The notes below the pieces were generated by a model, which ran no database searches, was not told the DNA's origin, and saw only the letters and a list, made by a program, of their open reading frames with translations. The translations under genes were made by a program, and so were the position numbers. DNA of 64,000 nt from Lachnospiraceae bacterium (GTDB lineage Bacteria > Bacillota > Clostridia > Lachnospirales > Lachnospiraceae). Location of the stretch: assembly GCA_028689655.1 (NCBI GenBank), contig JAQVCT010000002.1, positions 186,001 through 250,000 on the forward strand, in the 5' to 3' direction. How positions within the stretch are numbered: position 1 is the first letter of the stretch; every line of letters starts with the position of its first letter. This document shows, one piece after another, positions 1-64,000 of this stretch.

Positions 1-918
1 GACAGGTGCAATTCCCATAGAATATCCAAGATAGATCGCAGTGAACACGAACTGAAGATACAGTACGATGGTGATCGCTGCCACTCCGTCCTCCCCGTAA
101 TATCTCATACAGGTGATGTTGAACAGATACGTAACCACCGCATTTGCCAGATTCGTGACCATCTCCGATGAACCGTTGGTGCAGGTCTTCCACAGCATCG
201 CTGAATCAAATACAGGTCTGACAAAATATAGATTTCCCCTTCGATTCAGGAAGAAGTAGCAGACTCCCACCACCGACGGGATACAATAGCCGATTACTGT
301 AGCGATTGCAGCCCCTTCGATTCCCATATGCCAGACTCCTATAAATACATAATCCAGGATCACATTGGTAAGACCCGCACAGGCAGTCAATCCAAGTCCC
401 AAATGTGGCTTACCCGCGGTTACAAAAAATGTCTGAAATGCCACCTGTAAGAAATACGCAGGTGAAAAGAACAACAATATTCTCTGATAATCCTCACACA
501 ATGAGATCTGTTCTGCACTTGCCCCCAGTGCCAGCACGATCTGTTTCAGAAATACAAGTCCCAGGATCTCTATCACGATGCCCACGATGACGCAGAGTAG
601 TACGATCATCGAGAAATTGTTTCTCGCTTCCTCTGTTTTTCCCTGTCCCATACGCATGGCAATAATAGCACTTCCTCCTGTTGCCAGCATGACCGCTATG
701 GCGAGTTGGATGGAAGATACCGGATAAATGATATTAATACACGCCAATGCTGTGGTACCAACGTATCTCGACACAAAGATTCCATCCACGATGGTGTACA
801 ATGACATGAATATCATCATGATTATATTGGGTAATGTAAACAGTAACATGGATATGAGATTATATTTTCGTGCCAGTGGATTTTGTTTTATTGTTGTCAT
901 TTCTTTCTCTTTCTTCAT
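1..918 (-). CDS. MATE family multidrug/cation efflux transporter, 3' end cut by window edge
   Basis: A continuous minus-strand frame runs from an ATG at 918 (in-frame alternative at 900, preceded by GAAAGAG) off the left edge, giving the first 306 residues of a protein that is usually about 450. Hydrophobic helices separate short loops. The N-terminal region reads ...VDGIFVSRYVGTTALA... and then MATGGSAIIAMRMGQGK with the spacing seen in MATE transporters, which are Na+- or H+-coupled exporters of 12 helices in the plasma membrane. The substrate cannot be told from sequence. It lies downstream of the fba terminator and is probably its own transcription unit. Confidence 0.8.
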   Translation of the reverse strand, partial: MKKEKEMTTIKQNPLARKYNLISMLLFTLPNIIMMIFMSLYTIVDGIFVSRYVGTTALACINIIYPVSSIQLAIAVMLATGGSAIIAMRMGQGKTEEARNNFSMIVLLCVIVGIVIEILGLVFLKQIVLALGASAEQISLCEDYQRILLFFSPAYFLQVAFQTFFVTAGKPHLGLGLTACAGLTNVILDYVFIGVWHMGIEGAAIATVIGYCIPSVVGVCYFFLNRRGNLYFVRPVFDSAMLWKTCTNGSSEMVTNLANAVVTYLFNITCMRYYGEDGVAAITIVLYLQFVFTAIYLGYSMGIAPV

Positions 919-989
919 TCTCTTACTTATCTATCATGATCACGATTCATTCTATTCGCATTCATCTCGGGCATTATCCTTTCAGACAT

Positions 990-1028
990 AAAAAGAGACT
1001 CTAAAATAACAAGTATTCAGAGTCTCTT
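990..1028 (-). terminator. Rho-independent terminator after fba
   Basis: AGAGACTCT at 994-1002 and AGAGTCTCT at 1019-1027 form a perfect 9-bp stem. On the minus strand it is followed at once by TTTTTAT. It lies about 70 bp beyond the fba stop codon and just upstream of the MATE gene, so it separates the two units. Confidence 0.8.
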
Positions 1029-1096
1029 CCATATGCTTTATTCGTAAAATCTATAGGATGCACCAAAAAGGAGCATGTCCATCATTTACGAGTAGA

Positions 1097-1960
1097 TTAA
1101 GCTTTGTTGATTGAACCAAAGATTTCCATTTTTTCTTTTACTTTAGCTTTGATAGCTTCAACACCTGGAGCTAAAAACTTACGAGGGTCAAATCCTTTTC
1201 CTTCTAAGTCTTTTCCAGATTCAACATATTTACGTGTAGCTTCTGCAAATACTAACTGGCACTCTGTGTTAACATTGATTTTAGCAACGCCAAGACCAAT
1301 TGCTTTTGTAATCATTTCGTCAGGGATTCCTGTACCACCGTGAAGAACTAATGGCATATCTCCTGTTAACTGCTGGATAGCATCCAATGTTTCAAATGAA
1401 AGACCTTTCCAGTTTGCTGGGTATTTACCGTGGATGTTACCGATACCTGCTGCAAGGAAGTCAACACCTAAATCTGCTACTTCTTTACATTCCTTAGGAT
1501 CTGCACATTCGCCCATACCTACAACACCGTCTTCTTCTCCACCGATAGATCCAACTTCTGCTTCGATCGAGATACCTTTAGCGTGTGCTGCTGCAACTAA
1601 CTCTTTTGTCTTAGCTACGTTCTCTTCGATTGGGTAATGTGAACCATCAAACATGATTGATGAGAAACCAGCTTCGATACATTTGTAGCAGTGTTCGTAT
1701 GAACCATGATCTAAGTGAAGAGCTACAGGAACTGTGATGTTCAGCTCTTTGAGCATTCCGTTAACCATGCCAACGATTGTTGTGTAACCGCACATGTATT
1801 TTCCAGCGCCTTCTGATACACCTAAGATAACTGGTGAGTTATTTTCCTGAGCTGCCTGTAATACTGCTTTCGTCCACTCTAAGTTGTTGATGTTGAATTG
1901 ACCTACTGCATAATGGCCAGCTTTTGCTTTTTTAAGCATTTCTGCTGCTGATACTAACAT
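1097..1960 (-). CDS. fba: class II fructose-1,6-bisphosphate aldolase
   Basis: 287 residues, the normal size for a class II aldolase, which reversibly cleaves fructose-1,6-bisphosphate to DHAP and glyceraldehyde-3-phosphate in glycolysis using Zn2+. The N-terminus MLVSAAEMLKKAKAGHYAVG and the metal-binding motif ALHLDHGSYEHC, then EAEVGSIGGEEDG, HGKYP and LHGGTGIP, are all characteristic. The ATG at 1960 is preferred because GGAGGT sits 7-8 bases upstream; an in-frame ATG at 1975 lies inside that ribosome binding site. The gene is monocistronic, with a strong terminator after it and a TATAAT on the minus strand at 2006-2011. Confidence 0.95.
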   Translation of the reverse strand: MLVSAAEMLKKAKAGHYAVGQFNINNLEWTKAVLQAAQENNSPVILGVSEGAGKYMCGYTTIVGMVNGMLKELNITVPVALHLDHGSYEHCYKCIEAGFSSIMFDGSHYPIEENVAKTKELVAAAHAKGISIEAEVGSIGGEEDGVVGMGECADPKECKEVADLGVDFLAAGIGNIHGKYPANWKGLSFETLDAIQQLTGDMPLVLHGGTGIPDEMITKAIGLGVAKINVNTECQLVFAEATRKYVESGKDLEGKGFDPRKFLAPGVEAIKAKVKEKMEIFGSINKA

Positions 1961-2033
1961 TTTATCTACCTCCATATTATAAAATCACTTTTCTTAACCT
2001 TTCTTATTATATCCTACTTCCCGTTAAAAGGGA

Positions 2034-2060
2034 ATAAAAAATAAGAAAAACTTATCATTT
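2034..2060 (-). terminator. weak terminator after the lipid kinase gene
   Basis: ATAAG and CTTAT (2041-2055) form a short A/T-only stem followed on the minus strand by TTTTTTATT. It lies about 40 bp past the stop at 2096. The stem is weak, so this call is tentative. Confidence 0.35.
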
Positions 2061-2095
2061 TTTACAGATTTTACACATTGTTTATAATTAGTTCC

Positions 2096-3025
2096 CTATA
2101 TTTCTGACTCTGGCACCGATCTTTCCAGATTTTCCCCTGGAATCATGATCTTAATCGCCTGCTTCTGGTTCTCAATGACAGCACTCTTATGACCACCGCC
2201 ATATTCACCATCCAGTGTCCAGGCAATCTCTTTCTCAGACTGAAATTCAACGTGATTGGTTCGAAAGCAATACATGTATTCCGTGTCGATGTCCTTCAAT
2301 ACCAATGCACTGAGAATCGAATTCAATTCCAGCGGATTGGCGGGTTTTTTGATCAATGTCACTTCGAAGACTCCGTCATCCAGTTCCACCCATTTACCTG
2401 TGATTCTCTTGAATCCTCCCACGGACTCGGAGTTCGTGATCATACCAAACATAAATTCATCTTCTATGACCTGATCCTCATAGGTTATCTTCATCCGATA
2501 GGACGGCACCATGGCGAGACGCTTCATCCCCTCCAGAAGATATGCCATATGGCCCAGCACATTTTTCATATTCTGTTTGGTCTCATAAGATACATCTGTA
2601 AAGATTCCAAATGCTGCAATATATACAAAAGTGTCTTCATTGAAAGAACCTACATCGCAGGGGAATTTTTCTCCCGATACCACTACCTCTGCTGCTTTTT
2701 TCATATTCTTAGGAATATGAAGGCTGTCGGCAAAGTCGTTGGTGCTTCCCGCCGGCACATAGCCGATGGTCTTCCGCTTCTCACATTGCATCATTCCCGT
2801 TACCACTTCATCCAACGTACCATCTCCGCCGCAGCAGACCACCATATCATACCTGGAAGACTTCTCTCTTACCTTGATCACCGCATCTCCCGATGCCTGT
2901 GTGGGGTAGACCGTCACTTCATACCCTGCCTTTACGAAAATATCTATAATATCTAACAAATTGTTTCTAATCTGCCCTTTTCCAGCATGAGGATTGTAAA
3001 CAAACAGCATTTTCTTATTTTTCAT
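2096..3025 (-). CDS. YegS/BmrU-family diacylglycerol (lipid) kinase
   Basis: 309 residues. The catalytic-domain signature of the DAGK family is present: FVYNPHAGKG near the N-terminus, VVCCGGDGTLDEVVTG (nucleotide-binding GGDGT) near residue 70, and PAGSTNDFA near residue 100. The C-terminal half ends with DGEYGGG, as in YegS/DgkB proteins. These enzymes phosphorylate diacylglycerol or related lipids and recycle lipid intermediates at the inner face of the membrane. The ATG at 3025 is chosen because GGGAGGGAGAA precedes it; an upstream ATG at 3043 overlaps that site. DgkB-like function is likely, but the substrate is not proven. Confidence 0.9.
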   Translation of the reverse strand: MKNKKMLFVYNPHAGKGQIRNNLLDIIDIFVKAGYEVTVYPTQASGDAVIKVREKSSRYDMVVCCGGDGTLDEVVTGMMQCEKRKTIGYVPAGSTNDFADSLHIPKNMKKAAEVVVSGEKFPCDVGSFNEDTFVYIAAFGIFTDVSYETKQNMKNVLGHMAYLLEGMKRLAMVPSYRMKITYEDQVIEDEFMFGMITNSESVGGFKRITGKWVELDDGVFEVTLIKKPANPLELNSILSALVLKDIDTEYMYCFRTNHVEFQSEKEIAWTLDGEYGGGHKSAVIENQKQAIKIMIPGENLERSVPESEI

Positions 3026-3200
3026 ATGCGTTCTCCCTCCCATAATCTTTCATTTGTATATCAGTTATATCACACATATGAGAATTTGAGTAGGAAAACT
3101 TTTATATTGACTTTTATGCGATTTTCTAAACTTCTAAACTTAGAGGAAAAGAATTCCTCTTCATCTCACCCTCAGACTTCACGCTATAAATCTATAGCGC

Positions 3201-3254
3201 AAAAAGGTTATCTTGCGTTTACATGCGAACATGACACACAGGATAACCTTTTTT
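3201..3254 (-). terminator. Terminator of the uvrC-hprK-murB-rapZ-whiA-HPr gene string
   Basis: AAAAAGGTTATC (3201-3212) pairs with GATAACCTTTTT (3243-3254) around a loop of about 30 bases. On the minus strand the second arm ends in TTTTT. It lies 27 bp after the stop of the Crh-like gene and closes that gene string. A further small hairpin (CGCTATA/TATAGCG, 3182-3199) follows. Confidence 0.8.
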
Positions 3255-3280
3255 ATTTTACATGGCTTATTGCCACCCTT

Positions 3281-3538
3281 CTATTCTTTGCCGCTCAGGT
3301 ACTTTTCAATGCTCTCCACAGCAGCCTGCTCGTCTGTTCCGTCTGCTTCCACTACAACAGTTTCCCCAGAGGCAAGGCCCAGTGTCATCATACCCATAAT
3401 ACTCTTTGCGTTAACTTTTCTGCCTTCTGACTCCACATATACAGAACTCTCAAATTGACTGGCAACCTGTACGAGAACTGCAACCGGTCTGGCTTCCAGA
3501 CCCCCGTCCAGCTGAACTTTCATTGTCTTTGTAATCAT
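3281..3538 (-). CDS. Crh-like HPr-family protein (His15 replaced by Glu, Ser46 kept)
   Basis: 85 residues, full HPr length, so not truncated. In true HPr, His15 in GLHARP is phosphorylated by PTS enzyme I; here the motif reads GGLEARPVA with Glu at position 15. Ser46, the HprK target, is kept within NAKSIMGMMTLG. This is the pattern of B. subtilis Crh, where residue 15 is Gln and the gene also follows whiA. The expected role, when phosphorylated on Ser46, is as a CcpA co-repressor or regulator of a metabolic enzyme rather than as a sugar phosphocarrier. AAGGAGGAG precedes the ATG. hprK lies about 4 kb upstream in the same gene string. Confidence 0.85.
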   Translation of the reverse strand: MITKTMKVQLDGGLEARPVAVLVQVASQFESSVYVESEGRKVNAKSIMGMMTLGLASGETVVVEADGTDEQAAVESIEKYLSGKE

Positions 3539-3563
3539 AATATCTCCTCCTTCACAAAACGTA

Positions 3564-4508
3564 CTATTGTCTTAACCTCTCAGCATATTCGCTCAATTTT
3601 CTCAACCTGTGATTTACGCCTGATTTACCAACTGGTGGGTTCAGACGTTCCCCTAACTCTTTTAATGTAGCATCCGGATATTCTATCCTTATCTCTGCCA
3701 TTTCTCTCAAGTTGTCCTGTAAACTGCTAAATCCAGCAGTTTTCTGGATATATCGGATATCATCGATTTGTTTTGACGCTGCATTTACCGTCTTTGTAAT
3801 ATTGGCAGCTTCGCAATTTACTCTTCGATTAATGGAATTACGCATTTCTTTTAGTATGCGAAGATTTTCCAGATTCATAAGTGAAACATGGGCTTCCATA
3901 ATATTCAGTAAATCTACGATTCCAGAGCCTTCCTTTACATAGACTACATAATACTTTTTGCGTATTACGATCTTGGCATCGACCTGAAAGTCAATCATAA
4001 TGTCTCTCAGTTGGATTGCCTGCTCTTCAGAATTGCACACCAATTCAAAATGATAACTTTTCTCTGGATCACTCATAGATCCGATGGTAAGGTATGCGCC
4101 TCGGAGCATTGCTCTTCTGCAACATGCATTCTTAATAATCATGGGGTTGATGACCCGCCTGGATGTCAACGCATGTCCGTTTTCATCATACATCTTAATT
4201 GCCTGTAATACTTTTCGGACAGCAGTTCCATCCTCAAGAGTACTCTCATATGTATTCACCTTGGTATGTACTTTTACCAGTGCCTCGGCAATATCAGTAT
4301 CTATATTAAATGTTTTTTTTAATAATGTAAAGTATTTTCTGGCTACCATGAGATTTTCTGTCTGAATCCAGATCACTTTACCGCCATCTTCTCTCTCCAG
4401 GATCTCCCCTGAATATTGAATGATCGCAGCCAATTCTGCAATTTGGCAATGGCGTGCACCGCTTACATGTTTTTCCATTTCTTCTTTTACATCACTTGAA
4501 AATGACAT
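3564..4508 (-). CDS. whiA: WhiA-type DNA-binding regulator
   Basis: 314 residues, the expected length. WhiA combines an N-terminal degenerate LAGLIDADG homing-endonuclease-like fold, without nuclease activity, and a C-terminal helix-turn-helix. The start MSFSSDVKEEMEKH, the middle CCRRAMLRGAYLTIGSM and the C-terminal LKELGERLNPPVGKSGVNHR are typical. In Firmicutes WhiA binds the nucleoid and affects cell division and chromosome segregation. GGAGG sits 10 bases before the ATG at 4508. It lies between rapZ and the Crh-like gene as in Bacillus, but the gene that normally separates rapZ and whiA (yvcK/glmR) is absent. Confidence 0.95.
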   Translation of the reverse strand: MSFSSDVKEEMEKHVSGARHCQIAELAAIIQYSGEILEREDGGKVIWIQTENLMVARKYFTLLKKTFNIDTDIAEALVKVHTKVNTYESTLEDGTAVRKVLQAIKMYDENGHALTSRRVINPMIIKNACCRRAMLRGAYLTIGSMSDPEKSYHFELVCNSEEQAIQLRDIMIDFQVDAKIVIRKKYYVVYVKEGSGIVDLLNIMEAHVSLMNLENLRILKEMRNSINRRVNCEAANITKTVNAASKQIDDIRYIQKTAGFSSLQDNLREMAEIRIEYPDATLKELGERLNPPVGKSGVNHRLRKLSEYAERLRQ

Positions 4509-4597
4509 TGATTCCTAACCTCCGGAACTTCATTTCTACGTGCACTGCACCGACATCTCTCCCAACTGCACTGTTTGATACGCAAACATGTAAAACA

Positions 4598-5461
4598 TTA
4601 TATCCCATGCTTGTCGTCTCTATGGGTCAGCGTCAGTCCATAATTTCCCTGATTTTTCATACGTTTGAAGAGTTCATTTGCCAAAGTCACACTGCGATGC
4701 TTTCCACCTGTGCATCCGATACTGATAATCAATTGATATTTTCCTTCTTTTATGTAATTGGGAATCAGAAATTGAATCATATCTGCCAATTTATCTAAAA
4801 ATTCTTTTGCCTCTGGAAAGCTCATCACATAATTCTGAACTTCTTTATCATTTCCAGTCTTATTTTTCAGCTCATCTATATAAAATGGGTTTGGTAAAAA
4901 TCTTACATCAAATACCAGATCCGAATCTGCCGGTATTCCATTTTTAAATCCAAATGACATAATATTTACCATAAGACTATTATATTCTTCATTATTTACA
5001 AAAATTCTGTCCAGTTCTTCTTTCAGTTCTCTCGTCAAAAGCTTGGATGTGTCAATTACATAATCTGCCTTTGCTTTTGCGATGGATAGTGTCTCCCGTT
5101 CCTTGGTGATACCATCCTCCACTCGTCCCGCACTTGCCAGGGGATGCATTCTCCTGCTTTCTTTATAGCGCTTGATCAGTACCTGATCACTGGAATCCAT
5201 GAAAAGAAGTTCGAAGTTACAGCCCAACTTTCTCAATTCATCCAACGCTCTCTGTATATCCGTAAATGTCTCATCAGCACGCACATCCAGACCCAGCGCT
5301 ACTTTCGTGATCTCACCATTGGGCGCCATCATCAGCTCTGCAAACTTACTGATCAGGGGTACAGGAAGATTATCAACACAGTAAAAACCCATGTCTTCTA
5401 ATAATTTTAATGCTGTTCTTTTTCCACCGCCACTCATTCCTGTTACTATTACAAACCGCAT
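4598..5461 (-). CDS. rapZ: RapZ/YvcJ-family nucleotide-binding protein
   Basis: 287 residues. The P-loop ATPase N-terminal domain begins MRFVIVTGMSGGGKRTAL, followed by GFYCVDNLP. The C-terminal domain has ISIGCTGGKHRSV, the conserved RapZ motif. In E. coli RapZ senses glucosamine-6-phosphate and controls decay of GlmZ RNA; in Bacillus YvcJ is a GTP/ATP-binding protein linked to competence. The ATG at 5461 is chosen because GGAAGGA precedes it and family proteins start there; an earlier in-frame ATG at 5509 would overlap murB. The Walker A has Arg15 where Ser or Thr normally follows the lysine. Confidence 0.93.
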   Translation of the reverse strand: MRFVIVTGMSGGGKRTALKLLEDMGFYCVDNLPVPLISKFAELMMAPNGEITKVALGLDVRADETFTDIQRALDELRKLGCNFELLFMDSSDQVLIKRYKESRRMHPLASAGRVEDGITKERETLSIAKAKADYVIDTSKLLTRELKEELDRIFVNNEEYNSLMVNIMSFGFKNGIPADSDLVFDVRFLPNPFYIDELKNKTGNDKEVQNYVMSFPEAKEFLDKLADMIQFLIPNYIKEGKYQLIISIGCTGGKHRSVTLANELFKRMKNQGNYGLTLTHRDDKHGI

Positions 5462-5492
5462 TTTTATCTTTCCTTCCACACATCCGTTTCTC

Positions 5493-6416
5493 TTACTGAA
5501 ACTTTCCAAGGGGTATCACTTCTGTCTCCAGTTGAATCCCCGCATGTAAAAATACTTTTTCCTGTACATCTTTGATCAACTGCCATATATCTTTGGAGGT
5601 GGCATGACCCAGATTTACCACGAATCCGCAATGTTTCTCAGAAACACAGGCATCCCCCACACGATAGCCCCGCAATCCGGCATCCATGATGAGTTTTCCT
5701 GCAAAATGACCTTCCGGGCGTTTGAATGTACTTCCGGCACTGGGATATTCCAGGGGTTGTTTTTCTCTTCTCTTCTGTGCCAGATCCAGCATGGTGGCAT
5801 TTATGGCCTCCCTGTCTCCCACCGAAAGCTCTGCCACGATATCAAGCACGATAAATCCATGATTGCGAATGGCGCTGGTGCGATAACCAAATTCCATGGA
5901 TTCATTGTCCAGCTCCATGATCTCGCCCTCTCTGCTCATGACACGCACCTTTGTGACAATCTGTTTCATCTCACCGCCATAAGCTCCGGCATTCATGACT
6001 GCAGCACCTCCCACAGAACCTGGAATGCCCGCTGCGAATTCCAGCCCTGTAAGTCCAGCCTCATAGGCTGCTCTTGCCATCTGTGACAAAAGCGCGCCTG
6101 CCTGGGCAAAGATCTGATTCCCAGCAATACGAATGCAGCTCATTTCAGAACCCAGTGACAGCATAATCCCTTCATATCCATCATCACTTACCAATAGATT
6201 GCTTCCATTTCCAAGTAAAAAGTAGTGTTCTTCTATTTTATTCAGAAATTTTATCACTGTACCCAGCTGCTCCTGCGTATCTATCTGTAGGAATACTTCT
6301 GCATTTCCTCCTGTGCGGAAGGTCGTATGCCGACTCATAGGTTCCTCTAATCGTATGTTCTCTTCGGGTATTATCTGTTTGAGATATTCTAAATTTGCTG
6401 CATTCAATCTATTCAC
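5493..6416 (-). CDS. murB: UDP-N-acetylenolpyruvoylglucosamine reductase
   Basis: About 307 residues. MurB reduces UDP-GlcNAc-enolpyruvate to UDP-MurNAc with NADPH and FAD in the cytosol, the second committed step of peptidoglycan synthesis. The FAD-binding segments GNGSNLLVSDDGYEG and GIPGSVGGAAVMNAGAYG, and the active-site segment EYPSAGSTFKRPEG with the serine proton donor, are all present. The start is GTG at 6416. A TTG at 6407 has AGGTG 6 bases upstream and could be the real start. It lies 31 bp before rapZ, within the conserved gene string. Confidence 0.93.
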   Translation of the reverse strand: MNRLNAANLEYLKQIIPEENIRLEEPMSRHTTFRTGGNAEVFLQIDTQEQLGTVIKFLNKIEEHYFLLGNGSNLLVSDDGYEGIMLSLGSEMSCIRIAGNQIFAQAGALLSQMARAAYEAGLTGLEFAAGIPGSVGGAAVMNAGAYGGEMKQIVTKVRVMSREGEIMELDNESMEFGYRTSAIRNHGFIVLDIVAELSVGDREAINATMLDLAQKRREKQPLEYPSAGSTFKRPEGHFAGKLIMDAGLRGYRVGDACVSEKHCGFVVNLGHATSKDIWQLIKDVQEKVFLHAGIQLETEVIPLGKFQ

Positions 6417-6446
6417 CTGCTATATTTACTTTTACTTCTATATTTT

Positions 6447-6535
6447 ATGTACATTTTTATTTCTATTTCTATTTCTATTTTTTATTTCTATTTTTATTTC
6501 TATTTTTTATTTCTGCTTTTTGTATCTTTTGATAT
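6447..6535. repeat. Hexanucleotide microsatellite (TTTCTA/TTTTTA type)
   Basis: About 90 bp of nearly perfect short tandem repeats of the type ATTTCT, mixed with ATTTTT, in the gap between murB and the ROK kinase gene. On the transcribed minus strand this is an A-rich tract of AGAAAT units 30-120 bases before the murB start. No helical stem is possible. It could change length by slippage and so alter spacing in the murB leader. Confidence 0.8.
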
Positions 6536-6629
6536 TTTTCTTATGATGTCTCTTTCATATCCATCTTATATCTTATATCTATGTTTCTTTTTCTCTATTC
6601 ATGCCATCTGTGAGCGTCATCCTATAAGA

Positions 6630-7562
6630 CTACAGCACCAATTTGGCCGCACCATAGATTCCTGCGTCATTTCCCAAAGTCGCCAAGGCAAAAATTGCAT
6701 CTCTGCTTCCCTGGAATACGTATGGCGTGTAATATTTCTTAATATAGTCCAGCACAATGGTTCCTGCCTTGGATACACCGCCGCCGATCACGAAAATTTC
6801 AGGATTTACAACACCTGCGATGCTGGCAAGTCCTTTTCCAAGATATTCTCCAAATTGCTCTGCGATCTCCATAGCTACCTTATCCCCCGCTTTGACTGCA
6901 TCGAATACGGTCTTTGCAGATACTTCTCCATCTCTCAATACGGTGGTTTCCGTGGTGGCAGCCAATTTCTTATTGGCAAGCTTTACGATACCCGTTGCGG
7001 ATGCATATTGCTCCAGACAGCCTTTGTTGCCACAGTTACAGCAGTCTGCCTCCGTATCCTCCACATGGATATGTCCGATCTCTCCGCCTGCGCCTGTTGC
7101 ACCGGTGAGAATCTGTCCATTGACGATGATACCACCGCCTACACCGGTTCCCAGTGTCACGGCTACCAGATTCTTATGACCTACACCGCCGCCTTTCCAC
7201 ATCTCACCCAGAGCCGCCACGTTAGCGTCATTTCCTGCCTCCACGTGGAGTCCTGTCAGATCTTCCAGTGTCTTCTTGATATCCAGAACGCCCCAGCCAA
7301 GGTTCACTGCCACATGTACCACGCCATCTGCATCCACCGGTCCCGGAACGCCTACGCCAACACCTTCCACATTTTCTTTCTCAATGGATCTTTCCTGCAT
7401 TTTATGTTTCACTGCCTCTGCAATATCCGGCAGAATCTTAGATCCTTTTTCCACTGTTCTGGTAGGAATCTCCCATTTGTCCAGCACAGTTCCCTCCATA
7501 TCAAATAATCCCATTTTAATTGTGGTTCCACCAACGTCCACTCCAAAGCAAACCTTACTCAT
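6630..7562 (-). CDS. ROK-family glucokinase
   Basis: 310 residues. The N-terminal ATP-binding motif FGVDVGGTTIK, the sugar-binding VEAGNDANVAALGE, and the ROK zinc signature EIGHIHV...CNCGNKGCLEQYAS are all present. The protein phosphorylates glucose to glucose-6-phosphate in the cytosol and resembles glucokinases (GlcK) more than ROK repressors, since it has no N-terminal DNA-binding domain. The ATG at 7562 is preferred; an ATG at 7574 overlaps the hprK stop and sits directly against GGGAGG. Placing a glucokinase beside hprK and a Crh-like protein fits a carbon-signalling locus. Sugar specificity is inferred from family resemblance. Confidence 0.9.
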   Translation of the reverse strand: MSKVCFGVDVGGTTIKMGLFDMEGTVLDKWEIPTRTVEKGSKILPDIAEAVKHKMQERSIEKENVEGVGVGVPGPVDADGVVHVAVNLGWGVLDIKKTLEDLTGLHVEAGNDANVAALGEMWKGGGVGHKNLVAVTLGTGVGGGIIVNGQILTGATGAGGEIGHIHVEDTEADCCNCGNKGCLEQYASATGIVKLANKKLAATTETTVLRDGEVSAKTVFDAVKAGDKVAMEIAEQFGEYLGKGLASIAGVVNPEIFVIGGGVSKAGTIVLDYIKKYYTPYVFQGSRDAIFALATLGNDAGIYGAAKLVL

Positions 7563-7566
7563 CTTC

Positions 7567-8502
7567 CTAGTCATCCTCCCTTTTTCTTGCTAATGAATTT
7601 TGTACACGTGTATATAATTCCTGTGCTGCATTGTAACCCATCTTTTTCTGACGATGGTTAACGGCTGCGGATTCGCAGATGACAGCCAGGTTACGGCCCG
7701 GTCTGATGGGTATACTGTGACATACCACTTTATTGCCAAGATATTCTGTATATTCCTCTTCCAATCCAAGGCGGTCATACTCTTTGTCTTTATTCCACTC
7801 TTCCAGCTTGATGACAAGATCGATGGACTGGGTATCTTTAACACTGGATACACCAAATAAGGTCTTCACATCCACGATGCCAATACCGCGAAGCTCAATA
7901 AAATGCTTGGTGATATCCGGTGCTGATCCGATCAGGGTATCATCACTTACCTTGCGAAGTTCTACCACGTCATCTGTCACCAGACGATGTCCTCTCTTGA
8001 TGAGCTCGATCGCTGCCTCACTCTTACCGATTCCACTCTCTCCAGTGATGAGAAGCCCCTCACCATAGACATCCACCAGTACACCATGTACAGAGATGCA
8101 TGGAGCAAGCTTTACATTCAGCCATCTGATGATCTCCGCCATGAAGGAGGAGGTTGATTTCTTGGTCATGAGAATGGGTACCTTTTTCTCCAGTGCAATC
8201 TGCAGGAAAATAGGGTCCGGCTGTAACTCACGGCAGAAGATGAAAGCTGGTATATTATAGGACATGAGTTGTTCATATACTTCTTTTCTTCGCTCTTCCT
8301 TCAATCCTTCAATATAGGTAAATTCCACAAAACCAATGATCTGTAACCGTATTGCCTCAAAATGCTCGAAATATCCCGCTAACTGAAGTGCCGGTCTGTT
8401 AATATCCGGCTGTGTGATCTTCACATCTGAAATCTCGATCTCGGGTGTTAGATTTTCTAATTTCATTTTCTCGATAATTCGTGTTAATTTTACACTTGCC
8501 AT
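7567..8502 (-). CDS. hprK: HPr(Ser) kinase/phosphorylase
   Basis: 311 residues. HprK phosphorylates and dephosphorylates Ser46 of HPr and Crh in response to fructose-1,6-bisphosphate, ATP and phosphate, setting carbon catabolite repression in Gram-positive bacteria. The P-loop GESGIGKS lies at residues 154-161, preceded by the catalytic VHG (His139) and followed by the signature RGHRLVTDDVVEL and the C-terminal HprK block ELRGIGIVDVKTLFG. AAGGAGAT precedes the ATG at 8502; a longer in-frame start at 8580 has no support. uvrC lies upstream, the glucokinase gene abuts downstream, and the protein's presumptive target is encoded in the same string. Confidence 0.95.
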   Translation of the reverse strand: MASVKLTRIIEKMKLENLTPEIEISDVKITQPDINRPALQLAGYFEHFEAIRLQIIGFVEFTYIEGLKEERRKEVYEQLMSYNIPAFIFCRELQPDPIFLQIALEKKVPILMTKKSTSSFMAEIIRWLNVKLAPCISVHGVLVDVYGEGLLITGESGIGKSEAAIELIKRGHRLVTDDVVELRKVSDDTLIGSAPDITKHFIELRGIGIVDVKTLFGVSSVKDTQSIDLVIKLEEWNKDKEYDRLGLEEEYTEYLGNKVVCHSIPIRPGRNLAVICESAAVNHRQKKMGYNAAQELYTRVQNSLARKREDD

Positions 8503-8629
8503 ATCTGATCTCCTTATCCCTTTTCTTATTTTATATCTTATATATCCACTTCCATTACATCCAATTTTACTACTTCGCAAATCTTTTCTAATTCTATCAC
8601 AGTTACTTCACAGACACAAGAATGAGCAA

Positions 8630-10528
8630 TCACCCTTTTCTAAAAAAGAGGACGATTTCCTCCGCATTCTTCTCCGGTATTTCGGGAATCTGCATAAGTT
8701 CCTCCACGGTGGCATTTCTGATATCATTGATATTGTCAAAATGTCGCATCAGCGCCTTTCTTCTGGCAGGTCCGATTCCTGGGATATCATCCAGTATGGA
8801 CTTTACCTGCGTCTTGCTGCGGAGGGATCTGTGATATTCTATGGCAAAGCGGTGGGCTTCATCCTGAATCCTGGTGATCAGTTTAAATCCTTCCGAATGG
8901 GTATCGATGGGCAGTTCAATGTTATTGTAATAGAGTCCCCTTGTGCGATGATTGTCATCTTTTACCATGCCGCATACCGGAATGCTGATTTTCAACTCCT
9001 GCAGCACTTCCAGGGCAATATTGACCTGCCCCCGTCCACCATCCATCAGCAGCAGATCCGGAAACTTCGTAAAGCTTCCCAGTTCATGGGCAATCTCCTT
9101 TTCGTCCAGTTGCTTTTTCTCCTCCATGCCATGGATAAATCTTCTGGTAAGGACTTCCTTCATGCAGGCATAATCATCCTGCCCCGATACTGTTTTGATC
9201 TTAAATTTACGATAATCGCTCCGTTTTGGTTTTCCCTTTTCATATACTACCATGGACCCCACCGTCTCGAATCCACTGATATTGGAGATATCGAAAGCTT
9301 CCATTCGCTGTACCGACGGAATATCCAGCAGCGCGCAGATTTCCTTCACTGCACCTATGGTTCTACCCTCTTCCCTCTTGATGCGCTCTCTGTCCTTGCT
9401 CAATACCAGCATGGCATTTTTCGCCGCCAGCTCCACCAGCTTTTCTTTATTTCCGATCTTTGGTATCCGGATGTGGACTCTGCTGCCTTTTCTGCTGGTA
9501 AGCCACTGTTCTATCACGTTGGCATCCTCCATCTCCTCCCGGAGCATGAGCTCCTTTGGAATAAACGGGGTTCCCGCATAATATTGTTTTACAAAATCAG
9601 AGAGAATGTCTTTGGGCTCATCATCTGACACTTGTGTCATATAGAAATGTTCCCTGCCGATGAGTTTTCCGCCACGGATAAAAAATACCTGCACCACAGC
9701 GTCATGTTCTCCTTTTGCCAGGCCGATGACATCCTTATCTTCAAAGTCACTGTCTGTGATCTTCTGTTTCTGCGCCACCATCTTCACACTGGTAAGGAGT
9801 TCCCGATATTCGATGGCTGCCTCGAACTCCATATTCTCGGAGGCTTCCTCCATCTTCTCCTCCAATTCCCTGATGATGGGCTTATAATTCCCATTGAGAA
9901 ACTCCAGTGCCTTGGAGACCCGCTCAGCGTATGCTTCCCTGCTGATATATCCCTGACAGGGTGCCATGCACTGTTTGATATGATAATTCAGGCAGGGTCT
10001 GTCTTTTCCCACATCTCTTGGAAATACTTTATTGCAGGTGCGCAGTTTGTATAATTTATTGATCAATTCGATGGTGTCTTTTACTGCGGTGGCACTGGTA
10101 AAGGGACCGAAGTATTTGGAGCGGTCTTTTTTCATGCTCCTGGAAAAAAGGACTCTGGGAAAAGTCTCCCCCACCGTGACCTTGATATAGGGATAGGTCT
10201 TGTCATCTTTCAGCATGGTATTATACTTGGGACTATGCTCTTTGATGAGATTATTCTCCAGCACCAGTGCTTCCAGTTCCGAGTCTGTGACGATATACTC
10301 AAATCTGGCGATGAGCGATACCATCTTCTGAATCTTTGCAGTCTTCTTCGTGCTGCGAAAGTATGACTTCACTCTGTTCTTCAGGATGACTGCCTTTCCC
10401 ACATAGATAATGGTATCGTCTTTATCATGCATGATATATACCCCGGGTTTGTCGGGCAATTTTTTCAATTCTGCTTCTATATCAAAAGTCTTCTCCAGTG
10501 AAGGATCCAAATAAAAATTATCTTCCAT
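8630..10528 (-). CDS. uvrC: UvrABC system protein C (excinuclease subunit)
   Basis: 632 residues, full length. UvrC makes both incisions in nucleotide excision repair. The N-terminal GIY-YIG nuclease ([19 protein letters not shown]), a central UVR motif (about residues 205-240), the RNase H-like C-terminal nuclease (AFDISNISG..., [10 protein letters not shown]) and terminal helix-hairpin-helix motifs ([16 protein letters not shown]) appear in the correct order. AAGGATG lies 10 bases before the ATG. It is first in the minus-strand string leading to hprK, 127 bp downstream. Confidence 0.95.
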
Positions 10529-10559
10529 ATTACAATCATCCTTATAATATCTATTCTCG

Positions 10560-10590
10560 AAAAAAAAGGACTCGGGAAACCCAAGTCCTC
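10560..10590 (-). terminator. Rho-independent terminator after ftsH
   Basis: AGGACT-C-GGG (10567-10576) pairs with CCC-A-AGTCCT (10580-10589) around an AAA loop, followed on the minus strand by eight T residues. It lies 45 bp beyond the ftsH stop and separates ftsH from uvrC. Confidence 0.9.
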
Positions 10591-10633
10591 AAAAATCAGT
10601 ATACCTAATTTTATATTATTTAGAAAGAGCTTA

Positions 10634-13063
10634 TTATTGATTATCGTTCTGATTATTGTCACGATTATCTTTTTCATCTTTTACGCGGTAAACACGATTC
10701 TGCAACATCTCGGCAAACTGTCTGTCTTCCTCCGACTGTTTCTCCGCCTTTGTAGTTGCTACCGGCTTTTCACTCTCGGCAGTATCGACTGACTTATCCA
10801 ATTTCTGCTGTAGTTCTGTCTGAAATGCAGGTGCTGATGCATTTACTGTATTATCTGCTGCCTGTATTTGACCTTGCCTCTGTGCTCCATCACCGCTCTC
10901 CAATGCCTGATTTGGTGAATCTATTTGAGCACGATTCATTAATTCCAGCTCTGATGGGATTTCCACATTACGATTCTGCTGTGTCCGCACCGACTCCTCT
11001 GTATCATCTGCCAGGAGATTGATTCCATTTTCTCTCTTTGCCTTTGCAAGCTTATCATAAGACTTACCTTCTGCCTTGTCCGTTATCTCCGGTTCAGGGA
11101 GTCCCTTCTCCATGCGGAAGATCCTCATAAATTCCTTACCTGTGATGGTCTCCTTCTCAATCAGATGAGCGGCAATTTTATCCATGAGCTTGCGGTTATC
11201 TTTCAGTAATTTCTTTGCTTCCCTGTAGCTGTCCTTCAGGATCTTCGTCACTTCGGAATCAATCTCCGCTGCAGTGGTATCGCTGCAGTTCAGTGCGGAA
11301 CGCCCATCCAGATATTTGCTTTCTACAGTTTCCAGACCCACCATACCGAACTTCTTGCTCATACCATACTGTGTCACCATGGCCCTTGCAATGCTGGTCG
11401 CCTTCTCAATATCATTGGCCGCACCTGTGGTAACGGTCTCGAACACAATTTCTTCTGCGGCACGTCCTGCTACCAGACCTACCAGCATAGCACGAAGTTC
11501 TGCTTCCGTATTCAGATATTTCTCTTCCTCCGGCACGTGCATTACATAACCCAGTGCTCCCATGGTTCTCGGAACGATAGTGATCTTCTGCACCGGTTCA
11601 GAGTTTTTCTGTAAAGCACTTACCAGCGCATGACCTACCTCATGATAGGACACGATCTTGCGCTCTTCGGCACTCATGATACGATCTTTCTTCTCTTTAC
11701 CTACTAATACCAGTTCTACTGCATCGAACAGATCCTTCTGGCATACATAGTCTCTGCCTTCTTTTACCGCATTGATGGCAGCTTCATTGATCATATTGGC
11801 AAGATCTGATCCCACCGCGCCGCTGGTTGCCAGTGCTATGGCATCGAAATCCACACTGTCGTCCATCAATACATCTTTGGCATGTACTTTCAGAATCTCC
11901 ACACGCCCTTTTAAATCTGGTTTATCTACAATCACCCGTCTGTCAAAACGTCCCGGACGCAGCAATGCTTTATCAAGAATCTCTGGTCTGTTGGTAGCCG
12001 CCAGAATCAAAATACCCTTGGACGTATCAAAACCATCCATCTCGGACAGCAGCTGATTCAATGTCTGTTCACGCTCTTCATTGCCACCGCCATACTTGGA
12101 ATCCCTGCTTCGCCCGATGGCATCGATCTCATCGATAAATATAATACAGGGCGCATTTTTCGTGGCTTCCTTGAATAAGTCTCTCACTCTGGAAGCACCC
12201 ACACCTACGTACATCTCAATAAAGTCAGAACCTGCCAGTGAGAAAAAAGGAACTTTCGCTTCACCAGCCACCGCTTTTGCCAATAAGGTCTTTCCTGTAC
12301 CAGGAGGGCCCACGAGCAGTGCTCCCTTTGGAAGCTTCGCACCGATCTTGGCGTATCTGGCAGGGTTATGGAGGAAATCTACCACCTCCTGAAGAGACTC
12401 CTTAGCCTCGTCTTCACCAGCCACATCTTTGAACGTGATACCTGTTTCCTTCTGTATATAGACCTTGGCATTACTTTTTCCAACGCCCATAGGTCCGCCG
12501 CCCTTGGACATCTTCTTAAAGAGCACACTGAGCACGATCCACACTAATGCGATAGGTAGGACATAGGTCAACAGGATGGATAATAAGAATCCTGAATTAT
12601 CCTGTGTTGCTCCCTTGATCTCCACTTTCTTATCCAGCAGATGCTGGGTCAGCGTATCATCATTGACCAGCCCTGTATAGTAAGTGACTGCAGGTGCTGA
12701 GAACTGAAATGGATTTTTATTCTCCGCTGTCTCCTCTTTCATAGTAATGTTGACTCTGTCTGAACCAAACTCCACGCTTTCGACTTTTCCGTCATCCACC
12801 ATTTGTAGAAATTCGTTATATGAGATCTCATTGGTGTCGCCGCTCATGAGACTCATAAAATAACTCATGCATAATAAGGAAAGAAGTGACGCAATCAATA
12901 GCACCAACAGGCTGGGACGTTTTGGCATCTGCCCGTTTCCTCCCTGATTATTTCCACCACCTGGCGCCTGATTGTTGCCACTCTGGTTATTCATATTGTT
13001 TCCCCCGCTATAATTATTAATATTTTTATCATCTTTTTGATCTGCCATTATAATTGTAACCAT
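10634..13063 (-). CDS. ftsH: ATP-dependent zinc metalloprotease FtsH
   Basis: 809 residues, about 150 longer than common FtsH. A membrane-bound AAA+ protease that degrades misfolded membrane proteins and short-lived regulators. An Asn/Gly/Gln-rich N-terminus (residues about 15-45) precedes TM1 (about 52-70), an external domain, TM2 (about 160-182), the AAA module with Walker A GPPGTGKT (252-259), Walker [12 protein letters not shown], and the zinc site HEVGH (474-478; HEAGH in most relatives). The C-terminal tail beyond the protease domain is polar, rich in Gln, Asn, Glu and Asp, and probably disordered. GGGGAG lies 11 bases before the ATG. Confidence 0.95.
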
Positions 13064-13201
13064 ACCTTTCTATACTCCCCTAAGTATAAAGATAGAAGCT
13101 GGATAAATCAACAAAATTATTATGAAATAAAAGATTATATTATAAAAAAACTATTAATTTTTCAAAATTATTGTTATATTTTCTCTAGTAAAACACACCA
13201 T

Positions 13202-13229
13202 TTGTGTAGTATACTATATGCTATATGAT
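13202..13229 (+). promoter_or_regulatory. Candidate sigma-A promoter for the DUF1846 gene
   Basis: TTGTGT (13202-13207), a 16-bp spacer and TATGAT (13224-13229) lie 90 bp before the ATG in the divergent ftsH/DUF1846 gap. The match is moderate. Confidence 0.4.
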
Positions 13230-13240
13230 TTTTATATCCT

Positions 13241-13276
13241 CTCTTCAAACACTTTCCATTGTGAGAAGAGTTTTTT
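13241..13276 (+). promoter_or_regulatory. Hairpin with T6 tail in the DUF1846 leader
   Basis: CTCTTC (13241-13246) pairs with GAAGAG (13265-13270), extended by CAC/GTG across a small internal loop and followed by TTTTTT. It sits between the candidate promoter and the ATG at 13320, so it could attenuate transcription of the gene. The stem is short, so this is tentative. Confidence 0.35.
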
Positions 13277-13319
13277 ACGTTTTATACATTACGATATATC
13301 ACAAGAAAGGTACACACAC

Positions 13320-14804
13320 ATGAAACAGGGATTTGATAACGACAAATATTTAAAAATGCAGTCTGAGCACATCAAGGAACGAATTAATCAATTTGATAAC
13401 AAACTTTATCTGGAATTTGGTGGAAAGCTTTACGATGATTTTCACGCTTCCCGTGTGCTGCCCGGATTCGAGCCCGACAGCAAGCTACGCATGTTGATGC
13501 AGTTGTCTGATCAGGCGGAAATCGTCATCGTGATCAGTGCTGTGGATATCGAGAAAAATAAGATGCGCGGTGATCTGGGTATTACCTATGATGTGGATGT
13601 ACTCCGCCTCATGGATGTATTCAAGGATCGCGGTCTGTATGTGGGCAGTGTGGTACTCACGAAATTCTCCGGACAGAGCAGTGCTGTTACTTTTAAAAAT
13701 AAATTGGAAAAACTTGGTATCAGAGTCTACTGTCATTATGAGATCCCGGGATATCCCAGCAACATCTCTCTCATCGTAAGTGATGAGGGATATGGCAAAA
13801 ATGATTACATCGAGACTTCGAGACCTCTGGTGATCATCACCGCCCCCGGTCCCGGATCAGGAAAGATGGCAACCTGTCTCTCCCAGTTATATCATGAGCA
13901 TAAAAGAGGAATTAATGCAGGGTATGCAAAATTCGAGACTTTTCCTATCTGGAATCTTCCTCTGAAGCATCCTGTGAATCTGGCTTACGAGGCTGCTACA
14001 GCGGATCTGAATGATGTTAACATGATCGATCCTTTCCACCTGGAAGCCTACGGAGAGACCACTGTGAACTACAATCGTGATGTGGAAATCTTCCCTGTAT
14101 TAAATGCCATGTTCGAGACCATCTATGGTGAGAGCCGGTATAAATCTCCAACTGACATGGGTGTCAATATGGCTGGCAACTGTATCATTGACGATGAAGT
14201 CTGCCGTGAAGCCTCCAGACAGGAGATCATACGAAGATATTATGATGCATTAAACGATCTGCTGGACGGTACCGAAACGGAAGATGCTGTTTACAAAATT
14301 GAATTATTATTAAAGCAGGCAAAGGTAACTGCTGCAGACCGCAAAGTGGTAGCTGCTGCAAACCAGCGTGCCGCTGAAACCGGTGGTCCATGTGCCGCCC
14401 TGGAGCTTTCCGATGGCAGGATCATCACTGGAAGGACATCCGATTTGTTAGGTGCTTCCGCCGCCCTGTTACTGAATGCATTGAAGGAGCTTGCCGGTAT
14501 ACCGGATGAAGTTCATATTATATCTCCTGCCTCCATCGAACCGATCCAGGCATTAAAGACAAATTATCTGGGCAGTAAGAATCCCCGTCTCCACACGGAT
14601 GAGATCCTGATCGCTCTGTCCTCCAGTGCATCTACAAATCCAAACGCTCTGCTGGCTTTGGAACAGCTGGCAAAATTAAAAGGATGTCAGGCACATACTT
14701 CCGTGAAATTATCCTCTGTAGATCTGAAGATTTTCAAGAAGTTGAAAGTGCAGCTCACCTCTGAACCGAAGTATGAAACCGATCGGAATTATCATCTTGG
14801 ATAA
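13320..14804 (+). CDS. DUF1846 (UPF0371) family protein
   Basis: 494 residues, the size of DUF1846 proteins, which occur in Firmicutes and other anaerobes. A conserved domain of unknown biological role: published structures show a P-loop-like fold, and the segment ITAPGPGSGKMATCLSQLYHE here fits a nucleotide or phosphate-binding loop. Other conserved blocks visible are MGVNMAGNCIIDDEVCREAS and STNPNALLALEQLAKLKGCQ. AGAAAGG lies 9 bases before the ATG at 13320; an earlier in-frame start at 13218 lacks a ribosome binding site. The gene is monocistronic, divergent from ftsH and closed by a terminator. No function is asserted. Confidence 0.88.
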   Translation: MKQGFDNDKYLKMQSEHIKERINQFDNKLYLEFGGKLYDDFHASRVLPGFEPDSKLRMLMQLSDQAEIVIVISAVDIEKNKMRGDLGITYDVDVLRLMDVFKDRGLYVGSVVLTKFSGQSSAVTFKNKLEKLGIRVYCHYEIPGYPSNISLIVSDEGYGKNDYIETSRPLVIITAPGPGSGKMATCLSQLYHEHKRGINAGYAKFETFPIWNLPLKHPVNLAYEAATADLNDVNMIDPFHLEAYGETTVNYNRDVEIFPVLNAMFETIYGESRYKSPTDMGVNMAGNCIIDDEVCREASRQEIIRRYYDALNDLLDGTETEDAVYKIELLLKQAKVTAADRKVVAAANQRAAETGGPCAALELSDGRIITGRTSDLLGASAALLLNALKELAGIPDEVHIISPASIEPIQALKTNYLGSKNPRLHTDEILIALSSSASTNPNALLALEQLAKLKGCQAHTSVKLSSVDLKIFKKLKVQLTSEPKYETDRNYHLG

Positions 14805-14814
14805 TTCCCGGAAC

Positions 14815-14850
14815 AATCCTGTTTTTTAGGAAAAACACTGGATTTTTTTT
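14815..14850 (+). terminator. Terminator after the DUF1846 gene
   Basis: An outer stem AATCC/GGATT and an inner stem GTTTTT/AAAAAC with a TAGG loop, followed by eight T residues ending at 14850. It starts 11 bp past the stop codon. Confidence 0.75.
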
Positions 14851-14893
14851 ACTGATTATTGTACACTTGAAAAGTATTTTTTTGATTGTAATT

Positions 14894-14976
14894 TATAATA
14901 AAACTATCGAAAGCATAGAAAGCACGAATATCAACGGTGATATTAACCAAGGGGATATTCGCGCTTTTTTTATTTT
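14894..14976 (+). promoter_or_regulatory. pyrG leader: candidate promoter -10 and attenuator with mutually exclusive hairpins
   Basis: A TATAAT at 14894-14899 is followed by GCACGAATATC (14922-14932), which can pair with GATATTCGCGC (14954-14964) with one mismatch, then a T-rich run (14965-14976): a terminator 22 bp before the pyrG ATG. The left arm can instead form AATATCA-ACGG-TGATATT, a perfect 7-bp hairpin with a 4-base loop. Both structures need the same AATATC, so only one can form. The B. subtilis pyrG leader is also controlled by attenuation, but the initiating GGGC used there is not seen here. Confidence 0.6.
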
Positions 14977-14997
14977 TATCTATGAAAGGAGATTTTT

Positions 14998-16605
14998 ATG
15001 GCAGTAAAATATGTATTTGTCACCGGTGGTGTTGTGTCCGGTCTCGGTAAGGGCATCACCGCCGCAAGTCTTGGCCGTCTGTTAAAGGCAAGAGGTTACA
15101 AAGTAACCATGCAGAAATTCGACCCTTATATCAATATTGACCCCGGCACTATGAATCCCATCCAGCACGGTGAAGTCTTCGTGACAGATGACGGCACGGA
15201 AACAGATCTGGATCTGGGACACTATGAACGTTTTATCGATGAGAATCTGGATAAAAATTCTAATGTGACCACCGGAAAGATCTATTGGTCCGTATTGCAG
15301 AAGGAACGCCGCGGGGACTACGGTGGCGGCACTGTCCAGGTCATTCCCCACATTACCAACGAGATCAAAAGCCGTTTCTATCGGAACTTCTCGGATACAG
15401 ACACCCGGATCGCCATCATCGAGGTAGGTGGTACCGTGGGTGATATCGAGAGCCAGCCCTTCCTGGAATCCATTCGTCAATTTCAGCATGAAGCAGGGCG
15501 AGAAAATGCGATCCTGATCCACGTTACCTTGATTCCCTATCTGAAAGCTTCCCAGGAAATGAAGACCAAGCCAACACAGGCAAGTGTAAAGGAACTCCAG
15601 GGTATGGGAATCCAGCCGGACATCATCGTATGCCGCAGTGAATATCCTCTGGACAGCCAGATGAAGGATAAGATCTCGCTTTTCTGTAATATTCCCAGCA
15701 ATCATGTATTGCAGAATCTGGATGTGGAATATTTATATGAGGCCCCTCTTGCCATGGAAAAAGAACATCTCGCCCAGGTAGCCTGCGAATGTCTGAATCT
15801 GGATTGTCCGGAACCGGATCTTGACGACTGGATCAGTATGGTGGATTCCCTGAAATCTCCGACCTCCCAGGTCACTGTGGCACTGGTAGGGAAATATACA
15901 CAGCTTCACGATGCCTATATCAGTGTGGTGGAAGCCTTAAAACACGGAGGAATCTCCAACAGAACTACTGTCAATATCAAATGGGTGGATTCCGAACTGG
16001 TAACTCAGGACAATGTGCGGGAGACTTTGGAAGATGTGCATGGAATTATCGTTCCCGGTGGATTTGGTGACCGAGGTATCGACGGTATGATTACTTCCAT
16101 CCGATATGCCCGTGAAAATAAGATTCCATTTTTGGGTCTGTGTCTTGGTATGCAGCTATCCATCGTGGAATATATTCGAAATGTGGCAGGATACCGTGAC
16201 GCACACAGCATCGAACTGGACCCCAATACGACCCATCCTGTCATCGCCCTGATGCCCGACCAAAATGGGGTGGAGGATATCGGTGGAACGCTAAGACTGG
16301 GCTCCTATCCCTGTGTATTGGATAAGGCCTCTAAGGCTTACACCTTATATGGGGAAGAGACCATCCATGAGAGACACAGACATCGTTATGAAGTGAACAA
16401 TGATTTTAGAAATGTACTGACAGAAAACGGAATGAAACTGTCCGGTATCTCACCGGACGGCAGGATCGTGGAGATGTGTGAACTTCCAGAACATCCATTT
16501 TTCCTGGCAACCCAGGCCCATCCCGAATTGAAGTCCAGACCCAACAGACCTCATCCACTTTTCAAGGGATTTATCGGAGCAGCACTGGAGCAGTCAAAGA
16601 AATAA
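14998..16605 (+). CDS. pyrG: CTP synthase
   Basis: 535 residues. It converts UTP to CTP using ATP and glutamine. The N-terminal synthetase domain carries the P-loop [28 protein letters not shown] and [14 protein letters not shown]. The C-terminal class I glutamine amidotransferase domain has [10 protein letters not shown], the nucleophile cysteine at about residue 382 in LGLCLGMQL, and the His and Glu of [19 protein letters not shown] precedes the ATG. It lies downstream of a candidate attenuator and converges with the amidase gene 25 bp away. Confidence 0.97.
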
Positions 16606-16630
16606 GACTACTCTGACATATGATTTTAGA

Positions 16631-17755
16631 TTAGTCTCCCTTGGCTTCTATGTAGTTCTCCAGGTCTGCCTTGAAAGCAGTCCAGGCATTTTCATTTTCC
16701 ACATAATATTTGGGGCAGAGTTTACCGCTGGCATCGTAATGGCGGAGAACATCATCTGCCGTGAGGTGATACTGTCCCATGAGCCAGGTGGTGAGATGCA
16801 GCAGTGACTGATAGGTGGCATCGGTGAAATGTCCATCCTCATCCAGATAGCAGCACTCGATGGAGACGGAATCATAATTATGTTCTACCACTGCATAGCC
16901 TACCTCCTGCAGCGGAATGCACTGGATAATTTCTCCGTCATAACCTATGACAAAATGGGCACTTGCGGAGGTCTCCCCCGATTCTGCCAGACCTTCAAAA
17001 TAATTACGGTTCTGCTTTGCCGTGGTTCCCGGGTTCGCTGTGTAGTGCACAAATATATTATTCACTCTTCCCAGCGCTTCTCCCGGGCGTGAGTATTCAT
17101 TGATGTCCAGATAATCTTCCACAATATCCGGTCTTACAACTTTTTTCCGGGGTGTGAAGAGATCCTCCACCTTTGTCACCGCCTCCTGGGTTCGTTGCAG
17201 ATTCCATATTTTTCTTACCAGTATTACGCACAATATCAGCATTATTACAATACTTGTAATAATTATCAACTTACCGAATGAGGATCTTTTTCCATTCCCT
17301 CTGCCATATTCATAGTCAGCATCATCTTCCTCTCTGTCATAGTTCCGATGATTTCTTTCCCTCCTGTGACGGCGTTCCCATTCTGCTTCCTCTTCCTCCA
17401 GTCTTCTCCGCCTTGCCCGCCGCTGACGCTCCAGTCTGAGCTGTCTGTCCTCCTCGAAGACATCTTCCCCGATGATATCCAGCTTTGTCACCACATCTGC
17501 ACGGATTTTCCGATGCTTTTGCACGGGAGTGGAGGCACCGATCATCTGAAGCTCCCGGTTGGCACTTTTCTTTCTCTTCCCTGAAGTCTGTCCCACCTCA
17601 GTTCCTGTACCGCCTCTTCTGTCCGTTCCATGGTCGGAACCACTGTTCGAGGTTCTCTTTTGACTCCTGCCGGAGACTTCTCTCGTCTTTCTTTGCCCGC
17701 TTTTATTCTGTTTACGGTCTTTTTCTTCACTTAAATCGTATAATTGCATGGTCAA
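16631..17755 (-). CDS. Membrane-anchored N-acetylmuramoyl-L-alanine amidase (PGRP/Amidase_2 type)
   Basis: 374 residues. A long charged N-terminal region (about 1-160), rich in Arg, Lys, Glu and Asp with runs such as RRRRLEEEEAEWERRHRR, precedes one transmembrane helix (about 162-184) and an external amidase domain. Conserved elements are FVHYTANPG with the first zinc His, SASAHFVIGYDGEIIQCIP, and VLRHYDASGKLCPKYY with the other zinc ligands. Such enzymes cleave the amide bond between MurNAc and the stem peptide. A type II topology is predicted, with the charged domain in the cytosol. The large N-terminal part has no recognised domain. Confidence 0.87.
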   Translation of the reverse strand: MTMQLYDLSEEKDRKQNKSGQRKTREVSGRSQKRTSNSGSDHGTDRRGGTGTEVGQTSGKRKKSANRELQMIGASTPVQKHRKIRADVVTKLDIIGEDVFEEDRQLRLERQRRARRRRLEEEEAEWERRHRRERNHRNYDREEDDADYEYGRGNGKRSSFGKLIIITSIVIMLILCVILVRKIWNLQRTQEAVTKVEDLFTPRKKVVRPDIVEDYLDINEYSRPGEALGRVNNIFVHYTANPGTTAKQNRNYFEGLAESGETSASAHFVIGYDGEIIQCIPLQEVGYAVVEHNYDSVSIECCYLDEDGHFTDATYQSLLHLTTWLMGQYHLTADDVLRHYDASGKLCPKYYVENENAWTAFKADLENYIEAKGD

Positions 17756-17898
17756 TTTCCTTACGTCTATTCATTTTAAGAAGAACTCATATCATACTCT
17801 CATAATTTTCTTATAAAATGGTTACTAATTTCTTAAATTTTACATAGGAACAGGTAATCTCTACAAAATTTCCAGTGTTTCTCCACCTTTTAAATAGT

Positions 17899-20724
17899 TC
17901 AATCGTCATCATCGTCTTTGAGATAAGCCTCAATGGTCTTATATAAAATATCCGTATCAATGGGCTTTGCAATATGGGTATCCATGCCTGCTGCCATGGC
18001 AGCAGATACATCCTCCGTAAAAGCATTGGCTGTCATTGCCAATATGGGGATGCTGTTTCTCTGTGGATGGCTGGAATGGCGGATCTGTGCTGTTGCCTCG
18101 TAGCCATCCATAATGGGCATCTGTACATCCATGAGTATGACCTTGTAAGTGCCAGGCTTCGATGAGACAAATTTATTTACCGCATCTCTCCCGTTTGAAG
18201 CCGTATCCACCGTCGCGCCCACATTTTTCAGCAATTCTACAGCGATTTCCTGATTCAGCTCATTGTCATCCGCCAGCAGGATTCGATATCCTGTAAAGTC
18301 ATAAGACTCTTCCTCCACAACTTCTGATTTTTCCTCCGGTATCTCTTCCTCCATGGCCATTTTAAAGGGTAGTTCTACGGTAAATGTAGACCCACTCCCC
18401 TTTTCACTTTCCACATGAATAGCACCTTTCATCAACTCCACAAGGTTCTTGGTGATAGAAAGTCCCAGTCCCGATCCTCCAAAATGTCGTGCCGTGGAAC
18501 CGTCTTCCTGCTCAAAAGGTTCGAACAGGTGATCCAATTGTTCCTGCTCAATGCCGATTCCATTGTCAATGAGCTCAAATCTGATAAATTCCCGATCTCC
18601 CCTGATCCATAGCTTTGCTATGTTAAGGCTTACGGTTCCCCCGGTGGGTGTAAACTTTACCGCATTGGAAAGCAGATTCAGGATGACCTGGTTCACACGG
18701 AGTTGGTCTCCGATGATGAACCCCCTGATCTCCTCATCATATATAATGTGAAAATCAATATCTTTATTCCTACAAATAGGTGTATACATGGACACGATGG
18801 ATTCAATCACTTTTTTCAGGTCAAAGGGCAGCATTGCTATTTTTAATTTCTGCTGATCGATGGCTGACATGTCCAGCACATCATTGATGAGATTCAACAG
18901 TAAATTGGAGGACAGTGCTATCTTATTCACGTAAGACTCGATTCTTTTTGGCTCTTCCAAGTGTTTTTTTATCAGAGAATTGATACCGATAATAGCATTC
19001 ATAGGGGTTCGTATCTCGTGGGATACCCTGGAAAGGAAGAGACTCTTCGCTTCATTGGCATGCTCCGCCTGTTGAATGGCCTCCAGCAACTGTTCATTTT
19101 TCACTTTTAAACATTGCATATTTTTCTGATGAATGGCAGTTACAGCAATGGTAAATGTAATAATCGCAATGACCAGAACGATTCCCAGCGAAAAAGCAAA
19201 TCTGTATTTATACAGAAAGTCATACCACTTTAAGGAATTCTGCGATGCTACCGTGTGATTGATCACGATCTGATTCAGTTCCTCCTCATCCAGGACTTCT
19301 ATCGTCTTGTCAATAATAGATATCAGAACCGGATCTGTATCCGTATCACCCATCAGGGCAATGGGTTCCTTCATAGAAAGTACCGGCACCATTTTCAGGC
19401 TCTCATATCGAGGTTTTCTTAACAGTTCACTGAGGATATGGATATTCTGCAATATAATATCCTGTTCCCCACGCAGAACGGCATTGGCACATTCTTTGTT
19501 GGTATCATAGTACCGAATGGCGGCATTGGGGTAATTGTCCATAATATAATTTTCCGCATATTTCAATGAGCGGTTCACCGCGATGCGGATTCCTGTCTCC
19601 CTGGCATATTGATTGCCGGAGCGTCCCGCCACCGCAAATGTACTGGTAATATATTCATTGCTAAACCTTACCTGTGCATCCACCGCCATCTGCTGTGTTT
19701 TCACGATACAGCCAATCAGATCACATCCGTCGGCTTTTAATGTCTCTATCTCCTCGCCACTGATCCCTTTATACTGAAATTGAAGACCACTTTTCTCTGC
19801 GATCAACCGGAGGATATCCTCCGACATACCTGACATGCCGCCTGTCTCCTGATCATAGGAAGTAATAGGTGACGCATCCTCCAGAAGTCCCACCACGATT
19901 GGCTTGCAATTCCTGATATAATTCGCTTCCTGGCGGGTAAATAAGGGTGTAGTAGCCGCAGCACCTCCCCCATAATATTTATTGTACAATTCCTCCTCGT
20001 AGTATGGGGAGAAAGCATTGATATCCTCCAACGCCAGATCGATCTGACTCATGATCTCCTCATTCCCTTTTGTGGTAGTAAAATAAAACGGCTGCACATT
20101 AAATTTACCTACCACCTTGAGATCTGTATGAAGATCCAGAGAACCCGCCACCACCAGGTCTGCGTCCCCCTCTTTCACAGCATTCATCATCTCTGTCTCA
20201 GAGCCATAATAGAGAGGCGTATAAGAAAGTCCATGCATCTTAGCAAAGGATTCAAAATTTTCTGTCTGATAACTCTCCTGCAAAAATGCGATTTTCTTTC
20301 CATTCATCTCGTCATAATCATCATAATAGATCTTGTCATTTTCCAGTTTGGCATAGATAATGGTGCTCTCTTTTCCAATGGCATACTTGGAATAATCCAT
20401 ATATGCCGCTCTTGCATCGGTATATTGGGCTGAACATAACAGGTCGATTTCTCCACTCTTCAATTTTTCCAGGCAGTTCTCCCAGGTATCTTTCTCATAT
20501 TGATAGTTCCACTTGGTGTACTCCGCCACGCGGTTCAGATACTCCACGCCATATCCCCTGTAGGTTCCATCCTGAGATTTCTCAATAAATCCGGCATAAT
20601 CAATATATCCCACTTTTACCGTCTTCTCTTCCGCTCTGGTCTGATCCATTGGTAAGAATAAGGATAGCAGGACGCTTACCCATATCGCTGCTATTAATTT
20701 TCTTCGAAAGAAACTTTTTCCCAT
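17899..20724 (-). CDS. Hybrid sensor histidine kinase with two solute-binding sensor domains and a receiver
   Basis: 941 residues. A signal sequence (about 8-31) leads to two tandem bacterial extracellular solute-binding (family 3) domains (about 36-265 and 270-505), a transmembrane helix (about 515-540), a HisKA domain with phosphorylated His569 in SRVSHEIRTPMNAIIG, a HATPase domain with FEQEDGSTARHFGGSGLGLSI, and a C-terminal receiver with phospho-acceptor Asp866 in VILMDVQMPIMDG. The architecture resembles BvgS/EvgS. The sensors probably bind amino acids or other small polar solutes, though this is unproven. There is no Hpt domain and no adjacent response regulator, so its output partner is elsewhere. 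AAGGGGAT precedes the ATG. Confidence 0.93.
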   Translation of the reverse strand: MGKSFFRRKLIAAIWVSVLLSLFLPMDQTRAEEKTVKVGYIDYAGFIEKSQDGTYRGYGVEYLNRVAEYTKWNYQYEKDTWENCLEKLKSGEIDLLCSAQYTDARAAYMDYSKYAIGKESTIIYAKLENDKIYYDDYDEMNGKKIAFLQESYQTENFESFAKMHGLSYTPLYYGSETEMMNAVKEGDADLVVAGSLDLHTDLKVVGKFNVQPFYFTTTKGNEEIMSQIDLALEDINAFSPYYEEELYNKYYGGGAAATTPLFTRQEANYIRNCKPIVVGLLEDASPITSYDQETGGMSGMSEDILRLIAEKSGLQFQYKGISGEEIETLKADGCDLIGCIVKTQQMAVDAQVRFSNEYITSTFAVAGRSGNQYARETGIRIAVNRSLKYAENYIMDNYPNAAIRYYDTNKECANAVLRGEQDIILQNIHILSELLRKPRYESLKMVPVLSMKEPIALMGDTDTDPVLISIIDKTIEVLDEEELNQIVINHTVASQNSLKWYDFLYKYRFAFSLGIVLVIAIITFTIAVTAIHQKNMQCLKVKNEQLLEAIQQAEHANEAKSLFLSRVSHEIRTPMNAIIGINSLIKKHLEEPKRIESYVNKIALSSNLLLNLINDVLDMSAIDQQKLKIAMLPFDLKKVIESIVSMYTPICRNKDIDFHIIYDEEIRGFIIGDQLRVNQVILNLLSNAVKFTPTGGTVSLNIAKLWIRGDREFIRFELIDNGIGIEQEQLDHLFEPFEQEDGSTARHFGGSGLGLSITKNLVELMKGAIHVESEKGSGSTFTVELPFKMAMEEEIPEEKSEVVEEESYDFTGYRILLADDNELNQEIAVELLKNVGATVDTASNGRDAVNKFVSSKPGTYKVILMDVQMPIMDGYEATAQIRHSSHPQRNSIPILAMTANAFTEDVSAAMAAGMDTHIAKPIDTDILYKTIEAYLKDDDDD

Positions 20725-20827
20725 GGTAATCCCCTTGTATTTTAAATCCAGTAATTTTAGTACATCTGGTCAATTCCAGACTGTACGGCCTACTGATTTC
20801 TCTATCCGTTTATAATCATATAATCTT

Positions 20828-20853
20828 AAAAAGGCATCAAAAGATGCCTTTTT
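20828..20853 (-). terminator. Terminator after deoD
   Basis: AAAAAGGCATC (20828-20838) and GATGCCTTTTT (20843-20853) form a perfect 11-bp stem with an AAAA loop, U-rich in both directions. It lies 25 bp past the deoD stop. Confidence 0.9.
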
Positions 20854-20877
20854 AGTCTCTGATTCTCTTAAATACCA

Positions 20878-21597
20878 TTACTCTGCCAATTCCAAAGCGA
20901 TTTCCATCATCTTACCGAAGCCCACCTGTCTGTCATGTGCGGAAAGTTCTTCTCCTGTGTATAGATGATCTGAAATGGTGAGTAAGCAGAGTGCATTTTT
21001 ACCAGCTTTTGCAGCATTCATATACAATGCAGCCGCTTCCATCTCCACCGCCAGAACACCCATCTGTTTCCACTGGTCATTTACTGTTGTATCCGCTGAG
21101 TAGAAAATATCCGATGACAATACATTTCCTACTACCACTTTCGTTCCCTGCATCTCGGCGATGTCGATTGCTTTCTTCATCAGTCCGTAGCTTGCGATGG
21201 GTGCGAAAGTTCCCGGCAGCTTGTACTGGGATGCATAGTTGGAATTGGTACATGCGCCCATTCCCACCACAACATCCATCAATTTTACTTCGTCCGATAT
21301 TCCACCTGCAGAGCCAATTCTGATGATGTTATCCACACCGTAGAAGTTAAAAAGTTCATAACTGTAGATTCCGATAGATGGCATTCCCATGCCGCCGCCC
21401 ATGATGGATATTTTCTTTCCTTTGTACTCTCCCGTGAACCCTAACATATTTCTCACCGTGTTGAAACACGTTACGTTTTCAAGATAGGTGTCTGCAATAT
21501 ATTTCGCTCTCAATGGATCTCCCGGCATCAATACTGTCTTTGCAATGTCCCCTAGTTTTGCACCATTGTGTGGTGTAGGTACTGGTGAATTTCCCAT
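20878..21597 (-). CDS. deoD: purine-nucleoside phosphorylase, DeoD type
   Basis: 239 residues, the size of hexameric DeoD enzymes, which phosphorolyse purine (deoxy)nucleosides to base and (deoxy)ribose-1-phosphate. Family features visible are VLMPGDPLRAKYIAD near the N-terminus, GMGMPSIGIYSYEL, IIRIGSAGGI, VLAVEMEAAALY and TISDHLYTGE with the catalytic Asp. AGGAGG precedes the ATG. It is monocistronic, flanked by its own terminator and by a palindromic repeat upstream (21656-21725). Confidence 0.95.
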   Translation of the reverse strand: MGNSPVPTPHNGAKLGDIAKTVLMPGDPLRAKYIADTYLENVTCFNTVRNMLGFTGEYKGKKISIMGGGMGMPSIGIYSYELFNFYGVDNIIRIGSAGGISDEVKLMDVVVGMGACTNSNYASQYKLPGTFAPIASYGLMKKAIDIAEMQGTKVVVGNVLSSDIFYSADTTVNDQWKQMGVLAVEMEAAALYMNAAKAGKNALCLLTISDHLYTGEELSAHDRQVGFGKMMEIALELAE

Positions 21598-21655
21598 AGT
21601 CTGTTCCTCCTGTTTTTAATCATTCAAATTCATCAAGCAATTGAATTAGCATTCC

Positions 21656-21725
21656 TGACGCAGATCAACGTCAGTCATTTCATGACTTCCTGACACAGAT
21701 TACTTTGTAATCCTGTCATATTATA
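21656..21725 (-). repeat. Single copy of the palindromic repeat also found in tandem at 32492-32657
   Basis: On the minus strand this reads a GATTAC-AAA-GTAATC hairpin followed by a second palindrome, AGTCATGAAATGACT. A stretch of 26 bases (GTCAGGAAG...CTGACG) is identical to the third tandem unit downstream of melA. It lies in the deoD upstream region. Confidence 0.8.
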
Positions 21726-21735
21726 CCACAAAATG

Positions 21736-21762
21736 GAGGTTGAAATCATCTATTTCAACCTC
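21736..21762 (-). terminator. Hairpin terminator after the first GH36 gene
   Basis: GAGGTTGAAAT (21736-21746) and ATTTCAACCTC (21752-21762) form a perfect 11-bp stem. The T tract is better on the plus strand (TTTTATTT) than on the minus strand (CATTTTG), so it may act in both directions. Confidence 0.65.
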
Positions 21763-21810
21763 TTTTATTTATGTTCTGGATCCTTACTTTTTTTATTACA
21801 TAATCATTTA

Positions 21811-24024
21811 CTATTTTACTGCCTTCAGGTGGAACAATACGGAGGCAAAGTCTCCACCCTGTGCTGTGAGCTTGTCCCTGTCAATGGGAATTCCTGCATA
21901 CATGAGTTCACTGCCATAATACTTCTCTGTATGTTGGAAAGCAGTTACTTCGTATAAGCGTTCCTCACAAAGTCCGGTAAGTTTCAGTCTCAGGTATCCT
22001 GCATTGACAAGATTCATTCTCTGATAATATGCCGCTATGGCTTCTGACTGATCCTTAGCTGCCACGAGCCATGCTGTATCGTTTCCCGCAAAGGGACTCT
22101 TGATTCGGTAGAATATTCCTTGCTGAATCAGTTTTCTATAACACTTGTAATAATCAATCTGCTGTCTTACCTGATCCAATTCTTCCTGTGTCAGCTTATT
22201 CAGATCCAACTCATATCCAAATGCTCCGAAGAATGCCACATGCGCTCTGGTGGCAAGTGGTGTGCAGCGTTCCAGCTGATGATTCGGTACTGCGGAGACA
22301 TGTGCCCCTATGGCAGAAATCGGGTATACCATACTGGTGCCATATTGAATCTTTAATCGCTCTGAGGCATCTGTGTCATCACTACACCAGGTCTGGGGTG
22401 CAAAATAGAGCATACCGGGGTCAAAACGCGCGCCGCCACTGGAGCAGGATTCAAATAGAATCTCCGGATATTTATTGGTCAGTCTGGTATAGAGATCATA
22501 TACCCCCAATATATATTGGTGCATTACCTTCCCCTGTTCCTCCGGGGAGGCAGTTCTGGAATAACATTCTGTAATGTAGCGGTTCATATCCCATTTTATG
22601 TAGGTGATCTTCGATTCAGATATCATCTGATCCAGCATCCCAAAGATGGCATCCACCACTTCTTTTCGGGAATAGTCCAGCACATGCTGCTGACGGCTCG
22701 GGGTTTCATAGCGTTCCGGCACAGATAATATCCAGTCCGGATGTGCTCGATACAGATCACTGTTCTTATTCACCATCTCCGGTTCGATCCATATACCGAA
22801 CTTCATCCCCAGTTCTTCCACATTCCTGGAGAGACCCGCAATTCCATTGGGCAATTTTTTCAGATTCACATACCAGTCTCCGAGACCTCTGTCATCATCG
22901 CTGCGGTCTCCGAACCATCCATCGTCCAGTACGAACAGTTCTACTCCCACTTCCTTTGCCTTGGAGGCAATGCGCAGAATCTCATATTCGCTGAAATCCA
23001 TATAGGTGGCTTCCCAGTTATTTAACAGGATAGGGCGTTCCCTGTCTCTCCAGTATCCTCTTGCAAGCCTGGTGCGATAAAGTTCATGAAAAGTCTGGCT
23101 CATGGCATTCATACCATGGTCGGAATACACCATTACCATTTCCGGTGTCTGAAAACTTTCGTTTTGATTCAGTTTCCACGAAAAAGTGTCCGGGTGGATT
23201 CCCATTGTGACTCTGGTGGTGTCATGAGAGCAGACCTCCACCTGACCCAGAAAGCTTCCGCTGTACACCAGGCTGAATCCCATCACTTCTCCTGTGTCCT
23301 CTGTGGTATTCCGCCTTTTCAGTGCGATAAACGGGTTATGCTCCGCACTGCTGGCACCCCGCATACTGTAGATGGATTGCAGTCCCTGCTCCAGCTTTCT
23401 GGTCTTGACATAGCGCTCTCTTGCCCAGGCTCCCGACAGATGGAGCATATCATATTCCTTGTCCGGCAGATCCACGCAGGCACTCATTGCAGTCTGTAGT
23501 CGTATCACGCTTTCTCCCTTATGGATAAATCTCACATGTCTGGTTATCACAGACAGTTCTTCATAAATCGTATAGGTCAGCACTGCTTCCGTATCCATGA
23601 CCGCGTCGTAAAGTGTGATTTCTATACTGGTAGCTTCTTTTTTATTTTCCACATAAGTGGCCGGAAGAGGCTCTATCTTATGCTTTCCCTCATAGATATT
23701 GTGTGTAGCATACTTGAAATCCGTAATTCTGCTGCCATTTTCCTGTTCAATGACACAGGCACCATATCGATAATCTCCCGTACCATATGACGGGTATTCC
23801 TGCCTGGTATACTGTAAGCACAGTTCACAGGGTGCGTTCCCTGCAAGTGCCCCCAGAGGACGTGCTTCGTCCTGATGCAGATAGGAAAAAGAAACTCTGT
23901 CGTGAACTTTCTTTCCATAATATAAATTTCCCAACTGACCGTTTTCCATAATTTCTATAATATAACTGATCTGTTGATTATATAAATGAAATTCCTTTGA
24001 TGCTTCATGATAAATAATGGGCAT
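21811..24024 (-). CDS. alpha-galactosidase, glycoside hydrolase family 36
   Basis: 737 residues, typical for intracellular GH36 enzymes, with an N-terminal beta-supersandwich, a TIM barrel and a C-terminal beta domain. The nucleophile is Asp479 in YIKWDMNR and the acid/base Asp549 in WCSDDTD. Substrate-binding motifs VLDDGWFG, WIEPEMVN and CSSGGARFDPG are also present. No signal peptide, so it acts on imported galactosides (melibiose, raffinose, stachyose). It is the last gene of an operon with the binding protein and two permeases, 14 bp from the permease stop with AGGAGGAG. It is a paralogue of the enzyme at 27610-29808, not a recent duplicate. Confidence 0.93.
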   Translation of the reverse strand: MPIIYHEASKEFHLYNQQISYIIEIMENGQLGNLYYGKKVHDRVSFSYLHQDEARPLGALAGNAPCELCLQYTRQEYPSYGTGDYRYGACVIEQENGSRITDFKYATHNIYEGKHKIEPLPATYVENKKEATSIEITLYDAVMDTEAVLTYTIYEELSVITRHVRFIHKGESVIRLQTAMSACVDLPDKEYDMLHLSGAWARERYVKTRKLEQGLQSIYSMRGASSAEHNPFIALKRRNTTEDTGEVMGFSLVYSGSFLGQVEVCSHDTTRVTMGIHPDTFSWKLNQNESFQTPEMVMVYSDHGMNAMSQTFHELYRTRLARGYWRDRERPILLNNWEATYMDFSEYEILRIASKAKEVGVELFVLDDGWFGDRSDDDRGLGDWYVNLKKLPNGIAGLSRNVEELGMKFGIWIEPEMVNKNSDLYRAHPDWILSVPERYETPSRQQHVLDYSRKEVVDAIFGMLDQMISESKITYIKWDMNRYITECYSRTASPEEQGKVMHQYILGVYDLYTRLTNKYPEILFESCSSGGARFDPGMLYFAPQTWCSDDTDASERLKIQYGTSMVYPISAIGAHVSAVPNHQLERCTPLATRAHVAFFGAFGYELDLNKLTQEELDQVRQQIDYYKCYRKLIQQGIFYRIKSPFAGNDTAWLVAAKDQSEAIAAYYQRMNLVNAGYLRLKLTGLCEERLYEVTAFQHTEKYYGSELMYAGIPIDRDKLTAQGGDFASVLFHLKAVK

Positions 24025-24038
24025 TTATTTCTCTCCTC

Positions 24039-24869
24039 CTACAATTTTCCACCAGAAGTAGCGATTCCTTCTATGAACTGCTTCTGGAAAATAATATAAA
24101 TGATAATCATGGGAATACATGCCAGTAAAGATGCCGCCATGAGTTCTGGATAATTTGCTACGAACTGCCCCTGCAATTTTGCCAATGCGGAGGAAAGAGG
24201 CATGGTGGTCTGCTCTGTATTTACCACCAGTGGCCACATCAGATCCTTGAATGCAAACAATGCTGTGAAGATCCCCAGTGCGACCATAGAAGATTTGGTA
24301 AGTGGTGCCATGACATAGAAAAATGTCTGTCCAATATTACAGCCATCCAGCCTTGCTGCCTCCTCCAGTTCCCTGGGCAGACCCATATATGCCTGGCGAA
24401 GTAAGAATGTGCCAAAAGCCGTTACCAGACCCGGGAATATCAATGCGAAGCTGGTGTTCAGCATTCCCATTTTGCTCACCATAAGATACTGTGGAATAAT
24501 AAATATCTGGGATGGAACCATCATCTGAAAAAGTACCAGTGAAAATGCAATATTTTTCCCCTTAAAATTGAGTCTGCCAAAGGCATACCCCGCCATGGTA
24601 GCAGTCAACACTGCACACAGCACACGTCCTGCAATGAGAACCAGCGTGTTCCAGTACAGCCTCACGAAATTCATCTTGCTCAGCACTTCTTTAAAAGCAT
24701 TTGTTCTCCAGACAGAAGGAAAAATAACGAATGGATTCATCTGCGTAGATTCCGATATTGATTTAAAGGATGTGAGAATCATCCAGACAAATGGTACGAT
24801 CATGATAATTGCTCCAATGATCAATATGATATGTATGAGTACAATAGACGCTTTTCTTTTCTTATCCAT
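24039..24869 (-). CDS. ABC sugar transporter permease (MsmG/RafG type)
   Basis: 276 residues with six predicted transmembrane helices, starting KRKASIVLIHIILIIGAIIM. The EAA loop that contacts the ATPase is EEAARLDGCNIGQTFFYVMAP. This is the second permease of a carbohydrate-uptake-1 type importer, next to the MsmF-like permease and the binding protein, and co-transcribed with the alpha-galactosidase. AGGAAGGAG precedes the ATG. The pairing with GH36 suggests raffinose-family oligosaccharides or melibiose as substrate, inferred from context. Confidence 0.92.
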   Translation of the reverse strand: MDKKRKASIVLIHIILIIGAIIMIVPFVWMILTSFKSISESTQMNPFVIFPSVWRTNAFKEVLSKMNFVRLYWNTLVLIAGRVLCAVLTATMAGYAFGRLNFKGKNIAFSLVLFQMMVPSQIFIIPQYLMVSKMGMLNTSFALIFPGLVTAFGTFLLRQAYMGLPRELEEAARLDGCNIGQTFFYVMAPLTKSSMVALGIFTALFAFKDLMWPLVVNTEQTTMPLSSALAKLQGQFVANYPELMAASLLACIPMIIIYIIFQKQFIEGIATSGGKL

Positions 24870-24883
24870 AATCTTTCTCCTTC

Positions 24884-25798
24884 CTAATTATAATTGACCC
24901 ATTTTTTCTGGCATATCATTTGAATCACTGTGATCAGCATGATCACCAACAGTAACAGCATGACAATGGCCGATCCATATCCCTTATTGGACTCCAGAAA
25001 GGAATATTTATAGAACAGATACACCAGTGACTGGGTCTTTGCAAATGCCGGATTGGTCTTGTCCAGCATCATGTAGATGGTGTCAAATACCTGTAATGCC
25101 CCTATAATTCTCGTTACACTCACAAAGAACATGGTGGGGGAAATTAGCGGCAGGGTAATGTGAAAGAACTGTTTCACACCACTGGCTCCATCAATTTCCG
25201 CCGCTTCATAGTAATCTCTGGGAATCTCCTGTAAGCCTGCCAGGAAAAGTACCATATTATAACCGATTACGGACCAGATTCCCACAACAGCTATGGAAAT
25301 ATAAGCAATATTAGGGTTGGAGATCCAGTTCACGGATTTTAATCCTATGGAATTCAATAAATGATTCAATAATCCGAATTCCGAATTATATAACCATCTC
25401 CATACCATGGCAACTGCTGCGGGGGCTGCTACCATAGGCAGAAAATAAATTGTTCTGTATATGGTACGTCCTCTCATCTTGCGATTCAGCAGAACCGCCA
25501 GCACAATGGCTATGATAATAGAAAATGGAACTTCCACTATGGCATATTTAAAAGTATTTAACAGTGCCTGCCATACACTGGCATCCTGAAACATTTTTGT
25601 ATAGTTATCGAATCCTATAAAGACGTTTCCTTTTCCAAATGCACCTGTCTTAAAGAAGCTTTGGTAAATCGTCTGAAAGATAGGAATAATGTTCAATATA
25701 ATTAGTCCGATCATGGTTGGCAACAGGAATAGCCATCCCCATATGAATTCACTTCTTTTCTGATTTGTCCCTTTGTATTGGACTGTTTTCTCTCCCAT
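24884..25798 (-). CDS. ABC sugar transporter permease (MsmF/RafF type)
   Basis: 304 residues with about six helices. The EAA motif is YYEAAEIDGASGVKQFFHITLP. It begins MGEKTVQYKG, with AAAGGAGGT directly upstream of the ATG at 25798; an earlier in-frame start at 25858 overlaps the intercistronic hairpin and is not favoured. With the permease at 24039-24869 it forms the membrane channel of the alpha-galactoside importer. No ATPase gene is present in the locus, so a multi-sugar ATPase (MsmK/MalK type) encoded elsewhere is assumed. Confidence 0.92.
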   Translation of the reverse strand: MGEKTVQYKGTNQKRSEFIWGWLFLLPTMIGLIILNIIPIFQTIYQSFFKTGAFGKGNVFIGFDNYTKMFQDASVWQALLNTFKYAIVEVPFSIIIAIVLAVLLNRKMRGRTIYRTIYFLPMVAAPAAVAMVWRWLYNSEFGLLNHLLNSIGLKSVNWISNPNIAYISIAVVGIWSVIGYNMVLFLAGLQEIPRDYYEAAEIDGASGVKQFFHITLPLISPTMFFVSVTRIIGALQVFDTIYMMLDKTNPAFAKTQSLVYLFYKYSFLESNKGYGSAIVMLLLLVIMLITVIQMICQKKWVNYN

Positions 25799-25824
25799 AG
25801 GTACCTCCTTTACATGGCCGTTAG

Positions 25825-25855
25825 AAAAGGCAGGCCATGCTAAGCCTGCCCTTTT
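25825..25855 (-). promoter_or_regulatory. Intercistronic hairpin between binding-protein and permease genes
   Basis: AAAAGGCAGGC (25825-25835) pairs with GCCTGCC-C-TTTT (25844-25855, one bulged C). On the minus strand the second arm ends in TTTTC. It lies between the binding-protein stop (25865) and the permease start (25798), where partial terminators commonly give excess binding protein over permease in sugar ABC operons. Confidence 0.75.
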
Positions 25856-25864
25856 CATTATCTC

Positions 25865-27196
25865 TTATTCCTCTGCAATATCTGCGTTCATCTCTGTTGC
25901 GATCTCTGCACAAATATCTTTTACTTCTTTCGTTCCATTCCATGCCTCAATTAATTTCTCACTGATCATATCTTCCCATACGGTGGTATGTTTGGAATAG
26001 GGTCTGATCACCATGTCCTCTGTCATATCAAGATATGCCTGTAAGTTAAAGTCCGGATAAGCTTTTACCCAGTTGGTCTCTGATCCTTCATAAGCGGAGA
26101 TTACAATACCAAGATCAGACTGTTTCTGCTGTGCCTTCTGACTTCCAAGGTATTCAATCAGTGCCCATGCTTCATCAGGTTTATCTGTATTTGCTGCCGC
26201 TGCCCATCCAAGTCCATTATAAATAGAAGCTCTTCTTCCCGTTGCAGTATCCTTTGGTAATACTGCAATATCACAGTTTGCTTTCACATAATCATTATTA
26301 CAAAGTTCTGCCAGCATCCAGGAACCCATTGTGATCATACCAACTTTTCCAGCTTCAAATAATGCTTCCGGATTGTTCTCTGTCATAACTTCGTAGGCAG
26401 GTGTATAGCCATCCTTTACAAGTCCGGATACGAATTCCAAAGCTTTTATGGTTCCCTCTTCATCCATGCCGGATTTTGTTCTGTCAGGTGTGATAATCTC
26501 ACCACCCATGTCGTATACCATGTTATACCAGCCATCCTGGTTATTGGATGGTTTCAATGCATAACCATACTGACTTCCGTCTTCCTTTGTAAGCTTCTTG
26601 CAGGCATCTGCGAAATCATCCCATGTCCATGTATCATCAGGGTATGTAATGCCAGCTTCATCAAACATTGTTTTATTGTACCACAGTGCAATGGTATCGT
26701 AATCTTTTGGCACTGCGAACTGTTTTCCATCATAATTATAGATTTCCACAATTTCTTTCGGGAATTTACTCATGTCCAGTGTCTCGCTGGAGGAGATTCT
26801 GTCTGTGAGGTCTAATAACATCTCATATTCCGAATAGGTTGTAATCTCGTTGGAATGCATCCAAAATACATCCGGCAGTGAACCGCCTGTTGCACCTGCC
26901 TCCAGCATGGTCCAGTACTGCTCCCATGGAGTGACCTGAATCTGTGCTTTGATCCCTGTCTCTGCGGTAAAGTCGTTAACGATCTGTGTAAGTCCAGGCT
27001 CCTGATTCTTATCCCATACTGCAACGGTCAATGTATCCGGTGATACCGTAGCTGTTTCTGTTCCTTCTGTGGCTGCTGCCTCCGTGCCTGAATCCGCAGC
27101 CGGTGCCGCGGATTCAGATGTCTGGCTTCCACATCCTGCCATAGAAAAAGTCATAACGGATGCTAGTGCAATGACGATTACTTTCTTTAATTTCAT
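25865..27196 (-). CDS. ABC sugar transporter solute-binding lipoprotein (MsmE/RafE type)
   Basis: 443 residues. A lipoprotein signal peptide MKLKKVIVIALASVMTFSMA is followed by lipobox cysteine Cys22 (SMAGC), then a Ser/Ala/Thr/Glu linker and a family 1 extracellular binding domain: DVFWMHSNE, KQFAVPKDYDTIALWYNK, WDDFADACKKLT, KVGMITMGSWM. It captures an oligosaccharide outside the membrane and delivers it to the two permeases downstream. AGGGAGGAAAAGAA precedes the ATG. It is first in the operon, with a palindrome about 120 bp upstream suited to an AraC-type activator. Galactoside specificity is inferred from the flanking enzymes. Confidence 0.93.
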   Translation of the reverse strand: MKLKKVIVIALASVMTFSMAGCGSQTSESAAPAADSGTEAAATEGTETATVSPDTLTVAVWDKNQEPGLTQIVNDFTAETGIKAQIQVTPWEQYWTMLEAGATGGSLPDVFWMHSNEITTYSEYEMLLDLTDRISSSETLDMSKFPKEIVEIYNYDGKQFAVPKDYDTIALWYNKTMFDEAGITYPDDTWTWDDFADACKKLTKEDGSQYGYALKPSNNQDGWYNMVYDMGGEIITPDRTKSGMDEEGTIKALEFVSGLVKDGYTPAYEVMTENNPEALFEAGKVGMITMGSWMLAELCNNDYVKANCDIAVLPKDTATGRRASIYNGLGWAAAANTDKPDEAWALIEYLGSQKAQQKQSDLGIVISAYEGSETNWVKAYPDFNLQAYLDMTEDMVIRPYSKHTTVWEDMISEKLIEAWNGTKEVKDICAEIATEMNADIAEE

Positions 27197-27306
27197 TTCT
27201 TTTCCTCCCTTTTGAACATCAACTCAATTTTACTGTTTTCGTGTTTCTGTGTGTTTGTGTGTTGCTATCAGTTGTGATCTTGCACAACTATTTTTGATGT
27301 ATGTTT

Positions 27307-27328
27307 ATCATACTATGCATATTGCATA
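27307..27328 (-). promoter_or_regulatory. Candidate operator/promoter for the binding-protein operon
   Basis: TATGCA-TAT-TGCATA (27314-27328) is a 15-bp palindrome. On the minus strand it lies immediately upstream of a TATGAT -10 like box (27312-27307) with no good -35, as expected for a promoter that needs an AraC-type activator. Confidence 0.4.
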
Positions 27329-27380
27329 ATATACATGGAGTAATGTTGGGATTGTATGGAGTTTTGTAATATATTTATGC

Positions 27381-27427
27381 AAAATGACGACATTATGCCA
27401 TATAATATGTCCTAATGTCGTCATTTT
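27381..27427 (-). terminator. Long perfect inverted repeat between the second GH36 gene and the transporter operon
   Basis: AAAATGACGACATTA (27381-27395) and TAATGTCGTCATTTT (27413-27427) are a perfect 15-bp inverted repeat around a 17-base loop. On the minus strand it ends in TTTT. It is probably the terminator of the GH36 gene (stop at 27610), but as a strong palindrome just upstream of the binding-protein promoter it could also be a regulator site. It lies within the 413-base gap 27197-27609, which otherwise holds only the promoter region and a MITE-like repeat. Confidence 0.6.
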
Positions 27428-27438
27428 CTATAGTTCCC

Positions 27439-27589
27439 TAACTATTCAGAGCCAAGCAAATTCATAAAAATATGCGAATCATGCTTGCATGAGTGAGCTG
27501 ATTTTTGTAAATTTATTTGGCGAAGTAACCACATAAGCAAAAGGAAAGCTTCGAAGAAGCGATTTTGCGCATGGGGTTCTGAATAGTTA
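27439..27589. mobile_element. MITE-like element, copy 1 (about 151 bp)
   Basis: Terminal inverted repeats TAACTATTCAGA (27439-27450) and TCTGAATAGTTA (27578-27589) bound a 151-bp A/T-rich segment with no coding potential. Further copies at 30951-31035 and 42323-42426 share the ends and parts of the interior. TA at each end would fit target duplication by an IS630/mariner-type transposase, but no transposase gene is in the window. Confidence 0.75.
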
Positions 27590-27609
27590 TAAATTTCATA
27601 TATTATGTT

Positions 27610-29808
27610 TTACAAACTCTCAAAGTGGAACTGAAATGATATGTAATCGCCCTTCTCCCTTGGAACCGGAATACCAGCGTACAAAAATGCTGCGCCTTTT
27701 GCCGTTATATCCAATTCCTTACACACATAGGTCTCCTCTTCCCTGAGACCTTTTACCTGAATGGTAATAAATGGTGCATTTGCTCTTGCATGAAGTATCA
27801 CTACATTGAGGAGTGCCTTTTTCTGATCATCACTTACAAATTGCCATGCTGCATATTCGTGATTTTCCTCCAGATTGGTAAGTCGATAGTAATCCCCCCG
27901 TTGGATCAATTCATAATCCTCTTTGAACTGTCGGATCTGTGCCTGAACAATCTCTTTCTCTTCCTCCGTCATTTCCGTAATGTCCAGTTCGTATCCAAAG
28001 GTGCCCGACATGGCAACCACCCCTCTGGTATGCAGTGGTGTCACTCTTCCTGTCTGCTGATTGGGTACCACGGAGACGTGAGATCCCACAGCACTGATGG
28101 GGTATCCGAAGCTGGTACCATACTGGATATGGAGTCTTTCGATGGCATCTGTGTCATCACTGCACCAGCTTTGAGGCATGTAGTACAGCCACCCTGCGTC
28201 AAAGCGTCCGCCGCCACCGGAGCATCCCTCAAATAGTACCTCCGGGTATGTGGTGGTAAAGCGATTCACAAGATCATAGAGTCCCAGCACATACCGATGG
28301 TATGCTTCCCCCTGTCTTTCCGCCGGCAGGATGCCTGACCATACGTCTGTAAGGTGACGATTCATATCCCATTTTACATAGGAAATCTTTCCACAGTCCA
28401 GTATCCCTCCGATCATCTGAAAGAGGTACTCCCGCACCTCCGGTCTTGCCATATCAAGCACCAGCTGTGCCCTGGAATACACCCCTTTTCTACCCGGTAT
28501 ATGGAGACACCAGTCCGGATGCTCCCGGAACAGATCACTGTTTTCATTTACCATCTCCGGCTCTACCCAGATACCAAATTTCATTCCAATACTGCACACT
28601 TTATCTGCGAGACCTTCCACGCCGTTTGGCAGCTTCTCCCTGTTCACGAACCAGTCACCCAATCCGCTGTGATCAGAATTTCTCACACCGAACCAGCCAT
28701 CATCCATGACCAGCATTTCCACCCCCAGCTCTTGTGCTTCTCTGGCAATAGATAGCAATTTTTCCTCATTAAAGTCAAAGGTAGTCGCCTCCCAGTTATT
28801 AATGAGGATTGGTCTTCTCTCATTGGCAAACTTACTCTTACATAGATGCTTCTGGCAGGCCTTGTGATAATTTCTCGACAGCTGGCCCAGCCCCGCTCCA
28901 CTGTAAGCGCACACCACCTCCGGTGCATAAAAGCATGCCCCCTCCTCAAGCTGATAACGGAATCCCGTAGGGTGGATTCCCATAACGGTTCTGGTCTGAT
29001 CATACTGGTCTACTTCTGTCTCCGCAATGAAATTTCCACTGTATACAAAGGAAAGTCCATAGCAGTTTCCATATTCCTCGTTTGCATTGGAATCACATAG
29101 GATCACAAAGGGATTCTGCTGATGGCTGGAGGTACCACGTACACTGTCTACCACCTGTTTCCCATGGTACAGCGGTCTGCGCTGAAACGTGCGCTCCATA
29201 TTATGTCTTCCATAGAAGGAAATCATATCATATCCATAATCCTGCAATTCTACACAGGCTGACAGCGCACGTTCCAGATAGACAGGCTCATTCATGTGAT
29301 TCTCAATACGTACCGCTCTGGTGATTATGTCATATTGGGACAGGACACCGTAATATAAGGTCACTTCCACCGGAAAATGGGCATCTTCCAGAACAATCTC
29401 CAGCGTATCCCACTGATTTTCCTCTCCCCACATGGCTGGCAATCCCGGCAGCTCATATTTGCCGCCGTAGATACGATGACTTTTATAGCGAAGCTCTGTG
29501 GTCCGGCTTCCATCTCCATATTGAATTGCCAGACAACTGCTACGGAAATCCGCACTTCCAAAGGTGGGATATTCCTGTTTATACTCATCCAGGGAATAGG
29601 TTCGCTCATCCACCAGATATGCCTCATGGCAATTCCCTGAGAATCCACTATCTGCTCCCCTCGTAAGGTATGTCACCGTGGAATCTCCAATATTTCTTCC
29701 ATAATAAGTATGGAACAAATGACCATATTTTCCAATTTCCATTTGATAGGTACTGTTCTTCGTTTCCAGGGTAAATACGTTTGATTCCTCTGCATATGTA
29801 ATTGACAT
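27610..29808 (-). CDS. alpha-galactosidase, glycoside hydrolase family 36 (second paralogue)
   Basis: 732 residues. Same architecture as the first GH36: nucleophile Asp481 in YVKWDMNRHL, acid/base Asp551 in WCSDDTDA, and VMDDGWFG, WVEPEMVN, CSGGGGRFDAG. No signal peptide, so it is cytosolic. The ATG at 29808 (MSITYAEE) has AAGGAAAAGA upstream and matches the family N-terminus; an in-frame start at 29838 adds ten residues. It is followed by a strong inverted repeat and lies outside the transporter operon, downstream of the AraC-type regulator gene. Two divergent GH36 paralogues suggest different chain-length preferences, which is not testable here. Confidence 0.93.
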   Translation of the reverse strand: MSITYAEESNVFTLETKNSTYQMEIGKYGHLFHTYYGRNIGDSTVTYLTRGADSGFSGNCHEAYLVDERTYSLDEYKQEYPTFGSADFRSSCLAIQYGDGSRTTELRYKSHRIYGGKYELPGLPAMWGEENQWDTLEIVLEDAHFPVEVTLYYGVLSQYDIITRAVRIENHMNEPVYLERALSACVELQDYGYDMISFYGRHNMERTFQRRPLYHGKQVVDSVRGTSSHQQNPFVILCDSNANEEYGNCYGLSFVYSGNFIAETEVDQYDQTRTVMGIHPTGFRYQLEEGACFYAPEVVCAYSGAGLGQLSRNYHKACQKHLCKSKFANERRPILINNWEATTFDFNEEKLLSIAREAQELGVEMLVMDDGWFGVRNSDHSGLGDWFVNREKLPNGVEGLADKVCSIGMKFGIWVEPEMVNENSDLFREHPDWCLHIPGRKGVYSRAQLVLDMARPEVREYLFQMIGGILDCGKISYVKWDMNRHLTDVWSGILPAERQGEAYHRYVLGLYDLVNRFTTTYPEVLFEGCSGGGGRFDAGWLYYMPQSWCSDDTDAIERLHIQYGTSFGYPISAVGSHVSVVPNQQTGRVTPLHTRGVVAMSGTFGYELDITEMTEEEKEIVQAQIRQFKEDYELIQRGDYYRLTNLEENHEYAAWQFVSDDQKKALLNVVILHARANAPFITIQVKGLREEETYVCKELDITAKGAAFLYAGIPVPREKGDYISFQFHFESL

Positions 29809-29878
29809 TTCTCTTTTCCTTACCTTTCCTACACTCATCCAGCTTGTTCATCTTGTGGCTGCTTTTGTTGTATGCTGC

Positions 29879-30000
29879 TTTGATTTCCATTTGATTTCCA
29901 TTTGATTTCTGTCTGATTTTCATCTGACTTCTTGTCTGATCTCCATCCGACTTCTATCTAACTTCTATCTGACTTCCATCCAGTCTCTGTTCTGTTTCTG
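29879..30000. repeat. Degenerate 11-bp tandem repeat, about 11 units
   Basis: Units of TTTGATTTCCA, TCTGACTTCTA and TCTGATTTTCA follow each other at an 11-base period over 122 bases, between the AraC-type regulator gene and the second GH36 gene. The plus strand is pyrimidine rich. One period equals about one helical turn. It has no coding potential and lies in the 237-base gap upstream of the GH36 start. Confidence 0.85.
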
Positions 30001-30045
30001 AGCATAGCAAATTCATGTGCTGTCGTACATGGAGTAAACGCTTTT

Positions 30046-30909
30046 TTATATAGTTTTATGTGATATGTTCCGATACCGTAGTGGTGATGTGCCTTCCTTT
30101 TTCATAAAGGTCTTACAAAATACAGAGGAATCATGAAAGCCACAGGACAGGGCAATCTCTGTGATGGTAAAACGTGTACTTCCCAGCATATCCTTTGCCA
30201 CCATCAGCCGATATTCTGTGAGGTAGGCTTTCGGGGAACATTCCTTATATTTCTTGAATAGTTTGAACAGGTAGGTTCTCTCTATTCCCACGTGCTGTGC
30301 CACATCGCTGACACGAATGTCATATCCGTAATTATGTCTGATGTAGAGAACCGCCTTTTCAAGATATCGTGTCTCATAAGCCCCTTCCCTGTTTCCTGTT
30401 CTCCGCTCAGTCGTCTCCGCTATGGTGTCAAAGAGAAAATAGAAATATCCCTTCAATTCCATCTGGGAGCACTGCCCCTGTTCGAACCGACGGCTCATGG
30501 CTCTGAGGAACTGTCGAACGGAATCTTCCGTATTCACTTTCCTTATTTCTGCTATACTTTGCCTTTCCACCCAGGTACACACATACTGATCCTGGAGAAG
30601 TCCTCTTTCCTCCAGCACCCGCTCCGCTTCCTCCCCGTCGAAAGCAATCCATACGTACTCCCATGGATCCTCTGCATCCGCCTGATAATAGGTAATTTCC
30701 CCCGGGCGGATCAGAAATGCCTCTCCCGCATTTACTTCATATTGTATATTTTCTTTTTTGCCTTTTTCTATTCTGTAGATCCCTTTTCCGTTCAGAACAA
30801 AATGAATCAGATAATGGGGCCTCACCGCCGGTCCGAAAAAATGTTTCTTTTTACAGGCCTCTCTCCCACAATAGTAGATGGTTACCTGCGTCTTCCTCTC
30901 GTTTCTCAT
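30046..30909 (-). CDS. AraC-family transcriptional regulator (MsmR/RafR type)
   Basis: 287 residues. An N-terminal cupin-type sugar-binding domain (FVLNGKGIYRIEKG, FLIRPGEITYYQADAEDPWEYVWIAFDG) and a C-terminal double helix-turn-helix (VSDVAQHVGIERTYLFKLFKK, then ITEIALSCGFHDSSVFCKTF). This layout is typical of activators of alpha-galactoside genes. GGGGAGGGG lies just before the ATG at 30909. It is divergent from melA and upstream of the second GH36 gene, so it probably controls one or both when galactoside is present. Confidence 0.9.
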   Translation of the reverse strand: MRNERKTQVTIYYCGREACKKKHFFGPAVRPHYLIHFVLNGKGIYRIEKGKKENIQYEVNAGEAFLIRPGEITYYQADAEDPWEYVWIAFDGEEAERVLEERGLLQDQYVCTWVERQSIAEIRKVNTEDSVRQFLRAMSRRFEQGQCSQMELKGYFYFLFDTIAETTERRTGNREGAYETRYLEKAVLYIRHNYGYDIRVSDVAQHVGIERTYLFKLFKKYKECSPKAYLTEYRLMVAKDMLGSTRFTITEIALSCGFHDSSVFCKTFMKKEGTSPLRYRNISHKTI

Positions 30910-30950
30910 CTTTCCCCTCCCCAAAGCATCATTCTATATAACATTTACTA

Positions 30951-31035
30951 TAACTATCCAGAAGCTCATGGGCAAAATCGCTTCTCCGAAGCTTTCCTTT
31001 TGCTTATGTGGTTACTTCGCAAATGGATTCATGCT
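30951..31035. mobile_element. MITE-like element, copy 3 (partial, reverse orientation)
   Basis: TAACTATCCAGAAG followed by about 70 bases matches the reverse complement of the right half of copy 1, including the stretches GCAAAATCGCTTCT and GCTTTCCTTTTGCTTATGTG. The matching ends about 31020, so only one end is preserved. It sits in the divergent AraC/melA promoter region. Confidence 0.75.
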
Positions 31036-31134
31036 ACATAATGACAATTTTTTGGAAACATATTTTATATGAATTACTGTAAAAATATCTTATCATGAGA
31101 CCATCATACAGACAATGAAAAGGAGGATTCTTTC

Positions 31135-32463
31135 ATGGAGAAAAAATTAAAAATAACATTTATGGGTGCCGGAAGCACCATATTTGCAAGAAATGTATTA
31201 GGTGACTGCATGTGTACCCCTGTGTTACAGCAGGCGGATATCGCACTGTATGACATTGATGCACAGCGTCTTGGTGACTCTGAAATCATTCTAAATGCAA
31301 TCAACAAAAATGTAAATCAGTCCCGGGCGCATATCGAGACCTATCTGGGCGAGGAGAATAGAAAAGCTGCTTTGCAGGATGCGACCTTTGTGGTAAATGC
31401 CATTCAGGTAGGAGGATACGATCCCTGTACCATCACTGATTTCGAGATTCCCAGAAAATACGGTCTGAAACAGACTATCGCAGATACCATGGGAATCGGA
31501 GGCATCATGCGTGCACTCCGCACCATCCCAGTCATGGCAGACTTTGCAAAGGATATGGAGGAAGTGTGCCCCAACGCCTATTTTCTCAATTATACCAATC
31601 CCATGGCAATGCTTACGGGATACATGCAGCGCTATACAAAGGTCAGGACAATAGGACTGTGCCACAGCGTACAGGTATGCTCCGAAACGCTTCTCACAGA
31701 ACTTGGCATGGAGGATCAGCTGGCGGGACGCACGGAGACCATCGCCGGTATCAATCATATGGGATGGCTCTTAAAGATTCAGAATAAGGATGGCGTGGAT
31801 CTGTACCCTGAGATTCGTAAGAAAGCACTGATCAAGAATCAGACGGAAAAACATAAAGATATGGTTCGACTGGAGTATGTCAATCATCTGGGCTATTATT
31901 GTACAGAGTCCAGCGAACACAATGCAGAATATAATCCTCTGTTCATCAAGAGCAAATATCCCGAGATGATCCAGGACTATCAGATTCCACTGGATGAATA
32001 CCCACGAAGATGTGAAAAGCAGATACGGGAATGGGATGAGGAAAAGGCAGGTATCCTGAAAGACGGAAAGATTACCCATGAGCGCTCTAAAGAGTATGCC
32101 TCCTACATTATGGAAGCAATTCTGACCAATGTTCCCTATAAGATTGGCGGCAATGTACTGAATACGGGACTCATCGATAATCTCCCTGCTGACGCCTGTG
32201 TGGAGGTACCCTGTCTGGTGGACGGAAGTGGCATTACCCCCTGTCATATTGGTCGCCTGCCTGTACAACTGGCAGCTATGAACATGACTAATATCAATAC
32301 ACAGCTGCTCACCATCGAGGCTGCCAGGACCCGGGATCGAAACTACATTTATCAGGCTGCCATGCTGGATCCCCATACCGCTGCTGAGCTGAACATCCCC
32401 GATATCAAAAAAATGGTGGATGAGATGATCACCGCCCACGGGGCATATATGAAACTATATTAA
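31135..32463 (+). CDS. melA: alpha-galactosidase, glycoside hydrolase family 4 (MelA type, NAD+ dependent)
   Basis: 442 residues. GH4 enzymes work by a redox mechanism with NAD+ and a divalent metal, unlike the GH36 enzymes nearby. The dinucleotide fold ITFMGAGSTIFARN begins the protein; LNYTNPMAMLT and GLCHSVQ hold the metal-binding Asn, Cys and His; TIAGINHMGW and VEVPCLVDGSG are family motifs. CHS, rather than the CNI or CDM forms of relatives, marks the alpha-galactosidase/alpha-glucuronidase branch. AAAAGGAGGA precedes the ATG. It is divergent from the AraC-type gene at 30046, with a second AraC-type gene 230 bp downstream on the same strand. Confidence 0.92.
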   Translation: MEKKLKITFMGAGSTIFARNVLGDCMCTPVLQQADIALYDIDAQRLGDSEIILNAINKNVNQSRAHIETYLGEENRKAALQDATFVVNAIQVGGYDPCTITDFEIPRKYGLKQTIADTMGIGGIMRALRTIPVMADFAKDMEEVCPNAYFLNYTNPMAMLTGYMQRYTKVRTIGLCHSVQVCSETLLTELGMEDQLAGRTETIAGINHMGWLLKIQNKDGVDLYPEIRKKALIKNQTEKHKDMVRLEYVNHLGYYCTESSEHNAEYNPLFIKSKYPEMIQDYQIPLDEYPRRCEKQIREWDEEKAGILKDGKITHERSKEYASYIMEAILTNVPYKIGGNVLNTGLIDNLPADACVEVPCLVDGSGITPCHIGRLPVQLAAMNMTNINTQLLTIEAARTRDRNYIYQAAMLDPHTAAELNIPDIKKMVDEMITAHGAYMKLY

Positions 32464-32491
32464 GAAACTCTGTATGAACTATGATATAATA

Positions 32492-32657
32492 TGACGTGAT
32501 TACAAAGTAATCACGTCAGGAATGCACGAAGAGCATGACGTTAATATGACGTGATTACAAAGTAATCACGTCAGGAATGCTTGAAGAGCATGACGTTAAT
32601 ATGACTTGATTACAGAGTAATCAAGTCAGGAAGTCATGAAATGACTGACGCCAATAG
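32492..32657 (+). repeat. Three tandem 55-bp units with paired palindromes
   Basis: Units begin at 32492, 32547 and 32602. Each has a 12-bp stem (TGACGTGATTAC/GTAATCACGTCA, loop AAA; the third reads TGACTTGATTAC/GTAATCAAGTCA with loop AGA) followed by a second weaker palindrome (GGAATGC...GAGCATGACG, or GGAAGTCATGAAATGACTGACG in the third). It fills the 230-base gap between melA and the next regulator. A related single copy lies at 21656-21725. Confidence 0.9.
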
Positions 32658-32693
32658 TTCAAAATCTGATAGATTCATACGAGGTGAAATATC

Positions 32694-33566
32694 ATGGGAA
32701 AAGAAACGACTTATAAAAATGTTGCAGGGTTCCGCTGTCTGATCAATATTGAGAAACAGACCAATGATCTGTTCCTGGTCCATTGTGGCCAGCAGCAGTG
32801 TACCCCTGGTTATACCTACAATCACAAGATTCCAAATGAATACCACGTTCATTTCGTATTGGATGGAAAAGGAACACTGGAGATTAACGACCGGCTGTAT
32901 TATTTAAAAAAAGATGATATTTTCCTGATCCCTAAGGGACATCCCATTCGCTATTATGCGGATGAGGAAAATCCATGGGAATACATGTGGATTACTTTTG
33001 ATGGAGAAATGGCAGAGGCTTACTTGAATCACATGGAGTTAAACGCGAACACCCCCGTCATCCACTCCACCATTCCCAATAAAGTTTATATGCCCATGAT
33101 ACAGAAGATACTGGATACCAATGAGCTTACCCTTGCCAATGAGATCAAACGCGTGGGTTATCTCTATGAGATCATCTCCACATTAATAGACGCCCAAAGT
33201 GCGGTTCGTAAGGAACGCAATCAGTACGATTATTCCAGTGACACCTACGTGGACTATGCATTACAATATATTAAATTCAACTATGATCATATCAAGGTCA
33301 ATGATATCGCACAGTATATCGGGATCAATCGCTCTTACCTTACCTCTATCTTCAAAAAGCAGTTAAATATTTCTCCCCAGGAGTATCTGGTGAGTTTCCG
33401 GCTAAAAAAAGCTGCGGAGCTGCTGCGCAATACAAATATGACCATTCAGGATATCTCTGCCAGTATTGGATATGAAAATGCTCTGACCTTCTCGAAAATG
33501 TTCAAACAGACCTATGGGGTCAGTCCGAAGCATTTTCGGGAAGAGCAGAGCAACCTTTTAGAATAA
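32694..33566 (+). CDS. AraC-family transcriptional regulator, second of the locus
   Basis: 290 residues with the same layout as the regulator at 30046: a cupin-like sensor (HFVLDGKGTLEINDRLYYL, FLIPKGHPIRYYADEENPWEY) and two helix-turn-helices near the C-terminus (VNDIAQYIGINRSYLTSIFKK, then IQDISASIGYENALTFSKMF). It probably responds to a galactoside or related sugar. CGAGGTG precedes the ATG. The gene lies just after the tandem palindromic repeats and converges with the carboxypeptidase gene 15 bp away. The two sensors differ in sequence, so they may answer to different sugars. Confidence 0.9.
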   Translation: MGKETTYKNVAGFRCLINIEKQTNDLFLVHCGQQQCTPGYTYNHKIPNEYHVHFVLDGKGTLEINDRLYYLKKDDIFLIPKGHPIRYYADEENPWEYMWITFDGEMAEAYLNHMELNANTPVIHSTIPNKVYMPMIQKILDTNELTLANEIKRVGYLYEIISTLIDAQSAVRKERNQYDYSSDTYVDYALQYIKFNYDHIKVNDIAQYIGINRSYLTSIFKKQLNISPQEYLVSFRLKKAAELLRNTNMTIQDISASIGYENALTFSKMFKQTYGVSPKHFREEQSNLLE

Positions 33567-33580
33567 ATCGTGATTTATTT

Positions 33581-34762
33581 CTATCCCTGAGCCTTTGCAT
33601 ATGTACTGTAGATTGCCACATGGTCGTAGATGCATCTCCATCCACTGTAGGCATCACCCGTAACACAGACATAGCCCTTTCCATCCGCGGATTCCCCGTA
33701 GCTGGCTGCACAGTTCCCTGACTGGAGTACATAGCCTGTCTTGCCCGCCTCCACGGTAAGTCCTGCATCTTTGTCCTCGATGCGGCGTAAGAACCAGTTG
33801 GATATGGTGATTCCCTCCGGATGCTCCGGGGTGCTGCTGGTGGTGTAAGTGTGCGCGGACAATACTTTCCTGCAGAATGGATTTTCCATGGCTGCCTCCA
33901 TTATAATCGCCATATCATACACCGTACAGTGGTGATTCTCGTCATAGATCCCGATACAGTTGGTAAAATGTGCCGTGTCTGAAAGTCCCAGTTCCGTCAG
34001 CTTATCATTCATCAATTTCACAAATTCTTCCTGAGAGCCGGACACATAGGAAGCCAGCCCCAGTGCCGCATCCCCTCCCGAGGGGAGGATTGTCCCATAG
34101 AACAGATCTCTGACGGGCACCTTCTCTCCCTCCGCAAAGCCAACGGTACTGCAGTCATTGGAATAGGTATAATCTGTAATATCAATGGTCATGGTGAAAG
34201 TGTCATGCAAGTCGGTCACATGCTCTGCCGCCACCAGCAACGTGAGTATCTTGGTCATAGATGCCGGATTGATCACTGTATGTGCAGCTTTTTCTGCTAA
34301 AATACTATGATTCTCCACATCGATGAGCACCGCATATTCGCTGGGGATATCCTCACCGATCTGTCTGGTGCTGTCGGATTCCGTTGCCTGTGCCACCGCA
34401 CCTGTGCTGACGCCAAGCCCCTCTTCACCGAGCACATCGCCCACCTCTTCCGTTGGTTCCTCCGTCTGCTCTTCCATATCACCCTCAGCCATTCCCGCTC
34501 CAGTGGAGATATTCTCCAGTTCAGTCTCCTGTACCTGCTGCCTTTCTGCCCTGTTTTTCTGTATAGTTCCCACCAGGAGACGGATACCGCCAATCAATAA
34601 CAATAAAACTATTATGGCAATCACTGCCATGATAGAAAGTCTGCGCATTCTTCTGCGTAATCGCTCCTGCGCTCTCTTTTTGCGTTTCATTTCTGCCCTG
34701 TGACGCATCCGACGAACTCTTTGCCGTTCCTCTTCCTCGTCATCATATATCTGGTCATTCAT
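33581..34762 (-). CDS. Membrane-anchored D-alanyl-D-alanine carboxypeptidase (low-molecular-weight PBP)
   Basis: 393 residues. A basic cytosolic N-terminus (about 1-40), one transmembrane helix (about 42-64), a Glu/Thr/Gly-rich linker (about 80-135) and an external peptidase S11 domain. The active-site SxxK is SMTK (within NPASMTKILTL), the second motif reads SGG (LPSGGDAALG) where SGN is usual, and the third is KTG (AGKTGYV). It trims the terminal D-Ala from peptidoglycan stem peptides. AGAGGAAT precedes the ATG. The C-terminal anchor of classic DacA is missing; the N-terminal helix replaces it. Confidence 0.88.
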   Translation of the reverse strand: MNDQIYDDEEEERQRVRRMRHRAEMKRKKRAQERLRRRMRRLSIMAVIAIIVLLLLIGGIRLLVGTIQKNRAERQQVQETELENISTGAGMAEGDMEEQTEEPTEEVGDVLGEEGLGVSTGAVAQATESDSTRQIGEDIPSEYAVLIDVENHSILAEKAAHTVINPASMTKILTLLVAAEHVTDLHDTFTMTIDITDYTYSNDCSTVGFAEGEKVPVRDLFYGTILPSGGDAALGLASYVSGSQEEFVKLMNDKLTELGLSDTAHFTNCIGIYDENHHCTVYDMAIIMEAAMENPFCRKVLSAHTYTTSSTPEHPEGITISNWFLRRIEDKDAGLTVEAGKTGYVLQSGNCAASYGESADGKGYVCVTGDAYSGWRCIYDHVAIYSTYAKAQG

Positions 34763-34892
34763 TCTGTATTCCTCTGCTTGTGCTGAACATCAACCCATTT
34801 TAAATTTGTCTACCACAAATGGACTGAAGCTGCATGTCGTATTCATCTATGCTCTGTATTTGTACTAAAATTCTATATTTTACTGTATCCCA

Positions 34893-36068
34893 TTATTTAT
34901 AGATGCGCTTAATAAATATTCCAGCTATTTTAAAAATAGGATTTTCAAAGCGTTTTCTCACATTTTTCAGTTCCCTGCGTATCTGAATGCTCTGTGGACA
35001 ATGCTTCTCACATGCACCACACTCCCGGCACAGGGAAGCATTGCTTCTCTTATTGCGCATAAGGGTGCACATGAGATATTCCCGAAAGCCATTGCTGTAA
35101 TTATCCGTATAACTTACATTATAGCATCGGAAAGATCCCGGGATGTCCACCCCAAACGGACAGGGCATACAATAGGCGCAACCTGTACAGGGCACTTTGG
35201 TCTTTTCATTGATACCGGCTATGACTTTTTGATACATGTGGGCATCCTGCTCCGTCTGTTGCCCAGCTTGTACCTTTGAGGCAATTCTGATATTTTCCTC
35301 CAGCATTTCCATGGAATTCATGCCCGAAAGTACCACTGTCACCTCCGGCTGATTCCAAAGCCATCGAAATGCCCATTCCGCCGGGCTGCGTTTTATGGCA
35401 GTTTCCCCAAAAGCATCCCTCGCTGCCTTGGGAAGTGCTGTCACCAGTCTGCCTCCCCGCAAAGGCTCCATGATGATCACCGGTATGTGCTTCTCCGCTG
35501 CCGCCTGCAATCCTCTCCGCCCTGCCTGGCTGTGTTCATCCAGATAATTATACTGGATCTGGCAAAATTCCCATGGGTATGCATTTAATAACTCTATAAA
35601 AGTATCCGTATTTCCATGATAGGAAAATCCAATGTGACGAATTTGTCCCTTTTCCTTTTTCTCATGGATGAAATCCAACACCCCGATCTCAATCAGATGA
35701 TTCCACACATTCACATCGGGAAGCATATGCATGAGATAGTAATCGATGTGATCCGTCTTTAACCGTTTCAATTCCTCCCGAAAATATTTCTCAAAGTCTG
35801 CACCCGTTTTTACCAGATAATGTGGCAGTTTCGTAGCGATATTCACTTGATCCCTGCAATGATTTTTCTCCAGAATAGTCCCAAGAGCTTCCTCACTCCC
35901 CGGATAGATATAAGCGGTGTCAAAATAGTTCACACCCTTTTCTATGGCATGAAGGATCTCCCGCTCCGTCTCTGGCATATCCATGCTGTTTCCTTTTTTC
36001 GGAAAACGCATACAGCCAAATCCCAATATGGATAACTTTTCCCCCTGATTATTATCCCTGTAATTCAT
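34893..36068 (-). CDS. Aldo/keto reductase with C-terminal 4Fe-4S ferredoxin domain
   Basis: 391 residues. The N-terminal AKR barrel begins KLSILGFGCMRFPKKG, with the catalytic Asp-Tyr segment NYFDTAYIYPGSE, IATKLP, DHIDYYLMH and RHIGFSYHG. The C-terminal about 100 residues carry cysteine clusters: PCTGCAYCMPCPFGV and CRECGACEKHCPQSIQI, the latter fitting one 4Fe-4S cluster. Such fused proteins are common in gut clostridia and are of unknown substrate. It is likely monocistronic. A relative lies at 62554-63669. Confidence 0.9.
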   Translation of the reverse strand: MNYRDNNQGEKLSILGFGCMRFPKKGNSMDMPETEREILHAIEKGVNYFDTAYIYPGSEEALGTILEKNHCRDQVNIATKLPHYLVKTGADFEKYFREELKRLKTDHIDYYLMHMLPDVNVWNHLIEIGVLDFIHEKKEKGQIRHIGFSYHGNTDTFIELLNAYPWEFCQIQYNYLDEHSQAGRRGLQAAAEKHIPVIIMEPLRGGRLVTALPKAARDAFGETAIKRSPAEWAFRWLWNQPEVTVVLSGMNSMEMLEENIRIASKVQAGQQTEQDAHMYQKVIAGINEKTKVPCTGCAYCMPCPFGVDIPGSFRCYNVSYTDNYSNGFREYLMCTLMRNKRSNASLCRECGACEKHCPQSIQIRRELKNVRKRFENPIFKIAGIFIKRIYK

Positions 36069-36235
36069 CTGCTACCCCACTTCTTTCTCTATTTGAACCT
36101 TTGCTATTGTTTTTATTTTAATACATGGAATATTTAAAGTCTACACCTTTATGTCAGCAGAATCCGGCAAAAAGTTATGTGGAAAATACCGTACTTTGCA
36201 ATCCAGTCAATAATCATATTAGCATACCCTAAACC

Positions 36236-36277
36236 AAAAATAAACTTGACCAGAGATATCCAGCCAAGTTTATTTTT
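36236..36277 (-). terminator. Terminator after the DUF2798 gene
   Basis: AAAAATAAACTTG (36236-36248) and CAAGTTTATTTTT (36265-36277) form a perfect 13-bp stem with a 16-base loop, with T-runs in both directions. Confidence 0.85.
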
Positions 36278-36299
36278 GATTTGTTATTCCATTTTAAAG

Positions 36300-36773
36300 T
36301 TATTTATCTGATCCCGCCGGAAACATCTTTCCGAATAAAAATCTGACCAATGGACCTGCAGCAAATAACTGCCAGAAAAATGCCATCGGAAAATTTTTCA
36401 CAGTGGTCTCAATCCAGATGGAGATGATCTCCGGCTGGAATCCGCCCTTGAATAAGAGGGTCGCTGCCAGACTCATCATCGGGCACATAAACCAGATGGA
36501 CAATGCGGAGATTGCCAGGATGATGAAGATCGGTTTCTCCTGACCCGGTGTCACCAGATGAAAGGCGATCTTTTTCGCCAGTGGTCCCGCAATAAAAGTA
36601 TCCAGGATAAATCCTGCTACCCCCATGATCGGTAATTCTGCAAGGGCCGCAACAAATACAAAGTTCTGCATTCCCCCCACTTCCAATGAAATGTTATAGC
36701 AAATCATTGCATAGACCATGACAAGTACCATCATGATCGTATAAATTGTTTCCTGTTTTCTGTTCTGTGGCAT
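36300..36773 (-). CDS. DUF2798 family membrane protein
   Basis: 157 residues with four predicted transmembrane segments in two similar halves: VLVMVYAMICYNISLEVGG and, later, ILAISALSIWFMCPMMSLAA. The repeated arrangement and the phrases FILDTFIAGPLAKKIAF and ...FAAGPLVRFLFGKMF fit the DUF2798 repeat. Function unknown. GAGGAGG precedes the ATG. It is monocistronic and closed by a strong terminator; the leader holds an inverted repeat. Confidence 0.75.
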   Translation of the reverse strand: MPQNRKQETIYTIMMVLVMVYAMICYNISLEVGGMQNFVFVAALAELPIMGVAGFILDTFIAGPLAKKIAFHLVTPGQEKPIFIILAISALSIWFMCPMMSLAATLLFKGGFQPEIISIWIETTVKNFPMAFFWQLFAAGPLVRFLFGKMFPAGSDK

Positions 36774-36836
36774 AAATTAATTTCCTCCTCAAATGTGTTA
36801 TGTTCCTGTGTAAAACTTTCATTGCCAAGCCAAATC

Positions 36837-36883
36837 AGGCGCAAAAAAAGAGACCCAGCGAAAACTTTCATCTCACTGCGCCT
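36837..36883 (-). promoter_or_regulatory. Structured leader upstream of the DUF2798 gene
   Basis: AGGCGCA (36837-36843) pairs with TGCGCCT (36877-36883), and AGAGA inside it (36849-36853) pairs with TCTC (36871-36874). An A7/T7 run lies next to the inner stem. It does not match a riboswitch class I know. Confidence 0.35.
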
Positions 36884-37005
36884 CATAAATTATGCGACTC
36901 GTTGCAACTACCATTAATTGTATGTATCTTATCATATTTTTCATTGCGATGTAAGTACTTTTTTCATACAATTTCTCTTCTGATTTGTCTGTACTATTTA
37001 CTATA

Positions 37006-37284
37006 CTATTTTTCCCTTTTCAGAGGAACAATCTCCAATGTATATCCCAGTGGTACCAGAATTTTAAGAATACTGTCCAACTGTGGTGAATGAACCTTTT
37101 TCTCTAATCTGGCGATTGCAGGTTGTTTCATATTGCAGATTTTTCCCAATTGTGCCTGAGACATATTTTGTTCCTCTCGAATATGTATCATTGTCTCTAT
37201 GAGTTTTTCTTCTATTTTAACAGCCTCTGCCTCCTCTTCCGAAAGATTGATTTCCTTTTTTAATTCATTCCATGTGGTTGTCAT
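37006..37284 (-). CDS. HigA-type antitoxin (XRE helix-turn-helix)
   Basis: 92 residues. A Cro/C1 helix-turn-helix in the central part: MSQAQLGKICNMKQPAIARLEK, with LDSILKILVPLGYTLEIVP at the end, as in HigA-like antitoxins. It should bind and neutralise the toxin encoded just upstream and repress the shared promoter. The start (GAGGAGGATG before the ATG) overlaps the toxin stop by 20 bp, so translation is probably coupled. The toxin-first order is that of HigBA systems. Confidence 0.85.
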   Translation of the reverse strand: MTTTWNELKKEINLSEEEAEAVKIEEKLIETMIHIREEQNMSQAQLGKICNMKQPAIARLEKKVHSPQLDSILKILVPLGYTLEIVPLKREK

Positions 37285-37639
37285 GTTTTTGCATCCTCCT
37301 CAAATAATCCGATAGATTTCTTTTTGCCCTCTCTATTTCCCTTACAGGTGTTTTTCTTGTTTTCTTTACAAACTGATGCAGTATTATAAATGTATTATTT
37401 TCCACATATGCATATAATATACGATTTCTCAACGGGCGTAATTCCCATATGTCATCATCCAGATGCTTTGTTATGGGTTCCCCAATTCTCGTCCCATATT
37501 GTTCCAGCTCATTGAAATATGCAATAATTTTCGTAAGATTAATACGACTGTTCTTATCTTCTCTACAGCTTAATGCACGGATATAACCTGCTGTTTCACT
37601 ATATCCGTTTTTGTCTTCATAAAATTCTATTTTGTACAT
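37265..37639 (-). CDS. RelE/HigB-type toxin (phage-derived Gp49-like family)
   Basis: 124 residues with the Gp49/HigB core: ISxx-like start YKIEFYEDKNGYSE, then KHLDDDIWELRPLRNRILYAYV and FIILHQFVKKTRKTPVREIERAKR. Members are ribosome-dependent mRNA interferases. The basic C-terminus suits RNA binding. AAAAGGAG precedes the ATG. It is first in a two-gene operon with the XRE-type antitoxin. No remnant of a mobile element is visible beside it. Confidence 0.85.
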   Translation of the reverse strand: MYKIEFYEDKNGYSETAGYIRALSCREDKNSRINLTKIIAYFNELEQYGTRIGEPITKHLDDDIWELRPLRNRILYAYVENNTFIILHQFVKKTRKTPVREIERAKRNLSDYLRRMQKHDNHME

Positions 37640-37895
37640 TATTCTCCTTTTATACTAGCAGTTTTCAATTAAGTAGTCAATAACAAATATGTTATATTTC
37701 AAATAAAAATAACTGCATAATACGATTCATTTCATATTTTAAATGGGATTTGATAAGACAGAATATGTCTTTTTTGATTTGATTTCGATTTATATTATCA
37801 AATTTTTCTATAGAAAGCAATCTTTTTCTACCTTTTATAATCATGATCTTCAGCGCTTATGTTTATTATGATATACATCGCTGAGTGCACCACGC
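37640..37895. other. A/T-rich gap upstream of the toxin-antitoxin operon
   Basis: The gap from 37640 to the malY stop at 37953 is A/T rich. Apart from the malY terminator at 37896-37932 I see no gene, repeat or structured RNA. It must contain the toxin-antitoxin promoter. Confidence 0.5.
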
Positions 37896-37932
37896 AAAAA
37901 CTGCTGTAACAAAATATGCTACAGCAGTTTTT
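37896..37932 (-). terminator. Terminator of the ridA-nhaC-malY operon
   Basis: AAAAACTGCTGTA (37896-37908) and TACAGCAGTTTTT (37920-37932) form a perfect 13-bp stem ending in T5, 20 bp past the malY stop. Confidence 0.9.
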
Positions 37933-37952
37933 CCTTTTTCCATTTTCACTTT

Positions 37953-39137
37953 TTACTTTTTCAGAAGTGGATACGCTTTTCTCATTCGTTCAAAGGCATC
38001 CGAAAGCATTTTCCGGGTGGTTCCCAGATTCAGTCTGAAATATCCCAATCCTTTTTCTCCAAATTTGGTTCCCATATACACTTCTACTCCTGCTTCTCTG
38101 ATAAACCACTCTTTCAGTTCATCCTCGCTGCATCCCAATGCTTCGTAGCTGATCCACAGTAAGTAGGTTCCTTCTCTTGGGAAGATTTGGAATTCTGGAA
38201 AATGTTTTCCAAAATATTCTCTGGTAAAAGCATCGTTCTCATCTATATAGGTCAAAACGGCATCATACCAGTCATCACTGTTCCGGTACCCCTGCTCCAC
38301 GGCAGCCACCGCGAAGATATTGGGATTATTCATACCAAGCCGATGAATATCTTCCTCCAGCATTTTCTTATATTTCCCATTGGGAATGATCAGGTAGGAG
38401 ACGATCACCCCTGGCACATTGAACGTCTTTGTGGGGGAAGATGCCACGATCAATCTGTCCCTCACTTCATCCGCAAGCTGTAGTGCCGTGGTAAATTGAA
38501 TTCCCGGTGCCGTAAAGTCACCATGTATTTCATCCACATACAGGAGTAACTTATGCTTCACACAAAACGCACCAATCTTTTCCAGTTCTTCTCTGTCCCA
38601 TACTCGGGAAACGGGATTAAAGGGACTGCACAGAATATACATTTTCGTCTTTTCCGATACCAGGGTTTCCAACTCGTCAAAATCAATGGTATACTTTCCA
38701 TCACGGATGATCAAAGGTGATTCCACCGCCACTCTGTGATTTTTCACAATTCCTTCATAGAGTGCATCATAGCTGGGTGTATGAATGATAACTTCCTCCC
38801 CGGGATTGGTATACGTCTCCACGGCAAGGCTTACGGAAATACTGATTCTGGGGCAAAATAATATTTCTTCTTTTTTCACATCTGTATGATTCTTATCTCT
38901 GAACCAGCGAATAATCGCCTCATAAAATCCTTCATTGATGTCCGTATATCCATAGATTCCGTGATCTACACATGACTGAAATGCATCTGATATGGATTGT
39001 GGTGCCTTAAAGTCCATATCAGCAACTCCCAGGTGTATCAGATCCTGACTGTGATACACCTGATCCATGGTATCCCACTTTGCACAATTTGTATTTCTTC
39101 TATCTATGACTTGATCTAATTTTATTGATTCCTGCAT
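37953..39137 (-). CDS. PLP-dependent aminotransferase/C-S beta-lyase (MalY/PatB type)
   Basis: 394 residues, fold type I PLP enzyme. The start ...DQVIDRRNTNCAKWD and LGVADMDFKAPQSI match MalY/PatB; the PLP lysine lies in VASSPTKTFNVPGV. PatB/MalY enzymes cleave cystathionine, cysteine or other C-S bonds to a thiol, ammonia and pyruvate by way of 2-aminoacrylate. It is the last gene of ridA-nhaC-malY, starting 13 bp after the transporter. RidA hydrolyses the reactive enamine that such lyases release, so the neighbours fit this activity. Confidence 0.9.
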   Translation of the reverse strand: MQESIKLDQVIDRRNTNCAKWDTMDQVYHSQDLIHLGVADMDFKAPQSISDAFQSCVDHGIYGYTDINEGFYEAIIRWFRDKNHTDVKKEEILFCPRISISVSLAVETYTNPGEEVIIHTPSYDALYEGIVKNHRVAVESPLIIRDGKYTIDFDELETLVSEKTKMYILCSPFNPVSRVWDREELEKIGAFCVKHKLLLYVDEIHGDFTAPGIQFTTALQLADEVRDRLIVASSPTKTFNVPGVIVSYLIIPNGKYKKMLEEDIHRLGMNNPNIFAVAAVEQGYRNSDDWYDAVLTYIDENDAFTREYFGKHFPEFQIFPREGTYLLWISYEALGCSEDELKEWFIREAGVEVYMGTKFGEKGLGYFRLNLGTTRKMLSDAFERMRKAYPLLKK

Positions 39138-39150
39138 CTTGTTTCCTCTT

Positions 39151-40638
39151 TTATACTGTGGTGGTATCTTTATTCAGTTCCAAATATTCCTCATAATATG
39201 GGCTTCCAGGCTTAATCTTCATAATTCCAATTCCTGTGGCAGCTAAGATCAAGGCGAAGATCACACCAGTATAACAGATACATGCCCATGGCAGATATGC
39301 CATGGTAGGAACACCTAATGTGGTGGCCATATAGACACCTGCTGCCGTCCACGGTGTGATCGGCTCCACAACTGTAGCGGAATCTTCCAAAGTTCTGGAT
39401 AGATTTCGCGGTTCCAGTCCTCTTTTAATATAGGCATTTCTGAACATTTCTCCCGGCAGCAAGATGGAAAGCTGACCATTGGAGGTTACGAAAACTGCGG
39501 TGATACAGGATAAGATCGTCGCACCGATCAAGCCAAATGTGCTCTTTACATGAGACATTACTTTACTTAACACGATATCCAATGAATTCGTTACCGAGAG
39601 TGCTCCCGCAAATGCATATGCACAGAAAGAGATCAGCACAACACCAAGCATGGAGAACATACCGCCACGCTCCAGTAATCTTGCCACCTCCGGTATGAAG
39701 CTTGCAGCGTCTACGCCTTCGATCATGACCATGTCTAATTTGAACCCGTTAACTGCTGCTTCAAAACACTGAACCAGATTGAATCCCTGAAATACAATGG
39801 CATTGAACATCGCCATGGCGCTTGCCAGCAGCATCACAGGCACCGTAGGTTTCTTCATGATGGCTCCTGCAAGTACTAATATAATGGGAACGATAATTAA
39901 AATATTGAAATCATATACCTGATCCAATGTATTTAAGATAATACCAACGTTCTCCGGTGCGGCAGTTTCCAGACCAGTTCCTATTTTCAGTCCAATTACT
40001 GTGTATACAATCGTACAAATAACAAAACCAGGTCCCGTTGTCCAGAACATATGCTTAATATGGTCGTATAGATTAGAACCTGCTGCGATGGGAGCAAGGT
40101 TTGTGGTATCTGATAAAGGTGACATCTTATCACCAAAGTAAGCACCTGACACAACTGCACCTGCTACGATAGGCAATGGTGCTCCTAATCCTGCTGCCAC
40201 ACCCATCAATGCTACGCCTATGGTTCCCGCTGATCCCCATGATGTTCCGGTACATACAGAGACGATGGCTGTTACCAGAAAGGCTGTTACCACAAGATAA
40301 GATGGATTGATGATCTTGAGACCATAATATACCATCATTGGAATCGTTCCGCCAATTTCCCATGTTCCGATCAAAAAACCTACAATGATCAAAATAAAAA
40401 TAGCCGGCAGTGTTTTGGAGAGTTTTCCAACGATAGAATCCATGATCTCATCCCATGAATATCCCAAATAAACTGCAATAAATGCTGCTACAGCAGCCGA
40501 AACAAGCATTAATACTTCAACACTCAAGCCATATCCTGCGTAACCTATCCCCAACAATAGGATCATTGCTATGATCGGTAAAACTGCAAGAAAAAATATT
40601 GTTTGTTTTTTTTCTCTTACATTCTTCTCTTTTCCCAT
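39151..40638 (-). CDS. NhaC-family Na+/H+ antiporter or solute/Na+ exchanger
   Basis: 495 residues with about 12 hydrophobic segments. NhaC-type features are VCTGTSWGSAGTIGVALMGVA, GAVVSGAYFGDKMSPLSDTTNLAP and VFVTSNGQLSILLPGEMF. Some family members exchange organic anions or amino acids rather than only H+ and Na+, for example MleN in Bacillus. Context with a C-S lyase and RidA suggests import of a sulphur-containing amino acid here, which is inference. AGGAGGAAATC precedes the ATG at 40638. It is the second gene of its operon, 13 bp after ridA. Confidence 0.88.
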   Translation of the reverse strand: MGKEKNVREKKQTIFFLAVLPIIAMILLLGIGYAGYGLSVEVLMLVSAAVAAFIAVYLGYSWDEIMDSIVGKLSKTLPAIFILIIVGFLIGTWEIGGTIPMMVYYGLKIINPSYLVVTAFLVTAIVSVCTGTSWGSAGTIGVALMGVAAGLGAPLPIVAGAVVSGAYFGDKMSPLSDTTNLAPIAAGSNLYDHIKHMFWTTGPGFVICTIVYTVIGLKIGTGLETAAPENVGIILNTLDQVYDFNILIIVPIILVLAGAIMKKPTVPVMLLASAMAMFNAIVFQGFNLVQCFEAAVNGFKLDMVMIEGVDAASFIPEVARLLERGGMFSMLGVVLISFCAYAFAGALSVTNSLDIVLSKVMSHVKSTFGLIGATILSCITAVFVTSNGQLSILLPGEMFRNAYIKRGLEPRNLSRTLEDSATVVEPITPWTAAGVYMATTLGVPTMAYLPWACICYTGVIFALILAATGIGIMKIKPGSPYYEEYLELNKDTTTV

Positions 40639-40651
40639 GATTTCCTCCTGA

Positions 40652-41029
40652 TTATTCACAAATTGTTGCGATTACTTCCACTTCGCACAAAACTTTCTTA
40701 GGTAATTCTTTCACTGCAACACATGATCTGGCTGGTTTACCGCTGAAATATTTTTCATATATTTTATTAAACGCTGAAAAATCTTCCATGTTGTCCAGAT
40801 AACATGTGGTTTTAATACTCTTCTCCAGGGATGAACCTGCCTCTTTTAAGACCGCTGACAGATTTTTCATGACCTGTTCTGCCTGTTCTTCCACTGTATT
40901 TCCTGCAATTTCACCCGTCTCAGGTATGATAGGAATCTGCCCTGATGTAAAAATCAGATTATCAACCACGATTGCCTGAGAATATGGACCAATTGCAGCA
41001 GGTGCATTCTTAGTTTCTACTTTTTTCAT
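40652..41029 (-). CDS. ridA: RidA/YjgF family enamine/imine deaminase
   Basis: 125 residues, full RidA length. Signature elements are APAAIGPYSQAI, FTSGQIPIIPETGEI, and PARSCVAVKELPKKVLCEVEVIA with the substrate-binding Arg in ARSC and the acid Glu near the end. RidA hydrolyses 2-aminoacrylate and other enamines formed by PLP enzymes, preventing damage. AGGAGGAAGG precedes the ATG. It is the first gene of the operon, expressed from a near-consensus promoter (41056-41084). Confidence 0.93.
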   Translation of the reverse strand: MKKVETKNAPAAIGPYSQAIVVDNLIFTSGQIPIIPETGEIAGNTVEEQAEQVMKNLSAVLKEAGSSLEKSIKTTCYLDNMEDFSAFNKIYEKYFSGKPARSCVAVKELPKKVLCEVEVIATICE

Positions 41030-41055
41030 TTTCTTATCCTTCCTCCTTTTTCTAC

Positions 41056-41084
41056 AGTGTATCGCATTAATATATTTTAGTCAA
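41056..41084 (-). promoter_or_regulatory. Sigma-A promoter for ridA-nhaC-malY
   Basis: On the minus strand TTGACT (41084-41079), a 17-bp spacer and TACACT (41061-41056) lie 27 bp before the ridA ATG. Confidence 0.65.
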
Positions 41085-41129
41085 TGAAATATTGTTCGTT
41101 ATAATGAATGAATTTTTAATTATTTTTTG

Positions 41130-41158
41130 TTGATAATGACTAGATTTTCTTTTATAAT
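41130..41158 (+). promoter_or_regulatory. Sigma-A promoter for the YheO-type regulator
   Basis: TTGATA (41130-41135), a 17-bp spacer and a perfect TATAAT (41153-41158) lie 42 bp before the ATG at 41201. Confidence 0.75.
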
Positions 41159-41200
41159 TGTATTTAAGAACAACAAAATTACTGCATAAGGGGAATTACT

Positions 41201-41872
41201 ATGGAAAAGACCGAAAAATATATTACTCTCACAACAATTGATAAAATGATCTTAAATTCCTATGGGAGCATGGTCATGGATCTGGGTGAATATCTGGGAG
41301 AGGGGTATGAGATCATACTTCACAGCCTGGAGGATCTGCACTGTTCTGTTATCGCAATCGTGAACGGCTCTTACTCCGGACGGAAGATTGGTTCTCCCAT
41401 CACCAATCTGGCTCTGGAAATGCTGTCCAAGATCAAGCACACCAACAAACCTTCCTCTGTGAATTACCTCAATCGTTCCTCCGACGGAACACCACTTCGT
41501 TCCTCCACCATTCCCATTCTGGGAGAACGTGACCGTATCATCGGTCTGCTGTGCATTAACTTCTATACCAATGTGTCCTTCGCCTCTCTGTTAAATAAGT
41601 TTGATCCAGCCACCCTTGCCAGCAATGATCTGACACAGATTTCCGAAAATTTTACGGATAATACGGATGAACTGATCCATCAATCTGTTTCTCAAATAAA
41701 AAAACAGGTCATGGAAGATAATTCCATAACCCATCAAAATAAAAATAAGGAAATCGTTATTCGTTTAAATGACAAAGGTATCTTCAATCTGAAGGATGCT
41801 GTAGTAAAGGTTGCCACAGATCTACAGATTTCCAAAAATACCGTCTACATGCATATTCGAAATATTAAGTAA
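41201..41872 (+). CDS. YheO/DauR-family transcriptional regulator
   Basis: 223 residues. An N-terminal PAS-like YheO sensor domain (about 15-125: LGEGYEIILHSLEDLHCSVIAIVNG ... RDRIIGLLCINFYTNV) and a C-terminal helix-turn-helix (VIRLNDKGIFNLKDAVVKVATDLQISKNTVYMHI). In Pseudomonas, DauR of this family represses D-arginine catabolism genes. It is divergent from ridA-nhaC-malY and so probably controls that operon in response to an amino-acid-like compound. AAGGGG precedes the ATG. The C-terminal RNIK ends the protein without an extra domain. Confidence 0.88.
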   Translation: MEKTEKYITLTTIDKMILNSYGSMVMDLGEYLGEGYEIILHSLEDLHCSVIAIVNGSYSGRKIGSPITNLALEMLSKIKHTNKPSSVNYLNRSSDGTPLRSSTIPILGERDRIIGLLCINFYTNVSFASLLNKFDPATLASNDLTQISENFTDNTDELIHQSVSQIKKQVMEDNSITHQNKNKEIVIRLNDKGIFNLKDAVVKVATDLQISKNTVYMHIRNIK

Positions 41873-41875
41873 AAG

Positions 41876-41897
41876 AGTGAAAAATAAATTTTTCACT
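41876..41897. terminator. Short bidirectional hairpin between convergent genes
   Basis: AGTGAAAAA (41876-41884) and TTTTTCACT (41889-41897) form a 9-bp stem with a TAAA loop between the YheO-type gene and the CarD-like gene. It is A/T rich and has no T-tract, so weak. Confidence 0.4.
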
Positions 41898-41919
41898 GCA
41901 CTAAAATATGAAATAAAAA

Positions 41920-42228
41920 TCAGGAAATCTTTTCTCCGTTACATTGCAGCACATATTCCATTTCCTGCTGTCTTAATTCCGGCAGTTCCTGCTCTGCATT
42001 TTCGCTATCCTGCTTCAACGTCTCTGCCTCTTCCAGGGTAATCAACTCACGCAGCAGCACTGCGTGATGTTCTACCGGAATATATGCGATTTTCGCCTTG
42101 TTCGTCACCGAACGTAGAAAATAATAGGGTGTTGGCACATTTCCTTTATTGTGAGAAAGCTTCGTAATGTCTTCCACGCGGCAAACACCCAGGGTTTCAC
42201 TATAAATGATATCTTTTTTCTGAAACAT
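41920..42228 (-). CDS. Small CarD-like protein (RNA polymerase interaction domain)
   Basis: 102 residues. The first about 60 resemble the CarD/TRCF N-terminal domain that binds the RNA polymerase beta subunit: MFQKKDIIYSETLGVCRVEDI and YYFLRSVTNKAKIAYIPVEH. It lacks the large DNA-binding C-terminal domain of CarD and ends in a short acidic, Glu-rich helix. Function is unknown, perhaps transcription-related. A purine-rich AGGAGG precedes the ATG. The weak match means the family call is tentative. Confidence 0.6.
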   Translation of the reverse strand: MFQKKDIIYSETLGVCRVEDITKLSHNKGNVPTPYYFLRSVTNKAKIAYIPVEHHAVLLRELITLEEAETLKQDSENAEQELPELRQQEMEYVLQCNGEKIS

Positions 42229-42322
42229 ATGTCCCTCCTGCTTAATTCAACATGAGATCCTGCTGATCTCTTCCCTCTGTCTCATGATTTCCATTATTAT
42301 AACTGTTATATAAATACTTTCA

Positions 42323-42426
42323 TAACTATTCAGAGCCAAGCAAATTCATAAAAATACGCGAATCATGCTTGCATGAGTGAGCTGATTTTTGTGAATTTAT
42401 TTTTCCCATGGAATTCTGAATAATTA
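42323..42426. mobile_element. MITE-like element, copy 2 (about 104 bp)
   Basis: TAACTATTCAGA (42323-42334) and TCTGAATAATTA (42415-42426) bound a segment whose first 75 bases match copy 1 almost exactly (for example AATCATGCTTGCATGAGTGA). About 47 bases of the copy 1 interior are missing, so it is an internal deletion derivative. It sits between the CarD-like gene and nrdG. Confidence 0.8.
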
Positions 42427-42456
42427 CAATACTTTTATATGACTTCGGCAGATTTT

Positions 42457-42972
42457 CTACAGACATTGAATCCTCCCAGTGGCGAGATATTCCCCCATAG
42501 GGATCAGTCTCTGATTCTCGGAACCTCGAAACTTCAAGGCGATATTTTTCTGTTCCTGTACAAATGGGCCATCCACCAACACATCCAGACAGGATAAGAT
42601 TTCCTCTGTCACATCTGTATACTTCCCACCACCAGGTACCAGATCTCTCTCCAGTACATACCCTGTGTAAGCCCAGATGGACTTTTCCGGATATTGCTCC
42701 TTTACTTTCCCCAAGAAAGGAAGGATTGCTTTCTGGTTTTCCTCCTCAAAGGGATCACCACCCAGCAATGTCAATCCTGCCACATATGACGGCTTTAGGG
42801 AGTCTAACAATTCCTCTTCCACAAATTCATCAAAGGGCATTCCATTGGCAAAGTCCCAGGTCTCCGGCTGAAAACAGCCTTCACAGTGATTGCGGCATCC
42901 GGATACGAAAAGTACAGTACGCACGCCGGGTCCATTGGCAATATCGCAGTATTTTATTCCCGAATAATGCAT
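42457..42972 (-). CDS. nrdG: anaerobic ribonucleoside-triphosphate reductase activating protein
   Basis: 171 residues. A radical SAM activase that installs the glycyl radical in NrdD. The cluster motif CRNHCEGC lies near residue 27-34, after the start MHYSGIKYCDIANGPGVRTV; LTLLGGDPFEEEN is the SAM-binding GGE-like motif. AGGAGATGACAG precedes the ATG at 42972; a longer in-frame start at 43062 adds 30 residues with no support. It lies 130 bp downstream of nrdD on the same strand. Confidence 0.93.
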   Translation of the reverse strand: MHYSGIKYCDIANGPGVRTVLFVSGCRNHCEGCFQPETWDFANGMPFDEFVEEELLDSLKPSYVAGLTLLGGDPFEEENQKAILPFLGKVKEQYPEKSIWAYTGYVLERDLVPGGGKYTDVTEEILSCLDVLVDGPFVQEQKNIALKFRGSENQRLIPMGEYLATGRIQCL

Positions 42973-43102
42973 TCTGTCATCTCCTGTTTTTCCAGCCTGC
43001 CATTTGTTATATACACGCTGCTTGTTTTTCTTCTCAAAATCCCACACTGCCCTTATTTTCATAAGATTAATGTAACTTTATTTTTCGGACAATCTATGCC
43101 GA

Positions 43103-45262
43103 TTACAAATGCAGGACTCTCTCTTTGATCTCCTGGGTGCGGCCCTGATTCCAGAACTGGGTACCGATATAACCACATGTACGCCTGGCAACATTCATTT
43201 TTTCCTGGTCATGATTGCCGCAGTTCGGGCATTCCCATATGAGTTTTCCGTCTTCCTCCACGATCTGAATCTCTCCATCATATCCGCATTCCATACAATA
43301 ATCGCTCTTCGTATTCAGTTCCGCATACATGATGTTGTCATAGATGTACTGCATCACAGTAAGCACAGCTTCTATATTATCCTTCATGTCAGGCACTTCC
43401 ACATAACTGATGGCACCCCCTGGTGACAAAGCCTGAAACTGGGATTCAAACTTTAATTTATCGAAGGCATTGATGTTTTCTGTCACGTGTACATGATAGC
43501 TGTTGGTAATATAATTGCGATCTGTCACTCCCGGAATAATGCCGAAACGCTTCTGCAGACATTTTGCAAATTTATAGGTCGTAGATTCCAGCGGTGTGCC
43601 ATATAGGCTGAAATCAATATTCTCTTTGCTGCGCCATACCTCGCATGCATCATTGAGGCGACGCATTACTCTCAGCGCAAATTCTGTTCCTTTTGGCTCT
43701 GTATGTGACACACCTGTCATATATCTTGTGCATTCACATAAACCAGCATACCCCAGAGAGATGGTGGAATAACCATTGAATAGTAATTTATCAATAGTCT
43801 CGCCCTTTTTCAAACGGGCCAATGCACCATTCTGCCATAAAATAGGTGCAACATCCGATTTGGTTCCCTTTAATCTCTCATGACGAATCATCAGTGCACG
43901 ATAACACATATCCAGTCTGTTGTCCAGGATTTCCCAGAATTTATCCTCGTCTCCGGAGGAAGAACACGCTGCATCCACCAGATTCACCGTGACAACACCC
44001 TGATTAAATCTTCCGTAGAATTTTTCTTTTCCCTTTTCATCTTCATACACCGTAAGGAAAGAACGGCATCCCATGCAGGGATAGCAATATCCTTTTTTCA
44101 GACTCTTCATGACTTTTTCAGAGATATAATCCGGAACCATTCTCCTGGCAGTACATTCTGCTGCCAATCTGGTCAGTTCATAGTATCTGGAGCCCTCATG
44201 GATATTATCCTCCTCCAGTACATAGATCAGTTTTGGGAAAGCAGGGGTAATATAAACGCCTTTTTCATTTTTTACCCCCAGGATTCGCTGTCTCAGCGTC
44301 TCTTCTATAATCATGGCCAGGTCATCGCGCTCTTTTCCTTCCGGTACTTCATCCAAATACATGAATACCGTGACAAAAGGTGCCTGTCCATTGGTGGTCA
44401 TCAAGGTCGTCACCTGATACTGAATGATCTGAACGCCCTGTCGAATCTCATCTTTTACCCTGGTCTCCGCAATCTGATTGATCTTATCATCGGTTGTCTG
44501 GATTCCGGCTTCCTCTAATCTCAGCTTTGTTTCCCTACGGAATTTCTCTCTGCTCACCTGCACAAAGGGAGCCAGATGAGAAAGAGAAATACTCTGTCCG
44601 CCATACTGAGAACTGGCGATCTGTGCAATGGCCTGGGTGGCAATATTGCATGCGGTGGAAAAGCTTTTCGGTCTCTCGATCATAGTCTCACTGATAACCG
44701 TTCCATTCTGCAGCATATCTTCCAGATTGACCAGACAGCAGTTATGCATATGCTGTGCAAAGTAATCCGCATCATGAAAATGAATCATTCCTTTTTCATG
44801 GGCATCTACGATATCTTTCGGCAGCAGGAATCTCCTTGTGATATCTTTGCTCACCTCACCTGCCATGTAGTCGCGCTGTACACTGTTCACGACAGGATTC
44901 TTGTTAGAATTTTCCTGCTTTACTTCCTCATTATTGTATTCCAATAAACTTAATATCTGCTGATCTGTGGAATTGGATTTACGCACCATAGCCCGTTTAT
45001 AGCGATAGGTGATGTAGCTTCTCGCCACATTGAACGCATTTTTCTCCATGATATGATTCTCCACCATATCCTGCACCTCTTCCACATTGGGTGCATGTTT
45101 TTTGAGAGAGCACTCCTCCAATACCGCTTTTACGATCAAATGAATGGTCAAATCGTTCATCCGCTCCGATTCCACCACGCTGTTATTTGCTTTTACAATA
45201 GCGGCTTCGATCTTCTTCTCATCAAAATCGTCCTCTACACCGCTTCTTCTAATAATCTTCAA
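43103..45262 (-). CDS. nrdD: anaerobic (class III) ribonucleoside-triphosphate reductase
   Basis: 719 residues. It reduces ribonucleotides to deoxyribonucleotides without oxygen. An N-terminal ATP-cone (about 1-90: RRSGVEDDFDEKKIEAAIVKA) precedes the barrel, and the C-terminus has zinc cysteines (CMECGYDG ... CPNCGNHD) and the glycyl radical loop RRTCGYIGTQ. It needs NrdG for activation. The promoter overlaps a palindrome likely bound by NrdR. Confidence 0.95.
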   Translation of the reverse strand: MKIIRRSGVEDDFDEKKIEAAIVKANNSVVESERMNDLTIHLIVKAVLEECSLKKHAPNVEEVQDMVENHIMEKNAFNVARSYITYRYKRAMVRKSNSTDQQILSLLEYNNEEVKQENSNKNPVVNSVQRDYMAGEVSKDITRRFLLPKDIVDAHEKGMIHFHDADYFAQHMHNCCLVNLEDMLQNGTVISETMIERPKSFSTACNIATQAIAQIASSQYGGQSISLSHLAPFVQVSREKFRRETKLRLEEAGIQTTDDKINQIAETRVKDEIRQGVQIIQYQVTTLMTTNGQAPFVTVFMYLDEVPEGKERDDLAMIIEETLRQRILGVKNEKGVYITPAFPKLIYVLEEDNIHEGSRYYELTRLAAECTARRMVPDYISEKVMKSLKKGYCYPCMGCRSFLTVYEDEKGKEKFYGRFNQGVVTVNLVDAACSSSGDEDKFWEILDNRLDMCYRALMIRHERLKGTKSDVAPILWQNGALARLKKGETIDKLLFNGYSTISLGYAGLCECTRYMTGVSHTEPKGTEFALRVMRRLNDACEVWRSKENIDFSLYGTPLESTTYKFAKCLQKRFGIIPGVTDRNYITNSYHVHVTENINAFDKLKFESQFQALSPGGAISYVEVPDMKDNIEAVLTVMQYIYDNIMYAELNTKSDYCMECGYDGEIQIVEEDGKLIWECPNCGNHDQEKMNVARRTCGYIGTQFWNQGRTQEIKERVLHL

Positions 45263-45357
45263 TATGACCTTCCTGCCTTTCCAATTCCCTCATCATGCAC
45301 CCGTTCAGCCGATATTTCCAATGGGGCATATATATATCTACTTCCTATCCTAGACAT

Positions 45358-45385
45358 ATTATACAACATCTAGTGTAGTTGTCAA
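45358..45385 (-). promoter_or_regulatory. nrdD promoter with NrdR-like palindrome
   Basis: On the minus strand TTGACA (45385-45380), a 16-bp spacer and TATAAT (45363-45358). The interval between them is filled by ACAAC...GTTGT (45363-45382), an imperfect palindrome resembling NrdR boxes. A second A/T-rich candidate half-site (GTATCTATATTTAGTATC) lies about three helical turns upstream at 45391-45408. Confidence 0.55.
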
Positions 45386-45427
45386 TGTTAGTATCTATAT
45401 TTAGTATCGATATAAGAAAACAATAAG

Positions 45428-45463
45428 AAAAAAGGCCCGCAAGACAAATATCATCTTGCAGGC
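45428..45463 (-). terminator. Terminator after the AraC/GyrI-like gene
   Basis: On the minus strand GCCTGCAAGA (45463-45454) pairs with TCTTGCGGGC (45444-45435, one G-U pair), followed by TTTTTT. It starts about 20 bp past the stop at 45485. Confidence 0.85.
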
Positions 45464-45484
45464 AACATCCATTTCTTTATTGTC

Positions 45485-46342
45485 TTATTTCTGTTTCACC
45501 GGAATCCAAATTTCACAATAATACTTCTCATCCTGTGTTCCTTCAGGATACTTCATTGGATCATCGTACATCTCCACACAATATCCGGCAGCAAACTCAT
45601 ACTCTTTAAGCGCAGGCAGCCACTCCGTAAAAATCTTTGTGTTCACATCCTGCAACGCATTTGGCATTGCTCCCACACATGGAAATACTGCCCATGTAAG
45701 CTCTGGGATTGTTCTCGTAACAAATCCTTCCGGCACTTCTGCTCCTTCTTTATACGAATCCGCAATCAGGTATTCAAAGGTATCATTTCCCATCTTTTCA
45801 TCAATGTTGATGCCGTATTCCCCCATTACAACCTTGCCCTTGCCAGCCTGATAATGCTCCTGCCAGAACTGTGGAACGACTTCTTTCGCTCCTTCATAAG
45901 GAAATGTTTTTGCATTGGCAATTACTGTAAATGCTTCTTTCTTCTCAATTTTGTAATCCATGAGATAGCCTCCTTCTAATGATAGTTTTACTTTTAGCGG
46001 AGCAAAAGATTTCAGCACCACCTTATCCTTACGTGCTGTGGCAGGCGTAACACCATGAAATCGTGAAAAAGCCCTTGTGAAACTGTCCGGCGAATCATAT
46101 CCATACTTCATTGCAATGTCAATGACTTTCTCGTCACCTGTAGCCAAGTCATTTCCTGCCAGTGCTAGCCGTCTGTTGCGAATATACTCTGAAATGGTAA
46201 AACCACAGAGCATAGCAAATCCCTTCTGAAAATAGAATGATGAAATATTCACATGTTTAGCAATCATATCAACGGTGAGCTCATCCGTGATATGTTCCTC
46301 GACATATTGTATTGCCGCACTAATTGCTTCCATCCATCCCAT
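45485..46342 (-). CDS. AraC-type regulator with C-terminal GyrI-like ligand-binding domain
   Basis: 285 residues. Here the two helix-turn-helices come first (about 8-105: VDMIAKHVNISSFYFQKGFAM, then IDIAMKYGYDSPDSFTRAFS), followed by a GyrI-like effector-binding domain (about 125-285: EAFTVIANAKTFPYEGAKEV, LTWAVFPCVGAMP, KYYCEIWIPVKQK). This reversed layout is that of Rob and related regulators, which bind small amphipathic molecules. GGGAGCG precedes the ATG. It is monocistronic with its own terminator. Confidence 0.9.
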   Translation of the reverse strand: MGWMEAISAAIQYVEEHITDELTVDMIAKHVNISSFYFQKGFAMLCGFTISEYIRNRRLALAGNDLATGDEKVIDIAMKYGYDSPDSFTRAFSRFHGVTPATARKDKVVLKSFAPLKVKLSLEGGYLMDYKIEKKEAFTVIANAKTFPYEGAKEVVPQFWQEHYQAGKGKVVMGEYGINIDEKMGNDTFEYLIADSYKEGAEVPEGFVTRTIPELTWAVFPCVGAMPNALQDVNTKIFTEWLPALKEYEFAAGYCVEMYDDPMKYPEGTQDEKYYCEIWIPVKQK

Positions 46343-46548
46343 ACTGCTTCGCTCCCTTCGTTCCGCTATGTTTTCATCCTATCACAACGTAAATTCTTCT
46401 TCCCGACTATCTTTGCACTTATTTGTCCATCCAGTATATCGTAAATTAAATAGCTGCTACATATACGAAGGATTAATTTTCAGATTTTATTGCATTACAG
46501 CCGGAAATTTAGACGCGTATATGTGGTAGGTATTTCATAAACAATGTA

Positions 46549-46878
46549 CTAGATCGTCTTCTTAACCTTTTTCTTTGGTTCCGGCAATTCCTCATACATT
46601 GCATTTAAAACCGCTTCCATCAATTCTACATTCTCCACATCATCTACCACAGCCATCAATGTTTTTGAACCTTCATAAGGATATGCTCTATCTGCATCCG
46701 GCATTAACCGGAGAACCGATTCGGTAGGTTTCAATAACAAGGTATTATCGCAAATATCTCCAACAAGCTTATCCCTATAGTAAATACAATACTCACCCAT
46801 CATCCTTTTCGTTGAAATATTCCCTACTCTTTGAAGACTATCCACTACATAATCATGAAATTCTTTCGATGTTGCCAT
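46549..46878 (-). CDS. TfoX N-terminal domain protein
   Basis: 109 residues with a TfoX_N domain: MATSKEFHDYVVDSLQRVGNISTKRMMGEYCIYYRDKLVGDICDN as the usual opening (RMMGEYxxYYxxK). Full-length TfoX is a competence regulator in gamma-proteobacteria; short proteins such as this one are widespread in Firmicutes and their function is unknown. GGTGGTG precedes the ATG. It forms a tight group with the next three genes on the same strand. Confidence 0.85.
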   Translation of the reverse strand: MATSKEFHDYVVDSLQRVGNISTKRMMGEYCIYYRDKLVGDICDNTLLLKPTESVLRLMPDADRAYPYEGSKTLMAVVDDVENVELMEAVLNAMYEELPEPKKKVKKTI

Positions 46879-46983
46879 TTATTTCACCACCTTCTTCATT
46901 TGGATTTCCCTTCCCCCTTACGGCAATATCATTTGCCTTTGGAACATTCACAATCTCCGGTCTATTCTTTGGCATATAAATAT

Positions 46984-47337
46984 CTACTGCTCCTTCCAAA
47001 AACCACCCTTATGGAAATTCTCGTTTCCAAGAGGCCTGGCTGTGAGTCTGAACATTACACAGCCATCCGGACATACGATATCCTTTGTGTATTTGCTGCT
47101 TCCTCCAAGGTTTTCCAGATCGCCGCCGCTTCTTACCGCTTCCATTAGTGGATAAAGCATCATCATCGTCTTCGAACAAATTCCCTGTCTATTCTGGTTC
47201 ACCGGACAGCCATACGTGCACGAATATTGATCCCCAACCTCTTCTCCGTTTCTGCAATAATGCTCTGTATGCTCACCTCGCAGGAAACCAGTGACCTCTA
47301 TCTTAAATTCATATTCTTCATTGTACCATTTTTTCAT
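46984..47337 (-). CDS. Small cysteine-rich conserved protein (TIGR04076-like)
   Basis: 117 residues. Conserved features are an acidic N-terminal strand (EYEFKIEVTGFL), HYCRNGEEVGDQYSCTYGCPVN, NRQGICSKTMMMLYPLMEAV and a C-terminal CPDGCVMFRLTARP. The pattern, with paired cysteines and a CPDG motif followed by a beta strand, resembles the TIGR04076 family of unknown function. I am not certain of this family. The ATG at 47337 fits better than the longer start at 47367, since GAGGCGAGGAAG lies just before it. Confidence 0.6.
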   Translation of the reverse strand: MKKWYNEEYEFKIEVTGFLRGEHTEHYCRNGEEVGDQYSCTYGCPVNQNRQGICSKTMMMLYPLMEAVRSGGDLENLGGSSKYTKDIVCPDGCVMFRLTARPLGNENFHKGGFWKEQ

Positions 47338-47357
47338 CTTCCTCGCCTCATTTCTTT

Positions 47358-47561
47358 CTATATGCACATTTTCTTGTGAGCCTTTATTTTCTTCATCGCC
47401 CAGTCATAATGACTGCTTGTTGTACTGACAAAATAACTGCAGATGCATCGGCACATCTCGAAGATTCTTATCGCGTTTCCAGTACTGAAATATGCATACC
47501 ATAACATGTCTGATTTTCCAATCTGCCATTGATACATCACACAAGCATATACTTTTTCCAT
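47358..47561 (-). CDS. Small hypothetical protein
   Basis: 67 residues, start MEKVYACVMYQWQIGKSDML. AAGGGAG lies 9 bases before the ATG, just after the stop of the WYL regulator on the same strand, and its stop lies about 20 bases before the next gene. It contains several aromatic residues and four cysteines, no transmembrane helix, and no domain I recognise. Placement, spacing and a ribosome binding site support a real gene; codon use does not settle it. Confidence 0.5.
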   Translation of the reverse strand: MEKVYACVMYQWQIGKSDMLWYAYFSTGNAIRIFEMCRCICSYFVSTTSSHYDWAMKKIKAHKKMCI

Positions 47562-47573
47562 TGTTTTTCTCCC

Positions 47574-48488
47574 TTATTTTGATATTGAATATTTTTTAAT
47601 GATTTGTGAAGTGATATGAAAAAGTTCCTCTCTGACAGACTTTGGTTCAAGTACCGTAACCTTGTCCCGGCACGACAACATCCATGCAATCAATTCTTCC
47701 TGATCCGTATACTCATGCTCAAACAGTAACGTTCCATCATCCTGTATTTGAAAGGAATCCGATCCAAATTCTTCGATCAAATGCCATTTCATAGACGCAT
47801 CAAAGACAGCTTTCAGTTTTATTTCTCCTGGAAATATTCTCTCAGTGGAAAGATCCGGCATCGCCACCTCACGTTTTGCCACATCCATCTGAGTCTGAAT
47901 AATCTTGTCCATACGATTCAACTTGAACATGCGAAAATCTTCCCTAAGTCTGCAATAGCCCCAGACATACCAGCTGCTCCATTTGAATATTAAAAAATAT
48001 GGCTCAATTTCTCTGCTACTGTCTCCCTTTGGCGCATAATAATTGAAACAGATTACCTTTCGCTCTTCAATAGCATTTTGAATCGCTTCAATCTTCGGTG
48101 CCAAAGCATCCTTATACCAGGATGAAAGATCAATGAGTATGGATTCACTGCCATTTACATACTCAGATGAACCAGCCTTGATTTTCTCCATAAGCTGACC
48201 ATAGTAGCGACTGCCGCTTACACTATCCAAGCTACGTAACCCAGCCATTATCATCTGCATATCCCTGGATGTCAGAATTGTTCTGTCCATCCGGTAGCCA
48301 TCCATAATGCGGATGCCACCACCCACCCCCTGCAAAGTACTGATGGGAATGCCAGCTTTACACAGATCTTCTATGTCTCTGTTGATGGTTCTTCTGGACA
48401 CCTCAAACTTCTCTGCCAGTTCAGGTGCTGTAACTTTTTCCTCCTGCAATAACACAGAAAGAATTCCGATAAGCCTGTCTATCTTCAC
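47574..48488 (-). CDS. YafY-type regulator with WYL domain
   Basis: 304 residues. An N-terminal DeoR-type helix-turn-helix (KIDRLIGILSVLLQ, VTAPELAEKFEVSRRTINRDIEDL) and a WYL ligand-sensing domain (VICFNYYAPKGDSSREIEPYFLIFKWSSWYVWGYCRLREDFRMFKLNRM, abridged). The start is probably GTG at 48488, because YafY proteins begin MKIDRL; an in-frame ATG at 48524 adds 12 residues, but a -10 like GATAAT (48513-48508) would then lie inside the gene. It heads the small group that includes the small protein, the TIGR04076-like gene and TfoX. Confidence 0.87.
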   Translation of the reverse strand: MKIDRLIGILSVLLQEEKVTAPELAEKFEVSRRTINRDIEDLCKAGIPISTLQGVGGGIRIMDGYRMDRTILTSRDMQMIMAGLRSLDSVSGSRYYGQLMEKIKAGSSEYVNGSESILIDLSSWYKDALAPKIEAIQNAIEERKVICFNYYAPKGDSSREIEPYFLIFKWSSWYVWGYCRLREDFRMFKLNRMDKIIQTQMDVAKREVAMPDLSTERIFPGEIKLKAVFDASMKWHLIEEFGSDSFQIQDDGTLLFEHEYTDQEELIAWMLSCRDKVTVLEPKSVREELFHITSQIIKKYSISK

Positions 48489-48575
48489 GATTTTTCTCAC
48501 TTCCTCTATTATCATATCACCCAAAACATGTCAACTATATGTCATGTTTATTTTGACACATTTTCGCCAAATAGG

Positions 48576-48613
48576 AAACAACCACTTTCTGATTGCTGTA
48601 AAAGTGGCTGTTT
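48576..48613 (-). terminator. Terminator after the cupin gene
   Basis: On the minus strand AAACAGCCACTTT (48613-48601) pairs with AAAGTGGTTGTTT (48588-48576) with one G-U pair. It lies 35 bp past the stop at 48649 and ends the ECF operon. Confidence 0.7.
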
Positions 48614-48648
48614 TGTAATATTTTATAATACTTCATTCATTTTGTTCT

Positions 48649-49170
48649 TTATTCTGTTTCATTATCCTTCACATAAACTGCTCCACCCTGGATCTCTTTC
48701 CATACCGTTGGCTCATTCTTATAGACCTGTGCCATCCAGTGATATCTTCCTGCATGTTTCGTTCCATGGGACGCAGAATGCCAGGTCTCCCTATGTAACA
48801 CAAATATGTATCCAGGACGTATTCTGACAGCCACAGTGTCTTCTGCTCTTGGTGCTCCCTTGCATGCCTTTGCTATCAGAAGACAAATAGGCTGCTCGAT
48901 GGGTATCTGTGCTTCCTGGGTGTGGGAATGTTTCTCCATCTCCACTGTCAGAAATGGCTGTCCTTCACTATAGGTATATCCCAGTGTTCCCAATGTGTCC
49001 AAGACAGGAATGGAGGTATCTACATCCTCCCATCCATTTCCAGATGAGCGATTGGTATTTCCCGTATCTTTACCTTCACCGCTCATATTATACAGTATGC
49101 CATATTCAGAATAATCTATTTCCGTTATGTCTACTACTTCCTTTACCATATATTTCTCTTCAGACTGCAT
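48649..49170 (-). CDS. Ureidoglycolate-lyase-like cupin protein
   Basis: 173 residues. The core resembles AllA: a central MEKHSHTQEAQIPIEQPICLLIAK segment and a C-terminal GYIFVLHRETWHSASHG segment with the His-x-Thr-Trp-His pattern. AllA acts on ureidoglycolate in purine (allantoin) breakdown, but no other allantoin gene is here, so this may be an isomerase or lyase for another ring-opened sugar or acid. GAGGGGGAATTGC precedes the ATG at 49170. It is the last gene of the ECF operon, 13 bp after the BtpA-like gene. Confidence 0.7.
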   Translation of the reverse strand: MQSEEKYMVKEVVDITEIDYSEYGILYNMSGEGKDTGNTNRSSGNGWEDVDTSIPVLDTLGTLGYTYSEGQPFLTVEMEKHSHTQEAQIPIEQPICLLIAKACKGAPRAEDTVAVRIRPGYIFVLHRETWHSASHGTKHAGRYHWMAQVYKNEPTVWKEIQGGAVYVKDNETE

Positions 49171-49183
49171 AAGCAATTCCCCC

Positions 49184-49921
49184 TCATCTGCATTTTCTGA
49201 CCGCATCCATGAACACTTTCACATGTTCCTCGTCAACGTCCCCTTTGTCTTTGTAGGTATCCTTGAAATAGCTTCCTACGATAGCCGCATCTGCATATGT
49301 AAATTCTTCTGCACATGTCTCCGGCAACATGCCTGCAGCTGCTACCAATGGGAACTCTGATCCCACGATGTCTCGAAATTCCTTAATCTTCGAAACCGGT
49401 GTCGGCATACCTGTGCCCTCTCCGGTAACAGCAATGGCATCACAACGTTCCATTCCTATTCGGAGATCCTCTTCCAGTGACCGACCAGATTTATAGGGTT
49501 GATATTTGAATCGAACTCCACCTATTACTGCTCCGCTATAGATACTTCGAGTTTCCTCAATAAATTTACCAAATTTTTCATCATCTGCCAGTTCCAGATG
49601 CCCCGCTACGGAATCTATCTGAATAAATGCCGCTCCATACTTTGTTCCAATTCTCATATTTTCAGAATCATTGTTCAATATATTGCAGCCATATATAAAG
49701 TCAACCTGCTCTTTTTGAAATTTATAGAGCACACGCTCTGCATTTTCCGCTGATCCAAAATAGTTTTCCACAATAACTGCGTTCACACCATTATCAATCA
49801 TTTTTTTGGATTCTTCATATGCACGCTTTATGACATCCTCTGTTGTTTCTCCTTTTAGATGCAGCATTCCTAAAACAGGTTTTTTGGTAGAAAAAATTGA
49901 TAAAAAGCGATTTGTTTTCAT
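49184..49921 (-). CDS. BtpA/SgcQ family protein (TIM-barrel, unknown reaction)
   Basis: 245 residues. Conserved elements are PVLGMLHLKGETTED, VNAVIVENYFGSAEN, ENMRIGTKYGAAFIQID, DAIAVTGEGTGMPTP and AAGMLPETCAEEFTYADAAIVGSYFK (abridged). The BtpA/SgcQ family includes a plant/cyanobacterial photosystem I biogenesis factor and E. coli SgcQ from a sugar PTS operon. In bacteria members sit beside sugar kinases and transporters; the reaction is not known. It is the fifth gene of the ECF operon. Confidence 0.85.
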   Translation of the reverse strand: MKTNRFLSIFSTKKPVLGMLHLKGETTEDVIKRAYEESKKMIDNGVNAVIVENYFGSAENAERVLYKFQKEQVDFIYGCNILNNDSENMRIGTKYGAAFIQIDSVAGHLELADDEKFGKFIEETRSIYSGAVIGGVRFKYQPYKSGRSLEEDLRIGMERCDAIAVTGEGTGMPTPVSKIKEFRDIVGSEFPLVAAAGMLPETCAEEFTYADAAIVGSYFKDTYKDKGDVDEEHVKVFMDAVRKCR

Positions 49922-49956
49922 TCTAATCCCAGCCCTTCTATTATTTATTATTTTAA

Positions 49957-50745
49957 TTATAATTTATTTACCAGTGTTTCTATTTTCATGATGTTTCCTA
50001 ATCCAAGTCTCGTAGAAAGTTCACATATCTGTGGCTTTTTTATCTTTGCTTCACTGAGAATGCTTTCCTCTGCAAATATTTCCGCAGGAGTTCCATCTGC
50101 AATGATATGTCCATGGGCCATAACTACCACACGTTTAAAATTATCAGCTACAAATTCCATATCATGCGTTATCGTAATTACCGACTTTCCATCTTGTTCC
50201 ATATAATGAAGAAGCTTGGACAGACATTCTACTCCAGCCACATCCTGTCCGGCAGTTGGTTCATCCAGAATTAAATATGGATTCCTGGCCGTTAATACAG
50301 CCGCAATGGATACGAATTTCTTAGTAGAATATGGAATCTCATATGGATTAATATCCAGATATTTTTCTATATCACACAATTTAGCTGCCCACTCTGCGCG
50401 GCTCTGGATCTCTTTCTCATCCAGTTTGTTATATCTTGACCAAAACTCCACTTCATCTCTTACCGTGTTCTTAAAAATCTGGTCATCCGGATTCTGAAAT
50501 ACATAGCCTACCATACCAGAAATCTGTGCGGTCGATTTATTCCGTGTATTGATACCATTAATAATCACCTCTCCTTCCGTAGGTTTATGTAATCCATTCA
50601 TGAGTTTAACCGCAGTTGTCTTGCCCGCACCATTTTGTCCAACAATTGCAATTCGTTCACCCTCATGAATCACCAGATTCAGATCTTCATTTGCCAACGT
50701 TCCATCAGGATATCGAAAATGAACGTGTTGTAATTCTATACTCAT
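49957..50745 (-). CDS. ECF transporter ATPase with degenerate signature motif (EcfA')
   Basis: 262 residues. It has Walker A GQNGAGKTT, Q-loop VFQNPDDQIF, Walker B LILDEPT and switch His in ITITHDME. The ABC signature, usually LSGGQ, here reads YSTKK (within EIPYSTKKFVSIAAVL), so this subunit gives the other ATPase's site a degenerate signature. Its ATG overlaps the stop of the first ATPase by 4 bases (ATGA), so translation is coupled. It pairs with EcfA (50742-51599) under EcfT. Confidence 0.9.
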   Translation of the reverse strand: MSIELQHVHFRYPDGTLANEDLNLVIHEGERIAIVGQNGAGKTTAVKLMNGLHKPTEGEVIINGINTRNKSTAQISGMVGYVFQNPDDQIFKNTVRDEVEFWSRYNKLDEKEIQSRAEWAAKLCDIEKYLDINPYEIPYSTKKFVSIAAVLTARNPYLILDEPTAGQDVAGVECLSKLLHYMEQDGKSVITITHDMEFVADNFKRVVVMAHGHIIADGTPAEIFAEESILSEAKIKKPQICELSTRLGLGNIMKIETLVNKL

Positions 50746-51599
50746 AATTGTTCACCTCTCATCCTTTCTCTGACACATACCTCAGCCTCATCAATAGTGA
50801 TAGGAAGTTTTCCAAGGGATTTACCAGCTCTTTCCATCTCATGTCCAAACAAAACTGTCTGCGGTACTGCTACTTTTTTATTCACAAGATCATAGTCTGA
50901 CAAAACTTCTCTGGCAGGTCCGCTTTTAATGATTTTGCCATCTTTCAATACAATTATTTCATCTGCATACTTTGCCATTAACTCTATTTTATGTTCTACC
51001 AGAATAACTGTTTTTTTCTGCTCCTTAAGAGAACGGATAATCTTGAATACACTCTCTGTTCCATCAGGGTCCAGCTGTGAAGTCGGTTCATCTATTACAT
51101 ATATATCCGTATCCATGGCAAGAATTGACGCAAATGCCACTCTTTGTCGCTGTCCACCTGACAATTCATTGGGATTTTTTTCAATTAAATCATAAATTCC
51201 TATGCGTTTTGTGATTTCTTCCGCTTTTTGTATCATTTGCTCTTTATCGATACCCAGATTTTCCAATCCTATGGCAATCTCTTCAAATACGGTATCGCGG
51301 ATACCACTTATCTGTGTAAAGGGATTTTGAAAAATATATCCTACTTTTGTACACAGTTTCTCCGGTTCCCATTCATCAACAGGTTTGCCCTGCACTTCCA
51401 CCGTGCCTTCCAGATCTCCCAGATAAAAGCTGGGTATTAATCCCTTCATCAAATTACAAATGGTTGATTTACCACTTCCATTTGGCCCTATAATTCCGTA
51501 GAACTTTCCCTCTTCAAAATCAAACGAAACGCCATCCAGTGCATAATGATCTGTAAGAGGATATTTATAACGAATATTTTTCAATGATATACTATTCAT
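50742..51599 (-). CDS. ECF transporter ATPase (EcfA)
   Basis: 285 residues. All ABC motifs are intact: Walker A GPNGSGKST, Q-loop FQNPFTQI, signature LSGGQRQRV, Walker B YVIDEPT and switch His in VEHKIE. It energises an energy-coupling factor importer together with the second ATPase. GGAGG precedes the ATG at 51599, which overlaps the EcfT stop (ATGA); a longer start at 51653 lies within ecfT and is not favoured. Confidence 0.92.
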   Translation of the reverse strand: MNSISLKNIRYKYPLTDHYALDGVSFDFEEGKFYGIIGPNGSGKSTICNLMKGLIPSFYLGDLEGTVEVQGKPVDEWEPEKLCTKVGYIFQNPFTQISGIRDTVFEEIAIGLENLGIDKEQMIQKAEEITKRIGIYDLIEKNPNELSGGQRQRVAFASILAMDTDIYVIDEPTSQLDPDGTESVFKIIRSLKEQKKTVILVEHKIELMAKYADEIIVLKDGKIIKSGPAREVLSDYDLVNKKVAVPQTVLFGHEMERAGKSLGKLPITIDEAEVCVRERMRGEQL

Positions 51600-52393
51600 G
51601 GCAGAAACCTCCATACAACGCTGATGATGACCACGAGATCCAGAAAAACACAAAAGACTTTTTCCAATGCAGGTGTTTTTCTAAGTTCATACATATGTGT
51701 CGGCTTTCTATTTGCCGAAAAAGCCCGCGTCTCCATGGCAACTGTTTTTTCTTCTGTACCTGCTATAGCACCCAGAAACAGTGGAAATAATATTGGTACA
51801 AATGCTTTTGCTCTCGTCTTCAAATTACCGCTGGTCTCAACACCACGTGCACTTTGAGATTCCATAATAGTGTTTGCCGACTTTCCCAAATCAATAATAG
51901 ACTGCATGGATGCCAGCATTATATAGGATGCAGCCCGTGGTGCACCCAGCCTTTCCACCGAATACATAATATCCTTCATAGGGGTCACCATATAAAACGA
52001 CATGATAGAACCACATATTTCATTAATAAGCAGTGCCATACTGAGGCCATAAAAAAAACCTTCTTTCGTGATTCCAATAATGCCCCATTCCCAGTACAGA
52101 GTCTCCCCAGGACGAAAACATGTATTTAGTCCAATCAAGAAAAAGAAAAACAAAAATGCAACGAAACTGTAAAGTTTAACAAATCTCTTGAAATTTTCTT
52201 TTCCGGATAACGCATTTATCACATAGCAAATAATAATTACTGCTAATCTGGTCCAATAATGCCCCAGTAAGGCAGCCCCAAGGAATATGGCAAATGCACA
52301 ATTTAATTTTGTAAAAGGATTTAAATCCAGAATAAAATTTCCATGTAACTTAGCATTACGAAACGAATTAATAAATTTTTCTTTACTATTCAT
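51596..52393 (-). CDS. ECF transporter transmembrane component (EcfT)
   Basis: 265 residues. It has 4-5 membrane helices and the conserved cytosolic Ala-Arg motifs SQSARGVET and AETRAFSANRK (abridged), which link EcfT to the two ATPases. An N-terminal helix and NPFTKLNCAFAIFLG are typical. AAAAGGTGAGG precedes the ATG at 52393; an in-frame GTG lies three codons earlier. It overlaps the first ATPase start by 4 bases. Confidence 0.9.
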   Translation of the reverse strand: MNSKEKFINSFRNAKLHGNFILDLNPFTKLNCAFAIFLGAALLGHYWTRLAVIIICYVINALSGKENFKRFVKLYSFVAFLFFFFLIGLNTCFRPGETLYWEWGIIGITKEGFFYGLSMALLINEICGSIMSFYMVTPMKDIMYSVERLGAPRAASYIMLASMQSIIDLGKSANTIMESQSARGVETSGNLKTRAKAFVPILFPLFLGAIAGTEEKTVAMETRAFSANRKPTHMYELRKTPALEKVFCVFLDLVVIISVVWRFLP

Positions 52394-52461
52394 ATGCCTC
52401 ACCTTTTAGTAAAAGCTTGTCGGATATTCTGTTATCTGACAAGCTTGTTACACTTTTCCAA

Positions 52462-53073
52462 TTATTCTCCGTTTTCTGTTCTGTTCATTCCATGTATGTA
52501 TTCATTGCCATAGGGCAGTTTAAGCAAGAAGCGATTCGGAACTGCTTTTACGATAAGAAAAGCAATAATGGCTGACGGAATCTTATCTATAATATCAGAA
52601 AAGCATTCCGATATCGTATTTGCTGTGAATAATCCCAAATGAAAAGTCTTAACAATCGCTCCTGTGATAATTCCTGTGGGGCTTGCTGTATATCCACCGT
52701 AGACTGCCACCGTAACTGCAGATCCCGCAACACCACAAATCACGCCTATGATAATTCCGTAAATCACTGACTTGGGTAATTTCTTAAAAAATCCCCATTT
52801 TGCGAAGAGACCTGCAGTGATACCCACCGCCAGGTAATTGGCCATATAAAACCAGTTAGATGGCGAAGTAATACTTAATAGTGCCCCTGTTGCAAGGGCG
52901 GCAATAATGCTGTAAACCGGACCGCACAATGCACCAACTACCATCGTGCCTACTGCATCAAAGTACACTGGGAGTCTTAATAATGTAACGATCTGACCCA
53001 ATACAAAATTAACTGCAATACCTAAAGGAATTAAATAGAAACCCATTTTCGTGTTTACTTTTCCACTTGCCAT
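52462..53073 (-). CDS. ECF transporter substrate-binding component (S component)
   Basis: 203 residues with six predicted helices. The opening GFYLIPLGIAVNFVLGQIV, LPVYFDAVGTMVVGALCGPVY and NWFYMANYLAVGITAGLFAKW resemble the CD3073-type S components of Clostridioides, whose substrate is not settled in my knowledge. It gives the transporter its specificity. AGGAGGGT precedes the ATG. It is first in the operon, transcribed from the shared divergent promoter at 53126-53159. The vitamin-specific S components (RibU, ThiT, BioY, FolT) are not matched. Confidence 0.85.
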   Translation of the reverse strand: MASGKVNTKMGFYLIPLGIAVNFVLGQIVTLLRLPVYFDAVGTMVVGALCGPVYSIIAALATGALLSITSPSNWFYMANYLAVGITAGLFAKWGFFKKLPKSVIYGIIIGVICGVAGSAVTVAVYGGYTASPTGIITGAIVKTFHLGLFTANTISECFSDIIDKIPSAIIAFLIVKAVPNRFLLKLPYGNEYIHGMNRTENGE

Positions 53074-53125
53074 TTTTATACCCTCCTATAATTTGATTTT
53101 GATAAATTATTTGTTCCTTCTGTTA

Positions 53126-53159
53126 ATGACATTATATGATGTCTTGTGTATAATGTCAA
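53126..53159. promoter_or_regulatory. Face-to-face overlapping divergent promoters in a 10-bp palindrome
   Basis: TGACATTATA (53127-53136) and TATAATGTCA (53149-53158) are a perfect inverted repeat. Plus strand: -35 ATGACA (53126-53131), 17 bp, -10 TATAAT (53149-53154), for the kinase gene. Minus strand: -35 TTGACA (53159-53154), 17 bp, -10 TATAAT (53136-53131), for the ECF operon. Each -10 overlaps the other promoter's -35, so the two cannot be occupied together. It is a natural operator for the GntR-type regulator encoded downstream. Confidence 0.85.
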
Positions 53160-53238
53160 TTATTTTTACTTATTTCTTTCATTTTTAGTTGAATTTACCA
53201 ATACTTTGTGCTATGCTTCTGATAAAAGGAGGGATAGT

Positions 53239-54186
53239 ATGAATGAATATACAATATTTCTTGGCGATGTAGCACTAGATGAATATTATGCTGTTAAGAA
53301 GTGGCCCGGAAGAGCTGACAAAGTGGGCACTGAAATGTTAGAGAGTCAAATGGGCGGCATGATAGCCAATGCTGCCAGTGTATATGCCAGCTACGGAAGT
53401 GATACCAGATTCTCCGGTATTCTCTGTCCCAGTGACATAAAATTAAGTAATTCCCTGGAAGAGATTGGCATTGATACATCTTTAGTCATTTACGACAGCT
53501 CTTTGGTTAATTCGAAATGTATGATATTTCTTTCAGAAGGTGAACATACCGTATTCATCATCAACACCAAGTTAAAAACCATGCCTATTACAGAATCCAT
53601 GCAGGATAAATATTGCAGAGCCTCCACCATTTACACAGGTTTTTGGGCAATGCAGTATCTCCGTCTCGGGAATATGGGGCCTATTGACATCATAAAACAA
53701 TGGCATCAGCATAATGTACAGATCATGGTAGACTCTGACGTGGACAAGATCAGTGAAGAAGATAAGCTCTTATTACCATATGTACATACATTATTTATGA
53801 ACGAGGTGGGATTCGATAATCAAAAAGAGGGGCGCAGCGATGAAGAAACCGTTCAATATCTTCTCCATTCCGGTCCCAAAATACTCATCGTCACAGTTGC
53901 CGAAAAAGGCTGCTATGTATATACCAGAAATGTCCGTTTCCAAATTGACGGAGTACCCAATACTGTGGTAGACGTTACTGGTGCAGGTGATACTTTCTGC
54001 AGTTCCTTCACCTTTTTGTATAATCGCTCCAAAGATATTCAATTATCAGCAAAATTTGCTGTCTTTGCCTCTTCCCGAGCAGTTGGACATATGGGTGCCA
54101 GAGGCGGTGCCGTTGGAAGCGACCCTGTTCTGGCATATATGGAAAAACATGGCGAAGATACCTCTGAATACAGAAAATATCTATAA
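53239..54186 (+). CDS. PfkB/ribokinase-family carbohydrate kinase
   Basis: 315 residues. The N-terminal domain shows GDVALDEYY and MGGMIANAAS; the C-terminal nucleotide/catalytic loop is VDVTGAGDTFCSSF with the catalytic Asp of GAGD. Ribokinase-family members phosphorylate sugars, nucleosides and similar alcohols. AAAGGAGGG precedes the ATG at 53239; a start at 53146 would overlap the divergent promoter. It is divergent from the ECF operon and probably phosphorylates the imported substrate. The residues that fix specificity cannot be read from sequence. Confidence 0.88.
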   Translation: MNEYTIFLGDVALDEYYAVKKWPGRADKVGTEMLESQMGGMIANAASVYASYGSDTRFSGILCPSDIKLSNSLEEIGIDTSLVIYDSSLVNSKCMIFLSEGEHTVFIINTKLKTMPITESMQDKYCRASTIYTGFWAMQYLRLGNMGPIDIIKQWHQHNVQIMVDSDVDKISEEDKLLLPYVHTLFMNEVGFDNQKEGRSDEETVQYLLHSGPKILIVTVAEKGCYVYTRNVRFQIDGVPNTVVDVTGAGDTFCSSFTFLYNRSKDIQLSAKFAVFASSRAVGHMGARGGAVGSDPVLAYMEKHGEDTSEYRKYL

Positions 54187-54301
54187 TTTTGCGTATTTGA
54201 TAATACCCTATGATTCTTTACAGATCAAAAGGAATCATATATTATAGATATAGGAAATATATATTCTAATTCACAATTTTGTATTCAACAGGAGTATGAC
54301 T

Positions 54302-55039
54302 ATGGAATCATTGGAAACAAATGATGTTACACCACTATATATACAATTAGCTGAAAAGATCCGAACTTTAATTAAAGATGGAACCTGGTCTCAAGGCGAG
54401 CAGATTCTGCCCGAATCAGCTCTTTGCAGAACTTATCAAGTCAGCAGAATCACAGTACGTAAAGCAATTGATCTTCTCGTGGATGAAAAAGTACTGCAGC
54501 GCAAACAGGGTAAGGGAACGTTCGTAACATACCCGGATTTTTTTGAAAAATCCTGTGTCCGTGACCACAGTTTTACTGCCTCACTTATTGGCAGGCATAT
54601 CGCTTTTCACACAACAGTTATTCGTCAATCCCTGGAAACAATAGATCGTTCTCTGATAACTCGTTTCAGCATAAAAAATAAATCTGAACTATATGGATGC
54701 ATCGTACGTATCCGCTCTCTTGCAGGAGAACCCGCTGTGTATGAAACAGATTATCTTCCAGAACGCTTTCATCAACTTCTTGACTTGAATTTGAACAACC
54801 AGTCTCTCTTTGGCCTGCTTCATGAAAAAATGGGGGTAGAACCCGTAAATTTTTATGATGATTTTCACATTGTATCAGCGTCACCCTATGTGGCAGAACT
54901 GTTACATGTAGATGTCGGTCATCCTTTGCTGAGTGTTGCGCAAACTGTACTTGATGCTAATCTGGAAGTTATCTATTATAACGAACAACTTATTAAAACT
55001 GAAACTTACACTTACTCAGTTCGTTCCTATCAAGATTGA
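54302..55039 (+). CDS. GntR-family (HutC/UTRA) transcriptional regulator
   Basis: 245 residues. An N-terminal winged helix-turn-helix (PLYIQLAEKIRTLIK, LCRTYQVSRITVRKAIDLLV, QRKQGKGTFV) and a UTRA sensor domain (about 95-240: YGCIVRIRSLAGEPAVYETDYL, DVGHPLLSVAQTVLDANLEVIYYNEQLI, abridged). UTRA proteins bind sugars, nucleotides or amino-acid derivatives. CAGGAG precedes the ATG at 54302. It lies between the kinase and MATE genes and is the natural candidate to bind the palindrome at 53127-53158. Confidence 0.9.
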   Translation: MESLETNDVTPLYIQLAEKIRTLIKDGTWSQGEQILPESALCRTYQVSRITVRKAIDLLVDEKVLQRKQGKGTFVTYPDFFEKSCVRDHSFTASLIGRHIAFHTTVIRQSLETIDRSLITRFSIKNKSELYGCIVRIRSLAGEPAVYETDYLPERFHQLLDLNLNNQSLFGLLHEKMGVEPVNFYDDFHIVSASPYVAELLHVDVGHPLLSVAQTVLDANLEVIYYNEQLIKTETYTYSVRSYQD

Positions 55040-55054
55040 ATCATAACTGCCTGT

Positions 55055-55090
55055 TACGGGGAAAAGCCTTCCAGCTTTTCTCCGTTTTTT
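55055..55090 (+). terminator. Terminator after the GntR-type gene
   Basis: ACGGGGAAAAGC (55055-55066) pairs with GCTTTTCTCCGT (55073-55084, one G-U pair), followed by seven T residues (55084-55090). Confidence 0.88.
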
Positions 55091-55105
55091 TATAAAGGAG
55101 TTATT

Positions 55106-56467
55106 ATGCATTTTGTCAAAGATAAAAATTTTTATATAACCTGTTTTAAAATTGGCATTCCCATTATACTACAGGGCCTGATATCTCAGGCTACTACTAC
55201 TGTTGACAGTCTGATGCTGGGCAATGTTGATGGTACCGGCGTGTTTCTGTCCGCTGCTTCTCTGGCTAATCAGCCATTCCGTCTGATGGGTATGTTCTGT
55301 TTTGGTCTGGCAGGCGGGGCCTCTGTCTTATGCAGTCAATACTGGGGAAAAAAAGATTTAAGACCGATTCGCACTATCATGTCAATGGTTTTAAAGATTT
55401 CTTTGATCGTTTCTTTCCTGTTCTCTGTAGTTACATTAGCTATGCCCGAAAAGATCATGTCTCTATATACACCAACAGATCGTATTATTGTTGCCGGTGC
55501 AAGCTATCTTAGAATCGTTGCTTTTGATTATATCTTTTTTGCATTCAGTTCCACGCTAATCTGTATGGCTAGAAGCGTGGAGATTGTCAATATCTCTCTA
55601 ATATGTACACTTTCCGCCTTAGTGACAAACCTCTCTCTCAACTGGATTCTTATTTTTGGGCATTTGGGTTTTGCACCTATGGGGATACGTGGTGCTGCTA
55701 TTGCCACATTGATCTCAAGACTGTTGGAATTTCTGCTGTCAACCCTATATATATTTTGTTTTGATCACAAATTGTCCTTGAGATTTTACCATCTGAAAAG
55801 TATTTCGAAACCTCTGTTATCTGACTTGTTAAAATACGGTACCCCTGTGCTTGCCAATGAAGTAATGTTTTCTCTGGCAACAAATATACAGGCCTCCATC
55901 ATAGGACACATCACCTACATATCAGGTGATCCTGTCGCTGCATATACAGTCTCCACTATCCTGGAGGAGCTGGCAACCGCCTCCGTATATGGAGTCTCCA
56001 CTGCTGCCTGCGTTCTCGTGGGCATGTCCATCGGAAATAAACAGTTCAAAGAAGCCCGGGAAAGGACAAACACTTTACTTATTCTTAGTGTAGCTGTGGG
56101 TGCTGCAACTGCTGGTATCATTTTAGCTTTAAAGCCTTTCGTCCTCCGTCTGTATCAGCTGCCCGTAGAAACTTTATGGCTTGCTGACCAGATGATTACT
56201 GTAACTGCCTTTATTGTATTTTTCCTTGCCATCTCTTACACCTGTATCTTAGGTGTGCTCCGTGGTGCAGGCGACACAAGATTTTGTCTGATTACAGAGA
56301 TTTCTCTTCTATGGATCGTCGCTCTTCCATGCGCTTTACTTGCTACTCGACTTCAATTTCCTATTCCTGTTGTATTAATCTGTATGCGTCTGGATGATCC
56401 TTTAAAAACAATTTTCTGTTTTCTTCGTATCAGAGGCAATCGCTGGATGAAGCCTGTTACCAGATAA
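55106..56467 (+). CDS. MATE family efflux transporter
   Basis: 453 residues with 12 helices. MATE landmarks are GIPIILQGLISQATTTVDSLMLGNVD, LAGGASVLCSQYWGKKDLRPI, APMGIRGAAIATLISR and VLRGAGDTRF (abridged). It exports cationic compounds using a sodium or proton gradient. AAAGGAG precedes the ATG. Its last 66 bases overlap, tail to tail, the coding region of the sigma-54 activator on the other strand. The gene lies directly behind the GntR terminator, so it may be expressed separately. Confidence 0.9.
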   Translation: MHFVKDKNFYITCFKIGIPIILQGLISQATTTVDSLMLGNVDGTGVFLSAASLANQPFRLMGMFCFGLAGGASVLCSQYWGKKDLRPIRTIMSMVLKISLIVSFLFSVVTLAMPEKIMSLYTPTDRIIVAGASYLRIVAFDYIFFAFSSTLICMARSVEIVNISLICTLSALVTNLSLNWILIFGHLGFAPMGIRGAAIATLISRLLEFLLSTLYIFCFDHKLSLRFYHLKSISKPLLSDLLKYGTPVLANEVMFSLATNIQASIIGHITYISGDPVAAYTVSTILEELATASVYGVSTAACVLVGMSIGNKQFKEARERTNTLLILSVAVGAATAGIILALKPFVLRLYQLPVETLWLADQMITVTAFIVFFLAISYTCILGVLRGAGDTRFCLITEISLLWIVALPCALLATRLQFPIPVVLICMRLDDPLKTIFCFLRIRGNRWMKPVTR

Positions 56468-58345
56468 CAGATCATATTTTTTCATCTTCCGCCACAGCGT
56501 GCTTTTATCAACCTGTAAAAAAGCTGCGGTCTTCGTACGTGATCCGCCATTTTCCTTTAATGCACGAATGATCGTCTCTTTCTCGGTTTCCTGAATTGGA
56601 GGGATCGCATCCCTCTTCTGTTGCATCTTCGCATCCAGAAGTCCCGGCAGAGCAAGCCGTACATCCTCCCTGGTGGCAAGCTTTCCTTTACTGATGATAC
56701 AGAGACGCTGGCAAAAGTTCTGCAGTTCCCGGATATTGCCTGGCCAGCTATAGTGCAGCATCATTTCCTCCGCTTCACGGGATAATCCTTCCAGAACATC
56801 ACCCTTGGATTCATGGTTGAATCTGATAAAATCTTTTGAAAGGAAAACGCTGTCCGCCCCTCTTTCCCGCAGTGCTGGGATATTCAGTTCCAGGACATCC
56901 AGCCGGTATAGCAGATCCCTTCTGAAATTTCCTTCCTCCACTTCCTCCATCAGGTCTTTATTGGTGGCAGACAAGATCCTCACATCGATTGGAATCACTG
57001 TATCGTTTCCAAGACGGATGATCTCCCTTTCCTGAATAACGCGGAGCAGTCTGCTCTGGAGTTTTTTGGAAATGTCTCCTATTTCATCCAGAAAAATGGT
57101 TCCCTTATGTGCGATTTCAAAAAATCCCATCTTGCCCCCCTTTGCAGCTCCCGTAAAGGCACCTTCTACATATCCAAAAAGCTCACTTTCTAACAGATCC
57201 TCGGAAATTGCTGCGCAGTTGATAGCAACAAAGGGACCATTTTTACGGGGACTGGCATTGTGAATGCTCTGGGCAAATAGTTCTTTTCCAACGCCTGTTT
57301 CTCCATGAATTAGTATATTCAAATCCGTGGCACCATACTCCCTGGCAGTCTCAATGACCCGTTTTGTGACACTACTGTCAGTTTTAATGTTAGAAAAATT
57401 GTATTTTGCCACAAATCCCTGTTTATGTATCTTTGTACGAATTTTTTCTTCTTCCTTCTGGATCGCCGATATGTCCTGAAAAGTCACAACACACCCGCTG
57501 ACATATTCTTTGGAGGATACATAGAGACCGTTAAATGCCAGCAGCCTGTCCTTATACTTATGAATTTCAGAGACGATATTTTCCTTCTTTTGAATAATTC
57601 TTTCAATAGGAAACTCCTGAAAGATATCCGTTATTCTCCTTCCTATTAGAGGACTGTCAAGACCCGCCAGGATTTTATAACACTGTTTATTAGTAAAGGT
57701 AATGATACCCTTCGTATCTGTAGATAATATTCCCTGAAAGGAATAGTTCATAATATTCGAAAATTCATTGCTGCGCTGTCTCTCCCTGTGATAAACAGCA
57801 AGGGTGGAAAGGGCATTATCTATGGCCTCATCGATGGCTTTCTTCCCAGATTCAATCAAAACATTTGGAATCCCATGTTTTTTAGCGAACTCGCAGGAGG
57901 AAAAACCACCCATCAAAACCTCCGCACCCTCCTGTTTCGCCTGTAGAACACAGCTCTCCAGATCGGATTCCCGATCTGTAAAGTGTGGAATCAACGTAAT
58001 TTCCGGATACATGCTGGCAATATTCTCCGAATCGTAGAACATATTCCGGGCACCTACCAGTGCGATCTTTTTCTTATGATAAAGCTTTATGCATTTAATG
58101 AAGGCAGCAATCACATCATATCCGGAAATCTTCAGCTCCGCACAGGGAATGTCAAGCTTTCGCATGGACTGGGCGGTAAAACCCCTGGCAATAATCGTAT
58201 CCGCATAAATGGATTCCAGCTTATTATCGAACTGATCTAATAAAACCTCATAGGTAAATTGATTCTTTTGTGACCGTTCTTTCAGTACTTCCTCAATAGT
58301 ACTAATACAATTTGGATAAGGTGCAAAAAATAAGATATGTGTCAT
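56402..58345 (-). CDS. Sigma-54-dependent transcriptional activator with PrpR N-terminal domain
   Basis: 647 residues. N-terminal PrpR-type sensor (about 1-200: IARGFTAQSMRKL, GYDVIAAFIKC), PAS domain (about 205-310), AAA+ domain with Walker A GETGVGKE, sigma-54 contact loop GAFTGA, Walker B TIFLDEIGD, and a C-terminal Fis-type helix-turn-helix (ALKENGGSRTKTAAFLQVDKSTLWRKM). PrpR-type sensors bind small metabolites. GGGAGAAG precedes the ATG. It is divergent from the permease/amidohydrolase genes, whose promoter (58569-58585) is of the -24/-12 type. Confidence 0.93.
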   Translation of the reverse strand: MTHILFFAPYPNCISTIEEVLKERSQKNQFTYEVLLDQFDNKLESIYADTIIARGFTAQSMRKLDIPCAELKISGYDVIAAFIKCIKLYHKKKIALVGARNMFYDSENIASMYPEITLIPHFTDRESDLESCVLQAKQEGAEVLMGGFSSCEFAKKHGIPNVLIESGKKAIDEAIDNALSTLAVYHRERQRSNEFSNIMNYSFQGILSTDTKGIITFTNKQCYKILAGLDSPLIGRRITDIFQEFPIERIIQKKENIVSEIHKYKDRLLAFNGLYVSSKEYVSGCVVTFQDISAIQKEEEKIRTKIHKQGFVAKYNFSNIKTDSSVTKRVIETAREYGATDLNILIHGETGVGKELFAQSIHNASPRKNGPFVAINCAAISEDLLESELFGYVEGAFTGAAKGGKMGFFEIAHKGTIFLDEIGDISKKLQSRLLRVIQEREIIRLGNDTVIPIDVRILSATNKDLMEEVEEGNFRRDLLYRLDVLELNIPALRERGADSVFLSKDFIRFNHESKGDVLEGLSREAEEMMLHYSWPGNIRELQNFCQRLCIISKGKLATREDVRLALPGLLDAKMQQKRDAIPPIQETEKETIIRALKENGGSRTKTAAFLQVDKSTLWRKMKKYDLLSGNRLHPAIASDTKKTENCF

Positions 58346-58379
58346 TTTCTTCTCCCTGTTGAATTGTTGTAAAGTTCAG

Positions 58380-58428
58380 TTGCACTTTTGCAATAATTTT
58401 ACAATGATGCAATTGTAATTGCAATCAT
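58380..58428. promoter_or_regulatory. Candidate upstream activator sites for the sigma-54 activator
   Basis: TTGCA-CTTT-TGCAA (58380-58393) is a perfect inverted repeat. ATGATGCAATT...AATTGCAATCAT (58404-58428) is a longer palindrome with a one-base asymmetry. They share the TTGCA half-site and lie 140-190 bp upstream of the -24/-12 promoter, the usual distance for an enhancer-binding protein site. Confidence 0.65.
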
Positions 58429-58568
58429 AAATGTTGATTTATGATATTTTTTGTCGGTTATGGTACAGTCATTTTAGACAAAAAAGAATTGTGTCCTTTC
58501 TATTTTGCATTCATTCTTTGTAAAAGATTCACAAAAAAGCGCCTATTAAAACACCCATCGCATCAAAC

Positions 58569-58585
58569 TTGGCACAGGGCTTGCT
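58569..58585 (+). promoter_or_regulatory. Sigma-54 (-24/-12) promoter
   Basis: TTGGCAC-AGGGC-TTGCT, with GG at 58571-58572 and GC at 58583-58584 separated by exactly 10 bp, matches the sigma-54 consensus TGGCAC-N5-TTGCW fully. It points to the permease gene 83 bp downstream. The divergent activator has the GAFTGA motif required at such promoters. Confidence 0.9.
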
Positions 58586-58667
58586 CTATAGTTTATCAGA
58601 ATTGCATGCATTAATACATCGACGGATGTAAACAAATATAGGAAAGCACATTTAGAGGTGAAAAATT

Positions 58668-59693
58668 ATGAAGTTTAAATTAGGAGAAGTAAAAATTCTA
58701 GAAACTATGAAAAAATTTCCGGCTGGTGCAATGGTCGTTCCACTGCTTTTAGGATGCCTGATCAACACATTATTACCAGATACACTGCTCATCGGCGGTT
58801 TTACTACTGGCCTGTTTAAAAACGCGATCCCTACACTGATCGGTCTGTTCCTATTCTGTAGTGGTGCACAGATCGACGTGAAGATGGCGGGAGATACTCT
58901 TTTTAAAGGGGTCGTACTCACTGCCCTAAAATTCTTTGTTGGGTTTGGTATCGGTGTATTACTGAACAACTTTTTCGGACCGGCAGGTATCTTGGGGCTG
59001 ACTCCACTTGCAGTCATCGGTGCTGTTACCAACTCCAACGGCGTTATCTACGCAACACTTGCTTCTGAGTATGGTGATGACTCTGATGTTGGTGCGACTT
59101 CTATTCTCGCTATCAACGATGGTCCTTTCTTTACCATGATTGCTCTCGGTGCTGCAGGCATCGGTAACTTCCCAATCACGGCTATTATGGCAAGCATTAT
59201 TCCAATCATCATTGGTTTTATCATTGGTAACCTGGATCACGAATGGAGAAAAGTATTAGCCACCGGTATGGTCTTACTTCCACCCTTCAACGGATTTGCG
59301 CTGGGAGCAGGCTTAAACTTCATGAGTATTGCAAAGGCTGGTATCATGGGCGTTATTCTCGGTCTGATGACTCTGGTAGCAACGGGACTTCTGACCTTTA
59401 TTATCTATAGTTTGATTCGCCGAAAAGCAGATCCAATGGGTGCCGCAATCGGTACGACTGCCGGCGTCGCTGCGACCACTCCCACCGCTGTAGCACAGGC
59501 TGACCCTACGCTTGCTCCTTATGTGGAAACTGCAACTGCACAGACCGCAGCAGCCGTTGTTATCACTGCTGTACTATGTCCACTGATGGTCTCTGCTCTT
59601 TCCAAATTCAGTAACAAATGGAACAAAGCACACGGTATTTCCGCAACCACCCCAAGCGAAGCAGCTTTAGAATCGAAAATCGAAAAACTGTAG
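58668..59693 (+). CDS. 2-keto-3-deoxygluconate permease (KdgT) family transporter
   Basis: 341 residues with about ten helices. The opening KFPAGAMVVPLLLGCLINTL, IGLFLFCSGAQIDVK, GAVTNSNGVIYATLASEYGD and LPPFNGFALGAG are typical of the KdgT family, which moves small sugar acids with protons. AGAGGTG precedes the ATG. It starts an operon with the amidohydrolase, under a sigma-54 promoter. As the partner enzyme is not of pectin metabolism, the real substrate may be a different acid. Family is confident; substrate is not. Confidence 0.9.
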   Translation: MKFKLGEVKILETMKKFPAGAMVVPLLLGCLINTLLPDTLLIGGFTTGLFKNAIPTLIGLFLFCSGAQIDVKMAGDTLFKGVVLTALKFFVGFGIGVLLNNFFGPAGILGLTPLAVIGAVTNSNGVIYATLASEYGDDSDVGATSILAINDGPFFTMIALGAAGIGNFPITAIMASIIPIIIGFIIGNLDHEWRKVLATGMVLLPPFNGFALGAGLNFMSIAKAGIMGVILGLMTLVATGLLTFIIYSLIRRKADPMGAAIGTTAGVAATTPTAVAQADPTLAPYVETATAQTAAAVVITAVLCPLMVSALSKFSNKWNKAHGISATTPSEAALESKIEKL

Positions 59694-59713
59694 GAATAGA
59701 GAGGCGACATCAT

Positions 59714-60913
59714 ATGAAAACACTTGTAAAAGCACAGTCTATCCTGATTGGATCAGAACTGGAACTGGTAAAGAATAAATGTATTGTTATAAATGAGGGA
59801 AAAATAGAAGTGATTATTGACCAAAGTGAAATGGCATCCTATCCGGATGCCTCCCTCATCGATCTGGGCAGTAAGACCCTTATGCCGGGCATGATTGAAT
59901 GTCATGACCACCTTTGTATTGACGCAAGGATTCCAAACCATCTGGAGCTTCTTGCCACTGCCTCTGCCCATGAACTGACACTGATTGCCATAAAGGGGCT
60001 AAAGGATGATCTCATGAGCGGTGTCACAACCGCCCGTTGTATGGGAGATTTTGATTACATTGACGTAAATCTGAATAAGAAAATCAAAGACGGTACTATT
60101 TACGGTCCAAAACTGTTGACCGCCGGAAAAGGAATGAAGACTGCACATGGTGCCGGTCACATCGGCTATCCCCATAATGGTCCGGAAGAAATTCGTAAAA
60201 CTGCAAGAGAGAACTTGAAAAAGGGCGTTGATATTATGAAATTATTTGCTACCCCCGGCGTCGCTCCAGTTGGGCAGGATTTCATCCCCGCCTATCTTTC
60301 CAGAGAAGAAATCTCCACGGTGGTTTCTGAAGGAAAACGCCTGAATGTCCCAACAGCCGCTCACTGTATCGGTGGACAGGCTTTGACTGATTGCGTGGAA
60401 ATGGGCGTTTCCGTCATTGAACATGCTTATGCCGCAACGGACGCTGATGTTACTTTATTAAAAGAGCATGACACCTGGGTAGATCTGACCTCCGGTATCT
60501 TCTTAGATGAAGAAAGAGAAGCTTTTCTCTCCCCTGACAGCATCGCCAAGACAAGATACCACAGGGAAAATGTGCGAAAGAGCCTTGCTAAGATCGTAAA
60601 AGCAGGCATCCATTTTTCCCTCGGCACAGATGCAAATCACGGACTACTATATAAGGAGATCGGCTTTGCCATAGAACTTGGTGCCGACGCCCGCACTGCA
60701 CTGAAGGGTGTTACAAGTAATGCTGCCATCGTTGCAAACCGTGAAAACAGTATTGGCTGTATTACCGAAGGATTTGCAGCAGACCTCATCGCTGTCTCAG
60801 AAAATCCTCTGGAGCATTACGAAACCTTACATAATGTTTCCTTCGTTATGAAGGATGGTATCACCTACAAAGCGTTGGACGGAGAAGCTGAAGTGGTCAA
60901 AGCCCGATTATAA
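59714..60913 (+). CDS. Metal-dependent amidohydrolase family protein
   Basis: 399 residues. The TIM-barrel amidohydrolase motifs are present: HxH in MIECHDHLCIDA, a lysine that may be carbamylated (VDIMKLFATPG), His in TAAHCIG, His in VIEHAY and the catalytic Asp in LGTDANHG. The protein resembles imidazolonepropionase and Xaa-Pro/Xaa-Arg dipeptidase-like amidohydrolases. It removes an amide or ring bond from an acid or peptide. GAGAGGCG precedes the ATG at 59714, 20 bp after the permease stop; an earlier frame start at 59618 overlaps the permease. Confidence 0.88.
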   Translation: MKTLVKAQSILIGSELELVKNKCIVINEGKIEVIIDQSEMASYPDASLIDLGSKTLMPGMIECHDHLCIDARIPNHLELLATASAHELTLIAIKGLKDDLMSGVTTARCMGDFDYIDVNLNKKIKDGTIYGPKLLTAGKGMKTAHGAGHIGYPHNGPEEIRKTARENLKKGVDIMKLFATPGVAPVGQDFIPAYLSREEISTVVSEGKRLNVPTAAHCIGGQALTDCVEMGVSVIEHAYAATDADVTLLKEHDTWVDLTSGIFLDEEREAFLSPDSIAKTRYHRENVRKSLAKIVKAGIHFSLGTDANHGLLYKEIGFAIELGADARTALKGVTSNAAIVANRENSIGCITEGFAADLIAVSENPLEHYETLHNVSFVMKDGITYKALDGEAEVVKARL

Positions 60914-60933
60914 CAGCTTCACCACCGCCTAAA

Positions 60934-60946
60934 GGCTCTGAATAGT
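60934..60946. repeat. Remnant of a MITE-like element end
   Basis: GGCTCTGAATAGT matches the reverse complement of the left end of MITE-like copies 1 and 2 (ACTATTCAGAGCC). No partner end is seen nearby. Confidence 0.4.
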
Positions 60947-61073
60947 ACAATCATGCCCTAATTTAAAATATTCTTCTTTTCAAGACTGTCCATTATTGTT
61001 ATGATAGAAGTATTCGGATCTTGATGACTTGCAAACAACAAAAGAAAATTATTAAATGACGAGGAGATATAAA

Positions 61074-62495
61074 ATGGGTGGATTTTTTGGAGTAGCTTCA
61101 AAGGAAGACTGTACATTTGATTTATTTTTTGGAACGGATTATCATTCCCATCTGGGAACCAGACGCGGCGGAATGGTGGTATATGATAAGAAAAAAGGCT
61201 TTGATCGTGCCATACATAATATTGAAAATGCCCCTTTCCGTACGAAATTCGATAAAGAAATACAGGAAATGCATGGAAACCTGGGCATTGGCTGTATCTC
61301 CGACTATGAGCCACAGCCCTTGCTGGTACGCTCACATCACGGCACTTACGCCATCACCACTGTGAGTAAGATCAACAATGCGGATGAGATCATAGAGCAA
61401 ATTTTCAAAAACGGGAATTCCCATTTCATGGAGATGAGCAGTGGCGAGATCAATCCTACGGAATTGGTAGCTTCCATTATTAATCAGAAGGAAAATCTCA
61501 TCGAAGGCATTCATTATGCACTGGAACTCATCCAGGGTTCTCTCTCACTGATGCTGCTCACGGAAAAAGGCATCTACGCTGCAAGAGATAAGTATGGCCG
61601 CATGCCTGTTGTCCTGGGGAAAAAAGAGGATAGTTGCTGTGTCACCTTCGAAGATTTTGCCTATCGCAACCTGGGATATCAGGACTATAAAGAATTAGGT
61701 CCGGGAGAAATCGATGTGATTACCCCGGAAGGTGCCAAAGTACTGCTGGCACCTGGCAAAGAGATGAAGATCTGCACCTTTTTATGGGTATACTACGGAT
61801 ACCCTTCCAGTTCCTACGAAGGCATCAGCGTGGAGAAGATGCGTTACAACTGTGGCGAACGCATGGCAAAGCGTGACAATGTGAAGCCCGATATCGTAGC
61901 TGGTGTACCAGACTCCGGAACTGCTCATGCCATTGGATATTCCAATGCAAGCGGGATTCCATTCTCCAGGCCATTCATCAAATATACACCTACCTGGCCA
62001 CGTTCCTTCATGCCTACCATCCAGAGTAAGCGTAATCTCATCGCCAAGATGAAGCTCATCGCCGTACACGATCTCATCAAAGACAAGAGTCTGTTACTCA
62101 TCGACGATTCCATCGTCCGTGGGACGCAGCTAAGAGAAACCACAGAATTTCTCTATCAGAGCGGTGCCAAAGAGGTGCATATCCGTCCTGCCTGTCCGCC
62201 TCTGATCTACGGTTGTAAATATCTGAACTTCTCCAGATCCAACTCCGAGATGGATCTCATCACCCGAAGAGTCATCTCTAAGCTGGAGGGTGTTGCAGAT
62301 GGTGTGGCTATTCCAGATGATATCTTAAAGGAATACTGTAATCCAGAATCAGAAAAATACGCCCAGATGGTGGAAACGATTCGGAAGGAATTAAAATTTA
62401 CTTCCCTTCGGTTCAACCGCCTGGACGATATGTTAGATGCCGTTGGCATTGATCCTTGTAAGCTCTGTACTTACTGCTGGGACGGAAAAGAGTAG
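61074..62495 (+). CDS. PurF-like amidophosphoribosyltransferase without the N-terminal catalytic cysteine
   Basis: 473 residues with the PurF layout: an N-terminal class II glutamine amidotransferase domain (HSHLGTRRGGM, GNLGIGCISDYEPQP) and a C-terminal phosphoribosyltransferase domain with the PRPP loop LLIDDSIVRGTQ. True PurF begins with a cysteine nucleophile exposed as the first residue (CGVFG); here the start reads MGGFFGVAS, so glutamine hydrolysis should be lost. The C-terminus ends in CKLCTYC, resembling PurF Fe-S ligands. GAGGAGATATAAA precedes the ATG at 61074. It has no purine-gene neighbours, so a paralogue of different role is likely. Confidence 0.88.
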   Translation: MGGFFGVASKEDCTFDLFFGTDYHSHLGTRRGGMVVYDKKKGFDRAIHNIENAPFRTKFDKEIQEMHGNLGIGCISDYEPQPLLVRSHHGTYAITTVSKINNADEIIEQIFKNGNSHFMEMSSGEINPTELVASIINQKENLIEGIHYALELIQGSLSLMLLTEKGIYAARDKYGRMPVVLGKKEDSCCVTFEDFAYRNLGYQDYKELGPGEIDVITPEGAKVLLAPGKEMKICTFLWVYYGYPSSSYEGISVEKMRYNCGERMAKRDNVKPDIVAGVPDSGTAHAIGYSNASGIPFSRPFIKYTPTWPRSFMPTIQSKRNLIAKMKLIAVHDLIKDKSLLLIDDSIVRGTQLRETTEFLYQSGAKEVHIRPACPPLIYGCKYLNFSRSNSEMDLITRRVISKLEGVADGVAIPDDILKEYCNPESEKYAQMVETIRKELKFTSLRFNRLDDMLDAVGIDPCKLCTYCWDGKE

Positions 62496-62553
62496 CAGTT
62501 TCTTTCGACACGGTATTCTTCACTGTCCCCAGCATTCCGTCCCGGGCGTTTTC

Positions 62554-63669
62554 TTACAGTGCATCCGCAGCCTTTGCCAGCTCCTCACGGATGGCAATAT
62601 GCTGTGGACATACCTGCTCACATTTTCCACATTTGATGCATTCACTGGCAAGCTTCAATCCATGGCCTCCCACCAGCCATTCCTGCTGATGCTTTGCCGC
62701 TGCCACGTCATTGAACAGATTGAGGTAGTTCATCGCTGTGAAGGAACCGGAAATTCCGATCTGCATTGGACAGACCTTCGCACAGTAATTGCAGCTGGTG
62801 CATGGAATCAAAGGAATGCGGCTGAGTTCCTCCTGGGCATTCCTCAACGTATGCATCTCATCCTCTGTCAGTCCTGTAAAGGTCTTCATGTAGGAGAGAT
62901 TATCCTCCATCTGCTCCACATTGCTCATGCCGGAAAGCACTGTAATGACACCCTCCAGATTGGCTGCAAAACGAACTGCCCAGGATGCCACGGACTGATC
63001 CGGTTCTGCACCTTTCAGTATTTTCTGCACGGATTCCGGTGGATTTGCCAGCATACCACCTTTTACAGGCTCCATGATAATAACAGGTTTACCGTGCTTT
63101 CTGGCTACCTCATAGCAGCGTCTGGACTGGATCGCCGGATATTCCCAGTCTGCATAATTGATCTGCAGCTGTACAAATTCCATCTCCGGATGTTTCTCTA
63201 AGATTTCTTCCAGTTCCTCCGGTGTAGAGTGAAAAGAGAAGCCAACGTGCTTGATCTTACCTTCTGCTTTCTTCTCCTGCACAAAGCTCCACATATCAAA
63301 GTCATCGAAAAAGTGGGTTCTGCTCTCTCCCAGGTTATGTAAGAGATAAAAGTCAAAATAGCCTGCACCCGTCTGTTTTAATGATGTTTCGAACTGTGCG
63401 ATGGCTTCCTCCCTGGTCTTGCAATTGATCCAGGCTGCATTTTTCGTGGCAAGCTGGAACTTCTCTCTGGGATAACGCTCCACCAGTGCCTGTCTGATGG
63501 CATCCTCACTTCCGGCATATGCCCATGCCGTATCAAAGTAGGTAAATCCTGCCTCCATGAACAGATCTACCATCTGTTTCGTCTGCTCCACGTCGATGCT
63601 GTTGTCCTTCTGTGGCAGACGCATAAGTCCAAACCCTAATTTCTTAATTTCTTCACCTAAATATCCCAT
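62554..63669 (-). CDS. Aldo/keto reductase with C-terminal 4Fe-4S ferredoxin domain (second)
   Basis: 371 residues. The AKR barrel begins GEEIKKLGFGLMRLPQKD; TYFDTAWAYAGSED, LATKNAAW, YFDFYLLHNLG and KHVGFSFHS are catalytic or cofactor segments. Cysteine clusters near the C-terminus: PCTSCNYCAKVCPMQIG and CIKCGKCEQVCPQHIAI, giving up to two 4Fe-4S clusters. AGGAGG precedes the ATG. It is similar in layout to the enzyme at 34893 but clearly diverged. It converges with the PurF-like gene; the right neighbour is a MerR-like regulator that may control it. Confidence 0.9.
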   Translation of the reverse strand: MGYLGEEIKKLGFGLMRLPQKDNSIDVEQTKQMVDLFMEAGFTYFDTAWAYAGSEDAIRQALVERYPREKFQLATKNAAWINCKTREEAIAQFETSLKQTGAGYFDFYLLHNLGESRTHFFDDFDMWSFVQEKKAEGKIKHVGFSFHSTPEELEEILEKHPEMEFVQLQINYADWEYPAIQSRRCYEVARKHGKPVIIMEPVKGGMLANPPESVQKILKGAEPDQSVASWAVRFAANLEGVITVLSGMSNVEQMEDNLSYMKTFTGLTEDEMHTLRNAQEELSRIPLIPCTSCNYCAKVCPMQIGISGSFTAMNYLNLFNDVAAAKHQQEWLVGGHGLKLASECIKCGKCEQVCPQHIAIREELAKAADAL

Positions 63670-63735
63670 ATTTTCCTCCTAATAGGTAGCGCCGCCTCAC
63701 CGTCGTTCAGCGGCAGTTCGTCGGAGCCATTTATA

Positions 63736-63756
63736 AAATGATGCTTCGCATCATTT
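63736..63756 (-). terminator. Hairpin at the end of the MerR-like gene
   Basis: AAATGATGC (63736-63744) and GCATCATTT (63748-63756) form a 9-bp stem with a TTC loop; flanking GGAGCC/GGCTCC can extend it. On the minus strand it is followed by TTTTAT. The left arm overlaps the gene's stop codon, leaving about 65 bp before the next start. Confidence 0.5.
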
Positions 63757-64000
63757 GGGCTCCTCCTCCCAGCTCAGGATTCCGGTTTTTACGGCTTCCT
63801 CGTAGCGGGAGATTTTATAGTTTAATTTTTGAAGTGCAATATCGTATTTTTTCCGTGCTTCCATGATTTGTTCTCTGGTATCCTTTAGTAACTGGCATCT
63901 CGCCTCTATGGTCTCGTCTCCCTGTTGGAAAAGTCTTACATACTCGATCAATGCTTCTATTGGCATGCCTGCGCTGCGAAAACAGATGGCATTCTGCACC
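63751..64000 (-). CDS. MerR-family transcriptional regulator, N-terminus cut by window edge
   Basis: The last 82 or so residues of a MerR-like protein: VQNAICFRSAGMPIEALIEYV, a typical end of the winged-helix domain, then a long coiled-coil dimerisation helix (TIEARCQLLKDTREQIMEARKKYDIAL, abridged). The DNA-binding part lies beyond the edge. It is on the same strand as the aldo/keto reductase about 80 bp downstream and may control it, as such pairs (MerR next to AKR) are common in clostridia. Confidence 0.8.
   Translation of the reverse strand, partial: VQNAICFRSAGMPIEALIEYVRLFQQGDETIEARCQLLKDTREQIMEARKKYDIALQKLNYKISRYEEAVKTGILSWEEEPK

Follow-up and report, generated by a model that had tools for sequence, protein, structure and literature searches.

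Organization of the locus

The genes under study occupy positions 48649–55039 of the window, by which we mean the entire 64,000-nucleotide stretch of DNA that was analyzed, from a gut bacterium of the Lachnospiraceae. All eight genes that had been predicted there were confirmed: a six-gene operon on the minus strand and, divergently oriented, a kinase and regulator pair. The operon begins with the gene for the substrate-binding (S) component of an ECF transporter (52462–53073), followed by genes for the CbiQ-type transmembrane subunit EcfT (51596–52393, with an ORF open to a GTG at 52402), the ATPases EcfA (50742–51599, starting at the ATG at 51599 within an ORF open to 51653) and EcfA′ (49957–50745), a 245-amino-acid BtpA protein of a short subfamily (49184–49921) and a cupin similar to AllA, ureidoglycolate lyase (48649–49170). 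The ATGA overlaps reported earlier are real and lie at 51596–51599 (EcfT/EcfA) and 50742–50745 (EcfA/EcfA′). The cupin ORF is open to 49206; the start at 49170 has the better ribosome-binding site and agrees with homologues, and with this start the cupin and BtpA genes do not overlap. On the plus strand, a ribokinase-like kinase of the PfkB family (53239–54186) is followed by a GntR/UTRA transcriptional regulator (54296–55039), and a strong intrinsic-terminator-like hairpin (55056–55085, plus strand) ends this unit. An Rfam search of the region retrieved no element.

The two units diverge from an intergenic region that contains the sequence TGACATTATA at 53127–53136 and its exact reverse complement at 53149–53158. 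When the intergenic region was shuffled 2000 times, an inverted repeat of this length arose on 16 occasions. The palindrome of the original prediction is a real inverted repeat, but it is better described as a superimposed promoter pair (53126–53159, both strands), since two antiparallel σ70-type promoters occupying the same bases account for it. The predicted minus-strand promoter, TTGACA-17-TATAAT, matches 12 of 12 consensus bases and the plus-strand one, ATGACA-17-TATAAT, matches 11 of 12. The combined score of 23 of 24 is the highest anywhere in the window, whereas shuffled windows reached a maximum of 18–19. Among homologous loci whose promoters were compared with those of the window, only L008 has a superimposed pair, and a weaker one (score 19). 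The repeat may also serve as an operator; a search for an operator common to the promoters of the window and its homologues did not define one.

A complete ECF transporter is encoded in the operon: EcfT scored 95.5 bits with the CbiQ/EcfT profile and the two ATPases scored 90.8 and 101.9 bits with ABC_tran (cut-off of 25 in each case), and the integral-membrane S component lies in the same operon. The S component had been called CD3073-like. This holds for the broad family (97.4 bits with ECF_S_CD3073, NF045596) but not for the family proper, whose cut-off is 180 bits, and the protein belongs to a separate clade. Nothing on CD3073 or on the operon was found in the open-access literature. For the S tree, the S components of actinobacterial loci were extracted anew, in frame; the apparent fusion of S and T in these loci is not real and stems from an out-of-frame stretch that happens to be open. 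In this tree, BtpA-linked S components form one clade (support 0.998) among S components linked to nucleoside enzymes, the deeper nodes being weakly supported. Of 20 loci that encode related S components, 13 have genes for PNP_UDP_1 or IU_nuc_hydro proteins; the BtpA loci have none. A second ECF transporter of this kind, found in the sampled parts of the window's genome (L127), adjoins genes for a nucleoside phosphorylase and a phosphopentomutase-like protein of the Metalloenzyme family.

The enzymes and the regulator

The BtpA protein matches Pfam PF03437 over nearly the whole profile (positions 1–253 of 254; 70.6 bits, cut-off 30). Its score with the BtpA/SgcQ subfamily TIGR00259 (65.7 bits) is below the cut-off of 153.4, and the extended loop after strand 1 that is characteristic of TIGR00259 and SgcQ is missing from the subfamily of the window, which forms a clade of its own in the BtpA tree (support 100/100). 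The AlphaFold model (pLDDT 95.9) is a TIM barrel with eight strands, whose nearest folds are KDPGal aldolase, hexulose-6-phosphate synthase and HisF (Z 18–20). Searches of the PDB with the single BtpA or cupin sequences gave no match, and profiles were needed; the BtpA profile matched the phosphate-binding half of TrpA and of OMP decarboxylase. G197 and G216, in the glycine-rich phosphate site at strands 7 and 8, are invariant or nearly so among BtpA members, and H21, E52, N53, D103 and K139 are invariant at the barrel mouth. As modeled, then, BtpA has the fold of the ribulose-phosphate-binding TIM barrels, and it may bind a ligand of that type; similarity among TIM barrels is insufficient to fix the reaction. 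The sequence FKYQP around K139 resembles FKFFPA, the Schiff-base lysine motif of KDPG aldolase, but K139 follows strand 5 rather than strand 6, so homology of the two lysines is not claimed. A scan of viral contigs with BtpA gave no match.

Membership of the kinase in the PfkB family (PF00294) is clear (98.1 bits, cut-off 25.8), and its active-site motif DVTGAGDTF, of the DTxGAGD type, is invariant in 12 kinases. Its score with ribokinase (TIGR02152) was 73.8 bits, under the cut-off of 299.65; ribokinase and sulfofructose kinase both scored higher than fructoselysine 6-kinase, which gave a weak match. The likeness of the cupin to ureidoglycolate lyase stands at the level of profiles: a profile of 14 operon-partner cupins matches AllA structures (E 6.5e-11) and the partner cupins of L012, L130 and L132 pass the PF04115 cut-off, but the window protein itself does not (16.1 bits, cut-off 23), nor does it reach that of NF002952 (24.6 bits, cut-off 260). 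In the annotated operons inspected, which lie on rhizobial replicons, we noticed no allantoin genes. The regulator is a member of the GntR/HutC (UTRA) group (GntR 62.5 bits, cut-off 27; UTRA 79.1 bits, cut-off 23.8). Since the phylogeny of GntR proteins across the loci is very diverse, we do not argue for one effector common to all of them.

Distribution of BtpA loci and exchange of importers

A scan of the genome collection retrieved about 50 close relatives of the window's BtpA, and the operon clade was found in Bacillota, Actinomycetota and Pseudomonadota. Its natural non-pathogenic carriers include Neobacillus rhizosphaerae and Ensifer, in the latter case on a plasmid. In Lachnospiraceae, the short subfamily is present in 2 of 397 genomes. 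The expected conservation of the neighborhood was thus observed across phyla, but as a rare and horizontally scattered arrangement rather than a trait of Lachnospiraceae. BtpA is repeatedly accompanied by a PfkB kinase and an importer, and the genes are not incidental neighbors. The importers are of three types: ECF (11 loci with full context), ABC with an SBP_bac_3-type binding protein (15 loci) and mannose-family PTS (8 loci). They were exchanged around a constant core, because L009, an ABC locus, nests in the BtpA tree with the ECF loci of the window, L008 and L010, and because the kinase of the window is closest to that of the ABC-type locus L012. On rhizobial replicons, a permease-ATPase-SBP-GntR-BtpA-cupin-PfkB unit is found in differing flanks.

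All 26 non-PTS loci with enough sequence have a gene for a PfkB-family protein, whereas the 8 PTS loci have none (Fisher p = 2.5e-6; when near-copies are collapsed, p = 1.5e-4; neither value is corrected for phylogeny). In 24 of the 26, the kinase belongs to one clade. Of the two exceptions, L143 has a second PfkB-family protein outside this clade, and L008 has a decayed copy of the first kinase together with a frameshifted relative of the L143 protein. In PTS loci, BtpA is the only enzyme and is encoded between IIA and IIB. These loci form a single clade in the BtpA tree, so the loss of the kinase counts as one event, to which a separate case is added by a distant BtpA clade, where FGGY kinases adjoin BtpA in Lachnospiraceae and a PTS does so in E. 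coli sgcABCEQX. Accessory enzymes vary as well: the cupin accompanies BtpA in ABC loci and in the window, an M24 metallohydrolase does so in most other ECF loci, and neither is present in PTS loci. Because of this variation, the substrates may differ among importer types.

Proposed route and comparison with known systems

We propose that the operon is a catabolic (salvage) cassette, self-contained and horizontally scattered, and assign this explanation as a whole a probability of about 0.55. A small solute would enter through the ECF transporter and be phosphorylated by the PfkB kinase; a ribosyl compound resembling a nucleoside is the likeliest candidate. The BtpA barrel, whose phosphate-binding end is that of ribulose-phosphate-type barrels, would then cleave or rearrange the phosphorylated solute, yielding a sugar phosphate for central metabolism, while the AllA-like cupin may act on the other, probably nitrogen-containing, fragment or on an intermediate. 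Both units would be kept repressed by GntR/UTRA, acting at their common promoter, as long as neither the solute nor its phosphate is available. Gene content, co-occurrence, predicted fold and promoter layout were computed; the catalytic and regulatory steps, and their order, are inferred. The stronger part of the model is the action of BtpA on a phosphorylated solute. We consider it quite probable, since the only loci that lack a kinase of the PfkB family are those with a PTS, in which import itself phosphorylates. That the solute is a ribosyl compound is a tentative best guess, made because the homologues among which the S component falls have nucleoside phosphorylases or hydrolases as neighbors. 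The earlier suggestion of a route devoted to importing and breaking down a small phosphorylatable solute, possibly derived from a sugar or nucleoside, with BtpA and the cupin completing it, draws support, as an interpretation, from the co-occurrence across phyla, the alternation of kinase and PTS, and these nucleoside-linked relatives. A nucleoside sits uneasily with the mannose-type PTS and SBP_bac_3 importers of sister loci; we know of no nucleoside that enters through either.

The solute may instead be a plain rare sugar or polyol, on whose phosphate BtpA would act as an epimerase, isomerase or aldolase; the cupin would be an isomerase or mutarotase. The ribokinase-like kinase, the proximity of BtpA to KDPGal aldolase and hexulose-6-phosphate synthase, the ribulose-phosphate epimerase homologue next to E. 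coli sgcQ and the sugar-isomerase-like barrel protein added in some loci all fit. Yet plain sugars seldom enter through ECF or SBP_bac_3 importers, and in a MAFFT alignment the metal-binding residues of ribulose-phosphate epimerase appear to have no evident counterpart in BtpA; we regard this explanation as unlikely, if a serious candidate. A glycated (Amadori-type) or other amino-acid-linked sugar, from which BtpA and the cupin would release a sugar phosphate and an amine after phosphorylation, as fructoselysine kinase and deglycase do, would suit the amino-acid-type SBP_bac_3 importers or mannose-family PTS of many loci, the C-N bonds cleaved by AllA-type cupins and the weak match to fructoselysine 6-kinase. 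It is made rather improbable by the kinase's higher scores elsewhere, by the nucleoside enzymes that accompany ECF relatives of the S clade and by the fact that known deglycases are SIS-domain proteins, none of which was seen in the operons.

Two further explanations were weighed. In one, BtpA is no enzyme but helps the transporter to assemble or serves as its chaperone, which would agree with published annotations (cyanobacterial BtpA in photosystem I biogenesis), with NCBIfam names and with the wording "PTS chaperone-like" used for SgcQ (PMC13343008). We consider this very unlikely, as BtpA accompanies three unrelated transporter types, many gut BtpA loci have none of the three, and the invariant residues at the barrel mouth look catalytic. 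That the transporter imports a vitamin, the cargo of most characterized ECF transporters, with the remaining genes as chance neighbors, is largely refuted by the co-occurrence of BtpA, PfkB and importer across phyla, with unrelated importers, and we give it almost no credence.

BtpA/SgcQ proteins have members in cyanobacteria, in archaea and in E. coli; we found no known reaction for them. The exchange of importers, with the kinase missing only beside a PTS, is the first concrete testable constraint on BtpA known to us: the neighboring kinase or PTS would supply its substrate, a small molecule bearing a phosphate. The compact cassettes that several phyla carry are convenient systems for finding that substrate. 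More speculatively, and with considerable doubt, the short subfamily could be a new enzyme class by which phosphorylated ribosides, or nitrogen-containing glycosides like them, are cleaved or rearranged behind three exchangeable import-and-phosphorylate front ends, and the whole BtpA family, SgcQ and cyanobacterial BtpA included, could act on small phosphorylated metabolites.

Of the known systems, the E. coli sgc operon (sgcXBCQAER) is similar in that SgcQ, a BtpA-family protein, is encoded inside a PTS operon. SgcQ is 22% identical to the window's BtpA and has the long loop after strand 1; the sgc operon carries additional epimerase and Zn-peptidase-like genes and contains neither cupin nor PfkB. 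Its PTS is of the galactitol type, unlike the mannose-type PTS of short-BtpA loci. A 2026 study of E. coli lists the sgc substrate as unknown, and deletion mutants had no growth defect on the carbon sources tested (PMC13343008). The CD3073-like ECF loci L109, L115 and L127 share a homologous S-T-A-A′ module, the first two also with PfkB and a LacI regulator, but loci of this type have a nucleoside hydrolase and/or phosphorylase in place of BtpA, and their S components fall into other clades; loci that exceed the NF045596 cut-off have other neighbors. AllA shares the cupin fold with the operon's cupins. In pseudouridine catabolism, import is followed by phosphorylation by the PfkB-family kinase PsuK and by cleavage of the phosphorylated riboside by the glycosidase PsuG. 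PsuG belongs to a family unrelated to BtpA and was not noticed in the operons. In its logic, the proposed route would work like that of pseudouridine.

Two divergent units with superimposed promoters

Gene calls and profile matches resolved the region 48649-55039 into two divergent units. The minus-strand unit is headed by the substrate-binding component of an ECF transporter, EcfS (52462-53073), followed by EcfT, the ATPases EcfA and EcfA′, a short BtpA protein (49184-49921, 245 aa) and an AllA-like cupin, while the plus-strand unit comprises a PfkB kinase (53239-54186) and a GntR/UTRA regulator (54296-55039), after which there is a strong terminator-like hairpin. ATGA gene overlaps reported in the original prediction were confirmed in the sequence. 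A possible second catabolic cluster (56402-60913; a PrpR_N/sigma-54 activator, a KdgT-type permease and an amidohydrolase) adjoins the region but lies outside the BtpA system.

The palindrome noted earlier is indeed a perfect inverted repeat, but it is accounted for by superimposed promoters, whose -35 and -10 boxes form its arms. Two near-consensus σ70-type promoters (12/12 and 11/12 consensus matches) are arranged head-on within 34 bases (53126-53159), with a joint score unmatched anywhere else in the 64 kb; a weaker form of the pair is present in L008, the closest relative of the window system. We infer that the two directions would compete for one polymerase site, and that one repressor could shut both.

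Importer architectures and their spread

When 84,980 species genomes were searched once with the BtpA pair alignment, 71 loci were recovered, of which about 50 are close relatives (41-69% identity). Neighbourhoods were compared all-against-all and by profile searches, with Pfam and NCBIfam applied to representatives. Three architectures were found: (A) an ECF S-T-A-A′ module accompanied by PfkB and by a regulator of either LacI or GntR type; (B) an SBP_bac_3-type ABC importer accompanied by the cupin, PfkB and, in most cases, GntR; and (C) a mannose-family PTS, typically ordered IIA-BtpA-IIB-IIC-IID. In annotated rhizobial replicons, (B) recurs as a strict seven-gene unit with differing flanks, and further genome samples added one type B and one type C locus. 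The proposal of a dedicated import and breakdown route was thus borne out, since sets of BtpA, importer and PfkB recur across genomes.

Which accessory enzyme is present depends on the importer type: the cupin occurs in 14 of the 15 ABC loci and in the window, most other ECF loci encode an M24 metallohydrolase in which the five expected metal ligands are all present, and PTS loci contain neither. In three actinobacterial ECF-type loci (L020, L021 and L038), a GATase1_like (PF07090) protein is encoded between BtpA and the M24 hydrolase.

Including the window's own genome, the short BtpA subfamily is rare, being carried by 2/397 Lachnospiraceae, 2/398 Bacillota and 4/391 genomes of the class. 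Its scattered occurrence over Bacillota, Actinomycetota and Pseudomonadota, with local nesting, points to horizontal transfer.

Phosphorylation and the possible solute

Every one of the 26 ECF or ABC loci with sufficient flanking sequence encodes a PfkB-family protein, which in 24 of them belongs to one common kinase clade; the eight PTS loci encode none, and there BtpA is the sole enzyme of the operon. The alternation is significant by a simple Fisher test that ignores kinship (p = 2.5e-6; 1.5e-4 with near-copies collapsed). Since the PTS loci form one clade in the BtpA tree (support 91/94), the replacement of the kinase is evolutionarily one event. The distant BtpA clade is a second, separate case: in the Lachnospiraceae loci L002, L004 and L006, a BtpA of about 27% identity directly adjoins FGGY sugar kinases (with a divergent GntR in L004), whereas E. 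coli SgcQ is encoded within a PTS operon. The simplest reading is that BtpA requires a phosphorylated substrate, whatever the phosphorylation route, and the comparative evidence favours the order import, phosphorylation, BtpA.

In L008 (5686-13018), the divergent first kinase has decayed to an 85-aa remnant, and after BtpA come, as in locus L143, a barrel protein and a further member of the PfkB family. This second PfkB-family protein is frameshifted in L008, and its relative in L143 scores 55.2 bits. It carries GCGN in place of the GAGD of the kinase motif, and it is uncertain whether it is active as a kinase.

CD3073-like S components related to that of the window occur in 38/398 Bacillota genomes, and BtpA-linked ones form one clade (0.998) inside the wider S group, whose deeper branching has weak support. 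In 13 of 20 fetched neighbourhoods of related S components there is a nucleoside phosphorylase or hydrolase, an enzyme type absent from all BtpA loci. Two loci, L109 and L115, share the LacI-PfkB-S-T-A-A′ layout of actinobacterial BtpA loci but encode a nucleoside hydrolase and a phosphorylase where those loci encode BtpA. The genome of the window has a second CD3073-like ECF transporter (L127, G000:C30:126000-142069), whose neighbours are a nucleoside phosphorylase and, from the Metalloenzyme family, a phosphopentomutase-like protein; it is a candidate nucleoside importer, a role for which our literature search found no description in such transporters. Because of these likenesses, and since the kinase profile is closest to ribokinase and sulfofructose kinase, a ribosyl compound is our best guess for the solute. 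A glycated amino acid or other nitrogen-containing sugar would fit about as well, as it suits the amino-acid-type ABC and mannose-type PTS importers.

The BtpA protein compared with known systems

The window BtpA scores above the Pfam BtpA threshold and below the BtpA/SgcQ subfamily cut-off, lacks the loop that follows strand 1 in canonical members, and belongs to a 56-row clade with 100/100 support; by sequence, its subfamily is distinct from canonical BtpA/SgcQ. Short BtpA genes also occur as orphans in gut Oscillospiraceae and other Clostridia (L028, L032, L040, L043, L044, L048, L053, L054 and L057), beside NADAR-NMNAT fusions and ADP-ribosylglycohydrolase, RNA ligase, RtcB, HD and phosphoesterase genes, apparently as members of RNA-repair or ADP-ribose islands.

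The AlphaFold model is a complete TIM barrel (pLDDT 95.9, pTM 0.92), whose nearest solved folds, KDPGal aldolase, hexulose-6-phosphate synthase and HisF (Z 18-20), are informative at the level of fold only. Profile search matched TrpA and OMP decarboxylase over their phosphate-binding part, and invariant polar residues in the alignment include H21, E52, N53, N80, Q101, D103, K139, T166, T170 and K220. In a July 2026 systems study, E. coli sgc mutants had no growth phenotype on the substrates tested and the biochemistry of the operon was termed unestablished (PMC13343008); assigning a reaction to any BtpA protein would therefore, to our knowledge, be new.

Follow-up and report, generated by a model that had tools for sequence, protein, structure and literature searches.

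Gene content around the promoter pair

In the window, a 64,000-nucleotide stretch of a Lachnospiraceae genome (contig JAQVCT010000002.1, positions 186,001 to 250,000), a gap of 165 bp separates a minus-strand ECF transporter operon from a PfkB kinase gene on the plus strand, and the promoter pair described here sits in this gap. The first gene of the minus-strand operon encodes a CD3073-like ECF transporter S component (52462–53073, minus strand; match below the equivalog cut-off) and carries an AGGAGGG ribosome site. The same operon continues with the genes for the ECF T component and two ECF ATPases (49957–52402, minus strand), and its distal genes (48649–49921, minus strand) encode a BtpA/SgcQ-family protein and a cupin-like protein, the latter named from a weak ureidoglycolate lyase match. 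On the other side, the PfkB/ribokinase-type kinase gene (53239–54186, plus strand) is preceded by an AGGAGGG ribosome site before ATG 53239; a GTG start at 53146, placed mechanically in the open reading frame list, was rejected in favour of this ATG. The second gene on the plus side (54296–55039, plus strand) encodes a GntR-type regulator with a UTRA domain, related to DasR and YvoA; a separate promoter-like site, TTTACA-17-TATTAT, precedes this gene at 54217–54245. A WYL-domain protein is encoded at 47574–48524. Judging from this neighbourhood, the transporter and the kinase would serve one pathway. Between 47000 and 57000, no riboswitch or other known RNA was found. Further along the window, at 56402–56467, the tail ends of a MATE-like transporter reading frame and of a gene for a PrpR-type sigma-54 activator share 66 bp.

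Two interlocked sigma-A-type promoters

Direct sequence reading and a promoter scan revealed two divergent, interlocked promoter-like sites in 53126–53159. The sigma-A-type promoter on the kinase side (53126–53154, plus strand) consists of ATGACA at 53126–53131, a 17-bp spacer, and TATAAT at 53149–53154 (11/12), and that of the ECF transporter operon (53131–53159, minus strand) of TTGACA at 53159–53154, a 17-bp spacer, and TATAAT at 53136–53131 (12/12). The two sites were the top two promoter-like matches in 52000–54500, and the scan detected no further promoter-like site in the gap. These results bear out the sequence-only reading, which had described a perfect 10-bp inverted repeat with TATAAT in both directions, 17-bp spacings, and -35 boxes of ATGACA and TTGACA. 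Its further statement that each -10 box overlaps the opposite -35 box holds for the contact itself but not for its extent, as opposite-strand hexamers have exactly one base in common each, at 53131 and 53154, and the boxes otherwise abut. The two -10 boxes (53131–53136 and 53149–53154) are separate, with 12 bp between them. Based on the usual 7-bp distance, transcription is predicted to start at about 53161–53162 on the plus strand for the kinase and at about 53124 on the minus strand for the ECF operon, placing the starts about 37 bp apart with predicted leaders of about 78 bases (kinase) and 51 bases (S component). In addition, an A-rich tract (53160–53182, read on the minus strand) lies directly upstream of the minus-strand -35 box, where it may act like an UP element.

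The inverted repeat TGACATTATA-N12-TATAATGTCA (53127–53158) has perfect 10-bp arms at 53127–53136 and 53149–53158, separated by a gap of 12 bp. The arms coincide with the promoter hexamers, and the core is asymmetric (0/6 symmetric pairs), so that the symmetry is confined to the hexamers. A sigma-A promoter combined with its own mirror image in this register reads TTGACATTATA-N12-TATAATGTCAA, and the two promoters therefore predict the repeat. With the arms accounted for by hexamers and no symmetry in the core, the repeat is thus no independent evidence of an operator or repressor site.

The expectation by chance was assessed with dinucleotide-preserving shuffles of the 165-bp gap (25% GC, n = 20,000). 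Promoters of at least 11/12 on both strands appeared in 2 of the 20,000 shuffles, overlapping in one, and a summed score of at least 23 in none, whereas a perfect 10-bp inverted repeat with a gap of up to 30 bp appeared in 159 (0.8%). The promoter pair is thus far beyond chance, and the repeat by itself only moderately so. In a 464-kb sample of the same genome, read on both strands, four perfect and 27 one-off promoters were present, and this site alone had interlocked promoters of at least 11/12 on both strands. Moreover, a search of the 3.4-Mb assembly that allowed up to three mismatches found no second copy of the palindrome.

Recurrence of the layout in related genomes

Among 295 related genomes, 24 carried the interlocked layout with 17-bp spacing on both strands and at most two mismatches, at 25 sites in total including the site in the window. 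When the arms were placed 3 bp further apart, corresponding to a 20-bp promoter spacing, only three sites were found (binomial P = 1.4e-5), and it is therefore the promoter spacing that recurs, not the arms alone. A scramble control, in which one promoter was kept and the other scrambled, yielded 21 sites over both strands, that is, with twice the chances, corresponding to a modest enrichment of the layout of about 2.4-fold (P = 0.003).

With crude gene calls, 14 of the 23 other layout sites lay between divergent genes, compared with 6 of 18 control sites, a difference that was not significant (P = 0.075). The remaining 9 of these 23 sites, subject to the same crude gene calling, would suit the view that a single direction is in use and that the second promoter merely reflects how similar mirrored boxes are, and the divergent partner RNAs of bidirectional promoters are indeed often non-coding (PMC10268837). 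At the present locus, however, the promoters are flanked on both sides by coding genes with strong ribosome sites, 51 and 78 bases away, and neither gene has an alternative promoter-like site in the gap, making use of one direction only very improbable.

Several of the related sites neighbour regulator genes, namely tetR (L049, L052, and L064), Cro/C1-type (L051 and L058), and araC (L054) genes. In L049 and L052, which belong to two genera, the layout is kept between a DsbA-like gene and tetR, with the TetR proteins 66% identical. The gap of these two loci (1480–1560 in each) resembles the present one in having the TTGACATTATA-N12-TATAATGTCAA layout between divergent genes, but it carries GAAC-GTTC-type repeats in and beside the core, none of which was seen at 53126–53159. 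These repeats are likely TetR operators, separate from the promoter arms, and the dsbA-like/tetR gap is likely a TetR autoregulation unit. At L064, an almost complete 34-bp palindrome, TTGACATTATATACCGTTCGGTATATAATGTCTG (1501–1534), lies immediately before the tetR gene.

The inverted repeat and candidate regulators

The sequence-only reading had also pointed to the GntR-type protein as a binder of this region, and we considered whether the element is mainly an operator of this GntR/UTRA protein, with the promoters incidental. A perfect 10-bp repeat with a centre spacing of 22 bp would suit a dimeric regulator, and the plus side has a UTRA-GntR gene in second position. Moreover, GTGTATAA at 53146–53153 is one mismatch from GTNTANAC, which we take to be the operator core of the HutC group. 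However, the exact GTNTANAC is absent from both the kinase/ECF gap and the gntR gap, and the gntR gap holds nothing within one mismatch of it. The symmetry of the repeat ends at the hexamers, which account for its arms; the repeat of 53127–53158 is found neither upstream of gntR, where a regulator of its own promoter would have it, nor elsewhere in the genome; and related genomes have the arms repeatedly at the spacing of promoters but rarely 3 bp wider. The likeness of the two gaps is also at chance level, the best 16-base stretch common to them being equalled in 891 of 2000 shuffles. A shared GntR operator suggested by the resemblance of TATATGATGTCTTGTG (53133–53148) to TATATGATTCCTTTTG upstream of gntR was rejected, as shuffles matched equally well. 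Binding of the GntR protein to the repeat is thus unsupported, and we regard a primary role of the repeat as its operator as improbable. The gntR gap itself contains an imperfect inverted repeat, TATGATTCTTT / AAGGAATCATA (54209–54239), which overlaps the gntR promoter-like site; this repeat has no second copy in the genome and is weak by the shuffle test (21 of 300).

A regulator may nonetheless act at the promoter pair. The candidates are the GntR/UTRA protein and, as a second one, the WYL-domain protein. The earlier suggestion that a bound repressor would close both promoters is reasonable as a possibility, since one repressor could do so.

Comparison with known overlapping promoters

The layout belongs to an already known kind of overlapping divergent promoter, represented by Pc/Pr of the Bacillus plasmid pLS20, and is here unusually strong on both sides. 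Pc and Pr of pLS20 have coincident boxes, the -10 of each at the -35 of the other, and polymerase occupies one promoter at a time (PMC4207663). The present pair shares with it the reciprocal placement of -10 and -35 boxes at a spacing of about 17 bp, the divergent coding genes on both sides, and a geometry in which only one polymerase would fit. It differs in three respects, as the boxes here are adjacent with one base in common rather than coincident, both promoters are near consensus whereas one of the pLS20 promoters is weak and activator-dependent, and neither adjacent gene encodes a regulator whereas one of the pLS20 genes does.

Similarly to the bidirectional promoters described by Warman and Grainger (PMC12825309, PMC10268837), the site consists of pseudo-symmetric DNA that polymerase could enter either way, and like many of them it lies between divergent genes. 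In those promoters, however, the -10 element is shared, as in the definition of PMC12825309, and the distance between starts is mostly 18 bp and also 10 or 23 bp, whereas 53126–53159 has separate -10 boxes and predicted starts about 37 bp apart. No paper on bidirectional promoters in Clostridium was found in a literature search. The recurrence in relatives suggests that surveys published so far, focused on a shared -10, would miss a class defined by this start-to-start distance. We tentatively raise the possibility, which we hold with less than even confidence, that fully interlocked symmetric sigma-A pairs whose starts are separated by about 37 bp form a distinct, selected bidirectional class in this bacterial order, beyond the 10-, 18-, and 23-bp classes, and serve as a control point for divergent operons.

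Probable joint control of transporter and kinase genes

We consider it probable that the element works as a compact sigma-A promoter in both directions and forms one control point for the transporter and kinase arms of one pathway. Two near-consensus promoters on opposite strands, with their -35 and -10 boxes alternating around a 12-bp core, would direct leftward output to the ECF transporter operon and rightward output to the kinase. Polymerase would bind in one orientation at a time, as had been proposed from the sequence and as is supported by the geometry and by the steric exclusion described for comparable promoters (PMC12825309, PMC4207663). By binding within these few bases, a regulator could open or shut both directions jointly. 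With both promoters near consensus, the two directions could plausibly share polymerase, and in the derepressed state they would do so rather than switch each other off, with the minus side probably favoured (12/12 and the A-rich upstream tract).

Uptake and kinase genes of one pathway are normally co-induced. The alternative is a toggle operated by polymerase only, in which the strong promoters compete and the transporter and kinase are expressed inversely, as the sequence-only reading had claimed. Exclusion in binding is, however, not equal to inverse steady-state output. Five bidirectional promoters of E. coli displayed no competition at basal activity; it arose only once one direction was strongly raised, and was strong when one -35 was improved (PMC12825309), indicating that competition needs strong firing. 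This published set, with its low basal activity, did not include a near-consensus case on both strands, and a natural pair near consensus on both strands, such as the present one, is the case where polymerase competition should be strongest. A toggle is in line with this condition and with the use of overlapping promoters as a switch in pLS20, but that switch requires unequal strengths and a regulator acting differently on each promoter (PMC4207663), and the bidirectional promoters at basal activity speak against it. Inverse coupling is thus unsupported, and a toggle appears unlikely.

Joint control, which the gene content suggests, is favoured because inverse expression of uptake and kinase genes is not the expected logic and because relatives of the kinase occur in loci of one orientation. 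In genomes G458 and G015, the kinase relatives have cupin, UTRA-GntR, and ABC transporter genes as neighbours, all in one orientation, an arrangement that would fit joint rather than opposite expression. The orthologous gap was not found among relatives, and the element therefore has no phylogenetic footprint. The genus mates lack the kinase (best matches of 25–34% identity, partial or weak), S-component relatives of up to 40% identity had no divergent kinase, and a scan of species-level contigs gave one distant match. Kinase relatives at 30–32% identity were found in ABC-transporter loci. In L093 and L094 (14 kb each), kinase, cupin, and UTRA-GntR relatives occur together with ABC-transporter genes, which suggests that the same pathway may be combined there with a different uptake system.
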